From NCBI GenBank assembly GCA_016199835.1, contig JACQFX010000067.1:1-64000 (forward strand): a stretch of 64,000 bases of DNA. The letters are read 5' to 3'. Both the position numbers and the translations under genes were made by a program. Source of the stretch: Nitrosomonadales bacterium (GTDB lineage: Bacteria; Pseudomonadota; Gammaproteobacteria; Burkholderiales; Gallionellaceae). Each line of letters opens with the position of its first letter. Position 1 is the first letter of the stretch. The notes beneath the pieces were generated by a model, which worked only from the letters and a program-made list of their open reading frames with translations, was not told the origin of the DNA and searched no databases. Positions 1 to 64,000 of the stretch are shown piece by piece.

Positions 1-3000
1 CTTTCCACTCGGTATGGTGATATGCGTGGTGGCGGCCGTGGTCTTCACCCCTTCCGAAACGTAAGTGGACGTATGGCAAACATTGCACTTGGTCGCCGAC
101 GGATATGCCGTGGCGGCGTGGCTCATCGTCGCACTCGCAAATGTCTGGCTGGTATACGCAGTAGTATGGCAATTGTCACATTGTCCGATTCCGTTCTTGG
201 CTATTGCTGCGCCCGGCGTGCTCGACGGAATGTGCGACGAGGTAAATACCTTTCCTTGCCCACCCGTAATGTGGCAGCCCGAACTTGCGCAGTTACCTGT
301 AGCCGTAGTCACACCGGCGGCACTTAGGTCATGGCCACCTGTAGCGCCCAAGAAGGTTGTCGTGGTATGGCAACTGGCGCAATTGGAATTCGAAGCTGCG
401 TAGGTATGCCCCGTGGCTGGGAAAGAAACCAGCGTGACGTTGTAGAACGCCGCACCACTAGGTGAGTGGCAGGCTGAACAAGTGGTCGAGACATTGCTGT
501 GGTTGGCCCCCACCATGGTCCAGGTTGCAAAACTCGTGTAGCCCGTACCGTGACATGTTCCGCATTGAACACCCGAAGTGTAAGGGATGTGCAGTGTGGA
601 TCCATTGCTACCCACTGCCGCCGCCGTAGGCTGTTTCACCACCGACGCAGGTGCCGAAGCACCCGTGCCATGGCAGGTCGAGCAGAGCGGCACTGCGGTC
701 GCAACGTTGGTGTGTCCACCGGTTCCCATGGTCCATGTCGTAAACACACTCAGACTGCTATGACATGTGTTGCAATCTATACCCGTGTTGTACGCAATGT
801 GGGCTGTAGCCGAAAGCGTGGTATAGGCAGTGGTGTGACAGGTATCGCATTGTCCGACTCCGCCTTTGGCTATCGAAGCACCCGGCGCACTGGAAGGAAT
901 ATGCGTCGATGTAAACACCTTTCCTGTCCCACCCGAATAGTGACAGCTTGCACAGTTCCCGGCGGCAGCGGCAATTCCGGCAGCACTTAAATCATGGCCC
1001 GCCCCTTTGAATGAAGTCGTGTTGTGACATCCCGATTTGGCGCAATTATCGGATGGGCCTGTCGCAGTTGGTGCCAAGGTGCTGTGGTTGCTTGGATACG
1101 TCACCAGAGACACGTTAAGGAAGGTCGCGCCTGTAGGCGAGTGGCAACTTGAGCAAGTGATCGTGACATTATTATGGTTGGATCCCACCATGGTCCAGCT
1201 TGTGAAGCTGGTGTAGCCCGTACCATGGCACGCACCACATTCAACTCCCGAGTTATATGGAATATGCAGCGTAGAGCCATTGCTGCCCACTGCTGCTGCG
1301 ACAGGCTGTTTCACCACCGAGGCAGGTGCTGAAGCAGTCGTACCATGGCAGGTCGAACAAAGCGGCACAGCCGTTGCAACGTTAGTGTGGCCGGCCAACC
1401 CCATGGCCCATGTCGTAAACGTGGTCAGGCTGCTATGGCAAGTTTTGCAATCAACGCTCGCGTTATATGCAATATGGGCTGCAGACGAGGCGGGCTTAGT
1501 CACCACACCAGTGTAGCTCTTGCTATTGTCGTGGCAGGACGCACAAGTAGTAGTCGTGCCTGCTCCAACGGCAGTATGTACATCGCTCGCCAACCAGCCT
1601 GTGAAACTGCTGGTATTCTTGTGGCACACATTACAGTCTGTTCCACTCGGGATGCTGATATGAGTGGTTGCGGTTGTATTCTTCACCCCCTCCGAGGCAT
1701 AGGCTGTAATGTGGCACGAATCGCACCGGGCATTTGCAGCATACGCCGTACCCGGTACATGGTTCATTGTGGCCCCGGCAAACGTAAAACTCAGGTAGGA
1801 GGTGGTGTGGCAATTATCGCATTGCCCGACCCCGCCTTTGGCTATAGAACCACCCGGCGCACTGGAAGGAATGTGCGTGGAGGTAAATACCTTTCCTGGT
1901 CCGCCTGCATTGTGGCAGCTTGTACAATTACCGGTAGCAGCCGTTATTCCGGCTGCGCTCGTGTCGTGACCCGCTGTCGCTCCCTTGAAAGTTGTATAGC
2001 TGCCGGTGTTAGCCGCCGTATGGCAACCCGAACAACTTGATGTACTCGTCGCGACTGGCGAAAAATCACTGTGATTGGCAGGATATGACTGCCAATTAGC
2101 GCTCACGTTAAAGAACGTCGCACCCGTGGGTGAATGGCAACTTGCACAAGTAGTCGAGACACTGTTGTGACCGCTTGATCCCATAGTCCAAGTGGCAAAC
2201 CCGGATCCATCAGTGCTGCTGTCATTCGTAACGTGGCAGGTTGCGCAATCTATTCCTGCATTATAGGGAATATGCAGTGAGGCACCGTTGGCACCAAGCG
2301 CTGCGGATGCCATCTTCTTTACTACCGATGCAGGTGTCGAAGCGCTTGTGTCGTGGCAACTTGCACAGGTAAGCGTGGGCGTGACGGCGGCATGAACCAT
2401 CTTCCAGGAAGTCGCAAATTCGCCCACATTGGTATGGGCATTACTGTGGCAAAGCTCACATACAGACGAATTCTTGATGTGGTTCGCAGACTGCCCTTTC
2501 ACTGTCGCGGTTCCAATAACCGTGTCGCCACTGGCCTTGTGGCAGCTGGCACAGTTATTGGTAATTCCGGCGTGGCTCATGGACCAGGTCGCAAAGCCGC
2601 CAGGGCTGGTGTTGGTATGGCACGACTCGCACAAAGTGGAGGCTGGAACCGGGATGTGGTTTGTCGGCTTGCCTATCACTACCGCCGAATCTTTCTTGGC
2701 ACCCGTATGGCAACTGGCGCAACCTGAGGTATTGCCGTTGGCCTGATGATTCATTTGCCACGCCGTAAAAGTCGTGGTGCTGGTGTGGCAAGCATCACAT
2801 TGTAGCGAGGTCGTGATATGCCCTGAAGTTCCTGTAGATTTCTTTACCACCCCAGCATATTGGCCATGGCAACTGGAGCAGTTAGCAGAACCTATGGTAT
2901 TACCAGTCCCATTATGATCAAAAATTGCCCCTAAAAAACTGCTGGGCGTAGGCCAGCCTGGGGTAACGGTCGTGGTATGGCAAGCTTCGCATCTGTTTTC

Positions 3001-3639
3001 CCCATTTGTTGGCAGATGGTTTGCTGGCATTCCTGGGGCAACATGATTGTCGTGGCAGTTTGCACAATCACTTGTCGTGTTGGTGTGGTCAAATTTTGAC
3101 CCCAGGAAAGTATAAGTGTTTTTGTGGCAATTATCACAAGGCAACGTAGTACTAATATGACTCGAAGATTTGCTGGTTATTTCCTGAGTGCTGCCGTTGT
3201 GGCAAAACGCGCATGGCTGCGTCAGATTGGTGTGATCCATAACGGCAGTCAAAAAGCTGGCCGCATTATAGTGACAAGCGTCGCAAGCCTTGTCTGTCTG
3301 GATATGTTCCTGGTTTTTGGGGAGTGCCGCTATAGCCCGACCGACTGAGTGACACTCAGCACACACTTTGGGCGTACCCTTGAAGGTTCCGCCCACGTGG
3401 CAGGTTTCACACGAAACATTAAGATGCGCGCCCCTTAGCGCAAATCCCGTTTTCAAGTGGTCGAAGCTTTTCCTTGTGGCAACCGGACTCGCTGTGTTCT
3501 TTGTTTGTTCAACAACCGAAGGGGCCGTGGCTTGTGCCAGGACAGAACCGGGAAATGCCGCCAGCATCAGCATGCTCATTACTATTGATATGGCAACATT
3601 GCGTATGGCATGCAAGCTGCTGAATATTCTTTTTCTCAT
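1..3639 (-). CDS. Giant multihaem c-type cytochrome (5' part; runs off the left edge)
   Basis: The reading frame is open from the ATG at 3639 to base 1 with no stop, so at least 1,213 residues are present and the C-terminus lies outside the window. A GGAG ribosome site sits 6 bases before the ATG. The N-terminus starts MRKR, followed by a hydrophobic stretch ending near FPGSVLAQA, a Sec signal peptide. I count 37 haem-binding motifs: 35 CXXCH and two CX4CH (CAKSGCH, CASSGCH); the first is at residues 77-81. The protein is built of large internal repeats recognisable by VVKQP, GSNGSTLHIPY, TWTM and GKVFTS.HIPSS.PG. Export plus this haem density means long-range electron conduction in the periplasm or outside the cell. 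Very large cytochromes of this kind are known in porin-cytochrome clusters of iron oxidisers; assignment to such a cluster is an inference. Neighbours on the same strand are another cytochrome and a membrane protein. Confidence 0.9.
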   Translation of the reverse strand, partial: MRKRIFSSLHAIRNVAISIVMSMLMLAAFPGSVLAQATAPSVVEQTKNTASPVATRKSFDHLKTGFALRGAHLNVSCETCHVGGTFKGTPKVCAECHSVGRAIAALPKNQEHIQTDKACDACHYNAASFLTAVMDHTNLTQPCAFCHNGSTQEITSKSSSHISTTLPCDNCHKNTYTFLGSKFDHTNTTSDCANCHDNHVAPGMPANHLPTNGENRCEACHTTTVTPGWPTPSSFLGAIFDHNGTGNTIGSANCSSCHGQYAGVVKKSTGTSGHITTSLQCDACHTSTTTFTAWQMNHQANGNTSGCASCHTGAKKDSAVVIGKPTNHIPVPASTLCESCHTNTSPGGFATWSMSHAGITNNCASCHKASGDTVIGTATVKGQSANHIKNSSVCELCHSNAHTNVGEFATSWKMVHAAVTPTLTCASCHDTSASTPASVVKKMASAALGANGASLHIPYNAGIDCATCHVTNDSSTDGSGFATWTMGSSGHNSVSTTCASCHSPTGATFFNVSANWQSYPANHSDFSPVATSTSSCSGCHTAANTGSYTTFKGATAGHDTSAAGITAATGNCTSCHNAGGPGKVFTSTHIPSSAPGGSIAKGGVGQCDNCHTTSYLSFTFAGATMNHVPGTAYAANARCDSCHITAYASEGVKNTTATTHISIPSGTDCNVCHKNTSSFTGWLASDVHTAVGAGTTTTCASCHDNSKSYTGVVTKPASSAAHIAYNASVDCKTCHSSLTTFTTWAMGLAGHTNVATAVPLCSTCHGTTASAPASVVKQPVAAAVGSNGSTLHIPYNSGVECGACHGTGYTSFTSWTMVGSNHNNVTITCSSCHSPTGATFLNVSLVTYPSNHSTLAPTATGPSDNCAKSGCHNTTSFKGAGHDLSAAGIAAAAGNCASCHYSGGTGKVFTSTHIPSSAPGASIAKGGVGQCDTCHTTAYTTLSATAHIAYNTGIDCNTCHSSLSVFTTWTMGTGGHTNVATAVPLCSTCHGTGASAPASVVKQPTAAAVGSNGSTLHIPYTSGVQCGTCHGTGYTSFATWTMVGANHSNVSTTCSACHSPSGAAFYNVTLVSFPATGHTYAASNSNCASCHTTTTFLGATGGHDLSAAGVTTATGNCASSGCHITGGQGKVFTSSHIPSSTPGAAIAKNGIGQCDNCHTTAYTSQTFASATMSHAATAYPSATKCNVCHTSTYVSEGVKTTAATTHITIPSGK

Positions 3640-3945
3640 GGGCATCTCCAAATTTTCTTTTAGGCAAAAGCCTCAAGCCTGTTGTAACTCGGTATCCTGA
3701 CATTGCCAACAAGACACAACGTTATCTTAAAGCAAACAAAACCTGCAACACCTTTTATCGGCTATCCGCCTCCGAATAAATGGTAGAATCTGCCAATATT
3801 CAGCACGTAAATCAAACTGAAAGTAGTTACGATCATTGAAGCTGATGGCCACGCCATTGTGCATGGTCTCAATAACTACACGCCTTATCAGTTAAGTAAC
3901 GCACATACCTCTGGTTGGTCTCGCCCAATCGCTAGCAGGACAAAC
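3640..3945. other. Intergenic region between the two cytochrome genes
   Basis: About 300 bases without a convincing gene. It holds the leader of the giant cytochrome (GGAG at about 3645-3649) and a small AGGCAAAAGCCT hairpin near 3662-3673. It presumably contains the promoter of the giant cytochrome gene, but no strong -35/-10 pair stands out. Confidence 0.5.
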
Positions 3946-5602
3946 CTATTGTACCAACACCTTTCCATATGACTTGATCGTTTTCCACGAAGACGCCCCA
4001 TGACAGCGTTCGCACACACGACCAAAGTTTTCATTATGCTCGTCGTCCTTTGCATGACAGCTATAACAGGTATCAGCCAAGCTTATTTTTTTGTCCACAG
4101 GCTTGTTATGGCAATCATGACAGGCAACATCTTTATGCTTTCCTTCCAGCTTGAAGTTTGCCTTGTCATGATCGAAATCCCAGACCTTCCAATCACGCGT
4201 GTTATGACAGGTCTCGCACTTCGTCCCTAAACGGCGTTTGTGGATTTCCTTATCCTGCTTCTCATGGCACGACCAGCAGTCCGACTTGGCATCCTTATAG
4301 GTGGGCGCATCGTGGCATTTCTTGCACTCCGTCTGCACATGCTTCCCGGTCAATGGGAATTTTGACTGCCGGTGGTCGAACTTTGCCTTTTTCCAATCCT
4401 GCTCGGTGTGACAGGACTCGCATTTCTTGCCTTCCTGCCCCTTGTGTTTATCGTCCTTCTCGTGACAGACAAAGCAGACCGTTTTCAACTTGTCCTTGTA
4501 CAAATCACCTTTATGGCAGCTAACGCACTTCGTGTCGCGGTGCTTCCACAGCAGCTTGTATTTGGTTTCCTTGTCATGGTCGAACAGGATCTCTTTCCAG
4601 CCTTTTTCAACGTGGCAAGTCTCACACTTCTGCCCGAATTTGCCCTTGTGCGCCTTTTCCGCCTTGTCATCGTCCTTCTTGTGACAGGACACGCAAGTCA
4701 TCAGTAATTTGTCTTTATACAGATCGCCCTTGTGGCAAGTAGCACACTTCACATCGCGGTGTTTCCACAACAACGGATACATCGCCCTTGTGGCAAGTAG
4801 CACACTTCACATCGCGGTGTTTCCACAACAACGGATACTTGGTTTTCTTGTCATGGTCGAACTTGATTTCCTTCCAACCCTTTTCAGAGTGGCAGGTTTC
4901 GCATTTAGGTCCGAACTTGCCTTTATGCGCCTTGTCGTCGTCCTTCTTGTGACAAGAATTGCACAGCTTGGGAGTGTCTTTGTACTTACCGTTTATGTGG
5001 CAAGCAACACACTTTACATCCACATGTTTTTCACGCAAGGGATAATTCGTCTTGTCATGATCAAAGTTGGTTTTTTTCCAATCTTTCTCCGAGTGACACT
5101 TGGCGCAATCCGTACCCAGCCCGCCTTTATGTTTGTCATCCTTTTTATGGCATCCGTTGCAAGTCTTGGGAGCTTCGCTGTATTTCTTTTCCAGTGGATG
5201 ACAATTCTTGCATTTCACCTTTTCACCCATGTGTTTGTCCTTCAACTGATAATCAGTTTGCACGTGGTCGAATTTGTCGGGATCAAAAATCACAATATGA
5301 GCATCACGCCCTTTGTGTTCGGTGTGACAATCCTTGCATTCCTTTTCCTCTTTGATACGTCCGTGGTAGCCGGTCTTATCATCGAAATCCTTGCCTACTT
5401 CCTTGTGGCATTCCCGGCATAGCTTGCCCTGAGCCGCCTTGTCGAATTTCTTGTGACATTTGGTGCATTCATTTTCGACCTTGGCATGCCCCTTGATCAC
5501 ATCTCCAGGCAATAGCACATCCCGAACCGATTCGGCACAGGCTTGCATATTGGTAGCAAGGCAGAAAGACAGCAGGATAAAGATACGAAACAATATGACC
5601 AT
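3946..5602 (-). pseudogene. 21-haem c-type cytochrome broken by a 58-bp duplication
   Basis: The gene starts at ATG 5602, 11 bases after the stop of the upstream membrane protein, with a signal peptide (MVILFRIFILLSFC...). It reads in frame through ten CXXCH motifs, then meets an exact 58-bp tandem duplication (4723-4780 and 4781-4838), loses frame and stops at 4715 after 295 residues. The remaining 11 haem motifs lie in the frame that ends at 3946. Deleting one copy leaves 1,599 bases, exactly 532 codons plus stop, with 21 haem motifs and no other disruption. The repeated unit (HK.V.C..CH..G.YKD....C..CHKKDD..HKG..G..C..CH.EK.WK...FDHD) resembles cytochrome c3/c7-like periplasmic multihaem proteins. 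The break could be a real recent mutation, a reversible slippage state or an assembly error. Probable role: periplasmic electron shuttle partner of the neighbouring giant cytochrome (inference). Confidence 0.85.
4723..4838. repeat. Perfect 58-bp tandem duplication in the cytochrome gene
   Basis: Two back-to-back identical 58-base copies, 4723-4780 and 4781-4838, both starting ATCGCCCTTGTGGCAAG on the + strand. They encode the segment around KYPLLWKHRDVKCATCHKGD. Because 58 is not a multiple of three, the extra copy shifts the reading frame. Confidence 0.97.
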
Positions 5603-5613
5603 GGCAATCCGGA

Positions 5614-6513
5614 TCAGTACATATGTACGGCGATTACATGGTAAATGCCGCTGAATACCATCAAATAAACCAGCGGAATATGCAAGATATGCCACCAGGA
5701 AAAAAGTTTCTCATAGGTATGAAACTGGGAAACGTCTCGCACCGCTCGGAGATAGTTGTGAATAAACTTCTTGCGCTTCTCGTACAACATATCCAGTTGC
5801 TCTTTATTCAGTCCGCCTCGCTTATCCTCGGCATACATGACATGCTTCAATTCTTCAGAAAGCTTCCAGGATAACCTTGGAGCACGAATGCCAACGGTAA
5901 TGAAGCCCCCCCAACGGATCCGTTTTCGACGCTCCTCGCCTTGTGGTGAATATTGCGTGCGAAACTGTGCCAACTGTTGCTCGATTTCCGGAGCAAAGCT
6001 AAGCTCCGACACGGTATTTGAATCTATATGCGTTTGCAATTCCCGCAATGAAGATTGTCGACCATAAAGCCCTTTGTGTATCTTTGCATAAAAAAACCGA
6101 CCAAACACACCGCTGCCCGCCACGAGCGACATACAAGTCAGCGCAACACCTGCATTGATAGAGCCGATACGAAAAGTGGAATGGAACAAAACCAGTGTCG
6201 GCCCCAATATGCCAAATATCATGTGCCACCTGAACCAGATGGGCAAGATACCAAAGTTCTTCATAAATGCGAAGCGCTTGCGCAGGGGATAAAGCAACAG
6301 CGTCAGCATCATCAAGCCGCCGACCAAACCTATGTTGTAACCAACATTATCGCCAGGCTTGTATGGAGGATAATCCCTGAAGAGCTTGAACCCAATAACA
6401 AGCACAGCGCCAACCACCAGAAACAGTATCCACCCATAATCATGGTATATAGGCTTGTTGCTACGTCTGTCGCTGCGTCCCAAATGTGATGTTTGTGTTT
6501 CCATTTTTTCCAT
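5614..6513 (-). CDS. His-rich inner-membrane protein, possibly b-type haem
   Basis: A 299-residue polytopic membrane protein. Hydrophobic segments lie at about 28-46, 58-75, 90-112, 120-138 and 270-297. Histidines are placed in or near helices (WHMIFGILGPTLVLFH around 96-111; WWHILHIP and YHVIAVHMY at the C-terminus), the arrangement seen in cytochrome b561/ferric-reductase-like proteins that bind b haems and exchange electrons with quinones. I do not recognise an exact family. Between about 145 and 260 there is a charged soluble loop. An in-frame ATG at 6504 preceded by GGAAAA is an alternative start. It lies 11 bases upstream of the 21-haem cytochrome in the same direction, so it is probably the membrane partner that links the cytochrome to the quinone pool (inference). 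Confidence 0.7.
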   Translation of the reverse strand: MEKMETQTSHLGRSDRRSNKPIYHDYGWILFLVVGAVLVIGFKLFRDYPPYKPGDNVGYNIGLVGGLMMLTLLLYPLRKRFAFMKNFGILPIWFRWHMIFGILGPTLVLFHSTFRIGSINAGVALTCMSLVAGSGVFGRFFYAKIHKGLYGRQSSLRELQTHIDSNTVSELSFAPEIEQQLAQFRTQYSPQGEERRKRIRWGGFITVGIRAPRLSWKLSEELKHVMYAEDKRGGLNKEQLDMLYEKRKKFIHNYLRAVRDVSQFHTYEKLFSWWHILHIPLVYLMVFSGIYHVIAVHMY

Positions 6514-6724
6514 GTTGCGGCAAACTATTGCATTATTCCAGCATGGTCGCTATGCGGGATTGCCACGACGGCTCAGGGCAGCATAAAATACCGGCGGTTC
6601 GGATTCTACATGGCTAGATATATTTTTATCCAGCGATTCGCAGAACAAAACCCGCTTGACCACGAAAAACTTTCGCTGGACTCCGAGTCTAATTGTAGGC
6701 TATGAGATACATTTAAGGATTATT

Positions 6725-8029
6725 ATGCCAGACCTTGGGCTCAACGGCCTTGAGCCTTATTTTCTGCTTCTTGCAGGGGTTCTATTCCTGTATATGGTTC
6801 GTTACAAGCGGAAATCAGCCGATGCTGTTGCCCAACTCAAAGAAATGCTGGAAGCCGGGCTGACTGAGCCATCCTCACTACACCCATATATAGATCCCAG
6901 TAAATGCATGGGGGCAGGAACCTGTGCCAGCGCTTGCCCGGAAGATGCCATAGGTCTCATCAATGGCAAGGCCCAATTGATTAACCCCACAGTTTGCATC
7001 GGTCACGGCGCCTGCGAGACTGCCTGCCCGCACCACGCTATTACCTTGGTGTTCGGCACCGAAAAGCGCGGCATGGACATTCCCAAGGTCGATAAAAACT
7101 TCCAGACCAACATACCGGGTGTCTTCATCGCCGGAGAGCTTGGCGGTATGGGGTTGATACGCAAAGCCGCAACCCAGGGCACCCAAGCTATTGAGACCAT
7201 CAGCAAACTCGAACGTGGCCCCAATCCTATTGATGTTGTCATCGTTGGCGCCGGCCCCGCAGGACTATCGGCTGCTTTGGCTGCCATGGACAAAAAGATG
7301 CGTTATGTCGTTCTGGAACAAGAAGTTTCTCTTGGTGGTGCAATTTTCCAATATCCGCGCAATAAGATCGCCATGACAGCCCCGGTCACGTTACCCATCA
7401 TAGGCAGAGTCGAAGTAGGCGAGATCAGCAAGGAAGAGCTGCTCAATTTCTGGCAAGGGGTTCTGAAGAAAACCGGTATGAAGCTTAACCTGAGCGAGCG
7501 GATGGAAACCATCACTAAAACCGACCACGGTTATATTGTGAAAACCACTAAACAATCCTATGAAACACGTGCCGTTCTGCTCGCCATTGGTCGTCGTGGC
7601 ACCCCGCGCAAACTTGGCGCCCCTGGCGAAGACTTGCCCAAAGTGGTCTATCGACTGATAGATCCGGAGCAATACCGCAACATGCACGCCCTGGTAGTCG
7701 GCGGTGGTGATAGTGCGCTGGAGGCTGCCATTGCTATAGCCGGGCAACCGGGCACGACCGTCACCCTATCTTACCGCAGTGAAGCCTTTGGTCGGGGCAA
7801 GCAAAAAAACCGCAACCAGCTTCAAGCGCTGGAGGCAGAGGGCCGTATCAAGGTTATGCTGAAATCCAACGTAAAATTGATTGAGCCTGACAAGGTTCAC
7901 TTGGACTATGATGGGCAAGCTGTCGTGATGCCCAACGATGCCATCATAGTTTGCGCTGGCGGCATATTGCCCACACCGTTCCTGAAGGAAATAGGCATTT
8001 TGGTGGATACCAAGTTCGGCACAGCATAA
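6725..8029 (+). CDS. Membrane-anchored 2[4Fe-4S] ferredoxin / FAD-NAD(P) oxidoreductase
   Basis: 434 residues. The ATG at 6725 is chosen because AAGGA precedes it by 5 bases and a hydrophobic anchor (about residues 11-27) follows. Next come two ferredoxin motifs, CMGAGTCASACP and CIGHGACETACP, giving two 4Fe-4S clusters, then a thioredoxin-reductase-like flavoprotein module with an FAD-binding GAGPAG and a second nucleotide-binding GGGDSA. The order anchor-ferredoxin-flavoprotein suggests an electron bifurcating or transferring enzyme that passes electrons between NAD(P)H and a low-potential or membrane carrier. It is divergent from the membrane protein and cytochrome genes across about 210 bases that presumably hold both promoters. 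Exact substrate unknown. Confidence 0.75.
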   Translation: MPDLGLNGLEPYFLLLAGVLFLYMVRYKRKSADAVAQLKEMLEAGLTEPSSLHPYIDPSKCMGAGTCASACPEDAIGLINGKAQLINPTVCIGHGACETACPHHAITLVFGTEKRGMDIPKVDKNFQTNIPGVFIAGELGGMGLIRKAATQGTQAIETISKLERGPNPIDVVIVGAGPAGLSAALAAMDKKMRYVVLEQEVSLGGAIFQYPRNKIAMTAPVTLPIIGRVEVGEISKEELLNFWQGVLKKTGMKLNLSERMETITKTDHGYIVKTTKQSYETRAVLLAIGRRGTPRKLGAPGEDLPKVVYRLIDPEQYRNMHALVVGGGDSALEAAIAIAGQPGTTVTLSYRSEAFGRGKQKNRNQLQALEAEGRIKVMLKSNVKLIEPDKVHLDYDGQAVVMPNDAIIVCAGGILPTPFLKEIGILVDTKFGTA

Positions 8030-8030
8030 C

Positions 8031-8897
8031 CTATACCCGCGCTTTAAGCTGTAACGCACACTGATACAACTCGTTCTTCCCTGCACCGGTGATCTGCACC
8101 GCAAGCTGCACTGCCTGTTTAAGCGGCAAGTCTTGCAACAAGATTGCGAGGGTGCGCTCGGCCTTCGCATCCAACCCTTCCTGCCGCTCCGGCGCACCTG
8201 ACACCAGCAACACGAACTCACCGCGCTGATTGTTGGCATCGGCATTCAACCAATCCATAGCCTCGGCAAGGGTACAGCGGTGGATGCTCTCGAACAGTTT
8301 GGTGATCTCGCGTGCAAATACGATCTGGCGCTCTTCGCCGAAAATATTTTGCAGATCGGCCACGCATTCGAGGATGCGATGAGGTGCTTCATAAAACACC
8401 AAGGTGCAGGGCAAGACAACAAGTGTCTGCAATTCGCGGCAACGCGCAGCGGATTTGTTCGGCAAGAAACCATGGAACATGAAATGCGGCGCTGCCAGGC
8501 CGGATGCAGACAAAGCTGCCAGCGCGGCATTCGCGCCTGGTATGGGGATCACACGATGACCCGCCACGCGCACCGCCTCCACCAGCAAGGCACCGGGGTC
8601 GCTGACTGCAGGTGTGCCCGCATCCGTAACAAAAGCAGCCGACTGGCCTTGCGCCAGAAGTGCGATGATCTTTTCTGCGCCACCACGTTCGTTATGCTGA
8701 TGCAGCGCCAGCAGCCGACGTGCGGCGATGCCATAATGCGTCAACAGGTGCACAGTGTTGCGCGTATCCTCGGCGGCGACCACATCAACAGAAGCCAGTA
8801 CGTCCAGCGCGCGCAGGCTGATGTCGCGCAAATTCCCAATCGGGGTGGCGACTACATATAATGCGCACTCCAGTTTCTGTTTTTGCCCGTTATGCAA
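8031..8897 (-). CDS. rsmI: 16S rRNA 2'-O-ribose C1402 methyltransferase RsmI
   Basis: 288 residues, usual length for the family. The N-terminus reads LYVVATPIGNLRDISLRAL, followed by VVAAEDTRNT and the GTPAVSDPG motif of tetrapyrrole-methylase-fold enzymes that use S-adenosylmethionine. RsmI methylates the 2'-OH of C1402 in 16S rRNA. Its 5' end overlaps the start of the divergent LpoA-like gene by a few bases, the classical rsmI/lpoA head-to-head arrangement. It converges with the flavoprotein gene, with one base between the stop codons. Confidence 0.92.
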   Translation of the reverse strand: MHNGQKQKLECALYVVATPIGNLRDISLRALDVLASVDVVAAEDTRNTVHLLTHYGIAARRLLALHQHNERGGAEKIIALLAQGQSAAFVTDAGTPAVSDPGALLVEAVRVAGHRVIPIPGANAALAALSASGLAAPHFMFHGFLPNKSAARCRELQTLVVLPCTLVFYEAPHRILECVADLQNIFGEERQIVFAREITKLFESIHRCTLAEAMDWLNADANNQRGEFVLLVSGAPERQEGLDAKAERTLAILLQDLPLKQAVQLAVQITGAGKNELYQCALQLKARV

Positions 8898-10037
8898 CGT
8901 TTTCCCTCTTTGATTTTTCTGGTTGCGGCACTATACGTGAGCCTTACGGCACACGCCACAAATGCGCCCGTGTCGCCGGCAGAAAAGTCTGCTCCACACA
9001 TTGCTCTGCTGTTGCCGCTCAAATCGACCGCTTTGGGGCAAGCTGCTGAGGCAGTGCGGCAAGGTTTCTTTGCAGCGGCAGGAACTCAGCCGCAAGCTCT
9101 GCCGGTACGAGTATATGCCGCGTCCAGTGAAAGCCTGGATAACATCATCTGGCTTTATCGTCAGGCCATCGCAAACGGCGCACGCGCCGTGGTCGGGCCT
9201 CTTACGCGCAATGGTGTAGCAGCGCTGGCTGATTACCCGGACATTGCCGTGCCAACACTGGCCCTCAATATGGCCGATGCCCTGGATGCCGACAAACTAT
9301 ATTTCTTCGGCCTGCCCGCCGAAGCGGAAGCACGCCAGGTCGCCCGACTTGCCGCGCAAGAAAAACTGCGCACTGCGATCATCATCAGCAACGGCACGCC
9401 GTTGTCCCGGCGACTGACTCAGGCTTTTGCCGAAGAATGGAAAGCTCTAGGCGGCACCATAATCTCGGAACTCCTGTACAACGACGATCCGACAGCGCTC
9501 GCCAGCCTTCCCACCGCTATGGGTAATATGATATTTCTCGCTGCTGATGCGGAAAAAGCGCGGCTGATCCGCCCTTATCTGGACAGCGCTCTGCCGGTAT
9601 ACGCAACTTCGCAATTGTTTAACGGCAATACCGATACGCTGACCAATTATGACCTGAAAGATGTGAACTTCGTGGACATGCCGTGGCTCTTGCAATCCGA
9701 CCATCCAGCAGTGATGATCTACCCACGCGCCAACCCGCCGCTGACACCGGACATGGAACGCTTATACGCTCTTGGCATAGACGCTTACCGCCTGTTACAA
9801 GTCATGCTCAGCAATCATCTGCGCACTGCCTTGCCGCTGGATGGCGTAACCGGGCGCATTTCCCTTCACGATGACCATCATTTCCAGCGTGTCGCCATCC
9901 CGGCCATTTTCAAGCAAGGTCTCGGCCTCACGCCAGAAGAGGCGGCTGCCCTTGCCGCTGCACAAGCTGCGGCTCTGGCAGCAACACGGGCCGCAGCGGC
10001 AAGCGGCGTTCCACCCGCTGCAGTTCCAGCACAATGA
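8892..10037 (+). CDS. LpoA-like penicillin-binding-protein activator (LppC family)
   Basis: About 381 residues from ATG 8892. A TTG nine bases upstream is a possible but weaker start. A hydrophobic signal sequence (FPSLIFLVAALYVSLTAHA) is followed by a periplasmic-binding-protein-like fold with HIALLLPLKS near residue 38 and VVGPLTRNGVAAL, typical of LppC/LpoA. No clear lipobox cysteine is visible. The C-terminus is an alanine-rich tail (EEAAALAAAQAAALAATRA). In gammaproteobacteria LpoA activates PBP1A in peptidoglycan synthesis. The gene order rsmI-lpoA-yraN-diaA-dolP matches E. coli, which supports the call. It overlaps yraN by the ATGA. Confidence 0.8.
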   Translation: MQRFPSLIFLVAALYVSLTAHATNAPVSPAEKSAPHIALLLPLKSTALGQAAEAVRQGFFAAAGTQPQALPVRVYAASSESLDNIIWLYRQAIANGARAVVGPLTRNGVAALADYPDIAVPTLALNMADALDADKLYFFGLPAEAEARQVARLAAQEKLRTAIIISNGTPLSRRLTQAFAEEWKALGGTIISELLYNDDPTALASLPTAMGNMIFLAADAEKARLIRPYLDSALPVYATSQLFNGNTDTLTNYDLKDVNFVDMPWLLQSDHPAVMIYPRANPPLTPDMERLYALGIDAYRLLQVMLSNHLRTALPLDGVTGRISLHDDHHFQRVAIPAIFKQGLGLTPEEAAALAAAQAAALAATRAAAASGVPPAAVPAQ

Positions 10038-10378
10038 TCACACGCGGTGCACAGGCCGAGCAACTCGCAGCACAATTCCTGCAACGTCACGGACTCAAGT
10101 TGCTGCACAACAATTACCGTTGCCGTTACGGCGAGATAGACCTGATCCTGCAAGACGGCAACACACTGGTTTTCGCGGAAGTGCGCCTGCGTAGCCGCAG
10201 CAATTTTGGCGGCGCAGCAAGCAGTATCAATACGGCCAAACAATCCAAGCTTGTGCGCACTGCACAATATTATCTTGCCACGTTGGCGCGCATCCCGCCT
10301 TGTCGTTTCGACGCCGTGTTACTCGAAGCGCTGGACGATAACAGCATAGAGTGGGTCAAGAATGCTTTTACCCTCTGA
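10034..10378 (+). CDS. yraN: YraN/UPF0102 endonuclease-like protein
   Basis: 114 residues, usual length. It shows the family core with an early E (AEQLAAQFL), GEIDLIL and FAEVRLRS, a PD-(D/E)xK nuclease-like arrangement in which R replaces the more usual K of EVK. Function in vivo is poorly known; the family is predicted to act on DNA or RNA. It is translationally coupled to the LpoA-like gene by an ATGA overlap. Confidence 0.88.
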   Translation: MITRGAQAEQLAAQFLQRHGLKLLHNNYRCRYGEIDLILQDGNTLVFAEVRLRSRSNFGGAASSINTAKQSKLVRTAQYYLATLARIPPCRFDAVLLEALDDNSIEWVKNAFTL

Positions 10379-11011
<633 letters not shown>

Positions 11012-11578
11012 ATGCGCTACCTTAATCCATTATTGCTGATAGTCACGCTCGGCTCACTGCAAGGTTGTTTTCCAATCATCGCCACAGGCGTAGGTGCGGG
11101 AGCGCTGATGGCGGCAGATCGCCGCACCACTGGCACCTATATCGAAGATGAAGGCATAGAACTCAAAGCGAACAGCCAGATTGGCACCAAATACAAAGCT
11201 ACAGCTCATGTAAACGTTACGAGCTTTAACCGCCATGTGCTTATTACCGGCGAAGCACCGAATGAAGATGCCAAGGCCGATATCGCAAAAATCGTCGCGG
11301 GTATTGCCAATGTGAAGGCCGTCAGCAATGAGCTGGCTGTGTCCGGAATTGCCGGCATCGCTTCACGCAGCAGCGACAGCGTCATTACCGGTGACGTGAA
11401 ATTGCGCTTCATCAACAACAAGACGTTCCAGGCTGATCACGTCAAGGTGATCACTGAAAATGGCACCGTGTTTCTGATGGGTTTGGTCTATCACAAGGAA
11501 GCAGATGCCGCCGCCGAGATTGCCAGCACTACCGGCGGTGTGCGACGCGTGGTAAAAGTATTCGAATATCTGGATTGA
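11012..11578 (+). CDS. dolP: BON-domain outer-membrane lipoprotein (DolP/YraP-like)
   Basis: 188 residues. The signal peptide ends in a lipobox LQGC (Cys at about 19), predicting a lipoprotein. Two BON domains follow, around residues 65-110 (NRHVLITGEAPNE...VKAVSNEL) and 140-186 (GTVFLMGLVYHKEADAAAEIA...VVKVFEYL). DolP supports outer-membrane integrity. It starts directly after the gmhA stop, preceded by AGGAGGA, and its stop overlaps the next ATG (TGATG). Confidence 0.85.
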   Translation: MRYLNPLLLIVTLGSLQGCFPIIATGVGAGALMAADRRTTGTYIEDEGIELKANSQIGTKYKATAHVNVTSFNRHVLITGEAPNEDAKADIAKIVAGIANVKAVSNELAVSGIAGIASRSSDSVITGDVKLRFINNKTFQADHVKVITENGTVFLMGLVYHKEADAAAEIASTTGGVRRVVKVFEYLD

Positions 11579-12063
11579 TGCACTCTCGCCCACAATTCGA
11601 GCAAAAAATCTGCACGCGCGCCGATTTCGCGATGCGTACCGCCGCACTACCGCATCCACTGGTTTTCACCAATGGCTGCTTCGACGTGCTGCATCGCGGC
11701 CATGTTACTTATCTCGCGCAGGCGCGTGCACTCGGCGCTTCGCTCATCGTCGGCGTAAACAGTGACGCATCGGTAAGGCGCCAAGGCAAGGGCGATGATC
11801 GTCCGATCAACCAGCAAGACGACCGCATGGCGGTGCTCGCCGCGCTTGAGTCAGTAAATCTGGTCGTGTTGTTCGATGATGACACCCCGCTGGAACTGAT
11901 CCTTGCCTGTCGTCCCGACGTGCTGGTAAAGGGCGGCGACTGGACGCCAGACAAAATCGTAGGCAGCAAGGAAGTGCAAGATTGGGGTGGCTCCGTGCAT
12001 AGCATCCCGTTCATTCATGAACGTTCCACCACGGCACTGTTAAAGAAGATACGCAGCCTTTGA
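11578..12063 (+). CDS. rfaE2: D-glycero-beta-D-manno-heptose 1-phosphate adenylyltransferase
   Basis: 161 residues. FTNGCFDVLHRGHVTYL carries the cytidylyltransferase HxGH signature; GVNSDASVRRQGKG and DVLVKGGDWTPDKIVG are typical of the C-terminal HldE domain. Here it stands alone without the kinase domain (an RfaE domain II protein), as in many betaproteobacteria. It makes ADP-heptose for LPS core. The ATG at 11578 overlaps the dolP stop by one base. Confidence 0.92.
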   Translation: MHSRPQFEQKICTRADFAMRTAALPHPLVFTNGCFDVLHRGHVTYLAQARALGASLIVGVNSDASVRRQGKGDDRPINQQDDRMAVLAALESVNLVVLFDDDTPLELILACRPDVLVKGGDWTPDKIVGSKEVQDWGGSVHSIPFIHERSTTALLKKIRSL

Positions 12064-12082
12064 GAGTACTCAAAAGCCCCCG

Positions 12083-13099
<1,017 letters not shown>

Positions 13100-13149
13100 C
13101 TAAAAAATTCAGGTTAGCTGGAACTATTTTAGAGTTCCCTTATCTGACG

Positions 13150-13260
13150 TTGCAGATGATGCGAGTCATCTCCCGTTTCTCCTCCCTGAGCGGGTAGTCT
13201 TAACGCTAGTTAAGACACCTTGGCCCCTAGCTTCCCCCTTTAGCTAGGGGCATTTTTTTG
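13150..13260 (+). ncRNA. Candidate structured small RNA with an exposed CUCCUCCC loop
   Basis: Between hemB and engB the + strand shows four hairpins in a row: AGATGA(TGCGAG)TCATCT at 13154-13171; CCCG(TTTCTCCTCCCTGAG)CGGG at 13172-13194; TCTTAAC(GCTA)GTTAAGA at 13198-13215; and a GC-rich hairpin followed by seven T at 13223-13259. No gene on this strand would use that terminator, the nearest (rfaE2) ending more than 1 kb upstream. The CTCCTCCC in a loop is complementary to Shine-Dalgarno sequences, as in several known sRNA families. The promoter and exact 5' end are not clear. It could instead be an unusual leader on the other strand, but the T-run is correct only for + strand transcription. 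Confidence 0.5.
13223..13259 (+). terminator. Rho-independent terminator
   Basis: GCCCCTAGC - 11-base loop - GCTAGGGGC followed by CATTTTTTT on the + strand. It ends the candidate small RNA. On the minus strand the stem is not followed by T, so it does not serve engB. Confidence 0.8.
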
Positions 13261-13261
13261 C

Positions 13262-13861
13262 CTATCGCTCTGCCGCAAACCATCCGGCAATCACCGCCTC
13301 AGCTTCTTCCTTGCCCAATTTTTTCAGGCTGGAAAACAACTGTACTGAACAGTTCGGGAAATATTCTGCAAGATGTGATTTTACACGATTCAGGGTCAAG
13401 GTCGCCTGCTGGCGACTGAGCTTGTCCGATTTGGTAAGCAACACATGCACCGGTTTGCCGGTAGGGGCAAACCAGTCCAGCATCTGCTCATCCAGCGGAG
13501 TCAGCGGGTGGCGCGCATCCATAATCACCACTAAGCCGCACAAAGCTTCTCGTGCTTGCAGGTACTGACTCAGCAGAGCCTCCCAGTGTTGCTGCACATC
13601 CGGCGGCACCTTGGCATAACCATAGCCCGGCAGATCCACCAGAAAATTATTCTCGCCCAAGGAAAAATAATTGATGTGCTGGGTACGCCCCGGCGTCTTG
13701 CTGGTGTAGGCCAGCCGTGTATGGTTGGCCAGCGTGTTGATAGCCGATGACTTACCTGCGTTGGAACGACCAGCAAAAGCTATTTCCCTGCCGCCATGCA
13801 GCGGCAGGTCGCGGAAATGGTTTACCGTCGTAAAAAACTCTGCTCTGGAGAACAGCCCCAT
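13262..13861 (-). CDS. engB: Ribosome-biogenesis GTPase EngB/YsxC/YihA
   Basis: 199 residues. G motifs: [14 protein letters not shown] (P-loop, near residue 31), [11 protein letters not shown] (switch I), [11 protein letters not shown] (G3), LLTKSDKL (G4). EngB helps assemble the large ribosomal subunit. The start codon directly abuts the hemL stop region (one-base overlap at 13861), so it is likely co-transcribed downstream of hemL. Confidence 0.94.
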
Positions 13862-15141
13862 TACCAGGCGGCGAATATCTTGTCAGCGGCAGCGATGGTC
13901 GCAGCGATGTCAGCATCGCTGTGCGCTGCCGAAATGAAGCCTGCCTCGAATGCGGAAGGCGCCAAGTACACGCCTTCATCCAGCATGGCATGGAAGAAAC
14001 GGTTGAAAGCCGCCTTGTCGCTGGCCATGACTTCGGCATAGGAGGTCGGCACAGCCTTGCTGAAATACAGGCCGAACATACTGCCTATGGATTGAGCGCT
14101 GAACGGGATACCGTGCTTCGCAGCAACAGTGCTCAGGCCTTCCGTCATCTGCTTGGCCATTTGAGTCAACCGTTCATAGAAGCCGGGAGCCTGCACCAGC
14201 TTTAATGTGGTCAGCCCTGCCGCCACCGCAACCGGGTTTCCAGACAACGTACCAGCCTGATACACCGCACCAAGAGGAGCCAGACATTGCATGATATCGC
14301 GCCGTCCACCAAATGCCGCAGCAGGCAAGCCCCCTCCCATCACCTTGCCCAGCGTGATCAGATCCGGCTTGATGCCGAAATGACCATGTGCGCCTTGCAG
14401 ACCGACGCGGAAACCGGACATCACTTCGTCCAGTATCAGGACTGCACCGTGTTTGGTGCACAAATTGCGCATGGCATCGAGGAATTCGCGCTTGGGAAGG
14501 ATCAGGTTCATGTTGCCGGCCACTGGCTCGACGATCACCGCAGCGACCTCGCTGCCGAATTCGGCAAAAGCGCGCTCAAGACCTGCGGCATCGTTGTAGT
14601 CCAGAACAGTAGTCAAAGCTGCAATCTCGGCCGGTACGCCTGAAGAACTCGGTTGGCCGAATGTCAGTGCGCCAGAGCCTGCCTTAACCAGCAGACCATC
14701 GGAATGACCATGGTAGCAGCCTTCAAATTTGATGATGCGCGAACGTCCGGTAAAACCGCGCGCCAGACGGATCGCGGTCATGGTGGCTTCGGTACCGGAG
14801 CTGACCAGACGCACCATCTCCAACGACGGTAAAATCTTGCAGAGCAGTTCAGCGATCTCCAGTTCGCTCGCCGTCGGTGCACCGAAACCCAATCCCTCTG
14901 CTGCTGCTGCCTGCACGGCTTTCACCACCTCCGGATGGCAATGGCCGACAATCATCGGGCCCCAGGAATTGACGTAATCAATGTAACGCTTGTCGTCCGC
15001 ATCCCACACATAAGCACCTTGCCCCCGTTTGAAGAACAGCGGTGTGCCGCCCACCGATTTGAATGCGCGCACTGGCGAATTGACGCCACCGGGAATAACG
15101 CGCTGCGATTGATCGAACAATTCCTGATTGTGTGAGGTCAT
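13861..15141 (-). CDS. hemL: Glutamate-1-semialdehyde 2,1-aminomutase
   Basis: 426 residues, usual length for this PLP enzyme. [12 protein letters not shown] at the N-terminus, [30 protein letters not shown] and the PLP lysine in [19 protein letters not shown]. It makes 5-aminolevulinate from glutamate-1-semialdehyde, the C5 route to haem. Genomic neighbours thiE and thiD run in the same direction upstream, with 16 bases between thiE and hemL. Confidence 0.95.
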
Positions 15142-15157
15142 GATGCAGAGTCCTGAG

Positions 15158-15784
15158 TTAAGTTTTATTGGTCAATAATTCCGAAAATTCCTGCGCGGCG
15201 GCCTGTATGTCCACCGCATCAAACAAGGCCGAGATCACCGCCAGCGCATCCGCTCCCGCTTGCACCAGTGCCGCCCCATTCTGTACTGTGATGCCGCCTA
15301 TCGCCACCAACGGCACGCCCAATTCGGTCCGTGCCTGACGCAATAATTCGACATCTGCCTTTACCGCATCGGGCTTGACGCTGGAAGGAAAAAACGCGCC
15401 GAACGCCACGTAATCCGCACCATCGTCAACTGCTTTCCGCGCCAGCGACAGGCGATTATAACAAGAGACGCCTATGATTTTGCGTTTGCCCAGCAAGACG
15501 CGCGCGGCTTGCAGTTCATCGTCCTCGGCGCCCAGATGCACTCCATCTGCATCTACTCGCGCCGCAAGATGCGCATCATCGTTCACGATGAAGGTCACAG
15601 CAAACTCGCGCGTCAACTCGCGTAAAGCGGCGGCCTGCTCCAATCGCAACACGGCATCAGCAGATTTGTTGCGGTATTGCAGCACACCCGTCCCGCCCGC
15701 CAAGGCCAAACGCGCGCGGCCCAGCAGCTCCACTGTATCAGCGCAATCCGGCGTGATGGCATACAAGCCGTGGATAAAACTCAT
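15158..15784 (-). CDS. thiE: Thiamine-phosphate synthase
   Basis: 208 residues, TIM barrel. It shows [34 protein letters not shown] with the phosphate-binding residues, and [29 protein letters not shown]. It couples HMP-PP with the thiazole phosphate to give thiamine phosphate. It follows thiD on the same strand after about 66 bases that contain a short CCCGACGGGAG hairpin. Confidence 0.93.
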
Positions 15785-15850
15785 GGCTTGCCCTTTTTAC
15801 AACCCGCATCCCCCGACGGGAGAGGGTGCAAGGGATTTTCAATCCCGCCG

Positions 15851-16705
15851 TTAATGTTTGGTCTCAGGAGGCTCTTCATCCTCTTCATCCCGCGCCCAGA
15901 ACAAACGGTCGGGGATATGCTGTCCCATGCCGGGACGGAAGCCATATTGCAGCGCTTGCCAGGTATATTCCTGCGCCTCTTTTACGGCCTCTTCTATAGG
16001 CAAACCATTCGCCAGCAATGCCGCGATGGCCGAAGCCAGCGTGCAACCTGAACCGTGGTAGATACCGGACAAGCGTGGCCAATTATCGTTGCGCACCATA
16101 CCGCGAGCGCCATACAGCGTATTGATCACCTTGGGCGTATGTTCATGTGTACCGGTCACCAGCACATATTCGCAGCCCAATTGAATGATGCGCTTGGCGC
16201 ACTCATCCAGATCGGGATTGTCTTCATCATTCTCATCATCCTGGATCAGGCGGCGTGCCTCTATGCTGTTCGGTGTCAGGATGGTGGTCTGTGGCAACAG
16301 CAGTTCGCGCATCGCGTCGCGCATATCCTCATTCGCCAGCTCGTCACCGCGACCGGAGGCCAGGATGGGATCGAACACCAGCGGCACATCGGGATAGTCC
16401 GATATCACCTCGGCGATCGCCGCGATATTTTCCACGCTGCCCAGCAAGCCTATCTTGAAGGCATCGACTGGCATATCTTCCAGCACTGCGCGCGCCTGAT
16501 CCGCCACCCACTCGGCGTCCATCGGCAGCACATCTTCCACGCCTCCCGTGTCCTGCACCGTCACCGCTGTCACCACCGATAACGGGTGGCAACCCATGCT
16601 GGCGATGGTCAGAATGTCGGCCTGCATACCGGCACCACCGCTGGGATCGGTAGCGGAAAAGACCAGAACTATGGGCGGGATGTCGGGCATGGTGACGGAT
16701 ATCAT
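15851..16705 (-). CDS. thiD: Hydroxymethylpyrimidine (phosphate) kinase
   Basis: 284 residues, ribokinase fold. VLVFSATDPSGGAGMQADILT near the N-terminus, the VTAVTVQDT substrate region, LTPNSIEARRL and the anion-hole motif GSGCTLASAIAA. It phosphorylates HMP to HMP-P and HMP-PP for ThiE. An in-frame ATG at 16690 (MPDIPPIV) is an alternative start. The tail is very acidic (RDEEDEEPPE). It is divergent from gloA. Confidence 0.92.
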   Translation of the reverse strand: MISVTMPDIPPIVLVFSATDPSGGAGMQADILTIASMGCHPLSVVTAVTVQDTGGVEDVLPMDAEWVADQARAVLEDMPVDAFKIGLLGSVENIAAIAEVISDYPDVPLVFDPILASGRGDELANEDMRDAMRELLLPQTTILTPNSIEARRLIQDDENDEDNPDLDECAKRIIQLGCEYVLVTGTHEHTPKVINTLYGARGMVRNDNWPRLSGIYHGSGCTLASAIAALLANGLPIEEAVKEAQEYTWQALQYGFRPGMGQHIPDRLFWARDEEDEEPPETKH

Positions 16706-16769
16706 TTAGAATAGGCGTGGCATTTTAACTGAAATTCCCTTCCCTGACCCCGAACCCGGAGAAAATCTG

Positions 16770-17165
16770 ATGCGTATCCTGCACACCATGCTGCGCGTAG
16801 GCAACCTGGAAAAATCCATCACGTTTTATACCGAAGTGCTCGGCATGAAACTTTTGCGCCGCCACGATTATCCGGAAGGAAAATTCACACTCGCCTTTGT
16901 CGGCTATCAGGATGAAACCGATGGTGCGGTGCTGGAGCTCACCTACAACTGGGGCGTGGAAAAATATGATCCGGGCAGCGGCTATGGTCATATCGCCGTC
17001 GAAGTTGACGATGCTTACCAAGTCTGCAAACTGGTCAAGCAACGCGGCGGCAAAGTCGTGCGCGAAGCGGGGCCGATGAAACACGGCTCGACGGTGATCG
17101 CTTTTGTCGAAGATCCGGACGGATACAAGATCGAGTTCATCCAAAAAAAGATGATCACTGGATGA
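16770..17165 (+). CDS. gloA: Lactoylglutathione lyase (glyoxalase I)
   Basis: 131 residues, the usual size of small Ni-type glyoxalase I. It starts [26 protein letters not shown], with the metal ligands expected at H5, E in AVLELTYN, H in GYGHIAVEV and E in YKIEFIQ. It converts the methylglyoxal-glutathione hemithioacetal to S-lactoylglutathione. It overlaps the next gene by an ATGA. Confidence 0.93.
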
Positions 17166-18442
17166 ACAACAAAAAGCCCGGCATGCCTTCGGTCGTTGTC
17201 ATCGGCAGCGGCCCAGCCGGATTGATGGCGGCAGAAATATTGATACGGGGCAACGTACAAGTCCATGTTTACGACGCCATGCCCAGCGCGGGGCGCAAGT
17301 TCCTGATGGCAGGCAAGGGCGGCATGAATATCACGCACGCCGAAGCCACAGAATCCTTTCTGGCACGCTACGGCGCGCGCCGCGCGCAACTCGAACCGCT
17401 GCTCGACAGTTTTGGCCCGCAAGCCTTGCGAGAATGGATACATAGCCTCGGCATAGCGACCTTCGTTGGCAGTTCTGGACGCGTTTTCCCCGCCGACATG
17501 AAAGCCGCTCCGTTGTTACGTGCCTGGTTGCACCGATTGCGCATGGCTGGTGTGCATTTCCACATGCGCCATCGCTGGCAGGGTTGGGATGCAAGCGGTG
17601 CGCTGTGCTTTGCCACCCCACGAGGTGACATCAATTTACAAGCCGATGCTGTTGTACTGGCATTAGGCGGCGGCAGCTGGTCGAAACTCGGCTCTGATGG
17701 CGCATGGGTGCCTTTGCTTGAGCAGCGCGATATTGCCGTTGCGCCATTACGCCCAGCGAACTGCGGCTTCGATGTCGGCTGGACCCCATACTTCCGCGAA
17801 CGTTTTGCCGGACATCCACTGAAATCGGTGGAGGTAACCTTCATTGATGCTCTCGGTGCCTCCCACTGCAAGCAAGGCGATGTGATGGTTACGGCAACGG
17901 GAATCGAGGGTGGCCCAATTTATGCGCTGTCCGCCCTGTTACGCGACACGATCGCGGCCACGGGCAGCGCCGTCCTGCACCTTGATCTGGCACCCGGCAA
18001 AAAGCTCGCTCGTGTCAGCAATGAAATCGCCCATCCACGCGGCTCACGCTCGATGTCCAGCCATCTGCAAAGCCGGGTAAACATCAAAGGGGTGAAAGTC
18101 GGCTTGCTGCGCGAAATGGTAGCCCCCGCAGATTTCGATCATCCCGAGCATTTGGCAGCAGCGATCAAATCATTACCGTTACGACTCATCGCACCACGCC
18201 CACTGGATGAAGCTATCAGTAGTGCCGGGGGCATCTGCTTCGAGGAGTTGGACGAACACTTGATGCTGCGTAACTTGCCTGGTGTGTTCTGCGCGGGAGA
18301 GATGCTCGACTGGGAAGCACCAACCGGTGGCTATTTGCTCACAGCCTGTTTCGCAGAAGGGCGTGCTGCTGGATTGGGGGCGCTAGCCTGGCTACATGGC
18401 CCGAACTGTTTCAGTGGTGCAACGCAAGCGGATTCATTATAA
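17162..18442 (+). CDS. FAD-dependent oxidoreductase, HI0933/BaiN-like family
   Basis: 426 residues. [17 protein letters not shown] is the Rossmann FAD-binding motif, followed by [19 protein letters not shown], which is characteristic of the HI0933-like flavoproteins, and a C-terminal [31 protein letters not shown] that closes the FAD site. Substrate unknown. It is translationally coupled to gloA. The last 112 bases are overlapped on the other strand by a small hypothetical gene. Confidence 0.85.
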
Positions 18443-18615
18443 AGCCCGGCAGAGATGCGCTTCATGAATGACTCCCATTCTTGCTTACTCAATAGACCGC
18501 ACATATAAAATGCACCGCAAAGTCCGGTAGCCAAGCCACACTCATGCGGTGTATCAATACTCGAAAGTGCGTCCTCGATCGCATCCAGCGCCATGCGTTT
18601 ATCAAAATATTCCAT
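18331..18615 (-). CDS. Small hypothetical protein
   Basis: About 94 residues from ATG 18615 (MEYFDKRMALDAIEDALSSID), with GGAG ten bases upstream. An in-frame start eight codons further up is possible. The first 60 residues look like real protein; the last 30 overlap the end of the flavoprotein gene antisense and may be incidental read-through. It is not recognised. It lies divergent to the split HTH regulator across a region with a clear inverted repeat, so the two could be a regulated pair. Confidence 0.45.
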   Translation of the reverse strand: MEYFDKRMALDAIEDALSSIDTPHECGLATGLCGAFYMCGLLSKQEWESFMKRISAGLYNESACVAPLKQFGPCSQASAPNPAARPSAKQAVSK

Positions 18616-18684
18616 GTGAGTCGCACTCCGATTCTTCAAGGCCGCCCAATTAATCCTTAGTCCGGATTACCAATTTGGCGGATG

Positions 18685-18720
18685 TTACTATCGGTCAATA
18701 TTAATAACAACTGATAGTAA
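18685..18720. promoter_or_regulatory. Inverted-repeat operator candidate before the HTH regulator
   Basis: TTACTATC at 18685-18692 and its exact reverse complement GATAGTAA at 18713-18720, separated by 20 AT-rich bases, lie 25 bases before the regulator's ATG and between two divergent genes. The spacing of about two helical turns suggests a dimeric binding site, perhaps for the now-disrupted regulator itself. Confidence 0.45.
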
Positions 18721-18745
18721 TGATAGCGGTTGGTAGCGTTCGCGC

Positions 18746-18938
18746 ATGAATGGAATCTCCGAAAGAGAAGCGTTTAGCCAGCGCTTGACCAAGGCGCTAA
18801 AGGACGCAAAAGTTGATGTCAGCAGCCCGACAATTTTTGCACGGGAATTCAATCGCCGTTATCGCGGCAAACCAGTAAGCATTTATGCGGCACGAAAATG
18901 GTTGATGGGAGAGTCTATTCCCATGCAGGATAAGCTGC
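18746..18938 (+). pseudogene. HTH (XRE-like) regulator, N-terminal part, cut by the transposon
   Basis: ATG 18746 begins MNGISEREAFSQRLTKALKD and reads through AREFNRRYRG...YAARKWLMGESIPMQDKL, an N-terminal DNA-binding domain of small XRE-type regulators. At 18939 the transposon begins and the frame runs on for a short foreign tail (PELCSSRTNSYLSSR) to a stop at about 18985. The missing C-terminal part is at 25913-26132. Joining the two at the duplicated TAAGCTGC gives a continuous 134-codon gene. The truncated protein may still bind DNA but lacks the rest of the protein. Confidence 0.88.
18931..18938. repeat. Target-site duplication, left copy (TAAGCTGC)
   Basis: TAAGCTGC lies directly outside the left terminal inverted repeat; the identical octamer is at 25913-25920 directly outside the right one. 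Removing the element and one copy restores the regulator frame (QDK L RLLADWLG). Confidence 0.95.
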
Positions 18939-18963
18939 CGGAATTATGTAGCAGCCGCACAAA
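18939..18963 (+). repeat. Left terminal inverted repeat (25 bp)
   Basis: Begins CGGAATTATGTAGCAGCC and ends GCACAAA; identical to the reverse complement of 25888-25912. Similarity stops sharply after 25 bases. Confidence 0.96.
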
Positions 18964-19011
18964 CAGTTATTTATCAAGCCGATAACATCTACTTTTTTTG
19001 CTAAAACCGCT

Positions 19012-21657
19012 TTATACCTGTTTCAACATATCTATCGCATCTTGCCAGTTTAATGCACCGTCGACTGGAACCTGATCAAAAACCATTATGTAACGATAGC
19101 CACGGCCAACACAATCTTGCCATAGTTTGCCCAACTCCACCTTGGTGTCCGAGTCGTCATTTTGCAGATGCTCACCCTTAGTTTCAATCAATACCAATGT
19201 ATCGCGCTGTGTACGAACGATGAAGTCTGGGTAGTGATTGATCGGGCCATTGAGGCAAAAACCTCGTGTCTGATGATTGCGATGCCACCAGCGAATGCTT
19301 GGCGCTGTCGCCAACCAGTCGGCCATGCTGCTTTCCAGATTCGTGCTACGAGCGCGCTCTTCCCGCTCATAGAGGGTGTTGGCTGATGGAGTGTATAGCT
19401 CCACTGGGTGTACCTCGCTGGAGAGTGCATAACACGCGTCGGTAAATACCTCGGCTGTTCGCACCCAATGCACGAAAGATTTGCGGCGATAGCGCGCCAT
19501 TTCCAGTCGAACACGCTTCCTTACAGCCTCGACAAAAACGTGCTGCTGTTCAAGCAAATCTTCCATCTCTGCCGCCGACATTCGGTTCAGCAGCTTGTCG
19601 ATATAAGCGCGCAAGTCGGGTTCGCCTAACGGAGGCATCTTACCCAACCAATTACTGATTAAACCACCCAATTGTTTACGCTGCGACTCAGGCGAAAGAG
19701 TTGCCAGGTAATCGCGCAGTTTACGAACCTCGTGAGTCTTTAGAAGAACTCGTGTCGGCTCATAATCAGCCATCCCATCTGCATTCAATGTCTTCAGGTC
19801 AATCTGTGCCACGTCGCCGCCGTCAGCCAAATTTGGCTTAAAGTCGTTCACATCACAATCTGCTAGACGGAAGCGTTCCAGCAGCATGTCACGATCGAGC
19901 ATAGTGCCGCCATCAGTTTCAGCGAACAAGCTGCCTTCTGGCACGCGCCTGAAAAACTGCGGCAGGAGCAAGTTGGAGACTTCGGCTGCAAAGTCATTTC
20001 GTAGTGGGTAACTGTTCATCATTTCACGTTGCTCCGGAGCGATGTATTGACCACCAAGGTTTGCAGAAGCTTGGTCGAGATTGGCGCTAGCTTCCTCGCC
20101 ACATCGGAGCGTTGTAGCTATCGATGTATCTGTTGTTGTCGTGCCTCCTGTCAGACTTACTCCGTCAGTTGCGGAAACGTTTGTATTGGAATTGACCAGC
20201 GTTTGTGGCTGCAATTCTGGTTTGAATAAGTCGGAGATGGTTGCCGTGTTGTTTGGCTGTCCAGCAGAAGGTGCGCTGCTGTCAGTCTGTGACAAATCAG
20301 GAGTTCGAAAGTCGTTGCGACTGAAACCGGCACGATTGAGGGCAGCAACGATTTTTTCTAATGCTTGGGAGAATACTGCCGAGGCAGTGAGCACATAGCT
20401 CATATTCAGTGGTACGTAACCGTGTGGGCGGATATAAGGCTGCCGCAGGATGCGGCCAAGAATCTGCTCAACGTCGATAGCTGACGACCTGTCGGCTAAT
20501 GTTGCCAGCACATAAGCAAACGGGCAGTCCCAGCCTTCCTTGAGGGCGTTTACGGTAATCACGAAGCGTACCGGGCAGTTGTCCGCCAACAGATCAATGC
20601 CTTTTAGCTCGTCAATATTGGCAGTTTTGATTTTCACCCATGCCGGATCGATACCATGTTGTTTTACCAACTCATCGCGTAGCTTTTCATAAGTCAGACT
20701 GTCATCTTTGTTCTTTGGCTCTGCCTGGAACAACACGATAGGCCGAATATATGAACCCCCATTAGCTAGCTCTGCTTTCGCCTCAGCTTCAAGTCGCGTA
20801 CGCAGATCAATGGCGTGGGCGATTACCGTTGCACGATCTGACAGATTGCGAACTACTACCGGCAACTTGACCATATGCGCGTCGCGTAGCGCCATTGCAT
20901 CAACAAAACTGATTATATTGGTACCTTTACGCGGCGTTGCCGTCAGTTCTACAACGCAGCACGGCTTCAATCGAGCTAGCATCTCACGCGAAAGTTCAGA
21001 GGTTGCGTTATGGCTTTCATCAACGATTATCACTGGATTTAGGCTTGCGACAGCCGCAACCAGCGACTCCGGATCGATATCATCATCGGCTTCGTTTCCG
21101 GCAACGTCTGTGACGAACGACGCTAATGCCCCGTTCTGTTGGTAAAGCTTACGATCATCCTTATTTTTGGCGCGCAAACTGTCATAGGTTAGTACCGCTA
21201 TCACTACTTCATCACGCACAGAATCGGCATTGAACTGTCCACCACCAGCCAATAATTGCTCTTTCGACAATACGCTCCTCTGACCGCCAAATGCCGTTTG
21301 TAATGCTTGCCAGTAGCCATCTCCAACCGTGTTAAAGCGATTGAGAACTTGGTCTTTGATCGACAGTGACGGCACTAGCCAAATACAGAGGCGCGGATCG
21401 CCACGTCGTTTACCCAATGCATTCAATATTTCCTGCAATGCGTAAATACCAATCAGCGTCTTGCCGCCAGCAGTTGGAACCTTGGCGCATATCTGAGGCG
21501 CATTGTGTGGGTGTGGCTGGTATGGAGGCATACGTGCTGCACCTTTTTCATCCCAATGCACACGGTATGCAAAAGCAGGATCTTTGCATGCCTGCCAGCG
21601 TGCAAGGTATGAACGAAGGTCCTCCAGAACGATCTTTTGATATTTGTTTGGCTGCAT
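19012..21657 (-). CDS. res: Type III restriction endonuclease subunit (Res)
   Basis: 881 residues from ATG 21657, chosen because AAAGGA precedes it by a few bases and it lies 11 bases after the mod stop; a longer frame upstream overlaps mod and is unlikely. Superfamily 2 helicase motifs: KVPTAGGKTLIGIYAL (Walker A, near residue 50), VDESHNATSE (DExH), ELTATPRKG (motif III), KEGWDCPFAYVLATL and EQILGRILRQP (motif VI). Near the C-terminus HYPDFIVRTQRDTLVLIETKG forms a PD-x(n)-ExK nuclease site. Res translocates or switches on DNA and cleaves only in complex with Mod, so it depends on the phase-variable gene upstream. Confidence 0.93.
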   Translation of the reverse strand: MQPNKYQKIVLEDLRSYLARWQACKDPAFAYRVHWDEKGAARMPPYQPHPHNAPQICAKVPTAGGKTLIGIYALQEILNALGKRRGDPRLCIWLVPSLSIKDQVLNRFNTVGDGYWQALQTAFGGQRSVLSKEQLLAGGGQFNADSVRDEVVIAVLTYDSLRAKNKDDRKLYQQNGALASFVTDVAGNEADDDIDPESLVAAVASLNPVIIVDESHNATSELSREMLARLKPCCVVELTATPRKGTNIISFVDAMALRDAHMVKLPVVVRNLSDRATVIAHAIDLRTRLEAEAKAELANGGSYIRPIVLFQAEPKNKDDSLTYEKLRDELVKQHGIDPAWVKIKTANIDELKGIDLLADNCPVRFVITVNALKEGWDCPFAYVLATLADRSSAIDVEQILGRILRQPYIRPHGYVPLNMSYVLTASAVFSQALEKIVAALNRAGFSRNDFRTPDLSQTDSSAPSAGQPNNTATISDLFKPELQPQTLVNSNTNVSATDGVSLTGGTTTTDTSIATTLRCGEEASANLDQASANLGGQYIAPEQREMMNSYPLRNDFAAEVSNLLLPQFFRRVPEGSLFAETDGGTMLDRDMLLERFRLADCDVNDFKPNLADGGDVAQIDLKTLNADGMADYEPTRVLLKTHEVRKLRDYLATLSPESQRKQLGGLISNWLGKMPPLGEPDLRAYIDKLLNRMSAAEMEDLLEQQHVFVEAVRKRVRLEMARYRRKSFVHWVRTAEVFTDACYALSSEVHPVELYTPSANTLYEREERARSTNLESSMADWLATAPSIRWWHRNHQTRGFCLNGPINHYPDFIVRTQRDTLVLIETKGEHLQNDDSDTKVELGKLWQDCVGRGYRYIMVFDQVPVDGALNWQDAIDMLKQV

Positions 21658-21668
21658 GATCGTCCTTT

Positions 21669-23548
<1,880 letters not shown>

Positions 23549-23602
23549 ATCTCTCGCGATTAATGTGTTATCAGAATTACGCTCAAAATCTTATTGCTTG
23601 GT

Positions 23603-23631
23603 ATGCTACAAATTAAAGGAGCGGTTTCCAA
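23603..23631 (-). promoter_or_regulatory. Candidate mod promoter
   Basis: On the minus strand TTGGAA (23631-23626), 17-base spacer, TAGCAT (23608-23603), about 55 bases before the mod ATG and inside the 137-base gap after the LexA-like gene. Reasonable sigma-70 match, not verified. Confidence 0.4.
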
Positions 23632-23685
23632 GTAAACATCTACACATTGAAAACACCAATCAGTATTTAAGTTGCGCCGGATACA

Positions 23686-24261
23686 TCAATATTTCCTGAA
23701 GCTTCCTACCACCAACCCGAATATCTCCAAACTATCCTTCGCCCTGATCGGCGAATAAGCCTTGTTTCCAGGTTGCAGGTAGAAGCCACGCCTGTCGTGG
23801 GCCAGATACTTCACTGTGTACTCGTTATCTACGATGGCCACCACGATGTCGCCCGGTTTTGCCGGTGCACTTTTTTCTACGATCACCGTGTCACCCGGCA
23901 TGAGACCGGCATCTACCATGGAATCGCCCTTGACCGTGAGCAGCACTGTTCGCGCTGGACTCTTGATCAGATGCTCGTCAACGGATACCACCTGGCTAGA
24001 CGGATCATTCGCTGGTTGCGGCAAACCTGCGCGCACGCTGTCTGCAATCTCCCGCTCAAAGAACCGTTTACCTGGCTGCAAACGCCGATCTACACCTTGG
24101 CTCAAATAACCTGCCGCCGTCATCCGGTTGACCATTGCTGCAACTGCCGACGTGGATTTTAACCCGACAAGCTTGGCCACCGCAGTAAAAGATGGCAACA
24201 CCCGATGCTGGGCGTAATAGTCCTGAAGCTTGCCTAGATATTCTGTATCGCGATTTTGCAT
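23686..24261 (-). CDS. LexA-like self-cleaving repressor (S24 family)
   Basis: 191 residues from ATG 24261 (MQNRDTEYLGKLQDYY); a TTG at 24330 would add 23 residues. The N-terminal winged helix-turn-helix (VLPSFTAVAKLVGLKSTSAVAAMVNRM) is followed by a cleavage site with the Ala-Gly pair in SVRAGLPQP, the nucleophile in KGDSMVDAGL and the general-base Lys in EYTVKYLAHD. Such repressors cut themselves when RecA is activated by DNA damage. The N-terminal part differs from canonical LexA, so this is probably a second, element-borne repressor. It lies upstream of mod-res on the same strand and divergent from the transposase, so it may control both (inference). Its own promoter overlaps ATAGAA half-sites. 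Confidence 0.85.
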   Translation of the reverse strand: MQNRDTEYLGKLQDYYAQHRVLPSFTAVAKLVGLKSTSAVAAMVNRMTAAGYLSQGVDRRLQPGKRFFEREIADSVRAGLPQPANDPSSQVVSVDEHLIKSPARTVLLTVKGDSMVDAGLMPGDTVIVEKSAPAKPGDIVVAIVDNEYTVKYLAHDRRGFYLQPGNKAYSPIRAKDSLEIFGLVVGSFRKY

Positions 24262-24301
24262 GGCCTGATTGTATATGAATGTTTGCTTTATAAAAAGCGA
24301 T

Positions 24302-24339
24302 TTTATAGAAAGCTCTTTCCAATAGAACAATCATTCTAT
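24302..24339 (-). promoter_or_regulatory. Promoter and operator of the LexA-like gene
   Basis: Minus strand: TTGTTC (24330-24325), 17-base spacer, TATAAA (24307-24302). Overlapping it are three copies of a half-site: ATAGAA at 24305-24310 and 24322-24327, and the inverted TTCTAT at 24334-24339. This arrangement suggests autorepression. It does not resemble the CTGT-N8-ACAG SOS box of beta/gammaproteobacteria. Confidence 0.5.
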
Positions 24340-24379
24340 ATGATGAGCGCAAATCGAAAAGCGTTCACCACCAGTTGCC

Positions 24380-25405
24380 ATGAGCCAACATTTTCTTCTC
24401 TCAGCCAAAGCCCGCACGCTCTCCGTGCGCGAGGTGTTCGCGCTGAGCGACTGCGCGGCGTTTACCTTGTTTCGCGAGGCGCGTTGGGGTAAAGGCGAGG
24501 AAGTCGCCTGCCCGGCCTGCGGCGTTATCGGCAAGCACTATTTCAAGCCAACCCGGAAGCAATGGCAGTGCAAGGATTGCAACCACACGTTCTCTGTGAC
24601 CAGCGGGACGATCTTCGCCTTCCACAAGCTGCCGCTGCGTGTGTATCTGGCAGCCATCGCCATCTTCACCAATGCAGTAAAAGGTATTTCGGCACTGCAA
24701 TTTGGCCGCGACCTCGGCGTGCAGTACAAAACTGCCTTTGTGCTGGCACACAAGATCCGCGAATCGTTGATGGAGCAGCGCGACGATGCGCCGCTGTCCG
24801 GTGAAGTCCACATGGACGGCGCCTACGTCAACGGCCACATCCGCCCGAAGAACAAGAAGGAAGACCGCGTAGACCGGCGCTTGGCCAAGCATCAGAAGCC
24901 GGTCAAGCGCTGTGTGTTCGTGATGCGGGAGAAGTGCCAGGAGATTGCCGCCGATGCCGTGGCCGGTGCCGTCAAGACACTGACCTTCGTACTAAAGGGC
25001 GAGAATCAGGAGGACGTAGGCAACCTGGCGGATGCCTTTGTGAAAAAAGGCTCAGTGGTATGCGCAGACGAAAGCAACGCATACGATCCGCTTCATGCGA
25101 AGTTCGACACCCGGCGCGTGAATCACAGCGTCGAATACCGGGCCGACGATGGCACCACGAACAACTTGGCTGAAAGCTACTTCGCGCGCTTCCGCCGCAT
25201 GCAGTATGGGCAGACGCACATGTTCGGAAATCTGTATCTGGCCAATTACGCCAATGAAGCTGCGTACCGTGAGGACACTCGCCGCTGGGCCAACGGCAGG
25301 ATATTTACCGACATCATGAAGAAGTGCGCCCGCACGCTGACGAGCTGTGACTGGTGCGGGTACTGGCAGGGTAATAAGCGGCAGGAAGAAAGGCTTGCGG
25401 CTTAA
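24380..25405 (+). CDS. IS1595-family (ISXO2-like) transposase
   Basis: 341 residues. An N-terminal zinc ribbon (CPACGVIGKHYF...WQCKDCNHTFSVTSGTIF, about 48-80) is followed by the DDE-type catalytic domain: HMDGAYVNG (first Asp), VVCADESNAYDPL (second Asp) and TTNNLAESYFARFRRMQYG (third acidic/polar position), as in IS1595/ISXO2 transposases. The gene is complete. It lies inside the 25-bp inverted repeats but not close to either end, so it serves the whole 6,974-bp unit rather than a small IS of its own; no closer inverted repeats were seen around it. Confidence 0.93.
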   Translation: MSQHFLLSAKARTLSVREVFALSDCAAFTLFREARWGKGEEVACPACGVIGKHYFKPTRKQWQCKDCNHTFSVTSGTIFAFHKLPLRVYLAAIAIFTNAVKGISALQFGRDLGVQYKTAFVLAHKIRESLMEQRDDAPLSGEVHMDGAYVNGHIRPKNKKEDRVDRRLAKHQKPVKRCVFVMREKCQEIAADAVAGAVKTLTFVLKGENQEDVGNLADAFVKKGSVVCADESNAYDPLHAKFDTRRVNHSVEYRADDGTTNNLAESYFARFRRMQYGQTHMFGNLYLANYANEAAYREDTRRWANGRIFTDIMKKCARTLTSCDWCGYWQGNKRQEERLAA

Positions 25406-25827
25406 TTCAATACCCATCGAAAGGCGTTACCATCCCTTCCTGTCCGATGAACAGCGCCCTTCTTCTCCAGCCGATGGAGTGCGTCCAGGACTGTTTCACG
25501 CGCAGCCTTCAGGTCTGAATCGGGCAGCTTTTTCTTGTCCGCTATTTGCAGCGCTATTTCCAATGTGTTTAACGCGCATCCAGCCTCTCTTAATACTCCC
25601 AGAATAAGCCGGGACACTTCCCCGCGCCTAAAGATTCTATGCCCAGCTGCATAGCGCCTTGGTTCCAATTTGCGCAGGTCTATAGTCGGATCGAATAGCT
25701 TGATCGTCGCGTCAACATTCTTGAGTATTGCATCCAAGCGGTTAATCTCAAGAGCATGGTGCTCTAATTGACCAAGTATTTCCGAATGCTTTGCCATAAG
25801 ACCAGACAGAACGAGAGACTTTGCCAT
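25402..25827 (-). CDS. Winged-helix-like hypothetical protein in the transposon
   Basis: About 141 residues from MAKSLVLSGLMAKHSEILGQ; a start three codons upstream is possible. The first 50 residues are likely coiled coil (LEHHALEINRLDAILKNVDATIK). The rest (GEVSRLILGVLREAGCALNTLEIALQIADKKKL...VLDALHRLEKKGAVHRTGRDGNAFRWVL) reads as a winged helix ending in a beta wing. It may be a DNA-binding accessory protein of the transposon or an independent regulator. Its stop overlaps the transposase stop by four bases on the opposite strand. Function not known. Confidence 0.65.
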   Translation of the reverse strand: MAKSLVLSGLMAKHSEILGQLEHHALEINRLDAILKNVDATIKLFDPTIDLRKLEPRRYAAGHRIFRRGEVSRLILGVLREAGCALNTLEIALQIADKKKLPDSDLKAARETVLDALHRLEKKGAVHRTGRDGNAFRWVLN

Positions 25828-25887
25828 GATGCGCACCCCCTATCAATAATAGACAGGTGCAATTCTATGCGCTACGTGATTTCGTGC

Positions 25888-25912
25888 TTTGTGCGGCTGC
25901 TACATAATTCCG
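25888..25912 (-). repeat. Right terminal inverted repeat (25 bp)
   Basis: Reads TTTGTGCGGCTGCTAC... on the + strand and is the exact reverse complement of the left repeat. The TAAGCTGC octamer follows directly. Confidence 0.96.
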
Positions 25913-26132
25913 TAAGCTGCGCCTCCTTGCAGACTGGCTGGGAGTTTCTGCGGAATGGTTACGATTCGGTGATGGTGCGCGTACAGGTACGCATGTCGCC
26001 AGATCGGAACACGCTTACTACAACTCGCCGGACATGGAATTGCTCAGCAATATAAACAAGCTCAGCACAGAACATAAACAGGCCGTCAGAGAGATGGTGC
26101 TTACCTTGTTGCGCCTGGAGCACAAGCGTTAA
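25913..26132 (+). pseudogene. HTH (XRE-like) regulator, C-terminal part, cut off by the transposon
   Basis: Starting at the right copy of TAAGCTGC (25913-25920) the frame reads KLRLLADWLGVSAEWLRFGDG, the typical end of the helix-turn-helix domain, then a tail ending TLLRLEHKR at TAA 26130-26132. A stop lies just upstream inside the element and there is no start, so this half is not expressed as a protein. It completes the N-terminal half at 18746-18938. Confidence 0.88.
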
Positions 26133-26142
26133 GCGCAAGTAG

Positions 26143-26160
26143 GTGCGAATTCATTCGCAC
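26143..26160. repeat. Palindromic repeat between the regulator remnant and rsmA
   Basis: GTGCGAATTCATTCGCAC (8-bp arms) within GTAGGTGCGAA...CGCCCTAC. It may act as a terminator-like hairpin between the converging genes. Confidence 0.6.
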
Positions 26161-26174
26161 CCACGGGTTTCGCC

Positions 26175-26945
26175 CTACCCTCCGCCGGCAAGAGAATTCG
26201 CAATCCTTGCAAACTCGGCGACACCAAGGTTTTCGGCCCGCAACTGTGCATCGATTCCGAGTTGCTCGAAAGCGCCTTCATCGAGATAAGCTTTCAGCGT
26301 GTTGCGTAAAGTCTTGCGCCGCTGCCCGAACGCGGCCGCAACCACTTCGGCAAACAATTTTTCATCATGCACTGGCACTTCGCTCGCCGGTAACGGAATC
26401 ATGCGCACGATGGCCGAGTCCACCTTGGGCGCGGGGCGGAACGATTCGGGGGGAACGTCGAGCAATTTTTCCATATAGAAACGGTATTGCAGCATCACCG
26501 ACAAACGCCCGTAGGCGGGCGTGGAAGGTTCGGCCACCATGCGCTCCACCACTTCGTTCTGCAACATGAAGTGCATGTCGGTGATGCGTTCGGCGTAATC
26601 GGAAAAATGGAACAGCAGCGGCGAAGAGATGTTGTAGGGCAGGTTGCCCACAATACGCAGCGGCGCGGGCAGTTGCGCCAAGTCAAACTTCAGCGCATCA
26701 CCGGCATGGATGACGAGCTTGCCTTTGGGGTAATCGTTCTCCAGCCGCACTATGATGTCGCGGTCGATTTCCACCACGTGCAGTTGCTGGAGATGCTTGA
26801 TCAGCGGGCGCGTTAACGCACCGAGACCGGGGCCGATCTCCACCATGGTGTCGGTCGGTTCGGGACGGATGGCGCGGATGATGTCGGCGATGATCTGCTC
26901 ATCCACCAGAAAATTTTGTCCAAAACGTTTGCGGGCTTTATGCAA
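26175..26945 (-). CDS. rsmA: 16S rRNA dimethyladenosine transferase RsmA (KsgA)
   Basis: 256 residues from TTG 26945, chosen because the protein family begins (M)[12 protein letters not shown] and because TAGGAG precedes the TTG by seven bases. A GTG 17 codons upstream gives an extension unlike the family. Motifs: [11 protein letters not shown] (SAM site), [16 protein letters not shown] and [13 protein letters not shown] (catalytic NLPY). It dimethylates A1518 and A1519 of 16S rRNA. Two tiny ORFs immediately upstream repeat its first residues and are chained to it and to pdxA by overlapping stop/start codons. Confidence 0.94.
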
Positions 26946-26955
26946 AGCGCATCTC

Positions 26956-27039
26956 CTACTTATCGTTTCGGTGCAGGCTAATTTGTGCGTCAGCACAAGT
27001 TATGCCGAAGCCAAAACGCTTCCGTGCCTTATGGCTCAT
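26956..27039 (-). CDS. Leader mini-ORF 2 (27 aa) resembling the RsmA N-terminus
   Basis: ATG 27039 overlaps the stop of mini-ORF 1 (ATGA). It encodes [20 protein letters not shown]... and stops at TAG 26956, whose bases are part of the TAGGAG ribosome site of rsmA. HKARKRF is identical to RsmA residues 2-8 while the codons differ only at synonymous positions (CAT AAG GCA CGG AAG CGT TTT against CAT AAA GCC CGC AAA CGT TTT). Translation is likely because of the coupling signals but not proven. A 21-base hairpin (TGCCTTATG..CATAAGGCA, 27025-27045) covers its start. Confidence 0.6.
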
Positions 27040-27128
27040 AAGGCATCTCCACAAAAGCGTTTCCGTGGAGACTCCTGCGCATAGCGCGTGATGTCGGAGC
27101 TAAACCTTTTGCGCGCTTTGTGCATCAT
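27036..27128 (-). CDS. Leader mini-ORF 1 (30 aa) with two RKRF motifs
   Basis: ATG 27128 overlaps the pdxA stop (ATGA). It encodes [20 protein letters not shown] followed by [10 protein letters not shown] and stops at 27036. HKARKRF again matches the RsmA N-terminus with only synonymous differences (CAC AAA GCG CGC AAA AGG TTT), and the second half repeats (A/P)RKRF(S/C)xD. It may be a duplicated gene start kept as a coupling device, or a regulatory leader peptide (inference). Confidence 0.6.
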
Positions 27129-28120
27129 GCCGCACGCTCGTGCTGCGCCATGTCCGCTGCCATCTGGATCGCCTCCAGCAAGCTGCCCACTTCGGCCTTG
27201 CCCGTACCAGCCAGTTCCAGCGCCGTGCCATGATCCACCGAGGTGCGGATGATGGGCAGGCCCAGCGTCACGTTCACGCCGCGCCCGAAACTGGCATGCT
27301 TGAGCACCGGCAATCCCTGGTCGTGATACATCGCCAGCACGCAGTCGCATTGCGCCAGACGCTGCGGCGTAAACAATGTATCGGCAGGCAAGGGTGCGCT
27401 GACATCAAAACCTTCGACCCGCAACTTGTCCAGCACGGGAATCATCACTTCGATCTCTTCGCACCCGAGGTAGCCGTCTTCTCCTGCATGGGGGTTCAGG
27501 CCCGCCACCAGAATGCGCGGACGAGCGATGCCAAAACGCCGCTGGAGATCCTGCTGGATGATGCGCAACACATTTTCCAGCAGGACGGGAGTAATCGCAT
27601 CCGGCACCATGCGTAGCGCGAGGTGCGTGGTAGCCAGCGCTACGCGCATACCGCCGCCTGCGAGCATCATTACCACTTGTCGGGTATGTGTCTGCTCGGC
27701 GAGAAATTCCGTGTGGCCGGTAAACGGTATACCCGCATTGTTGATGACGCCCTTGTGTACGGGGGCAGTGACCATGCCGCCAAATTCGCCAGTCTGGCAG
27801 CCATGCACTGCCCGACTCAAAAGTTCGAGCACATAGCGACTGTTAACAGGATTCAGCTTGCCCGCTTGCACGGATTGCGTCAGCGGCATGTGCAGCACGC
27901 GCAAATGGCCTGGCGGAAGCGGAGAAATTTGATGTGGATCGTAATCGTGCAATTGCACGGCTATCCCAAGCTGGGCTGTGCGTTGTTGCAGCAGCGTCTT
28001 GTCGGCCAACACTACCAGTATCTGTTCATGTTCCCGCTGCGCCAACTGCAAACATAGGTCTGGACCGATGCCGGCGGGCTCGCCGGATGTAATCGCCAGC
28101 ACCGGAACCCGCTGCGTCAT
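27125..28120 (-). CDS. pdxA: 4-hydroxythreonine-4-phosphate dehydrogenase
   Basis: 331 residues. [18 protein letters not shown] at the N-terminus, [28 protein letters not shown] and [22 protein letters not shown] are PdxA signatures with metal-binding His residues. It makes the amino-acetone precursor of pyridoxal phosphate, the cofactor of hemL. The surA-pdxA-rsmA order is widely conserved; the ATG overlaps the surA stop. Confidence 0.95.
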
Positions 28121-29445
28121 TGGCTCACAGTTTGTTCCAGGTGGTACTCGACGTAGGCGCGGTCGCGCAACTGGCGCAGCCAGTCCTGAAATGCCTCGTC
28201 GGATTTGAAGGTATGTATCGCCATGCGCGCCTGCTGTTTTTTCTGCTCGGTACTCACGTTGGCATTACGACGCTCCAGAACCTGAATCAAATGCCAGCCG
28301 AAACCGGATTGCACGGCGTCGCTCATCTGGCTGGGCTGCAAAGCATTCATCGCGCCTTCGAATTCAGGCACGGTATCGCCCGGCGATATCCATCCCAAAT
28401 CGCCGCCTTGCGAGGCGCTGCCATCCTCGGAATAACGTTTGGCCTGCTCGGCAAAATCGGCGCCCGATTCGATGCGTTGTTTGATCTCCAGCAACCGGTT
28501 CTTCGCATCGTTCTCCGGCACGGTTTCACTGGTTTTAATCAGGATGTGCCGGGCATGAGTTTGCGAGACAACCACCGGAACATCCTTGCTGCGCTTATCT
28601 ATCAATTTGAGAATGTGAAAACCGTTCGGGCTGCGCATCACCGGGCTGATCTCGCCGGGTTTCATTTTCTGCACGGCATCCAGAAACAATACCGGCACGC
28701 GATCTGCAGGGCGCCAACCGAGATTGCCGCCCTGCATGGCATCTTGGGCATCAGAAGTTCCGGCGGCCACCTGCGCGAAATCAGCCCCTCCCTGCAACTG
28801 CGCCAGCGCCTGTTCGGCTTTCTGGCGACTGGCTTGTATCTTGTCGGCACCAGCCTGTTCGGGCACCAGTACCAGAATATGCGCCATCTGATATTCCTCG
28901 CCCTTGCCCGGCTGTCTGGCCTGGGCAGCAAGATAGTTGTCCACTTCGCTGTCGCTGATCACCAGCTTGCTGTCCACCTCGCGTTCACGCAAGCGATTGG
29001 CGATGATTTCGCCACGGATTTCCTCACGAAATTTCTTGAACTCCACTCCATCCTGTTCCAGCTTGGTGCGGAACGCGGCCAGTGAAGGAAAGTTATTGTC
29101 CTGTGCGATGTGTTGCAGCGTCTTGTCCAGTTGCGCATCGTCTACGCGCACGCCGGTTTCCTTGGCAAATTGCGCCTGCAGCATATCCGTGATCATGCGC
29201 TCCAGCACCTGCTTTTCCAGCACATCCGGCGGCGGCAAGGCGGTGCCCTGCTTCTTTAACTGCTGCGTAATTCCACCAAACCGGTCAGAAAGTTCATAGC
29301 GCGTAATCACGTCATCGTTCACCACCGCAACGATTTTATCTACCAGTCTGCGTGGAGCCGATGAAGCCTGGGTATCGGCGGCAAAACTGCTAACCGAGCA
29401 GGCGCACCACAACAGGACTGCTTGTATCAACTTGCTTTGCGACAT
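28117..29445 (-). CDS. surA: Periplasmic chaperone/peptidyl-prolyl isomerase SurA
   Basis: 442 residues. Signal peptide ([15 protein letters not shown]), N-terminal SurA domain ([18 protein letters not shown]), then two parvulin domains, about 180-285 ([11 protein letters not shown]...[16 protein letters not shown]...[10 protein letters not shown]) and 295-395 (ARHILIKT...[20 protein letters not shown]...[13 protein letters not shown]). It escorts outer-membrane proteins, including LptD encoded just upstream. Confidence 0.95.
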
Positions 29446-29463
29446 CTCGGGTTCTTTCTAAAA

Positions 29464-31692
29464 TTATTGCAGGCTTTGCTCTGACCCATCGTGCGAGGAA
29501 CCGTTCAGCTTGCTGTATCCGGGAACGTTCTGGCGCAACAACGTCAATGGATCAGCGCCGACTGCCACCAGATCATTCAACTCGAGTTGGGCAAACACAC
29601 CCGTGGAAACCTGTTGCGTCGCCGTAGCGAAACGTTGTGCTACCAAGCGCACTGTCCAGCAGCTTTGATTATACTCAAGCCCGGTCAGTGCCTCCAGAAT
29701 CTGCTTGTCCTGCAAGGAATAATTCCAGCGCACCACACCGTGCCAATGTCCTGTCAGCGGCCACTGTGCTGACATATCTACCTGGCGGATGCTGTCGTGC
29801 GTAAAACGGTAGCCCAGATTAAGCACTTTGCCACTTTCCGGCTGGTAACGCAGGGCCGCATTGAACTTTTCGCTGCGTGCCTGGTTGGGATTGTACTGGA
29901 AGACGCCGTCCGCCGACCATTTGCTCGTTACCTGGCCGGATAGTCCAAGCAGGATGTCTGATTTATTGGTAGTAGATACCGTTGTTGTGGCTGGTGCGGC
30001 CAAATTCACTTGCGGTGTGATCGTACTAAAGCGCTGGCCCACCATTACACGCAACCGCTCCGCTCCGCTATTAGGCTCAAGCAGTCGTGAGGTAAGCGCC
30101 AACGTCATCTGGTTTGCATCGCCGATACGGTCGCTGCCGAAGAAACGGTTTTCGGTAAATATCTGGGCAAAGCTGAAGTCGGCCTGGGCCGAATCGAAAT
30201 TTGGCAATTTGCTCTGGTCGCGGTAGGGAATGTATACGTAAAACATTCTCGGTTCCAGCGTTTGTATGAAACTCTTTCCTGCCACGCTCCAGTCTCGTTC
30301 CAGCATCTCTCCCGCATCCAGGCTGAAAATGGGCAAAGTACGCGATGCATTGGATAGAGACCCGGTATTATTCCCGCCCAGCACATAGTGTGTGTCATGC
30401 AGCCCGAACTTGGGCGTCAGGTAGAATGCGGGCTCGGCCACCAGCGGGTAACTCACGCTGGGATACAACACCAGCCGTCGCCCATTGACGGATGTAGGAT
30501 GACGAAAATCCACGAACTCGGCGGCCAATGAGATATTCGCTCTGGACAAGATGCGCTGTGCCGCCAGATTGATTTGCGGCAGGCGACGATAAGGCACGGT
30601 CACCGGCGTAACCGGATCCTGCAACGTCTGGAAACTCTGCACGCGCATGGAGGCTCTCCACCAACCATTGGCATAAGACAGCACTCCCTCACGCGCCAGG
30701 TTAGTCTGCGAAGTGCCGCTCACCGCATCGGACAAGTCTCGGAAATAAGCGTCATCGGATACGCGGTTGAAATTCAGCGCACCATTCAGCCCGCGACCAA
30801 AACTCTGCATATGACTCAAAGCCAGGCGCGAACGGGTGCTATTAGTCAAACGATCGCCGGACAACACGTCCAGATGTGCTTCGCCAGAATAGGCTGGTTC
30901 GAGATAGCGCAATTCATTATTGAGCAATATGCCGCGCTTGCTCATGATGCGCGGTGAGATCGTGGCATCCATATTGGGTGCGATGTTCCAGTAATACGGC
31001 AAAGTCAGATCGCTGCCGCCCTTCACCGTACTGCCGAATACCGGACCGAGAAAACCTGATTTGCGCTGACCATTGAGTCCAAAGCTCATCCATGGCGTAT
31101 AAAGTATCGGCACGCCCATAAACTCCACGCGCGCGCTATGTGCCACGCCAAGCTGGCTATTGCGGTCTATCTCCAGCTCCCGCACCTTCAACAGCCAGTC
31201 GTCCTGGTCTGCGGGACAGGTGGTGTAATTCACGTCATGCAGAATATAGAGCTGCCGCCCTTCCAGATTCAGGGTGACCGCATTGCCGCGCGCATGGTTG
31301 TCGCCGAACTGAAACACCGGCTGCGACATTTGCCCGATATTGGTCATCAGATTGAGTTGCAGATGGGGGCTGCGGATCACGTTATTGTCCTGCTCCACGC
31401 GCACCGTACCGTCGGCGGCCACTTCCCGGTTATCCTGCGCATACAGCATGTGGTCAGCCGAGATTATCTGCCCGCGTTTGCGCATCTCAACATAGCCTCG
31501 TGCCTCGACCTGGCTGTCTTTTTTGCCCTCGACCTGTTGCGCCGAAATGAAAATCGGCGTTTCCTCCCCGCCATGTTGCGCACTCGATAAAACGCGCTCC
31601 AGTTTGAGTGTTAATTGCTCATCTTCGGCGTATATCGTCGGTGCCAAAGCACAGAGCAGGAAACCGGCGACGAGTTTGTGGCGAAAGCGCAT
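29464..31692 (-). CDS. lptD: LPS-assembly protein LptD
   Basis: 742 residues from ATG 31692 (MRFRHKLVAGFLLCALAPTIYA), which gives a proper signal peptide; a longer frame starts 14 codons upstream. The N-terminal OstA/jelly-roll domain (ADHMLYAQDNREVAADGTVRVEQ) is followed by a beta-barrel rich in aromatic-ended strands. Cysteines C187-like (TTCPADQ) and C-terminal SCWTVR support the LptD disulphide arrangement. It inserts LPS into the outer leaflet of the outer membrane. Confidence 0.93.
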   Translation of the reverse strand: MRFRHKLVAGFLLCALAPTIYAEDEQLTLKLERVLSSAQHGGEETPIFISAQQVEGKKDSQVEARGYVEMRKRGQIISADHMLYAQDNREVAADGTVRVEQDNNVIRSPHLQLNLMTNIGQMSQPVFQFGDNHARGNAVTLNLEGRQLYILHDVNYTTCPADQDDWLLKVRELEIDRNSQLGVAHSARVEFMGVPILYTPWMSFGLNGQRKSGFLGPVFGSTVKGGSDLTLPYYWNIAPNMDATISPRIMSKRGILLNNELRYLEPAYSGEAHLDVLSGDRLTNSTRSRLALSHMQSFGRGLNGALNFNRVSDDAYFRDLSDAVSGTSQTNLAREGVLSYANGWWRASMRVQSFQTLQDPVTPVTVPYRRLPQINLAAQRILSRANISLAAEFVDFRHPTSVNGRRLVLYPSVSYPLVAEPAFYLTPKFGLHDTHYVLGGNNTGSLSNASRTLPIFSLDAGEMLERDWSVAGKSFIQTLEPRMFYVYIPYRDQSKLPNFDSAQADFSFAQIFTENRFFGSDRIGDANQMTLALTSRLLEPNSGAERLRVMVGQRFSTITPQVNLAAPATTTVSTTNKSDILLGLSGQVTSKWSADGVFQYNPNQARSEKFNAALRYQPESGKVLNLGYRFTHDSIRQVDMSAQWPLTGHWHGVVRWNYSLQDKQILEALTGLEYNQSCWTVRLVAQRFATATQQVSTGVFAQLELNDLVAVGADPLTLLRQNVPGYSKLNGSSHDGSEQSLQ

Positions 31693-31761
31693 GGTGCGAG
31701 ACAGGCAGTTTTTAGGTGTTAAAATCCCGTGCATTCTAGCCTAAATCAACGCGGGAACCCC

Positions 31762-32913
31762 ATGCAGCGCCTACAACAAATAAACGAATGGTTGACCAGC
31801 CAGTTTCCGGGCCAGTCTTTCGAACTTGCACCCGCCTCGGCCGATGCCAGCTTCCGCCGCTACTTCCGCGCGACCTTCCCGGACGGCCAGACACGCATCG
31901 TGATGGATGCGCCGCCGCAGCATGAGAACTGCCGCCCGTTCCTGCATATCGGCAAACTGTTCGAGGATGCCGGAACGCATGTGCCGCACGTGTATGCGCA
32001 GGATCTGGAGCAAGGCTTTTTGTTGCTGTCCGACCTGGGCAACACCACTTACCTGCAAGCCTTGTCGGCAGACACTGCGCAACAACTTTATGGTGCCGCC
32101 ACCGACGCCCTCATCAAGATTCAACTCGCCTCGCGCGAAAATGAGCTGCCGCCCTACGACGAAGCGCTGCTGCGGCGCGAACTGAACCTGTTCCCGGAGT
32201 GGTACATCGGCAAGCATCTGCAAGTCGTACTGGACGAAAAACAGAGCGCCAAGCTGGAAACCGTGTTCCAGCGCATCCTCGCCAACAACCTCGCACAGCC
32301 GCGCGTATATGTGCATCGCGACTATCACTCGCGCAACCTGATGCATATCGAATCCCCTCTTTCTAACTCTGATAAAACTACTAGCCATTCGACTAAGCCC
32401 GCAAGCGGGCAAGTCGCAGGTTATCTCCCGCAAGCGGGAGAAAGTACAAACGAGAAGTGGGGTAAGCAGGCAATCCGCGACGCGGATGCTCGCAAAGACA
32501 ATTTTCAAATCTCACCCGGCATCCTCGATTTCCAGGATGCAGTATATGGCCCCATCACTTACGATCTCGCCTCGCTGTTCAAGGACGCTTATATCCGCTG
32601 GGAAGAGGAGCAGATCATGGACTGGCTGATCCGCTACTGGGAGAAAGCGCGCAAGGCCGGGCTGCCGGTGCATGACGACTTCGGCGAGTTCTACCGCGAC
32701 TACGAGATGATGGGCGTGCAGCGCCACATCAAAGTGCTCGGCATCTTCGCGCGCCTGTACCACCGCGACGGCAAGGAAGGCTACCTCAAGGACATGCCGC
32801 TGGTGATGGACTACCTGCGCCGCGCCTGCGTGCGCTACATAGACCTCAAGCCGCTGCTCAACCTGCTGGATTTATTGGAGCAGACGCAACCGCAGGTGGG
32901 ATACACATTTTGA
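31762..32913 (+). CDS. amgK: N-acetylmuramate/N-acetylglucosamine kinase, with an internal palindromic insert
   Basis: 383 residues from ATG 31762. An aminoglycoside-phosphotransferase fold: DASFRRYFRATFPDGQTRIVMDAPP near the N-terminus, catalytic loop VHRDYHSRNLM and metal site ILDFQDAVYGPITYDLASLFKDAY. Between these two catalytic motifs, normally a few residues apart, about 50 extra residues are inserted (starting PLSNSDKTTSHSTKPASGQV), encoded by palindromic repeat DNA. AmgK and the next gene MurU recycle cell-wall MurNAc to UDP-MurNAc without going through GlcNAc-6-P. It is divergent from lptD and overlaps murU by four bases. Activity may be affected if the insert is not looped out. Confidence 0.85.
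   Translation: MQRLQQINEWLTSQFPGQSFELAPASADASFRRYFRATFPDGQTRIVMDAPPQHENCRPFLHIGKLFEDAGTHVPHVYAQDLEQGFLLLSDLGNTTYLQALSADTAQQLYGAATDALIKIQLASRENELPPYDEALLRRELNLFPEWYIGKHLQVVLDEKQSAKLETVFQRILANNLAQPRVYVHRDYHSRNLMHIESPLSNSDKTTSHSTKPASGQVAGYLPQAGESTNEKWGKQAIRDADARKDNFQISPGILDFQDAVYGPITYDLASLFKDAYIRWEEEQIMDWLIRYWEKARKAGLPVHDDFGEFYRDYEMMGVQRHIKVLGIFARLYHRDGKEGYLKDMPLVMDYLRRACVRYIDLKPLLNLLDLLEQTQPQVGYTF
32353..32508. repeat. Palindromic repeat inserted in frame inside amgK
   Basis: It contains GCCCGCAAGCGGGC (32397-32410), CTCCCGCAAGCGGGAG (32425-32440) and ATCCGCGACGCGGAT (32473-32487). The first two share the core CCCGCAAGCGGG, typical of intergenic REP-like repeats. The boundaries given are approximate, taken from where the kinase consensus stops and resumes. 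Confidence 0.65.
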
Positions 32914-33617
32914 GAGCAATGATCCTCGCTGCCGGTCGTGGCGAGCGCATGCGCCCGCTTACCGATCACACGCCGAAACCTCTGCTCATGATCGGCGGCA
33001 AGCCGCTCATCGTGTGGCACATCGAGCGGCTGGCGCGCACAGGCATCACCGACCTGGTCATCAACCATGCGCATCTCGGCACGCAGATCGAAGAGACGCT
33101 GGGCGACGGCAGCCGCTACGGCGTGCGCATCCGTTACTCGCCCGAGCATCCGGCCGCGCTGGAAACAGCGGGCGGCATCGCCCATGCCTTGCACCTGCTG
33201 GGCGACAAACCGTTCGCCGTAGTCAATGGCGACATCTGGTGCGACTATGATTTCGCGCACCTGCCCGCACGCGCGGCGGCATTGCAAAACAGCGGTGACA
33301 CCGCCCATCTCGTGCTGATCAACAATCCCGCGCATAACCCCGGCGGTGATTTCCATCTGCACGATAGTCGCCTGCTCCCCGAGGGGCTATCCACGAAGCT
33401 CACCTTTAGCGGCATCGGCCTCTACCAGCCCGCCCTGTTCACGCACATCCCGCGCGGAACCAAAGCTCCGCTCGCTCCCTTGCTGCGCGAGCAGATCGCC
33501 TTGGGCAAAGTCAGCGGTGAGCACTATAGCGGACGCTGGGTGGACGTCGGTACGCCGCAGCGCCTGGAACAACTCGACAACGAGTTGCGCGCGTCGCAGA
33601 ATGTCGGCCATGTTTAA
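32910..33617 (+). CDS. murU: N-acetylmuramate alpha-1-phosphate uridylyltransferase
   Basis: 235 residues with the nucleotidyltransferase start MRAMILAAGRGERMRPLTDHTPKPLLMIGGKPLI, the metal-binding VVNGDIWCDYDF and WVDVGTPQRL near the end. Together with AmgK it forms the anabolic MurNAc recycling branch. The GTG/TTG-type start at 32910 overlaps the amgK end. Its stop overlaps the start of the aminopeptidase gene. Confidence 0.88.
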   Translation: MRAMILAAGRGERMRPLTDHTPKPLLMIGGKPLIVWHIERLARTGITDLVINHAHLGTQIEETLGDGSRYGVRIRYSPEHPAALETAGGIAHALHLLGDKPFAVVNGDIWCDYDFAHLPARAAALQNSGDTAHLVLINNPAHNPGGDFHLHDSRLLPEGLSTKLTFSGIGLYQPALFTHIPRGTKAPLAPLLREQIALGKVSGEHYSGRWVDVGTPQRLEQLDNELRASQNVGHV

Positions 33618-34911
33618 TCCCGCCACATATGCAGCAAGACGCATCCGCCTCGTAGACCAGATGGGGCGCGGCATCGCCGTCATACCGACTGCACCGGAAG
33701 CGGTGCGCAACGCCGACTCGCACTACCCCTATCGCTACGACAGCCACTTCCATTACCTCACCGGCTTTGACGAGCCGGAAGCCGTGCTGGTGCTGATAGC
33801 GGGCAGTACGCCGCAGGCTATCCTGTTCTGTCGCGAAAAGAATCTGGAGCGCGAAATCTGGGACGGTTACCGCCACGGCCCCGAGGCGGCCAAAGCAGAG
33901 TTCGGCTTCGATGCCGCCTACCCATTCGCACAACTGGATGAAAAGCTCATCGAGTTGATGGGCAACCAGTCCGCGCTGTTCCATCCCGTCGGTCACGATG
34001 CTGCGTGGGATGCGCGCCTGCTCGGCCTGCGTGGTCGCGTGCAGGAGAAAGCGCGCAGCGGCATTTCCGCGCCGAACGAAATCCATGATGTGCGTGTGCT
34101 GCTCGACGAGATGCGATTGTTCAAGGACCGCAACGAACTCGCTACAATGCACCGCGCCGCGACTATCTCCGCCGCCGCGCACGTGCGTGCCATGCGCGCC
34201 ACCCGACCCGGCATGATGGAATACGAAATCGAAGCGGAGTTGCTGCACGAGTTTCGCAGGAACGGTGCGCAGTCCCCCGCCTATACCAGCATCGTTGCAG
34301 GCGGCACGAATGCCTGTGTGCTGCATTACGTCGGCAACGACATGCAACTCAAGGACGGCGACCTGCTGCTGATCGATGCGGCCTGCGAAATGGATGGCTA
34401 CGCCGCCGACATTACACGTACCTTCCCGGTCAACGGCAAATTCAGTGCCGCACAGAAAGACGTGTACGAAATGGTGCTGGCTGCGCAAGCGGCCGCCATC
34501 GCCGCATCCCGCCCCGGCAAGCACTGGAATGATCCGCACGATGCCGCGCTGCGCGTGATCGCGCAGGGATTGATAGATTTCAAGCTATGCAGCGGCACGC
34601 TCGATGCAGTACTTGAAAGCGAAAGCTACAAACGTTTCTACATGCACCGTACCGGCCATTGGCTGGGCATGGATGTGCACGACGTCGGCGCATACAAAGT
34701 GGATAGCAACTGGCGCGCGCTGCAACCCGGCATGGCTTTCACCGTGGAGCCCGGTTGCTACATCCGTCCGGCGGACGACGTGCCGCAAGAACTGTGGAAC
34801 ATCGGCATCCGCATTGAGGACAATGTGATCATCACCGAGCAGGGCTGCGAAGTGCTGACCAAGGCTGCGCCGAAGACGGTGGCGGCGATTGAAGAGTTGA
34901 TGGCCGGTTAA
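33610..34911 (+). CDS. pepP: Xaa-Pro aminopeptidase (M24)
   Basis: 433 residues from ATG 33610 (MFNPATYAARRIRLVDQMGRG); an ATG three codons upstream is also in frame. N-terminal creatinase-like domain with HYPYRYDSHFHYLTGF, then the pita-bread metallopeptidase: LLIDAACEMDGYAADITRTFPV (two Asp ligands), HRTGHWLGMDVHDVG (His), FTVEPGCYI (Glu) and GIRIEDNVIIT (Glu). It removes N-terminal residues before proline. Directly before ubiH, as in E. coli (pepP-ubiH), which supports both calls. Confidence 0.93.
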   Translation: MFNPATYAARRIRLVDQMGRGIAVIPTAPEAVRNADSHYPYRYDSHFHYLTGFDEPEAVLVLIAGSTPQAILFCREKNLEREIWDGYRHGPEAAKAEFGFDAAYPFAQLDEKLIELMGNQSALFHPVGHDAAWDARLLGLRGRVQEKARSGISAPNEIHDVRVLLDEMRLFKDRNELATMHRAATISAAAHVRAMRATRPGMMEYEIEAELLHEFRRNGAQSPAYTSIVAGGTNACVLHYVGNDMQLKDGDLLLIDAACEMDGYAADITRTFPVNGKFSAAQKDVYEMVLAAQAAAIAASRPGKHWNDPHDAALRVIAQGLIDFKLCSGTLDAVLESESYKRFYMHRTGHWLGMDVHDVGAYKVDSNWRALQPGMAFTVEPGCYIRPADDVPQELWNIGIRIEDNVIITEQGCEVLTKAAPKTVAAIEELMAG

Positions 34912-34929
34912 GCCAAGCGCAAAATCCCT

Positions 34930-34975
34930 GTAGGTCGGGCTATGCCCGACATGGTGGGTACAACCCACCCTACGC
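34930..34975. repeat. Paired intergenic palindromes before ubiH
   Basis: GTCGGGCTATGCCCGAC followed by GGTGGGTACAACCCACC, within GTAGG...CCTAC. Related palindromes occur at 38553-38577 and 46147-46221. Confidence 0.6.
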
Positions 34976-35016
34976 AAACCGAAGAAACAGCAATTGAAAA
35001 ATTTGGTGCAAAGACC

Positions 35017-36177
35017 ATGAATACGCCAAGCTACGACATCGCCATCATCGGCGGCGGCCCCGTCGGCACTTCGCTCGCACTCGCGTTGCGCGACAGCAGC
35101 CTCAAGGTCTGCGTGCTCGAAGCGCGCGCTGCTGCGGCCAGCAACGATGCGCGCGCACTCGCACTGTCCTACGGCAGCCGCCTGTTGCTGGAACGCATCG
35201 GTGTGTGGGACGCGCTGCACGAGGTCTCGTCTATTCGCACCATCCACATTTCGCAGCGCCAAAGTTTTGGCCGCGCGATGCTGCGCGCAGAAGAATTGAA
35301 AGTGCCGGAACTCGGCTATGTGCTGCCCTACACTGCGCTGCAAGGTGCGCTGGATCAGGCTTTGCAGCAAGGAAGCATCAGCGCGATTTACGGCGCGAGC
35401 GTTACGCAACTGCAAGGCGATGCCGACCATGCCACCATCGGCTATCAGCAAAATGGCATAGAGCAAACATTGCACACGCGTCTCGCCGTCGTCGCCGACG
35501 GCGGCAAACTGCTCGCGCAACAACATCCACCCGAAGTGCGCGACTACGGCCAGAGCGCGCTCATCACCCACCTCACCTGCTCAGCACTCAAATCCGAAAT
35601 GGCCTACGAGCGCTTCACATCCCAAGGCCCGGTAGCGTTGCTGCCGTTCCAGGATGGTTACGAACTGGTATGGACTGCGCCGCACCAGCTCGCGCAGGAA
35701 ATGCTGGCATGGGACGACGCGAAATTTCTGATCGAACTCCAGCACCACTTCGGCGACCGCGTCGGAGAATTTCTGACAGTGGGCAAACGCACCTGCTTCC
35801 CGCTCGGCCTCAAACGCGCACCGAATCTATTCCCGATGTCGCACACCGTCCTGCTCGGCAACGCCGCGCAGACCATGCATCCCGTGGCCGGGCAAGGATT
35901 CAACATGGGGCTGCGCGATGCGTGGGAGCTGGCGCAGGCAATCCTGAATCGCGCACCTTTGGCATTGGGCAGCGAAGCGATGCTCGCCGCCTACCGCGAT
36001 CAACGCCGCACCGATCGCGAAGCGGGGATACGCTTTACTGACGGGCTGGTGCGCTTGTTCTCCAACGATCTGGCATTAGTCGGTGCAGGGCGCGCAGCTT
36101 CACTCTCTGTGCTGGATTGCTTGCCGTTCGCGAAACGGTTTGTGGCGAAGAGGATGATGTTTGGGGCGAATGGTTAA
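35017..36177 (+). CDS. ubiH: UbiH-family FAD-dependent hydroxylase (ubiquinone biosynthesis)
   Basis: 386 residues from ATG 35017 (MNTPSYDIAIIGGGPVGTSLALAL, FAD-binding). The second motif VVADGGKLL and the C-terminal LLGNAAQTMHPVAGQGFNMGLRDAWELA complete the FAD monooxygenase signature of the UbiH/UbiF/VisC family. It hydroxylates the ring of a ubiquinone precursor; which position cannot be told from the sequence alone. An in-frame extension upstream crosses a palindromic repeat and is rejected. Confidence 0.88.
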   Translation: MNTPSYDIAIIGGGPVGTSLALALRDSSLKVCVLEARAAAASNDARALALSYGSRLLLERIGVWDALHEVSSIRTIHISQRQSFGRAMLRAEELKVPELGYVLPYTALQGALDQALQQGSISAIYGASVTQLQGDADHATIGYQQNGIEQTLHTRLAVVADGGKLLAQQHPPEVRDYGQSALITHLTCSALKSEMAYERFTSQGPVALLPFQDGYELVWTAPHQLAQEMLAWDDAKFLIELQHHFGDRVGEFLTVGKRTCFPLGLKRAPNLFPMSHTVLLGNAAQTMHPVAGQGFNMGLRDAWELAQAILNRAPLALGSEAMLAAYRDQRRTDREAGIRFTDGLVRLFSNDLALVGAGRAASLSVLDCLPFAKRFVAKRMMFGANG

Positions 36178-36215
36178 AAGCCCAAAAATATATCCGTCCC
36201 CGTTTTTGCTGTGGC

Positions 36216-36282
36216 CGTCATTCCCGCGAAGGCGGGAATGACGATTCAGGGTTTATCGCGACCGGGAGGTCGCTCCCACAAG
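36216..36282. repeat. Palindromic intergenic repeats after ubiH
   Basis: CGTCATTCCCGCG..GGCGGGAATGACG (36216-36243, nearly perfect) and, at about 36258-36275, GCGACCGGGAGGTCGC. They lie between the converging ubiH and cbbO genes and could act as transcription terminators or nuclease stops. Confidence 0.65.
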
Positions 36283-36291
36283 TGAGCCTAA

Positions 36292-38529
36292 CTACCGCGT
36301 CAACGCCATAAACAACTGCGGCAACCTCTCCGGCAATCTTGCGATGTTGTCTATCACCGCATAGCGCTTGCCAAAGATGTCGGCCACATATTCATCCGCC
36401 TTTTGGTCAAGGTTGATGCAGTAGGTGTAAATACCCTTGCTGTCGAGCTCACGCACGGCCACGCGCGCATCCTCGATCAACGTACGCGGGTCGGTTGTAT
36501 CTATGTCTGCCGGTTCGCCGTCGGTCAGCACCAGTAACAATTTCTTGTCGGCCTGCTGATGCGAAAGATAATGCCCGGCATGGCGCAGCGCCGCGCCCAT
36601 GCGTGTGGAGTAACCCGCTTCCATCGCTGCCAATCGCCCTTTTACTTCATCACCCCAGCGCTCCTTGTAACCCTTGATGTGCAAGTAGCGCACATCATGC
36701 CGCGTGTCGGAATGAAAGCCGCCGATGGCAAACGGGTCGCCCATCTGGCCCACCGCCCAGGCCAATAGCGACACCGCTTCCTGACTCAGTTGCAGCTTGG
36801 TCTGCACACATCCTTGCGGCACGTCGCCGAGCGAGGCGGAGAGGTCGAGCAGCAGCGATACCGCCACGCTGCGCCCGTCGTTCTTGTGGCTCATGTTGAT
36901 GCGCGGGTCGGGCTGCGCGCCGCTCTTGAAATCGATCAGCGAGCGTAGCGCGACATCGAGGTCGAGTTCCGCGCCTTCTTCCTGGTAGCGCACGCGCACC
37001 TTCTGCTGCGGCTTGAGCAGGTCGATTATTTTCTTGAGCTTCTTCGCCAACGCGGCGTGCTTGGCCAGCAACTGATCTATGTAGGCCGCATCGCCTTGCG
37101 GGTGCAAATGTTCGTACAGGCTCACCCAGTCGGGCAGGTAGTGCTGGCTGTTGTATTCCCATTCGGGATACATGCGCGGCGGCATCTTGCCGCTTTCGGC
37201 TTCTTCGTCCGGCTCGGCGCGCTTGGGGCGAGGCTCGTATGTTTCCTCGTCGCCTTCTTCAATAAATTTCCACAGCAGGCGATTGTCGTCGCGGTAGCTG
37301 ACTTCGGTGTCTTCGAACCAGACCTTGGCTGCGGGGTCGGTGGCGGTGCGTGTGCGCGTGATGAAGTCGAGGCCGATCTGCACCATGTCGCGCGTGCTGG
37401 TCTCACCTGCTTGCATGGTGGCGTGGAAGCGTTCGACGAACTGGACTATGGTCGGATTCTGGTAGCCGTGCTGCGCATCGAGCAAGGCGCGCGACAGCAT
37501 CGCCAGACGATGGCGGATGCTCGACCAGCCCTCGGGGCAGGCATCTTCTTTCGGCGCGGGATGCAGCGCCAGCCATAGTCTGCGCAGGCCGGGATATTCC
37601 TGCAGCGCCAGCCATTCCACGCGCGCGTCCTCGAAGGTTTCGATGGACAGGCGCTGGAACGGGCTGAAGTTGTCGGCGATCTGCGGCGTACTCCAGCGAC
37701 GATGGGCGGTGAGATGGGCGATCAGTGCACGGTAGCGATCCACACCGCGCACGCCGTGGATGTCGTCGTACACGTCAGGCAGGTGTATACCCAGATCGTC
37801 GAAGTAGGGGATCGGTTTGCGTAACTCATCCCACGCCAGCGAATACGGCACGAACATCGCTTCGCTGTCCCACAGGCTACGCAAGTACAAATCCAGTTTA
37901 TGCTCGTGGTCGGTGAGCAGCGTGCCGTGGCGCTCGCGCTGCATCACCGCGCGGCTGTCCGGCGATTGCAGCGAGAAATAATCGCGCTGCCGATCGGGAT
38001 TGTTGGGGTAACCCTGAATGCCGTAATCCACCCAGTTGCGCAGACCGCCCAGCGAAATCTGGCTGAGCAGATGCGGCACGCTGGCGAGGAATTGCGGCAA
38101 GCATTCGCTGGGGTACATCGAGTCTATGCCGTGTATCTTCGGCGAGGTGCGCGCCAGCGTGTCGAACACCAGCTCCAGATATTCGCCGAACAGTTCGCGG
38201 CTTTCGAGATGACGCGCGGCGGCGGGCAAACTTTGCAGGAAGGGCACGATGGATTTGCTGTTGGGCGAACGGCCCAACTTGCGCGTGAACTCGACAACCT
38301 CGGCGATCACCTCTTCGCCCACCTGATTAGCTACCTGCGGCATTTCTTCCAGAAACACCAGCACCGGTTCTTCGCCACGTCCCAACTTGTTGATGCGCTC
38401 CGCACCATCTACCCAAGACATGATGCCTGTCTCGGACAGCAATTTGCGCGCGAACGCCAGACGTTCACCGAATATTTTCTGTACGCGGGGGAAGTTGCAG
38501 TTGAATTCGAATTCGGTGGAGACGGTCAT
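36292..38529 (-). CDS. cbbO: RubisCO activase subunit CbbO (von Willebrand A domain)
   Basis: 745 residues from ATG 38529 (MTVSTEFEFNCNFPRVQKIF); an upstream extension crosses a palindromic repeat and is rejected. The C-terminal third is a VWA domain with the MIDAS motif LLLDLSASLG and ADIDTTDPRTLIEDA. The middle is charged. CbbO is the adaptor that binds RubisCO while the CbbQ hexamer remodels it to release inhibitory sugar phosphates. It follows cbbQ and cbbM on the same strand, which supports CbbO over the related NorD. Confidence 0.9.
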   Translation of the reverse strand: MTVSTEFEFNCNFPRVQKIFGERLAFARKLLSETGIMSWVDGAERINKLGRGEEPVLVFLEEMPQVANQVGEEVIAEVVEFTRKLGRSPNSKSIVPFLQSLPAAARHLESRELFGEYLELVFDTLARTSPKIHGIDSMYPSECLPQFLASVPHLLSQISLGGLRNWVDYGIQGYPNNPDRQRDYFSLQSPDSRAVMQRERHGTLLTDHEHKLDLYLRSLWDSEAMFVPYSLAWDELRKPIPYFDDLGIHLPDVYDDIHGVRGVDRYRALIAHLTAHRRWSTPQIADNFSPFQRLSIETFEDARVEWLALQEYPGLRRLWLALHPAPKEDACPEGWSSIRHRLAMLSRALLDAQHGYQNPTIVQFVERFHATMQAGETSTRDMVQIGLDFITRTRTATDPAAKVWFEDTEVSYRDDNRLLWKFIEEGDEETYEPRPKRAEPDEEAESGKMPPRMYPEWEYNSQHYLPDWVSLYEHLHPQGDAAYIDQLLAKHAALAKKLKKIIDLLKPQQKVRVRYQEEGAELDLDVALRSLIDFKSGAQPDPRINMSHKNDGRSVAVSLLLDLSASLGDVPQGCVQTKLQLSQEAVSLLAWAVGQMGDPFAIGGFHSDTRHDVRYLHIKGYKERWGDEVKGRLAAMEAGYSTRMGAALRHAGHYLSHQQADKKLLLVLTDGEPADIDTTDPRTLIEDARVAVRELDSKGIYTYCINLDQKADEYVADIFGKRYAVIDNIARLPERLPQLFMALTR

Positions 38530-38552
38530 TTCATTTTCCTGCGCAGGAGTTT

Positions 38553-38577
38553 GTAGGTCGGGCTTTGCCCGACCTAC
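38553..38577. repeat. Perfect palindrome between cbbQ and cbbO
   Basis: GTAGGTCGGGC-TTT-GCCCGACCTAC, 11-bp perfect arms with a 3-base loop, upstream of the cbbO ribosome site. It may stabilise or attenuate the message between the two genes. Confidence 0.75.
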
Positions 38578-38596
38578 GTTTGCCGACGAAGGTACA

Positions 38597-39403
38597 TCAC
38601 GCAAACACCACATCTATCGCGTGATCCAGCGTATCGCGGATGTCGGCATCATCGGTAATCGGGCGCACCAGCGCCATGCGACAAGCATCGCGCTCGGCGA
38701 TGCCCTGTTTGATCAGCGTGGCCGCATATACCAACAGGCGGGTGGAGATGCCTTCGTCCAGTCCATGCCCCTTGAGGTTGCGTGCGGCCAGCCCGATCTT
38801 CACCAGTCTGGCTGCCAATGCCGGCTCCACGCCGGTCTCTCGCGCCACGATGTTGGCTTCGGTTTCAGGCGAGGCATAGTCGAATTCCATCCCGGCGAAA
38901 CGCTGCTTGGTAGATTGCTTAAGATCTTTCATCAGGCTCTGATAGCCGGGGTTGTAGGAGATCACCAATTGGAAATCCGCGTGCGCCGCGACCAGTTCGC
39001 CCTTCTTGTCCAGCGGCAAAGTGCGGCGGTGGTCGGTCAGCGGATGGATCACCACGGTGGTGTCCTGGCGCGCTTCCACGATCTCGTCGAGGTAGCAGAT
39101 CGCGCCATGGCGTGCCGCCAAGGTCAGCGGGCCATCTATCCAGCGCGTACCATTAGCATCCAGTAAGTACCTCCCAACCAGATCTGAAGCGGTCATGTCT
39201 TCATTGCAGGCCACGGTGATCAGCGGCTTGTTGAGCTTCCATGCCATGTGCTCAACGAAGCGCGATTTACCGCAACCAGTCGGGCCTTTGAGCATCACGG
39301 GCAGGCGCGCAGCGTAGGCGGCTTGATACAGCTCGACCTCGTTGCCTTGCGCCTGATAGAACGGTTCCGTGTGAATGCGGTATGGTGAAATATCGAAACT
39401 CAT
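38597..39403 (-). CDS. cbbQ: RubisCO activase AAA+ subunit CbbQ
   Basis: 268 residues from ATG 39403, preceded by AAGGAG. MoxR-type AAA+ protein: Walker A LKGPTGCGKSRFVEH (about 45-60), Walker B ICYLDEIVEAR, sensor region LVISYNPGYQS and an arginine-rich STKQRFAGMEF. Hexameric CbbQ with CbbO reactivates form II RubisCO by removing bound inhibitors at the cost of ATP. It lies 116 bases downstream of cbbM with a terminator hairpin in between. Confidence 0.93.
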   Translation of the reverse strand: MSFDISPYRIHTEPFYQAQGNEVELYQAAYAARLPVMLKGPTGCGKSRFVEHMAWKLNKPLITVACNEDMTASDLVGRYLLDANGTRWIDGPLTLAARHGAICYLDEIVEARQDTTVVIHPLTDHRRTLPLDKKGELVAAHADFQLVISYNPGYQSLMKDLKQSTKQRFAGMEFDYASPETEANIVARETGVEPALAARLVKIGLAARNLKGHGLDEGISTRLLVYAATLIKQGIAERDACRMALVRPITDDADIRDTLDHAIDVVFA

Positions 39404-39427
39404 GTCTTGCTCCTTCGAGCCTGTCTG

Positions 39428-39462
39428 AAAAAAAGCCCCTGCAAGAATACTCCAGCAGGGGC
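39428..39462 (-). terminator. Terminator between cbbM and cbbQ
   Basis: On the minus strand GCCCCTGC (39462-39455), 12-base loop, GCAGGGGC, then seven T (39434-39428). It lies after the cbbM stop and before cbbQ, so partial read-through probably keeps activase far below RubisCO. Confidence 0.85.
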
Positions 39463-39518
39463 CAGGGGTAGATGGATTTTGCTTGGGGGGAAGCGCATCC
39501 ATCAGGGGAGAACTTGAC

Positions 39519-40898
39519 TTACTTGTGCACGCCCAGCTTCTGGCGCCAGCCCGGGAATATCTTGTCGGCGTCTTTCGGGAACGACTCGAACGCGCGGGCG
39601 AATTCCTTGTGTTCCTTGGCGAATTCGATCGGGTCGGCGCCGGACTTCCAGCACTCGTACGACTGGCGCAGCGAGATTGCCCCGGCAGCCGGGCTGTCGA
39701 TGTGGCCGTAAGAACCGCCGCCTGCGGTGTTGATCACGTTGCCGTGGCCGAGGTTTTCGAAGAAGCCGGGCAAGCGCAGCGCGTTCATGCCGCCAGAGAT
39801 GATCGGAGTCGTGGCCTTCACGCCGGACCATTTCTGGAAGTAGACCGGGCCTTGGCACTCGTCGCGCTCGATCATGTAAGCGATGACCTTGTCGTCGCCT
39901 TCGCCTTCCATCTTGCCGTAGCCCATGGTACCGACGTGGATGCCGGAAGCACCTTGCAGGCGGCTCATCTTGGCCAGCACGAAGGCGGTGTAACCGCGCT
40001 TGGCTGAAGGCGAAGTCACCATGCCGTGACCGGCGCGGTGGTAGTGCAAAAACTGTGCGGGATACTGACGGCGGCAGGTAGTCACCATGCCGGGACCACC
40101 GACGAAACCGTCCACCAGGAAGGCCAGCTTGTTGGCGTCAGTGCCGAAAGTTTCCAGCGCGAAATCGGCGCGGGCGCACATTTCATAGTGGTCGTCGGCG
40201 GTGATGTTCATCGAGAACAATTTGGCATCGCCGGTTTCGTCCATCGCGCGCTTCATCGCGTCATACACAAGAGGCAGCACTTTCTTGATCGGCGCGAATA
40301 CCTGGTTGCCTTGCGGCTCGTCGTTCTTGATGAAATCGCCGCCCAGCCAAAACTGGTAGGCCGCGTTGGCGAACGGCTCGGGACGCAGGCCCAGCTTGGG
40401 TTTGATGATGGTGCCGGAGATGTAGCCGCCGTCCTTGACCGGACGGCCGAGAATGCGCCACAGCTCTTCGATGTTGGTGGCGGGACAATCGAACTGGCGG
40501 ATCACTTCTTCGGGTACGTAGAAGTCGATCATCTTGGCATGCTCGATGTCGCCCATGCCCTGGTTGTTGCCGATGGCGAGGGTCAGGAAGGACACCAGCA
40601 TCATGCGACCATCAATCACGTTGCGGTCGAACAGTTCCAGCGGATACGCGATGCGCATATCTTCGGTAGCTTCGTCGATGTAGTAAACCAGCGCGTCCAC
40701 GCCCTTGGTAAAATCGTCGGTGGTGCTCACTTCCACGTTGGTGCCGGTGGAAGATTCGGCGGCGAAGTGGGCGGCGGCTTCGAGGTAGCCGAGGTCGCCC
40801 TTCGGCTTCATCTTGTAGGCTACCAGAATGTGCTTGCCGTTCTTGATCAGTTCGGCTTCTTTCAGGTCAAGGTTGGAATAACGTGCTGATTGATCCAT
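39519..40898 (-). CDS. cbbM: Ribulose-bisphosphate carboxylase, form II
   Basis: 459 residues, the length of form II Rubis[20 protein letters not shown] is a typical form II start. Catalytic segments: [16 protein letters not shown] (Lys 166 type), [14 protein letters not shown] with the carbamylated Lys and its Asp-Glu metal ligands, HYHRAGHG and [13 protein letters not shown] (phosphate). It fixes CO2 onto ribulose bisphosphate. Form II has low CO2/O2 specificity, which fits life at low oxygen. It is divergent from cbbR. Confidence 0.97.
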
Positions 40899-40982
40899 TT
40901 CTAGGCTCCCCGATAGTTGAATGAAATGCTGCGATGGGTGCCACTATAGACACCCAGTACTATAAATAACAGTCAAACATTT

Positions 40983-41000
40983 TTATCATCATCATAATAA
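40983..41000. promoter_or_regulatory. Candidate CbbR operator in the cbbM-cbbR gap
   Basis: TTAT-CATCATCATA-ATAA, an AT-rich imperfect dyad in the 129-base region between cbbM and cbbR. LysR-type operators contain T-N11-A dyads; nearby GTTATTTATAGTAC on the minus strand may be a second half-site. No strong -10/-35 pair is obvious, as expected for an activated promoter. Confidence 0.3.
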
Positions 41001-41027
41001 ATGCTTATGGCTGTGCTACGATGCCGC

Positions 41028-41960
41028 ATGCTCCACCTTACCCTCCGACAATTACAAGTATTCGAGATGACTGCGCGCCATCTCAGCCATACTGTTGCCG
41101 CAAAGGAGCTCTATTTGTCGCAGCCTGCTGTCTCCATGCAGCTCAAACAACTGGAGCAGAACATCGGCCTGCCGTTGTTCGAACAGGTAGGCAAACAACT
41201 GCACCTCACCGCAGCCGGACGCGAACTGCTGCATTACAGTCGCAGCATACTCCAGCAAGTACAGGAGATGGATGCGGTGTTCGCCGAAATGAAAGGGCTG
41301 GAGCGCGGCCAGCTCAACATCGCCGTAGTAAGTACGGCGAATTATTTCATGCCGCAGCTGCTCGCCAAATTCATTCGCCTGCATCCCAGAATCAATGTCA
41401 GTCTCTCCGTCGCCAATCGCGACACCGTCATCCGGCAACTTGCTGACAACACCGCCGACCTCGCCATCATGGGTCAGCCACCCGAAGGCGCAGAGATGGT
41501 ATCGCAAGCCTTCATGGAAAATCCGCTGGTGGTAATCGCCGCCCCCGATCATCCGCTGGCAAAGCAGAAAAAAATCCAACCGCGCCAGCTCGCCAAAGAA
41601 ACTTTTCTGCTGCGCGAACAGGGTTCCGGCACACGCGGCGTAGTCGAACGTTTTTTTGCCAGCCATCGCCTGCCGCTACCCGCGCATATGGAGATGGACA
41701 CCAACGAGGCAATCAAACAATCGGTGAGCGCCCATATCGGTATCGGCATCATCTCGCGCCACGGCATCGAACTGGAGCTGGAAACGCATCGTCTGTGCAT
41801 CCTTGCTGTGGATGGATTTCCCATCGTGCGTAACTGGCACATCGTGCAACGCAAAAACCAGCGTTTGTCCATTGCCGCGCATGCTTTTCATCTTTTTCTG
41901 CTGGAAGCGGCGGCACAACTGGCCGCACCAGCAACGCCACGTAAAGCTTACAGAAAATAA
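41028..41960 (+). CDS. cbbR: LysR-type regulator of the cbb operon
   Basis: 310 residues from ATG 41028 (MLHLTLRQLQVFEMTARHLSHTVAAKEL), which matches the family start; earlier in-frame starts add nine residues. Helix-turn-helix in 1-60 (YLSQPAVSMQLKQLE), effector-binding domain from about 90 (GQLNIAVVSTANYFMPQLLAKF). CbbR senses metabolites such as RuBP or NADPH and activates RubisCO transcription. The divergent position next to cbbM is diagnostic. Confidence 0.92.
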   Translation: MLHLTLRQLQVFEMTARHLSHTVAAKELYLSQPAVSMQLKQLEQNIGLPLFEQVGKQLHLTAAGRELLHYSRSILQQVQEMDAVFAEMKGLERGQLNIAVVSTANYFMPQLLAKFIRLHPRINVSLSVANRDTVIRQLADNTADLAIMGQPPEGAEMVSQAFMENPLVVIAAPDHPLAKQKKIQPRQLAKETFLLREQGSGTRGVVERFFASHRLPLPAHMEMDTNEAIKQSVSAHIGIGIISRHGIELELETHRLCILAVDGFPIVRNWHIVQRKNQRLSIAAHAFHLFLLEAAAQLAAPATPRKAYRK

Positions 41961-42067
41961 ACCCGTGTGACATACATCACTGAACCTGCTGAACTGCACA
42001 TGCACAATGAACCACATGTAGGGAATGTGGCAGCGACTTTCAGCTGCAAATCAGCAAGGAGTGAGTC

Positions 42068-42181
42068 ATGGATCCGAAACAGGCCATCATTTTAGGTTTC
42101 GTTGTGGGTATGGTTTTATTCGTAATACTTGAACGCACAGGAATTATATATAAGTGGTTCGACAAGTGGGATAGCAGATAA
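42068..42181 (+). CDS. 37-residue single-span membrane protein
   Basis: ATG 42068 with a strong AAGGAGTGAG site eight bases upstream. It encodes MDPKQAIILGFVVGMVLFVI and a charged tail ending KWFDKWDSR: one transmembrane helix (about 6-20). It sits between cbbR and fba, followed by a bidirectional hairpin. Not recognised; the clean ribosome site and membrane helix make it likely real. Confidence 0.65.
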   Translation: MDPKQAIILGFVVGMVLFVILERTGIIYKWFDKWDSR

Positions 42182-42233
42182 TCAGGCTTGATCGGGTTTC
42201 AGGTTTTATATTCTCGTTTCTACACCCAATGAA

Positions 42234-42258
42234 AAAGGCGACCGCTTGGGCCGCCTTT
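42234..42258. terminator. Bidirectional terminator between the small gene and fba
   Basis: AAAGGCG....CGCCTTT hairpin. On the minus strand it is followed by TTTTTC after fba; on the + strand by TTTCTGTTTTC after the small membrane protein. Confidence 0.75.
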
Positions 42259-42278
42259 CTGTTTTCCGCTGATCGTGC

Positions 42279-43343
42279 TTACTTGATGATCGCGTTCAAC
42301 TCACCCTTGGTGTAACGGGTCGCCATCGCATCCAGCGAAATCGGCTTGATCTTGCCAGCCTGGCCTGCACAACCAAAGGCTTCGTAACGCGCCTTGCAGA
42401 TCGCCTTCATGGCCTTGGTGGTTTCGGCCAGGAACTTGCGCGGATCGAAGTCCTTGGGGTTGTTCGCGAGATAACGGCGCGTCGCACCCGTGGAAGCCAT
42501 GCGCAGATCGGTATCGATGTTTACTTTGCGCACACCGTGCTTGATGCCTTCGACGATCTCCGCGACCGGCACGCCGTAGGTCTGCGGCATCGCACCGCCG
42601 AACTGGTTGATGATCTCCAGCCATTCCTGCGGCACACTGGAAGAACCGTGCATTACCAGATGGGTGTTGGGAATGCGCGCATGGATTTCCTTGATGCGGC
42701 TGATCGCCAGCGTGTCGCCTGTGGGCGGCTTGGTGAATTTGTATGCACCGTGCGAAGTGCCAATCGCGATTGCCAGTGCGTCCACTTGCGTAAGCTTGAC
42801 GAATTCTGCTGCTTCGTTCGGGTCAGTCAGCAACTGATCGTGCGACAGCACGCCTTCCGCGCCGTGGCCATCTTCCTTCTCGCCGTGGCCGGATTCGAGC
42901 GAGCCGAGGCAACCCAGTTCGCCCTCGACCGAGACGCCGACTGCATGGGACATTTCCACCACCTGGCGCGTGACGTTCACGTTGTATTCGAAAGAAGAGG
43001 GCGTCTTGCCGTCGGTCATCAGCGAACCGTCCATCATCACGCTGGAGAAGCCGGACTTGATGGCCTGGATGCAGATCGCGGGCGACGCGCCGTGATCCTG
43101 ATGCATCACGACAGGGATGTGCGGATACATTTCGACAGCGGCTTCGATCAGGTGACGCAGGAACGCTTCGCCCGCATATTTGCGCGCACCGGCGGAGCCT
43201 TGCATGATGACCGGGCTGTTGGTTTCATCCGCCGCCTCCATGATCGCCTTGACCTGTTCCAGGTTGTTGACGTTGAACGCGGGCAGACCATAGCTGTGTT
43301 CCGCCGCATGGTCCAGCAGTTGACGCAATGATACGAGAGCCAT
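42279..43343 (-). CDS. fba: Fructose-bisphosphate aldolase, class II
   Basis: 354 residues. [29 protein letters not shown] (zinc His and catalytic Asp), [16 protein letters not shown] (zinc Glu), [10 protein letters not shown] and [12 protein letters not shown] identify the CbbA-like class II enzyme. It works in both the Calvin cycle and glycolysis. It is the last gene of the tkt-gap-pgk-pyk-fba run, 28 bases after pyk. Confidence 0.96.
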
Positions 43344-43370
43344 TTTTTTCTCCTTCAGACTAAATAAAAT

Positions 43371-44807
43371 TTATTTTTTATGGTCGCCGACACGCACAAT
43401 CTTCAGCGTATTCGTGTGGCCGCTCTTGCCGATGGCTTCGCCTACCGTCATTACCATCAAATCGCCGTCCTCAACCAAACCCGATTGCACCAGTTTTTCT
43501 TCCGCTTCCAGCAATGTTGCCGATGGATCTTTGGAACTGGACTTGAATACGATAGGATGCACTCCGCTGAACAAGGTGACCTTGGTCAAGGTCGCCTCCA
43601 CCGGAGTCAGCGCAAAGATAGGCACGCCCGCATTGACCCGTGACATCCACAGCGCGGTGGAGCCAGACTGGGTCAATGCCACGATGGCCTTGACCTTGAA
43701 ATGCGATGCTGCGTACAGCGCTGACATGGCGATGGATTGATCGACACGATTGAACTTGCTGTGCGACAGGCGATGATCGGTCGAACTGTCTTCTTTTTCC
43801 TTTTCGGCCTGGACGCAGATGCGCGCCATGGCTTGTATGGTTTCGACCGGATAATCGCCTACAGCGGTTTCCGCCGACAACATCACCGCATCGGTGCCGT
43901 CCAGCACCGCATTCGCCACGTCCGACACTTCCGCACGCGTGGGGATCGGGTTGGAAATCATCGACTCCATCATCTGTGTGGCGGTGATAACCAGCTTGTT
44001 GCGCGCGCGCGCCATCTTGATCATGCGCTTCTGCAAACCCGGCACGGCGGCATCGCCCACTTCCACCGACAAATCGCCGCGCGCCACCATGATGGCGTCC
44101 GACGCATCAATGATCTCGCCCAGCACGGGTATAGCCTCGGCGCGCTCGATTTTGGCCACCAGCAGGCTCTTGCCGCCCGCTTCGTGCATCAATTCGCGCG
44201 CCAGATGCATATCGTCCGCCGAACGCGGGAACGACACAGCCAGAAAGTCGGCCTTGATCAGCGCTGCCGTCTTGATGTCTTCCTTGTCCTTGTCGGTCAG
44301 CGCGGGTGCGGTCAAGCCGCCACCCTTGCGGTTAATACCCTTGTTGTTGGACAACACACCGCCGCGCACAACCCTGCAATGAACCTCGGTACCCCTCACC
44401 TCGGCCACATCGAATTCCAGCATGCCATCGTTCAGCAGCAGCACCGAACCCTTGCTCACGTCATTGGGCAATTCCTTGTAATCAAGGCCGACACGCTCCT
44501 GGTTGCCGAGCCCGTCCCATGCGGCATCCAGGATAAACATATCGCCCTTGTTCAGAATGATCTTGTCATTCTTGAATTTGCGCACCCGGATCTTGGGACC
44601 TTGCAGGTCAGCCAATATGCCCACTGTGCGGCCAACGGCGATCGCCGCCGCACGTACCTTGTCGGCGCGCGCCATATGATCCTGCGGCGAGCCATGCGAA
44701 AAATTCATGCGCACCACGTCCACCCCGGCACTGATCATTTGCTCCAGCACTTTAGCATCGCTGGAAGCTGGGCCGAGAGTTGCAACTATTTTTGTTCTAC
44801 GTAACAT
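43371..44807 (-). CDS. pyk: Pyruvate kinase
   Basis: 478 residues from ATG 44807 (MLRRTKIVATLGPASSD); the adjacent ATG at 44810 is equally possible. A longer frame upstream runs through a palindromic repeat and is rejected. Signature regions: RMNFSHGSPQDH, ILADLQGPKIRV, MVARGDLSVEVG and ITATQMMESMI (active-site Lys region is LLVAKIERAEAI). It makes ATP and pyruvate from PEP. Confidence 0.95.
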   Translation of the reverse strand: MLRRTKIVATLGPASSDAKVLEQMISAGVDVVRMNFSHGSPQDHMARADKVRAAAIAVGRTVGILADLQGPKIRVRKFKNDKIILNKGDMFILDAAWDGLGNQERVGLDYKELPNDVSKGSVLLLNDGMLEFDVAEVRGTEVHCRVVRGGVLSNNKGINRKGGGLTAPALTDKDKEDIKTAALIKADFLAVSFPRSADDMHLARELMHEAGGKSLLVAKIERAEAIPVLGEIIDASDAIMVARGDLSVEVGDAAVPGLQKRMIKMARARNKLVITATQMMESMISNPIPTRAEVSDVANAVLDGTDAVMLSAETAVGDYPVETIQAMARICVQAEKEKEDSSTDHRLSHSKFNRVDQSIAMSALYAASHFKVKAIVALTQSGSTALWMSRVNAGVPIFALTPVEATLTKVTLFSGVHPIVFKSSSKDPSATLLEAEEKLVQSGLVEDGDLMVMTVGEAIGKSGHTNTLKIVRVGDHKK

Positions 44808-44825
44808 CATGTTCCTTAAGTAAAC

Positions 44826-44940
44826 CTGTAGCCCGGATGCAGCCAGCAAAATCCGGGGGATAACGTATACATCGCCCCGGATTTCACGTTGTTTCATCCG
44901 GGCTACAAGCTGCAGGGTGCAGGGTGCACGCACCCTGCAC
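44826..44940. repeat. Large palindromic repeat between pgk and pyk
   Basis: TGTAGCCCGGATG...CATCCGGGCTACA as outer arms around an inner AATCCGGG...CCCCGGATT, followed by TGCAGGGTGC..GCACCCTGCA at 44912-44939. It probably forms stable hairpins in the tkt-fba message downstream of pgk. Confidence 0.65.
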
Positions 44941-44945
44941 TGAAT

Positions 44946-46130
44946 TTATTTCGCGGCGCGCTGTTCCAGAATCTCGACGGCAGGCAAAGTCTTGCCTTCG
45001 AGGAATTCGAGGAACGCACCACCGGCGGTGGAGATGTAAGACACCTTGTCGTAGATGTCGTATTTCTGGATCGCGGCTATGGTGTCGCCGCCGCCGGCCA
45101 GCGTGAATGCCTTGGTATTGGCGATAGCCATGGCGATGGTCTTGGTGCCTGCGCCGAATTGGTCGAACTCGAACACGCCGACCGGGCCGTTCCACACCAC
45201 GGTACCCGCCTTCATGATGATGTCGGCCAGCTCTTGCGCACTCTTGGGGCCGATGTCAAAAATCATGTCGTCGTCAGCCACGTCATCGGCACTCTTTTGC
45301 ACCGCAGGCTCGTTGGCATCGAATTTCTTGCCCACCACCACGTCGGTTGCGATGGGGATAGTCGCGCCGCGCGCGGTCATTTTTTTCATGAGTGCCTGGG
45401 CCGTCGGCACCAGGTCGTCTTCGCACAATGATTTGCCGACCTTCTTGCCTGCCGCCTTGAGGAAGGTGTTGGCGATACCGCCGCCGACTACCAGTTGTTC
45501 GCATTTCTCGGACAACGATTCGAGCACCGTCAATTTCGTGGAAACCTTGCTGCCGCCAACGATAGCGACCATAGGGCGCGCCGGGCTGAGCAGAGCCTTG
45601 GTCAGGGCGTCCAGTTCTTCGGTCAGCAGCATGCCCGCACAAGCCACGGGGGCAAATTTGGCCACGCCGTGGGTGGAGGCTTCGGCGCGATGCGCGGTAC
45701 CGAACGCATCCATCACGAACACATCGCACAGTGCGGCGTATTTCTTCGCCGTGTCGTCCACATTTTTCTTCTCGCCCTTGTTGATGCGGCAATTTTCCAG
45801 CAGCACGAGTTCGCCCGCAGCTACATCGAAACCACCCTCCACCCAATCCTTGATCAGGCGTACCGGCTTGCCCAGGCGCGCGGCGATGTTGTCAGCTACC
45901 GGCTTCAGCGAATTCTCTTCTGTCCACAGGCCTTCTTCCGGGCGTCCCAGATGGGAAGTCACCATCACCTTGGCACCAGCTTGCAGGCAATGATTGATGG
46001 TGGCCATCGAAGCGGTGATACGCGCGTCGGACGTAACCTTGCCTTCGCTGACCGGCACGTTGAGGTCGGCGCGGATCAGCACGCGCTTTCCAGAGAGATC
46101 GAGATCAGTCATGCGGATGAAATTAGCCAT
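44946..46130 (-). CDS. pgk: Phosphoglycerate kinase
   Basis: 394 residues. [39 protein letters not shown] and the nucleotide-binding [15 protein letters not shown] with GGGDTIAAI. In the Calvin cycle it phosphorylates 3-phosphoglycerate. Located between gap and pyk on the same strand. Confidence 0.96.
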
Positions 46131-46146
46131 GGAGTTTCTCCTGAGG

Positions 46147-46221
46147 TGTAGGGTGGGTTAGCGTAGCGTAACCCACCGTGTTGATTGGCGGGTTACGCCG
46201 CTAAGCGACTAACCCACCCTA
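46147..46221. repeat. Palindromic repeat between gap and pgk
   Basis: GTAGGGTGGGTTAG...CTAACCCACCCTAC as outer 14-bp arms, with inner GCGTAACCCACC and GGCGGGTTACGC. It belongs to the same general class as the repeats at 34930 and 38553. Confidence 0.7.
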
Positions 46222-46225
46222 CATG

Positions 46226-47251
<1,026 letters not shown>

Positions 47252-49267
47252 CTAGAGTACGCCCTTGACGGTTTTCACGACATTCTCAACCGTAAAGCCA
47301 AAATGCTTGAACAGCTCGCCTGCGGGAGCGGATTCACCGAAGCAATCCATGCCGACCACCGCGCCTTCCAGCCCGACGTATTTGTACCAGAGTCCGGTCA
47401 CGCCCGCTTCGACAGCCACACGTTTCACGCCCTTGGGCAGCACGCTGTCCTTGTAAGCCCCGTCCTGGCGATCGAAGGCATTGGTCGAAGGCATAGATAC
47501 CACGCGCACATTGATACCTTCCGTTGCCAGCGCAGCTTGCGCCTTCATCGCCAGATCCACTTCGGAACCGGTGGCGATGATGATGGCTTGCGGCTTGCCG
47601 CCTGCAGCTTCGGACAGCACATATCCGCCTTTGCGGATGTTGGCGATCTGCGCTGCATCGCGCTTCTGGAATGCCAGATTCTGGCGGCTGAATATCAGCG
47701 AAGATGGCCCGGTCTGACGTTCTACCGCAGCTACCCAGGACACGACCGATTCGACGGTGTCGCACGGGCGCCAGGTGTCCATATTGGGAATGAAACGCAG
47801 CGTGGTGGTCTGCTCGACCGGCTGGTGGGTCGGGCCATCTTCGCCCAGACCGATGGAATCATGAGTGAACACAAAGATCACGCGCTGCTTCATCAATGCC
47901 GACATGCGCAAGGCATTGCGCGCGTATTCCGAGAACATCAGGAACGTGCCGCCAAACGGCAACAAACCGCCATGCAGCGCCATGCCGTTCATGATGTGCG
48001 ACATGCCGAATTCGCGCACGCCGTAGCTGATGTAGTTGCCGGGCTTCTTGCCGCTCACATGATGAGCACCGGTCCAGTTGGTCAGGTTGGAGCCGGTCAG
48101 GTCGGCAGAGCCACCGAGAAATTCGGGCAATGCCGGAACCAATGCATTGATCGCATTCTGCGAAGCCTTGCGCGTGGCGATGGTCTCGCCCTTCTCGTTG
48201 ATCTGTGCGATTGCTTTGGCGGCATGCTCTGCCCAGCCAACCGGCAGATCACCCTTCATGCGGCGTTCGAATTCGGCGGCTTCGTTCGGGAATGCCATTT
48301 TGTATTCAGCAAACTTGTTGTTCCACAGGCTTTCCAACCCTTCACCCTTGGTGCGCGCATCCCATGCTGCATAAACATGTTGGGGAATCTCGAACGGGGG
48401 GTAATTCCAGCCGATGTGCGCGCGCGTCGCGGCGATCTCCGCATCGCCCAATGCTGCGCCATGCACATCGTGCGTGCCTTCCTTATTGGGTGAACCTGCA
48501 CCAATAATCGTCTTGCAACAGATCAGCGTAGGTTTGTCGGTCACTGCCTTGGCGGCCTTGATGGCAGCATCGATCGCGACGGAATCATGGCCCTGCACAT
48601 CGGCAATGACGTGCCAGCCGTAAGCCTCGAAACGCTTGGCCGTATCGTCGGTATACCAGCCGTCGATGTGGCCGTCGATCGAAATATTGTTATCATCCCA
48701 GAACGCGATCAGCTTGCCCAAACCCCAAGTGCCGGCCAGCGCGCAGGCCTCGTGCGAGATGCCTTCCATCATGCAGCCGTCGCCCAGGAACACATAGGTG
48801 TGGTGGTTGACGATCTCGTGGCCGGGCTTGTTGAATTCGTTGGCCAGCAGCTTCTCGGCCATCGCCATGCCGACAGCATTGGTGATGCCTTGGCCCAGCG
48901 GGCCGGTGGTGGTTTCCACGCCGACGGTATAGCCGTATTCGGGATGACCCGGAGTCTTGGAATGCATCTGGCGGAAACGCTTCAGCTCCTCCATCGGCAG
49001 GTCGTAGCCGGTCAGGTGCAACAGCGCATAAATCAGCATGGAGCCGTGGCCATTGGATTGCACAAAGCGATCGCGATCAGCCCATTTCGGATTGGCCGGA
49101 TTGTGGCGCAGGTGGTGGTTCCACAGCGTCTCGGCAATTTCCGCCATACCCATAGGCGCGCCCGGGTGGCCGGAATTAGCCTTCTGCACGGCATCCATCG
49201 CCAGAGCGCGAATCGCGCCTGTCGTATCGTTAAATTTGGGGGGTCTTACATTGCGTGTTGCAGCCAT
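47252..49267 (-). CDS. tkt: Transketolase
   Basis: 671 residues from ATG 49267, preceded by GAGG nine bases upstream; the ATG two codons earlier is possible. Thiamine-diphosphate enzyme: [51 protein letters not shown]...[10 protein letters not shown] (TPP motif) and [16 protein letters not shown]. It rearranges sugars in the regenerative phase of the Calvin cycle. It is the first gene of the tkt-gap-pgk-pyk-fba run. Confidence 0.95.
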
Positions 49268-49391
49268 TTTCATTCGCCTCTTAACAGCCCTGAATGGGTT
49301 GTAACGTTGGATTGTTGTAGCCAGAAGGACGGCAATTATGCCGCACTGCCCCGTTTAGGGCAACCTTGGAACAGCCCCAGCAGCAAGCGGG

Positions 49392-49994
49392 TCATTCGTC
49401 TCCGACTTCTTTTTTGGAGGGCATGATGCCGAGTTGTTTTAGTTTGCGGTATAAGTGGGTACGCTCCAAACCGACTTTTTGTGCCATCTGGGTAACGTTG
49501 CCACTTTCTTTCTGCAAGTGGTAATTAAAATACAATGTTTCGAAATAGTCGCGCGCCTCCCTCAGGGGCAGATCCAACGGTAAAGAATACTGTCCTGCAA
49601 CAGCTTGCTCCCGGCGCTGCGGCATACCCTGCCGGATCGCATGAGCCACCGTGTCCAGCAGCTTGCGCAGAGCGACCGGTTTTTCCAGGAAATCCACCGC
49701 ACCGATGCGCGTCGCTTCCACTGCCGTTTCTATAGTGCCATGACCGGACATCATGATCACCGGCATGGTCAGCATATCCTGGGCCACCCATTCCCTGAGC
49801 AAAGCCACGCCGTCAGTGTCTGGCATCCAGATGTCCAGCAATACCAGATCGGGCGTTTGCCGGTTGCGATACTCGCGGGCTTGCGCGGCATTTTCTGCCA
49901 AGGCTACACTATAGCCTTCGTCGAACAGGATCTCCGAGAGCAGTTCGCGTATCCCGATCTCGTCATCCACCACCAGAATTTCCTTGGCTGTCAT
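49392..49994 (-). CDS. NtrX-like response regulator without an AAA+ domain
   Basis: 200 residues. Receiver domain with VVDDEIGIRELL, phosphoacceptor Asp in LVLLDIWMPDTDG and the Lys in DFLEKPVALRKL (about 104-110). After a short linker comes a Fis-type helix-turn-helix (NVTQMAQKVGLERTHLYRKLKQLGI). The sigma-54-activating AAA+ domain present in NtrX/NtrC is missing, so it cannot open sigma-54 promoters by itself; it is like RegA/PrrA in layout. It overlaps the kinase gene by one base. Confidence 0.87.
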   Translation of the reverse strand: MTAKEILVVDDEIGIRELLSEILFDEGYSVALAENAAQAREYRNRQTPDLVLLDIWMPDTDGVALLREWVAQDMLTMPVIMMSGHGTIETAVEATRIGAVDFLEKPVALRKLLDTVAHAIRQGMPQRREQAVAGQYSLPLDLPLREARDYFETLYFNYHLQKESGNVTQMAQKVGLERTHLYRKLKQLGIMPSKKEVGDE

Positions 49995-52117
49995 TATGTA
50001 ATCTCCATCAATAAGGGCAGGACAACGCTTACTCGCGTACCGCCTTCCTCAAGGTTTTCAATGGCGATGTCGCCGCTATGTTCTTCTATGATCTTTTTCA
50101 CAATCGCAAGACCCAGGCCGGTACCCTTGGCCTTGGTCGTCACATAGGGCTCAAACGCACGCGCCAACAAATGTTCCGGAAAACCTCTGCCATTGTCTTG
50201 TACGCATAGCTTGAAGGCTCCACCCGCATTCGCTGTACTCAGGATGATTTCCGGTTTGGCTGCGCCCTGCAATTCGTCCTGGGCGTTTTGCAATAAATTA
50301 TGAATCACCTGGCGCAAGCGCGTCGCATCACCCCGCACCCCGGCTTGCATCGCTTCCGCACGCAAAATAATTGGAATACTGTTCGCTTCGTACAAGCCAA
50401 GAACTTCGCGTAGCAACTGGTGCATATCCAGCGCCATAAGCTTGGGCGCAGGCGCGCGCGCGTAATCAGAGAATTCCATCACCATGTTTTTCATTGCTGT
50501 TACCTGGCTGACTATGGTCTGCGTAGCGCGCTGCAACAGCCGTGCGTCGTCCACATCCAGTTTCGTTGCAAGTTTGTGTTGCAATCGTTCTGCCGAAAGC
50601 TGGATCGGCGTCAGCGGATTCTTGATTTCGTGCGCCAGGCGACGCGCCACTTCGCCCCATGCAGCGTGACGTTCTGCCTGCAACAGATAAGTGATATCGT
50701 CGAATACCACCACATAACCATTTTCTACCGCCGCTTCCAACCGTGTGCCACGCATCAACAACATCTGATTACCGTTCTTGCTGAGTCGCTCGATCTGGCG
50801 CTGCCATTCGCTGCCTGTCTCCTCCTCGAATGCCTGTACCACCGCGATACAGAATGCGCGCAGCAAGGGATGCTGAGCAGCAATTTCAGGCAGGGGCATG
50901 CCATGCATCTCTGGCAGCGGCGCATCCAGTATGTGCATTGCACTGCCGTTAACGGTGCGCAATCGGAATTCTTCGTCTACCACCAGCACGCCTGACGACA
51001 AGTGCGCCAGCACGCTTTCCAGATATGCTTTGGCATTCTTCACCTGTAGTTGTTGCCGCTCGCTCATGGTTTTGGCGTCGGCCAGTTGTGATGTCATCTG
51101 ATTGAATAGCCCGGCCAGAGCTCCTAGTTCATCGCTGCTTTGCACGGGTTGCCGATGCGAAAAATCGCCCTGAGCCACTGCGCGCGTACCTTCGGCCAGC
51201 GCAGCAAGCGGCGAACTCAGCCGTTCGCTGATGATAAAAGCTGCTGATACTGCACTTAACAGCACGATCAATAACGATAATGTAAGCGTAACGCCATATA
51301 AACGCTTCAATCCCAAACGGGATAATGACAACTGCTTGTAATCGCGCGACACTGTTTGCACGGTTTCTGCATCATCGGAAAGCTGTTTTGGTACCGGTTG
51401 CACAAATTGCAAGTAGTGCACTTCCTGCTTCGAGCCCACTGGAGTAATTCGTACCAGTGTGCGCAACACCGGGCTGTTATCCGGCAAAGTGTCTATCATG
51501 CCGGACACACCCCGCTTGCGCGCTTCGCGCAACATGGCAGCATCTGGTGCGTCTGGCAACAAACGATGGCCATTGTTGGCGAATGCAAGTAATCGTCCCT
51601 CTGCGCTGAATAAGGTTACATCCTGCGCCATGCCTTCTTTCACCAAGCGTTTCAATGTACGTTCGTGCTGTTCCGGTGGTTGCTCCGTTAACAACAAGGC
51701 GACAGCCTGTCCGCGCTTACCCAATTCGGTCAACCCGTTTTCCAGTGAGCTACGTCCAAGGCTCAAGCCTCCTTCCAGCGCTTTTTCCACGCGGACGTCG
51801 AACCAGGATTCAATGCTCTTGCTCAAAAATTGCACCGACACGGTATAGACCAGCAAGCCCGGCAAAATGGCAATCAAGGTAAAAAACAGTGCCAGCCGCA
51901 ATGTGAGTTTTGCACCAAATACCCGTGCCTTTATTTTTCCGCGCAAATTCCAGAGTTGGTAACCCACCAGCAGCGTAAGACACAGCGCCAATGTCCCAGC
52001 CAATGCCAACAAGCCGTAGTAATTATGTGAAAACAGATCGGTATTGGCACTGGCGCTGGATAACAGGTAAAGCAGTAAACCGCCAAGCAGCGCACTGATA
52101 AAAATAAGATACTTCAC
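49994..52117 (-). CDS. ntrY: NtrY-like sensor histidine kinase
   Basis: 707 residues. Four membrane spans (about 5-22, 34-54, 75-96 and 288-308), a periplasmic region between the last two, HAMP (about 310-362), PAS (about 382-480), the phospho-His in RRLAHEIKNPLTPIQLSAERL, and the ATP site DNGRGFPEHLLARAFEPYVTTKAKGTGLGLAIVKK. NtrY kinases respond to nitrogen or redox state. The order fmt-rsmB-DUF4390-ntrY-ntrX is common in betaproteobacteria. Confidence 0.9.
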   Translation of the reverse strand: MKYLIFISALLGGLLLYLLSSASANTDLFSHNYYGLLALAGTLALCLTLLVGYQLWNLRGKIKARVFGAKLTLRLALFFTLIAILPGLLVYTVSVQFLSKSIESWFDVRVEKALEGGLSLGRSSLENGLTELGKRGQAVALLLTEQPPEQHERTLKRLVKEGMAQDVTLFSAEGRLLAFANNGHRLLPDAPDAAMLREARKRGVSGMIDTLPDNSPVLRTLVRITPVGSKQEVHYLQFVQPVPKQLSDDAETVQTVSRDYKQLSLSRLGLKRLYGVTLTLSLLIVLLSAVSAAFIISERLSSPLAALAEGTRAVAQGDFSHRQPVQSSDELGALAGLFNQMTSQLADAKTMSERQQLQVKNAKAYLESVLAHLSSGVLVVDEEFRLRTVNGSAMHILDAPLPEMHGMPLPEIAAQHPLLRAFCIAVVQAFEEETGSEWQRQIERLSKNGNQMLLMRGTRLEAAVENGYVVVFDDITYLLQAERHAAWGEVARRLAHEIKNPLTPIQLSAERLQHKLATKLDVDDARLLQRATQTIVSQVTAMKNMVMEFSDYARAPAPKLMALDMHQLLREVLGLYEANSIPIILRAEAMQAGVRGDATRLRQVIHNLLQNAQDELQGAAKPEIILSTANAGGAFKLCVQDNGRGFPEHLLARAFEPYVTTKAKGTGLGLAIVKKIIEEHSGDIAIENLEEGGTRVSVVLPLLMEIT

Positions 52118-52120
52118 GAT

Positions 52121-52783
52121 TTATTTGCCCTTGTTATGCGCAACCGCATCGGGGCGTACGATCCAGCGATACCAGTCAGAGTCCAGATTCCAATCATTAC
52201 TGGCCAGGGCGTTGACTTGCAGCGGCTTGGGTAATTGCGTTACGTCCAGACGCAAGCGCATCGCCGCAATATAGCTATCGTCCTTTTTGAACAGCTTCTC
52301 CGAAATATAGCCACCACTATCCTTGAGCAACTCCGCCGAAATGGGGGCTGCGGACTGATGTCCGACGATATGCAATGCATCATTCAGGCTGCTGAAATTC
52401 TGATACAGCGCACCGCGCGTGATGCGGTACTGGCTGGTAAGAATATTGTAAGATAGTTTAATGGTCTGTTCACTGTGCGCAATTTCCTCGTCCAGCCAAT
52501 ACCAGCGCGGATGGGTCAAGGCGAATTCACTGACAAAATACAGCGGCACCCCCTGTGTCAGCGCCTGCTCGACCAGGAAATTGAGATGGATATCAAAGTC
52601 GGCGGAAAACTGGTAATTGCCGTCAGAAAAATGAACTTCTGTTTTATGTACCTCTATGCCGTCAGCACGGGCTGGAAAATCAAAACAAAAAACCAGAAAC
52701 AGGAGCCAGCAAAAACAAAGAGCTTTGCAAGCTCTTGTCCACGATTTCTCGTCATTGCTTCCCTGTTTTCTGTCTGCGGTCAT
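52121..52783 (-). CDS. DUF4390 protein, exported
   Basis: 220 residues with a hydrophobic N-terminal segment (LCFCWLLFLVFCFDFPARA) and a beta-rich domain (IEVHKTEVHFSDGNYQFSADFDIHLN...YQNFSSLNDALHIVG). DUF4390 genes regularly lie between rsmB and ntrY; the function is unknown, perhaps a periplasmic partner of NtrY. It ends three bases before the ntrY start and overlaps rsmB by four bases. Confidence 0.8.
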   Translation of the reverse strand: MTADRKQGSNDEKSWTRACKALCFCWLLFLVFCFDFPARADGIEVHKTEVHFSDGNYQFSADFDIHLNFLVEQALTQGVPLYFVSEFALTHPRWYWLDEEIAHSEQTIKLSYNILTSQYRITRGALYQNFSSLNDALHIVGHQSAAPISAELLKDSGGYISEKLFKKDDSYIAAMRLRLDVTQLPKPLQVNALASNDWNLDSDWYRWIVRPDAVAHNKGK

Positions 52784-54054
52784 TTTTTCTCTGTTTTGTG
52801 CAATAACGCATAAAAGAAACCGTCATGTCGGTCATCGGGCAGTAGTTGACCTTCTTCCAGGTCGGGTATAGGTAATGGCAACTGTCGCACATCATCATGT
52901 CGCCGCAAGAATTCGGCAATGACTTGCTGGTTTTCCCGCGTGAATATGGAACAGGTCACATAAAGCAATTTACCATCACTGGATAACAACCGCCACAATG
53001 CTTCAAGAATTTGCGTTTGTTGCTGCGCAAAACTTTCGATATCCTCCGGGCGACGCAGCCATTTAATATCAGGATGGCGGCGCACTACACCGGAGGCAGA
53101 GCAGGGGACATCCGCAAGTATGCGCTGGAATGACTGCCCATCCCACCATTGCACGGGTTGTGCGGCATCGCCGCATTGCAGGCGTGCCGACAGTTGCAGG
53201 CGCTGCATGTTTTCGCGCACCCGTTCCAGGCGCTGCTCATCCTTGTCTAATGCCAACAAATCTATCTGCGCTCGTTCCAGTAGATGCGCAGACTTGCCGC
53301 CAGGTGCGGCGCAAGCATCCAGCACGCGCATGCCGTCATGCACATCAAGCAGTTGCGCAGCATATTGCGCTCCCGCATCCTGCACCGAAACCAGTCCTTC
53401 AAAAAATCCTGGCAATTTATCCACGGACACCGGTTGTTCCAGCAGTATGGCCTCCGGCGCTATCAGGCTGGCTTGTATATTCTGTTGCGCGAGTAATGAC
53501 AGATAATCGGCTGGAGTAGTACGGCGGCAATTTACGCGCAACGTCATCGGTGGATGCCGGTTACCTGCAAGCAGGGCTTCTTCAGCCCGTTCACCGTATT
53601 GCGCCTTGAGGGCATCTATCCACCATTGCGGATAAGAATATTGCCCCTCTTCCGTTGCCGCTGCTGCTGCGAGCAGCGCATCCTGCCGACGCAAAAAATT
53701 GCGCAGCACCGCATTCGCCAAACCGCTAGCCGCCGCATTGCGCTTACGTACAGCGCGCACGGCATGATCCACCACCGCATGTGGGGCTGCCTTGCTGTAT
53801 TGCAGTTGATATAGCGCAACCAGCAACAGACAACGCAACTCATCCTGTACCGGCTTGTGCAGCAATTGTTCCAGCACACGCAGCAACTGACCATAAAAGC
53901 GCAATGTGCCATAGCTCAAATCCTGCAGTGCACCGCGCTGCTGCATAGAAAGTTTGGGGTTGGCTTGCAGCACTGCACCCAATATTTGATTCAGATTGCG
54001 CCCGCTCAATACCTGACCAACGACCTGGGCGGCACTTTGTTGTACCAAATCCAT
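52780..54054 (-). CDS. rsmB: 16S rRNA m5C967 methyltransferase RsmB
   Basis: 424 residues from ATG 54054 (MDLVQQSAAQVVGQVLSG), one base after the fmt stop; longer frames overlap fmt. The NusB-like N-terminal domain covers residues 1-135. The methyltransferase domain has VLDACAAPGGKSAHLLE (SAM site), ADVPCSASGVVRRHPDIK (first catalytic Cys) and LYVTCSIFTRENQ (second Cys). Confidence 0.94.
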   Translation of the reverse strand: MDLVQQSAAQVVGQVLSGRNLNQILGAVLQANPKLSMQQRGALQDLSYGTLRFYGQLLRVLEQLLHKPVQDELRCLLLVALYQLQYSKAAPHAVVDHAVRAVRKRNAAASGLANAVLRNFLRRQDALLAAAAATEEGQYSYPQWWIDALKAQYGERAEEALLAGNRHPPMTLRVNCRRTTPADYLSLLAQQNIQASLIAPEAILLEQPVSVDKLPGFFEGLVSVQDAGAQYAAQLLDVHDGMRVLDACAAPGGKSAHLLERAQIDLLALDKDEQRLERVRENMQRLQLSARLQCGDAAQPVQWWDGQSFQRILADVPCSASGVVRRHPDIKWLRRPEDIESFAQQQTQILEALWRLLSSDGKLLYVTCSIFTRENQQVIAEFLRRHDDVRQLPLPIPDLEEGQLLPDDRHDGFFYALLHKTEKK

Positions 54055-54055
54055 A

Positions 54056-54991
54056 TCAGATAGTTGAAACACAACGGTCGCCTGGATGTACGGCAAACCC
54101 CTGTATGAATTGTGCTGCAGGCAAAGCCTTGGCATTCGGACGCTGTAGTACTTCCAGACATAACGCACCTTGTCTGCACGCCACGATGATAGCGTTTTTT
54201 TCCACCGCCAGCACGGTTCCGGATACGCCGCTCAAATCATGGCGTACGCTAGCCTGCCAGATTTTGATGGGCGTTGCATTGAGTGTAGTAGTGGCAGCGG
54301 GAAATGGATTGTAAGCACGCACAGCACAACTGATATGTGCTGCGCTTTGCGTCCAGTCTATTTCGGCTTCCGCCCTGTTCAATTTGGCGGCATAGGTTGC
54401 AAGCGTATTGTCCTGCTGCACAGGCATCAATTGTCCTTGTTCCAACAAATGCAATGCCTCGACTATGGCTTCGGCACCCAATATCGCCAACTTGTCATGC
54501 AGTGTCGCACCATTGTCTTGTGCGGAAATAGCACAGGATTTTTTCAGTAACATGTCGCCGGTATCCAGCCCTGCGTCCATTTGCATGACAGTGATGCCTG
54601 TTTCCGTGTCGCCCGCCAGGATTGCGCGCTGTATGGGCGCAGCACCGCGCCAACGTGGCAGCAGCGAAGCATGAATGTTCAGGCAACCATAGCGCGGCAA
54701 TTGCAATACCGCTTGCGGCAGGATTAACCCGTATGCAGCAACTACCATTACATCCGCCATATAGGCAGCAAGCTCATTTTGAATATCAATGTCTTTCAGT
54801 GTGTGCGGTTGCAATACAGGCAGGTCATGCAACAAAGCCAGTTGTTTGACCGGGCTGGGAGTAAGTTGCATACCGCGTCCGGCAGGACGATCAGGTTGGG
54901 TCAGTACGGCAACTACATCAAACTGATGTATCAGTAGCGCTTCAAGTGCTGCTGCTGCAAAGTGTGGTGTACCAGCGAAAATGATTTTCAA
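54056..54991 (-). CDS. fmt: Methionyl-tRNA formyltransferase
   Basis: 311 residues. KIIFAGTPHFAAAALEAL at the start, PDRPAGRGMQLTPSPVKQLA (tRNA loop), LNIHASLLPRWRGAAPIQRAI with the catalytic Asn-His, and GDTETGITVMQMDAGLDTG. It formylates initiator tRNA using 10-formyl-THF. It is paired with def 12 bases upstream. Confidence 0.96.
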   Translation of the reverse strand: MKIIFAGTPHFAAAALEALLIHQFDVVAVLTQPDRPAGRGMQLTPSPVKQLALLHDLPVLQPHTLKDIDIQNELAAYMADVMVVAAYGLILPQAVLQLPRYGCLNIHASLLPRWRGAAPIQRAILAGDTETGITVMQMDAGLDTGDMLLKKSCAISAQDNGATLHDKLAILGAEAIVEALHLLEQGQLMPVQQDNTLATYAAKLNRAEAEIDWTQSAAHISCAVRAYNPFPAATTTLNATPIKIWQASVRHDLSGVSGTVLAVEKNAIIVACRQGALCLEVLQRPNAKALPAAQFIQGFAVHPGDRCVSTI

Positions 54992-55003
54992 AAATATATT
55001 CCG

Positions 55004-55507
55004 TCAAAGGGTTTCGCGTTGGTGTTTTTTCAGCTTGGCGCGAATACGTGACTGCTTGAGTTGCGACAGATACTCGACGAACACCTTGCCTTTAAGATGA
55101 TCTATCTCATGTTGTATACAGGTTGCCAGCAGACCCTCCGCATTTAGCGAAAAAACTTCGCCTTGCTGATCCAGTGCGCGTACCGTGACGCGCTCAGCGC
55201 GCGTCACATCTTCATATGTGCCAGGAACCGACAGACAGCCTTCTTCGCGTTTTACTTCGCCATCGCACATGATGATTTCTGGATTGATAAACACAAGCAA
55301 GTCATCGTGAGTCTCGGAGACATCAATCACAATAATCTGCTGGTGCACATCCACTTGGGTTGCAGCCAAGCCCACACCCGGTGCGGCATACATGGTTTCC
55401 GTCATGTCACGGATCAGTTTGCGGGTGGCAGAAGTAATTTCCAGCACGGGCTTGGCGATAGTGTGTAAACGTATATCCGGGTATTGCAGTATCTTGAGTA
55501 TTGCCAT
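55004..55507 (-). CDS. def: Peptide deformylase
   Basis: 167 residues with the three family motifs [16 protein letters not shown] (metal Cys) and QHEIDHLKG (metal His-His and catalytic Glu). It removes the formyl group from nascent proteins. It forms an operon with fmt and rsmB and is divergent from the LysM gene. Confidence 0.96.
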
Positions 55508-55599
55508 AAATGCTTGCTAATTTAGATGACTGGATGCAGAATTTGGTCGCCGTGCGCGCTTTACCGCACCGCGTCTTCCAATAAGCTACCGGGGTTTCC

Positions 55600-56640
55600 A
55601 TGCACAGGTTCATTATATCTCTGATTTGCTGTTTATTGCCCGCACTCGCCCTTGCAGATGTGTCGGAAATCCAAGATGGCGCTCCGGATCGTTACACCGT
55701 GGTAAAAGGAGATACTTTGTGGGACATTTCTGCCAAATTTCTCAAGAGCCCGTGGAAGTGGCCACAAATCTGGGGCATGAACAAAGACACCATTCAGGAT
55801 CCCCACTGGATTTATCCAGGTGATGTAATCGTTCTGGATCGCACGACCGGCACACTACGCGTCGACAGGGGTTCTGTCGCAAGTACTTCACACACCGAAG
55901 GCTCCGGCATTACTGTCAAACTGTCCCCATCTGTACAAGCACAGAATAGCAGCCACAACGCCATTCCAGTTATCCCGGTTGAGGATATCGCGCCGTTTCT
56001 TAGCCGCCCCATGGTTATCGAAGAAAAAGAGCTGTCTGGTTCATCTTTACTGGTCGGCACTTATGAACAACGTGTCATTTTGGGCAGCGATGATATTGCA
56101 TATGTAAAGGGATTACCCGAAGACAAAGGCCTATTGTGGCAAATTTACCGTCCGGGCAAGGCATTGATAGACCCAGACACCAAAGAAGTATTGGGACATG
56201 AGGCTACCTATCTCGGTGACGCGCGTGTTGAAAAGTTCGCCGATATCAGCACGCTCAGAATCACGCGCGCAGTGCAGGAAATCAACAAGGGAGATCGCCT
56301 GACCCCAGTCACCGGTGAGCTCACCAGCGATTATGTGCCACATGCCCCTGAAAAACAGGTGTCCGCACGCGTTATTTCGATTTACGACGGCGTATCTGAA
56401 GCCGGGCAAAATGCCATCGTTACCATCAACAAGGGACGCCGCGATGGTATAGAAAATGGCCATGTACTTGCCTTGTACCGTAAAGGGGAGGTGCTGAATG
56501 AAAATCGCAAGACCATTACCCTGCCGGACACCCGTTACGGCTTGCTGTTTATTTTCCGTACCTTTGACAAAGTGGCTTACGCTTTGGTGATGCATACCCA
56601 ATTGCCGGTAGAGTTGCTGGATCGAGCACAAACCCCTTGA
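55600..56640 (+). CDS. Exported LysM-domain protein
   Basis: 346 residues. Signal peptide MHRFIISLICCLLPALALA, then a LysM domain (YTVVKGDTLWDISAKFLKSPWKWPQIWGMN..IYPGDVIVLD, about 32-85). The rest has repeated beta-strand patterns. LysM binds peptidoglycan. This protein is regularly found just before dprA in betaproteobacteria; the precise role is unknown. Confidence 0.85.
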   Translation: MHRFIISLICCLLPALALADVSEIQDGAPDRYTVVKGDTLWDISAKFLKSPWKWPQIWGMNKDTIQDPHWIYPGDVIVLDRTTGTLRVDRGSVASTSHTEGSGITVKLSPSVQAQNSSHNAIPVIPVEDIAPFLSRPMVIEEKELSGSSLLVGTYEQRVILGSDDIAYVKGLPEDKGLLWQIYRPGKALIDPDTKEVLGHEATYLGDARVEKFADISTLRITRAVQEINKGDRLTPVTGELTSDYVPHAPEKQVSARVISIYDGVSEAGQNAIVTINKGRRDGIENGHVLALYRKGEVLNENRKTITLPDTRYGLLFIFRTFDKVAYALVMHTQLPVELLDRAQTP

Positions 56641-56649
56641 GCGCAAACT

Positions 56650-57717
56650 ATGGACGCGGAGCTTGCGTCATGGCTGACACTTAGTCTCATTCCCGGTCTG
56701 GGCAATGAAGGTTTGCGCCGACTGCTACAAACCTTCGGTTCTCCTGCCCACATCTACGCTGCCTCGGCGCAAGCCCTGAAACAGGTGGTTAAACCTGCTG
56801 TGGCGGTTGCCATTGCACAAGGCCCGGATGAAGCCACGCTGGCGCCGGTTTCTGCATGGCTGGAGGACTCCAATAACAATATTGTCACGTTGGCCGACGC
56901 CGATTATCCGCAGTCTCTGCTTAACACTTCAGATCCTCCTTTACTGCTGTATGTAAAAGGGCGGCGCGAATTGCTCAACCGCCCAGCACTTGCCGTGATC
57001 GGTAGCCGCAATGCAACGCCGCAAGGATTGGATAACGCAGAATCTTTCGCCCAAGCAGTTAGTACCGCCGGGCTGTGTATCATCAGCGGCCTGGCGCATG
57101 GCATAGATGCGGCAGCACATCGAGGCGGCTTGTATGGCATCGGTTCCAGCATTGCCGTAGTCGGTACCGGACTGGACAAGGTTTATCCTGCTGCCAACCG
57201 CGATTTGGCGCACCAGTTAGCAGGGGCGGGTGCGCTAATTTCCGAATTTCCGCTCGGCACTCCACCACTGGCAGCCAACTTCCCGCGCCGTAATCGCATC
57301 ATCAGCGGCCTGAGTCTCGGCTGCCTGGTAGTCGAGGCTGGGCTGCAAAGTGGTTCACTGATTACTGCGCGCATGGCTTTGGAACAAGGGCGCGAAGTAT
57401 TTGCCATTCCTGGTTCCATTCATTCCCCGCAAGCCAAAGGTAGTCATTACCTGATCAAGCAGGGTGCAAAACTCGTGGAATGCGCGCAAGACATCCTCGA
57501 AGAACTGGGATGTATTTTCACTCCCACCACAAAGGTTTGTGGTGCGACGCAAGACCATCCGTTATTTGTACATTTGGGCTTCGATCCAACCGACATAGAC
57601 AGCTTGAGTCAGCGTAGCGGCTTGACGATTGAGGCGCTATCCGCCATCCTGTTGCAACTGGAGCTTGATGGCGGTGTTGCCGTCTTGCCAGGGGGCTTAT
57701 ACCAACGCATCAACTAA
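56650..57717 (+). CDS. dprA: DNA-processing protein DprA
   Basis: 355 residues. An N-terminal SAM/HhH-like region, then the Rossmann domain with VIGSRNATPQGL, CIISGLAHGIDAAAHRG, VVGTGLDKVYPAANRDL, ISEFPLGTPPLAANFPRRNRIISGLS (the hallmark) and a C-terminal winged helix (DSLSQRSGLTIEALSAILLQLELDGGV). DprA loads RecA on incoming ssDNA during transformation. Confidence 0.94.
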   Translation: MDAELASWLTLSLIPGLGNEGLRRLLQTFGSPAHIYAASAQALKQVVKPAVAVAIAQGPDEATLAPVSAWLEDSNNNIVTLADADYPQSLLNTSDPPLLLYVKGRRELLNRPALAVIGSRNATPQGLDNAESFAQAVSTAGLCIISGLAHGIDAAAHRGGLYGIGSSIAVVGTGLDKVYPAANRDLAHQLAGAGALISEFPLGTPPLAANFPRRNRIISGLSLGCLVVEAGLQSGSLITARMALEQGREVFAIPGSIHSPQAKGSHYLIKQGAKLVECAQDILEELGCIFTPTTKVCGATQDHPLFVHLGFDPTDIDSLSQRSGLTIEALSAILLQLELDGGVAVLPGGLYQRIN

Positions 57718-57739
57718 AAATCGTTTTCACCGGGATGCC

Positions 57740-58195
57740 ATGTTTGACATTTTGATGTATTTGTTTGAAAGTTATTTTTATGCTGGCAGTTATCCCGACT
57801 CCGAAAAACTATCCCTCAAGCTGAGTGCTGCCGGGTTTGAAGATGAAGATATCCGTCGTACCCTGGCTTGGCTGACCGGTCTGAAACAATTGACCCAGGC
57901 TGATTATCCGGTAGCAATCAACGATAGCGGTGTGCGTTGTTATGCCGAACTGGAGTTTCGTCGCATCAGTCCGGAAGCCTTTCGCTTCCTGACATTCTGG
58001 GAGCAAAGCAGGATGATCTCGCCTGTGGAGCGGGAAATGATCCTGGATCGTGCTGTTGCGCTTGGGCGCGAAAGTCTACCGCTGGATAAAATCAAGCTCA
58101 TCACATTGATGGTGCTTTGGAACCAACACGAAGAACTGGATCCCCTGATCGTTGAAGACCTGCTCACTCCGAACGATACCGGACATTTACATTAA
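57740..58195 (+). CDS. smg: Smg protein (DUF494)
   Basis: 151 residues from ATG 57740 (MFDILMYLFESYFYAGSYPDSEKLS); the longer frame upstream overlaps dprA. Acidic, helical, the usual dprA-smg-topA position. Function not established. Confidence 0.9.
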   Translation: MFDILMYLFESYFYAGSYPDSEKLSLKLSAAGFEDEDIRRTLAWLTGLKQLTQADYPVAINDSGVRCYAELEFRRISPEAFRFLTFWEQSRMISPVEREMILDRAVALGRESLPLDKIKLITLMVLWNQHEELDPLIVEDLLTPNDTGHLH

Positions 58196-58219
58196 TCAAC
58201 TGGCGAATCCCATATACAG

Positions 58220-60832
58220 ATGGCGAGCAATCTACTGATCGTTGAATCCCCGGCCAAGGCCGTCACCCTGAAAAAATACCTGGGCAAGGACTTCGAGGTG
58301 CTGGCCTCTTACGGTCATGTGCGTGATCTTGTTCCCAAAACCGGTGCAATAGATACCGAAAACGGTTTCGCCATGCAATACGAAACCATCGCACGCAACA
58401 GCAAACATGTGGATGCTATTTCCAAAGCCGCAGCCGCAGCCGATAATATTTATCTGGCACCGGACCCGGATCGCGAAGGGGAAGCCATTGCCTGGCACAT
58501 CGCCGAGTTGCTGAAAAACAAGCGTGGCATTAAGAATAAAAAAATGCAGCGCGTCGTATTCCATGAAATTACTCAAAGTGCGGTAAAGGAGGCCGTCGCT
58601 CACCCGCGCGAGATTTCCATTCCTCTGGTCAATGCGCAACAGGCACGGCGCGCACTGGATTATCTGGTGGGTTTTAATTTGTCGCCACTGCTGTGGCGCA
58701 AGATCCGCCCCGGCCTTTCAGCCGGCCGCGTGCAGAGCCCGGCACTGCGTCTGATTGTAGAGCGCGAACTGGAGATCGAGGCATTCCGCTCACAGGAATA
58801 TTGGACAGTTCATCTGGACAGCCACAAAAATCATCAATCGTTCGGCGCAAAACTGTTCCAGTATCAAGGCAAAAAACTGGATCAACTCAGCATCGGCAGC
58901 CGGCAAGAATATGACGCCATCTTCGCCAAGCTTAACGATGCCAAACTGCCGCCGAAAGTAGTACGCGTGGAAAAAAAAGCCAAGCAACGCTATGCCGCCG
59001 CACCTTTCACTACCTCTACGTTGCAACAGGAAGCCGTACGCAAACTCGGTATGACCTCCGAACGCACCATGCGCATTGCACAGCAATTGTATGAGGGCGT
59101 GGACATCGGCGGTCAGAGCATAGGTTTAATTACCTACATGCGTACCGACTCCGTATCGTTAGCCAAGGAAGCGGTACAAGAGATACGTGATTACATCTCG
59201 GACAATTTCGCTCCAGACTATTTGCCCAAAACTTCGCCTGTCTACAAGAGCAAAGCCAAAAATGCTCAAGAAGCACACGAAGCTGTGCGCCCTACTTCCA
59301 TCGTCCGTACTCCGGATGCCATGCGTGATCATCTCACCGTGGATCAGGCGCGACTGTACGAAATGATCTGGAAGCGCACGCTGGCCTGTCAGATGGCACC
59401 TGCGCGCTTCGACACAGTAAGTCTCGACATCCGCCTCGGTGGCGATGACACCCTGTTCCGTGCCAGCGGCCAGACACTGGTGTTCCCCGGCTTCATCGCT
59501 GTGTATCAGGAAGACACCGATGACAGCAACGAAGAGGAGGACAGCGGCAAACTGCCGCCCCTGGCGGAAGGTGAGACCATCCCGCTCGATAAGCTATTCG
59601 GCGAACAACATTTCACCCAACCGCCACCGCGCTTCTCCGAAGCCAGTCTGGTAAAGACACTGGAAGAACACGGCATTGGCCGCCCTTCCACTTACGCCAG
59701 CATCATCTCCACGTTGCAGGCACGTGAGTATGCAATATTGGAAAAAAAGCGTTTCCAGCCCACCGATGTGGGCCGCGTCGTCAATAAATTCCTCACCGAA
59801 CATTTCACCCGCTATGTGGACTATGGTTTTACCGCACAGATGGAAGACGAACTGGATGAGATATCGGAAGGCAAGCGCGATTGGATACCGGTACTGGATG
59901 AATTCTGGAAGGGCTTCCACAAACTTATCGCCGACAAAAAAGACGTGGATCGCCCTGGCACAGAAGTACTGGAAGAAGCCTGCCCCAAGTGCGGCAAACC
60001 TTTATCCAAGCGCCTCGGCAAGCGTGGCAACTTCATTGGTTGCACTGGTTATCCCGAATGCGACTACACGCGCAACCTCGGCGGAGAGGATGACGCCAGT
60101 GAGGCGAGGAAAGAACTGGGCGCTCATCCAGACACCCGGCAAGCGGTGCTGTTATTGCGCGGTCCTTACGGCCATTATGTGCAACTGGGCGAAGTAATCG
60201 AGGGTGAGAAGACCAAACCCAAGCGTGTTTCCTGGCCCAAGGAGTTGCCACTGGAGCAAGCTGAACTGAGTACCGCGCTGAAGCTTCTCTCGCTGCCGCG
60301 CGAGCTGGGGATACATCCCGAGTCCGGGAAAAAAGTCATTGTTAATATCGGTCGCTTTGGTCCTTACATCGGTCACGACGGCAAGTTCAAGTCCGTCCCT
60401 CGTAGCGATAGTATTTTCGACATCCAGTTGGGTCGTGCTGTTGAATTGCTGGCACAAGCCAAGGCTGGCAACACCGTGCTTCGCACATTAGGCGAGCATC
60501 CGGACGATAAGGCTCCAGTAGAGGTTTGCAGTGGTCGCTACGGCCCTTACGTGCGCCACGGCAAGGTCAACGCCACCCTGCCCAAGAACGCCACACCGGA
60601 TGAAATCACGCTGGAAGAAGGTCTGGTACTGCTCGCGGCACGAGTTGCAAAAGGACCCGTAGCCAAGAAAACCGTTGCTCGAAAAAAACCGGCTGCAGAA
60701 AAAAAATCCGCACCCAAAAAAGCTTCAGCCACGAAGAAAGAGCCTGGCCCAAAGAACGCCGCCATCAAAAAATCTGCGGCCAAGAAGAAGGCTCCAGCAA
60801 AGAAGCCCGCAGCCAAAAAGGTGGCCACGTGA
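58220..60832 (+). CDS. topA: DNA topoisomerase I
   Basis: 870 residues. The TOPRIM domain starts LLIVESPAKAVTLKKYLG and holds APDPDREGEAIAWHIAE; the catalytic Tyr is in YEGVDIGGQSIGLITYMRTDS. A zinc finger (CPKCGKPLSKRLGKRGNFIGCTGYPECDY) and two topoisomerase C-terminal repeats follow. The last 60 residues are Lys/Ala-rich (KKTVARKKPAAEKKSAPKK...), a histone-H1-like DNA-binding tail common in betaproteobacteria. It relaxes negative supercoils, opposing the gyrase encoded next door. Confidence 0.96.
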   Translation: MASNLLIVESPAKAVTLKKYLGKDFEVLASYGHVRDLVPKTGAIDTENGFAMQYETIARNSKHVDAISKAAAAADNIYLAPDPDREGEAIAWHIAELLKNKRGIKNKKMQRVVFHEITQSAVKEAVAHPREISIPLVNAQQARRALDYLVGFNLSPLLWRKIRPGLSAGRVQSPALRLIVERELEIEAFRSQEYWTVHLDSHKNHQSFGAKLFQYQGKKLDQLSIGSRQEYDAIFAKLNDAKLPPKVVRVEKKAKQRYAAAPFTTSTLQQEAVRKLGMTSERTMRIAQQLYEGVDIGGQSIGLITYMRTDSVSLAKEAVQEIRDYISDNFAPDYLPKTSPVYKSKAKNAQEAHEAVRPTSIVRTPDAMRDHLTVDQARLYEMIWKRTLACQMAPARFDTVSLDIRLGGDDTLFRASGQTLVFPGFIAVYQEDTDDSNEEEDSGKLPPLAEGETIPLDKLFGEQHFTQPPPRFSEASLVKTLEEHGIGRPSTYASIISTLQAREYAILEKKRFQPTDVGRVVNKFLTEHFTRYVDYGFTAQMEDELDEISEGKRDWIPVLDEFWKGFHKLIADKKDVDRPGTEVLEEACPKCGKPLSKRLGKRGNFIGCTGYPECDYTRNLGGEDDASEARKELGAHPDTRQAVLLLRGPYGHYVQLGEVIEGEKTKPKRVSWPKELPLEQAELSTALKLLSLPRELGIHPESGKKVIVNIGRFGPYIGHDGKFKSVPRSDSIFDIQLGRAVELLAQAKAGNTVLRTLGEHPDDKAPVEVCSGRYGPYVRHGKVNATLPKNATPDEITLEEGLVLLAARVAKGPVAKKTVARKKPAAEKKSAPKKASATKKEPGPKNAAIKKSAAKKKAPAKKPAAKKVAT

Positions 60833-60885
60833 TTTTTACGTTTTTTATGGAAACGTCTTGTTAATCAAAAACTAGTTGCAAATAA

Positions 60886-60914
60886 AAGGAGCCCCTCCAA
60901 TAACGGGGCTCCTT
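60886..60914. terminator. Bidirectional terminator between topA and gyrB
   Basis: AAGGAGCCCC (60886-60895) and GGGGCTCCTT (60905-60914) form a 10-bp stem. On the minus strand it is followed by TTATTTG after gyrB; the + strand tail (CATTTCCTG) is weaker. Confidence 0.8.
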
Positions 60915-60938
60915 CATTTCCTGCCCTTTATTTCTTAC

Positions 60939-64000
<3,062 letters not shown>

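Follow-up and report, generated by a model that had tools for sequence, protein, structure and literature searches.

What kind of cytochrome begins contig JACQFX010000067.1 (assembly GCA_016199835.1), how large is it, and how did it come by its haem sites? The contig, from a Nitrosomonadales bacterium of the Gallionellaceae, opens inside a gene that the first-pass annotation had described as a giant cytochrome with 37 haem motifs in 1,213 visible residues, suggesting that it grew as a molecular wire by repeat duplication. We analysed positions 1 to 64,000 of this contig, here labelled C16, and refer to this whole stretch as the window.

Extent of the cytochrome gene

The frame at 3639-1 on the minus strand translates into 1,213 aa without a stop up to the window edge, and its start at 3639 is preceded by GGAG 7 nt upstream. 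Our recount arrived at the same 37 haem sites, made up of 35 CXXCH and 2 CX4CH motifs. Every cysteine in the frame (74/74) falls inside a haem motif, while 2,000 composition-preserving shuffles of the frame gave a mean of 0.28 chance CXXCH motifs and a maximum of 4. Serine, threonine, alanine, and glycine together make up 49% of the outer cytochrome.

The gene's end had been placed outside the window, and the window edge proved to be the contig end itself (base 1 of C16, G000:C16:1). When we searched the same genome with the cytochrome protein, the only other match of this kind was at the end of contig C45, where a frame running in the same direction contributes 11 CXXCH and 2 CX4CH motifs. 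Thus, the stop soon beyond the edge, with few additional haems, that the first-pass annotation had asked about did not materialize: 13 further sites precede the stop on C45. The features that define the gene are as follows.

1 to 3639, minus strand: predicted extracellular PCC3 multihaem cytochrome, N-terminal 1,213 aa, 37 haem sites; the gene resumes on contig C45
3535 to 3639, minus strand: predicted Sec signal peptide (...SVLA followed by QA) with no lipobox, read directly from the sequence
674 to 814, minus strand: exact match to the final 141 bp of C45, where unit 4 starts; C45 ends at this repeat
C45:53533-52271, minus strand: 3' part of the outer cytochrome, 420 aa, 13 more haem sites, then a stop

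That C45 stops in an exact 141-bp repeat is expected where an assembler halts at a repeat. On sequence grounds we hold with high confidence that the two halves form one gene; we infer the join and the length of the gap, and no read bridges them. The visible parts on C16 and C45 add up to 1,633 aa with 50 haem sites, a density of 32.7 aa per haem. Because the stretch of repeat unit 1 that matches the gap between the contigs, as read from the sequence, is ~50 aa long and carries 2 haem sites, the simplest total for the full gene is probably ~52 haem sites, and it is at least 50. Whole additional units may also lie between the contigs, because C16, too, ends inside the repeat array.

The surrounding gene cluster

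The PCC3 type of porin-cytochrome cluster, a putative electron-transfer system, was first described by He et al. (2017, PMC5566968), and its published features are a barrel porin, a repeat-rich, low-complexity outer cytochrome with 22-39 aa per haem, a periplasmic cytochrome, and an inner-membrane protein with characteristic motifs (PMC5566968). Here the cluster order is an inner-membrane b-type protein, a periplasmic 21-haem cytochrome, the outer cytochrome, and a large barrel porin, with a further gene on the opposite strand.

3946 to 5602, minus strand: multihaem PCC3 cytochrome of the periplasm, its frame broken; 21 haem sites when the duplicated stretch is taken as one copy
4723 to 4838, no strand assigned: tandem duplication of 58 bp in two exact copies (4723-4780, 4781-4838), which puts the periplasmic cytochrome out of frame
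5614 to 6513, minus strand: PCC3 inner-membrane protein, 299 aa, 5 predicted helices, SGVFG at 134, two WX3HX13H motifs
6656 to 8029, plus strand: divergent [4Fe-4S]/FAD-NAD(P) oxidoreductase, conserved PCC3 neighbour and candidate fifth component
C45:52130-49716, downstream of and adjoining the 3' half of the outer cytochrome gene: PCC3 porin, 804 aa

The published features are all represented. The outer cytochrome combines many haems, small residues, and repeats with a density inside the 22-39 aa range; the periplasmic cytochrome has about 21 haems, though its frame is broken; a ~300-aa five-helix protein carries SGXXG and two WX3HX13H motifs; and a barrel porin lies next to the outer cytochrome on C45. 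The 3' half of the periplasmic cytochrome is 68-71% identical to intact 21- and 24-haem relatives. Its 58-bp duplication marks either a natural pseudogene or an assembly error, and the complex may be non-functional. In the inner-membrane protein, the WX3HX13H motifs lie at 93-111 (H97/H111) and 274-292 (H278/H292), and the four histidines, along with S134, G135, and G138, are invariant in 21 sequences. The porin model (pLDDT 80.6) has 22 barrel strands in residues 346-803 and matches solved outer-membrane barrels, with a best VIA Z of 17.6 to barrel receptors. Full-length homologues of this porin are encoded immediately after the outer cytochromes of relatives. Pfam and NCBIfam held no name for either the inner-membrane protein or the porin, and a plasmid search with the former returned one remote match. 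We conclude that the gene product, with its conserved ends and duplicated middle, is very probably the extracellular cytochrome in a porin-cytochrome complex of the PCC3 type, its gene split over C16 and C45. The first-pass annotation had not identified the cluster as PCC3.

Other genes of these kinds occur elsewhere in the genome. A second PCC3-type inner-membrane protein (L043 1423-2346, G000:C54) adjoins a PIN-domain gene, and with no cytochromes or porin beside it we rejected it as part of a second cluster. A second, solitary PCC3-type porin (L167 7610-9913, G000:C7:53609-55912; 31% identity) sits by a putative lipoprotein and a two-component system; it was likewise rejected, as it has no adjoining multihaem gene. 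A further contig encodes, on its minus strand, a large multihaem cytochrome that is possibly UetJ-like and has about 11 CXXCH motifs (L160 1-2817, G000:C35).

We also compared the protein with better-known cytochromes. It resembles MtrC/OmcA, the Shewanella outer decahaem cytochromes, in being an outer cytochrome with a porin and a periplasmic cytochrome as neighbours, but it has no lipobox and scores 34.7 bits against TIGR03507, below the cut-off of 209.3, and we rejected membership in the OmcA/MtrC family. With MtoA/MtrA, the DmsE-type decahaem cytochromes, it shares c7/c3-like haem packing and local matches; however, MtoA/MtrA are porin-embedded whereas this protein is predicted to be outer, and its 83.4 bits against TIGR03508 (cut-off 192.2) led us to reject that assignment as well. 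No locus in its own genome exceeded the TIGR03508 cut-off for MtoA. The likeness to PCC3 (PMC5566968, PMC10734462) extends over gene order, inner-membrane motifs, the 21-haem partner, the barrel porin, T/S/A/G-rich repeats, and the low number of residues per haem.

The divergently transcribed oxidoreductase has a hydrophobic stretch at its N-terminus and carries 4Fe-4S domains together with an FAD/NAD(P) domain that is YpdA/thioredoxin-reductase-like. Among 150 family genomes, it was present in 60/61 with the PCC3 inner-membrane protein and in 4/89 without it (Fisher p 8e-36, uncorrected for genome relatedness). It was divergent and adjacent in 57/72 loci with enough flank, and several of the non-adjacent exceptions were second PCC3 copies in genomes that have the oxidoreductase elsewhere. 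A rule by which a long outer cytochrome goes with no adjacent oxidoreductase did not hold: the gene is absent at L080, L081, L082, L088, and L150 and present at other long ones and on C16. We found no mention of this oxidoreductase as a PCC3 part in the PCC3 literature that we searched. If it works with the inner-membrane protein, we hypothesize that NAD(P) or ferredoxin could receive electrons from it.

Repeats between conserved ends

The N-terminal 150 aa and C-terminal 125 aa of the protein align with the two ends of relatives' outer cytochromes, and both of these caps are kept in 52 relative proteins with 8 to 43 haems. Counted from the N-terminus, 13 non-repeating haem sites come first and then units 1, 2, and 3.

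3070 to 3531, minus strand: conserved N-terminal cap, residues 37-190, 43-51% identity to the N-termini of the best-matching relatives' outer cytochromes
1477 to 2412, minus strand: repeat unit 1, long, residues 410-721, haem sites 14-22
802 to 1476, minus strand: repeat unit 2, short, residues 722-946, 7 haems
1 to 801, minus strand: repeat unit 3, long, residues 947-1213, cut by the contig end at its eighth haem

The large internal repeats and the alternation of long and short units that the first-pass annotation had proposed are thus borne out, although the left edge does not start another unit, as had been suggested, but cuts unit 3. Of the recurring blocks around GSNGSTLHIPY, the copies near 1270 and 610 are as described, while the one near 2290 reads GANGASLHIPY. 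We derived the order of the repeats by clustering haem-centred segments and giving each a letter: unit 2 reads E F G A x B C, unit 3 reads E F G A x B C D before it is cut, and the C45 piece reads E F G F before the C-terminal part. Sites 14 and 15 of unit 1 match F and G of the later units by position, though not by the clustering threshold.

The units differ considerably from one another. Units 2 and 3 share 73% protein identity and 72% DNA identity, with a dS of 1.4; across units 1-3 the DNA difference is 28-36%, the dS between full units is 1.2-2.6 (one pair saturated), and dN/dS is about 0.1-0.3. Between units 3 and 4, the E-F block stands apart from this with a dS of 0.18, and it is in this block that C45 ends; we read it as a recent copy or conversion. 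Because dS is above 1 and dN/dS is low, the full-unit duplications themselves are best read as old and kept by selection, and not as assembly copies.

To place these units, we compared the protein with its relatives. Between the caps, relatives have from 0 to about 970 aa, and the cap-to-cap distance follows the haem count (rho 0.93). The complete outer cytochrome of L053, with 9 haems, consists of the two ends joined, whereas the C16/C45 protein has at least 41 haems between these caps. In searches with a repeat-unit profile, the protein's own three units reach 263-273 bits and no relative exceeds about 30, and windows of the middle find a better match elsewhere in their own protein than in any relative. 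The large members L054, L121, L146, and L151 show the same pattern of repeats of their own units. Judged from these alignments, the middle is a lineage-specific array of 7- and 10-haem units, duplicated in this lineage. Growth by repeat duplication, as originally proposed, is therefore supported by the conserved caps, the 9-haem L053 protein, the self-matching middle, and a dS above 1, and loss in short relatives could contribute too.

Both contigs end within the gene, with an exact repeat at the end of C45, and an exact 58-bp tandem duplication breaks the neighbouring gene. Such signs would fit a reading in which the true gene is shorter and its repeats arose as an assembly artefact or from a chimera of strain variants. 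We give this reading very little credence, as the divergence between units, in DNA and dS and at low dN/dS, is beyond what an assembler can make, which also settles the check for an artefact that the first-pass annotation had called for; moreover, other family members have independent internal repeats. A different concern is that the halves come from two separate PCC3 clusters that share repeats, each with a shorter or incomplete cytochrome, given that many relatives have two PCC3 clusters and that this genome carries the second inner-membrane protein on C54 and the second porin on C7. This is very unlikely: the genome has one N-cap and one C-cap, the latter only on C45, the repeat units are confined to the C16 and C45 pieces, and the C54 and C7 paralogues have no adjoining multihaem gene, though their flanks are present.

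A single gene with an amplified middle is a large addition to the known PCC3 kind. In the literature, the median haem number of PCC3 outer cytochromes is 34, the record of 85 belongs to Agromonas oligotrophica S58 (PMC5566968), and the Gallionellaceae examples span 10-35 (clusters 241/242/331; PMC10734462), so the C16/C45 protein, with at least 50 haems and its lineage-specific 7- and 10-haem units, is above the published range for its family. The largest other outer cytochrome among the family members that we sampled has 43 haems. With periplasmic and outer cytochromes told apart by a rough rule (K+E+D above or below 20%), complete outer frames in the collected loci had 8 to 60 haems, whereas the periplasmic partners had 21, 24, or 27 haems in 72/73 complete frames (loci L044-L158), in steps of three and in several proteobacterial groups; the remaining frame, with 9 haems, is probably a fragment. 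This 21/24/27-haem series has already been listed for the Gallionellaceae (PMC10734462). Large outer cytochromes were also seen in a Burkholderiales MAG (60 haems; L130 8950-13452) and in a Nitrospira-labelled MAG (48 haems; L151 6503-10072).

A possible electron path

In the arrangement we propose, the outer cytochrome, the porin with the periplasmic cytochrome inside it, and the inner-membrane di-b-haem protein would carry electrons between the quinone pool and a donor or acceptor outside the cell. The outer cytochrome would be the outermost part, docked via its conserved ends, and its haems would form a continuous chain outside the cell. With the docking ends fixed, more units could provide longer outer reach or more electron storage. 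The Gallionellaceae oxidise iron, and for this reason the direction is most likely inward, i.e., uptake. Haem attachment and surface location are predictions from the protein sequence, and the term "molecular wire" is drawn from the haem density and the literature on the PCC3 family. An AlphaFold model of the 420-aa C-terminal piece (26 sequences) reached a pLDDT of 45.9 and was set aside. In Sideroxydans lithotrophicus ES-1, expression of both PCC3 clusters goes down on Fe(II) (PMC8788666), and proteomics did not detect the outer cytochrome Slit_1448 (PMC12016527). Published expression thus does not favour soluble Fe(II) as the PCC3 substrate in ES-1.

The outer cytochrome might instead be mainly an electron store, a capacitor idea put forward in PMC10734462, or a secreted or polymerising filament subunit, and not a fixed wire on the porin. 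The free variation in outer haem number, set against a partner fixed at three sizes, and the missing lipobox would both suit such a role. We nevertheless consider it unlikely, as the conserved caps and the adjoining porin point to a docked protein.

The conserved oxidoreductase offers a concrete lead on the destination of the electrons, and draft-genome haem counts may understate the largest cytochromes, since repeats can break assemblies. As a tentative model, which we consider possible rather than probable, PCC3 outer cytochromes would be length-tunable, with fixed docking ends, a middle amplified per lineage, and a periplasmic partner locked at 21/24/27 haems, and the complex would include a fifth, unrecognised component, the membrane-anchored [4Fe-4S]/FAD-NAD(P) oxidoreductase, linking extracellular electrons directly to cytosolic reductant. 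The 9-haem protein of L053 and the 50-haem protein described here, which share the same caps, form a natural pair for testing whether extra haems serve reach, storage, or rate.
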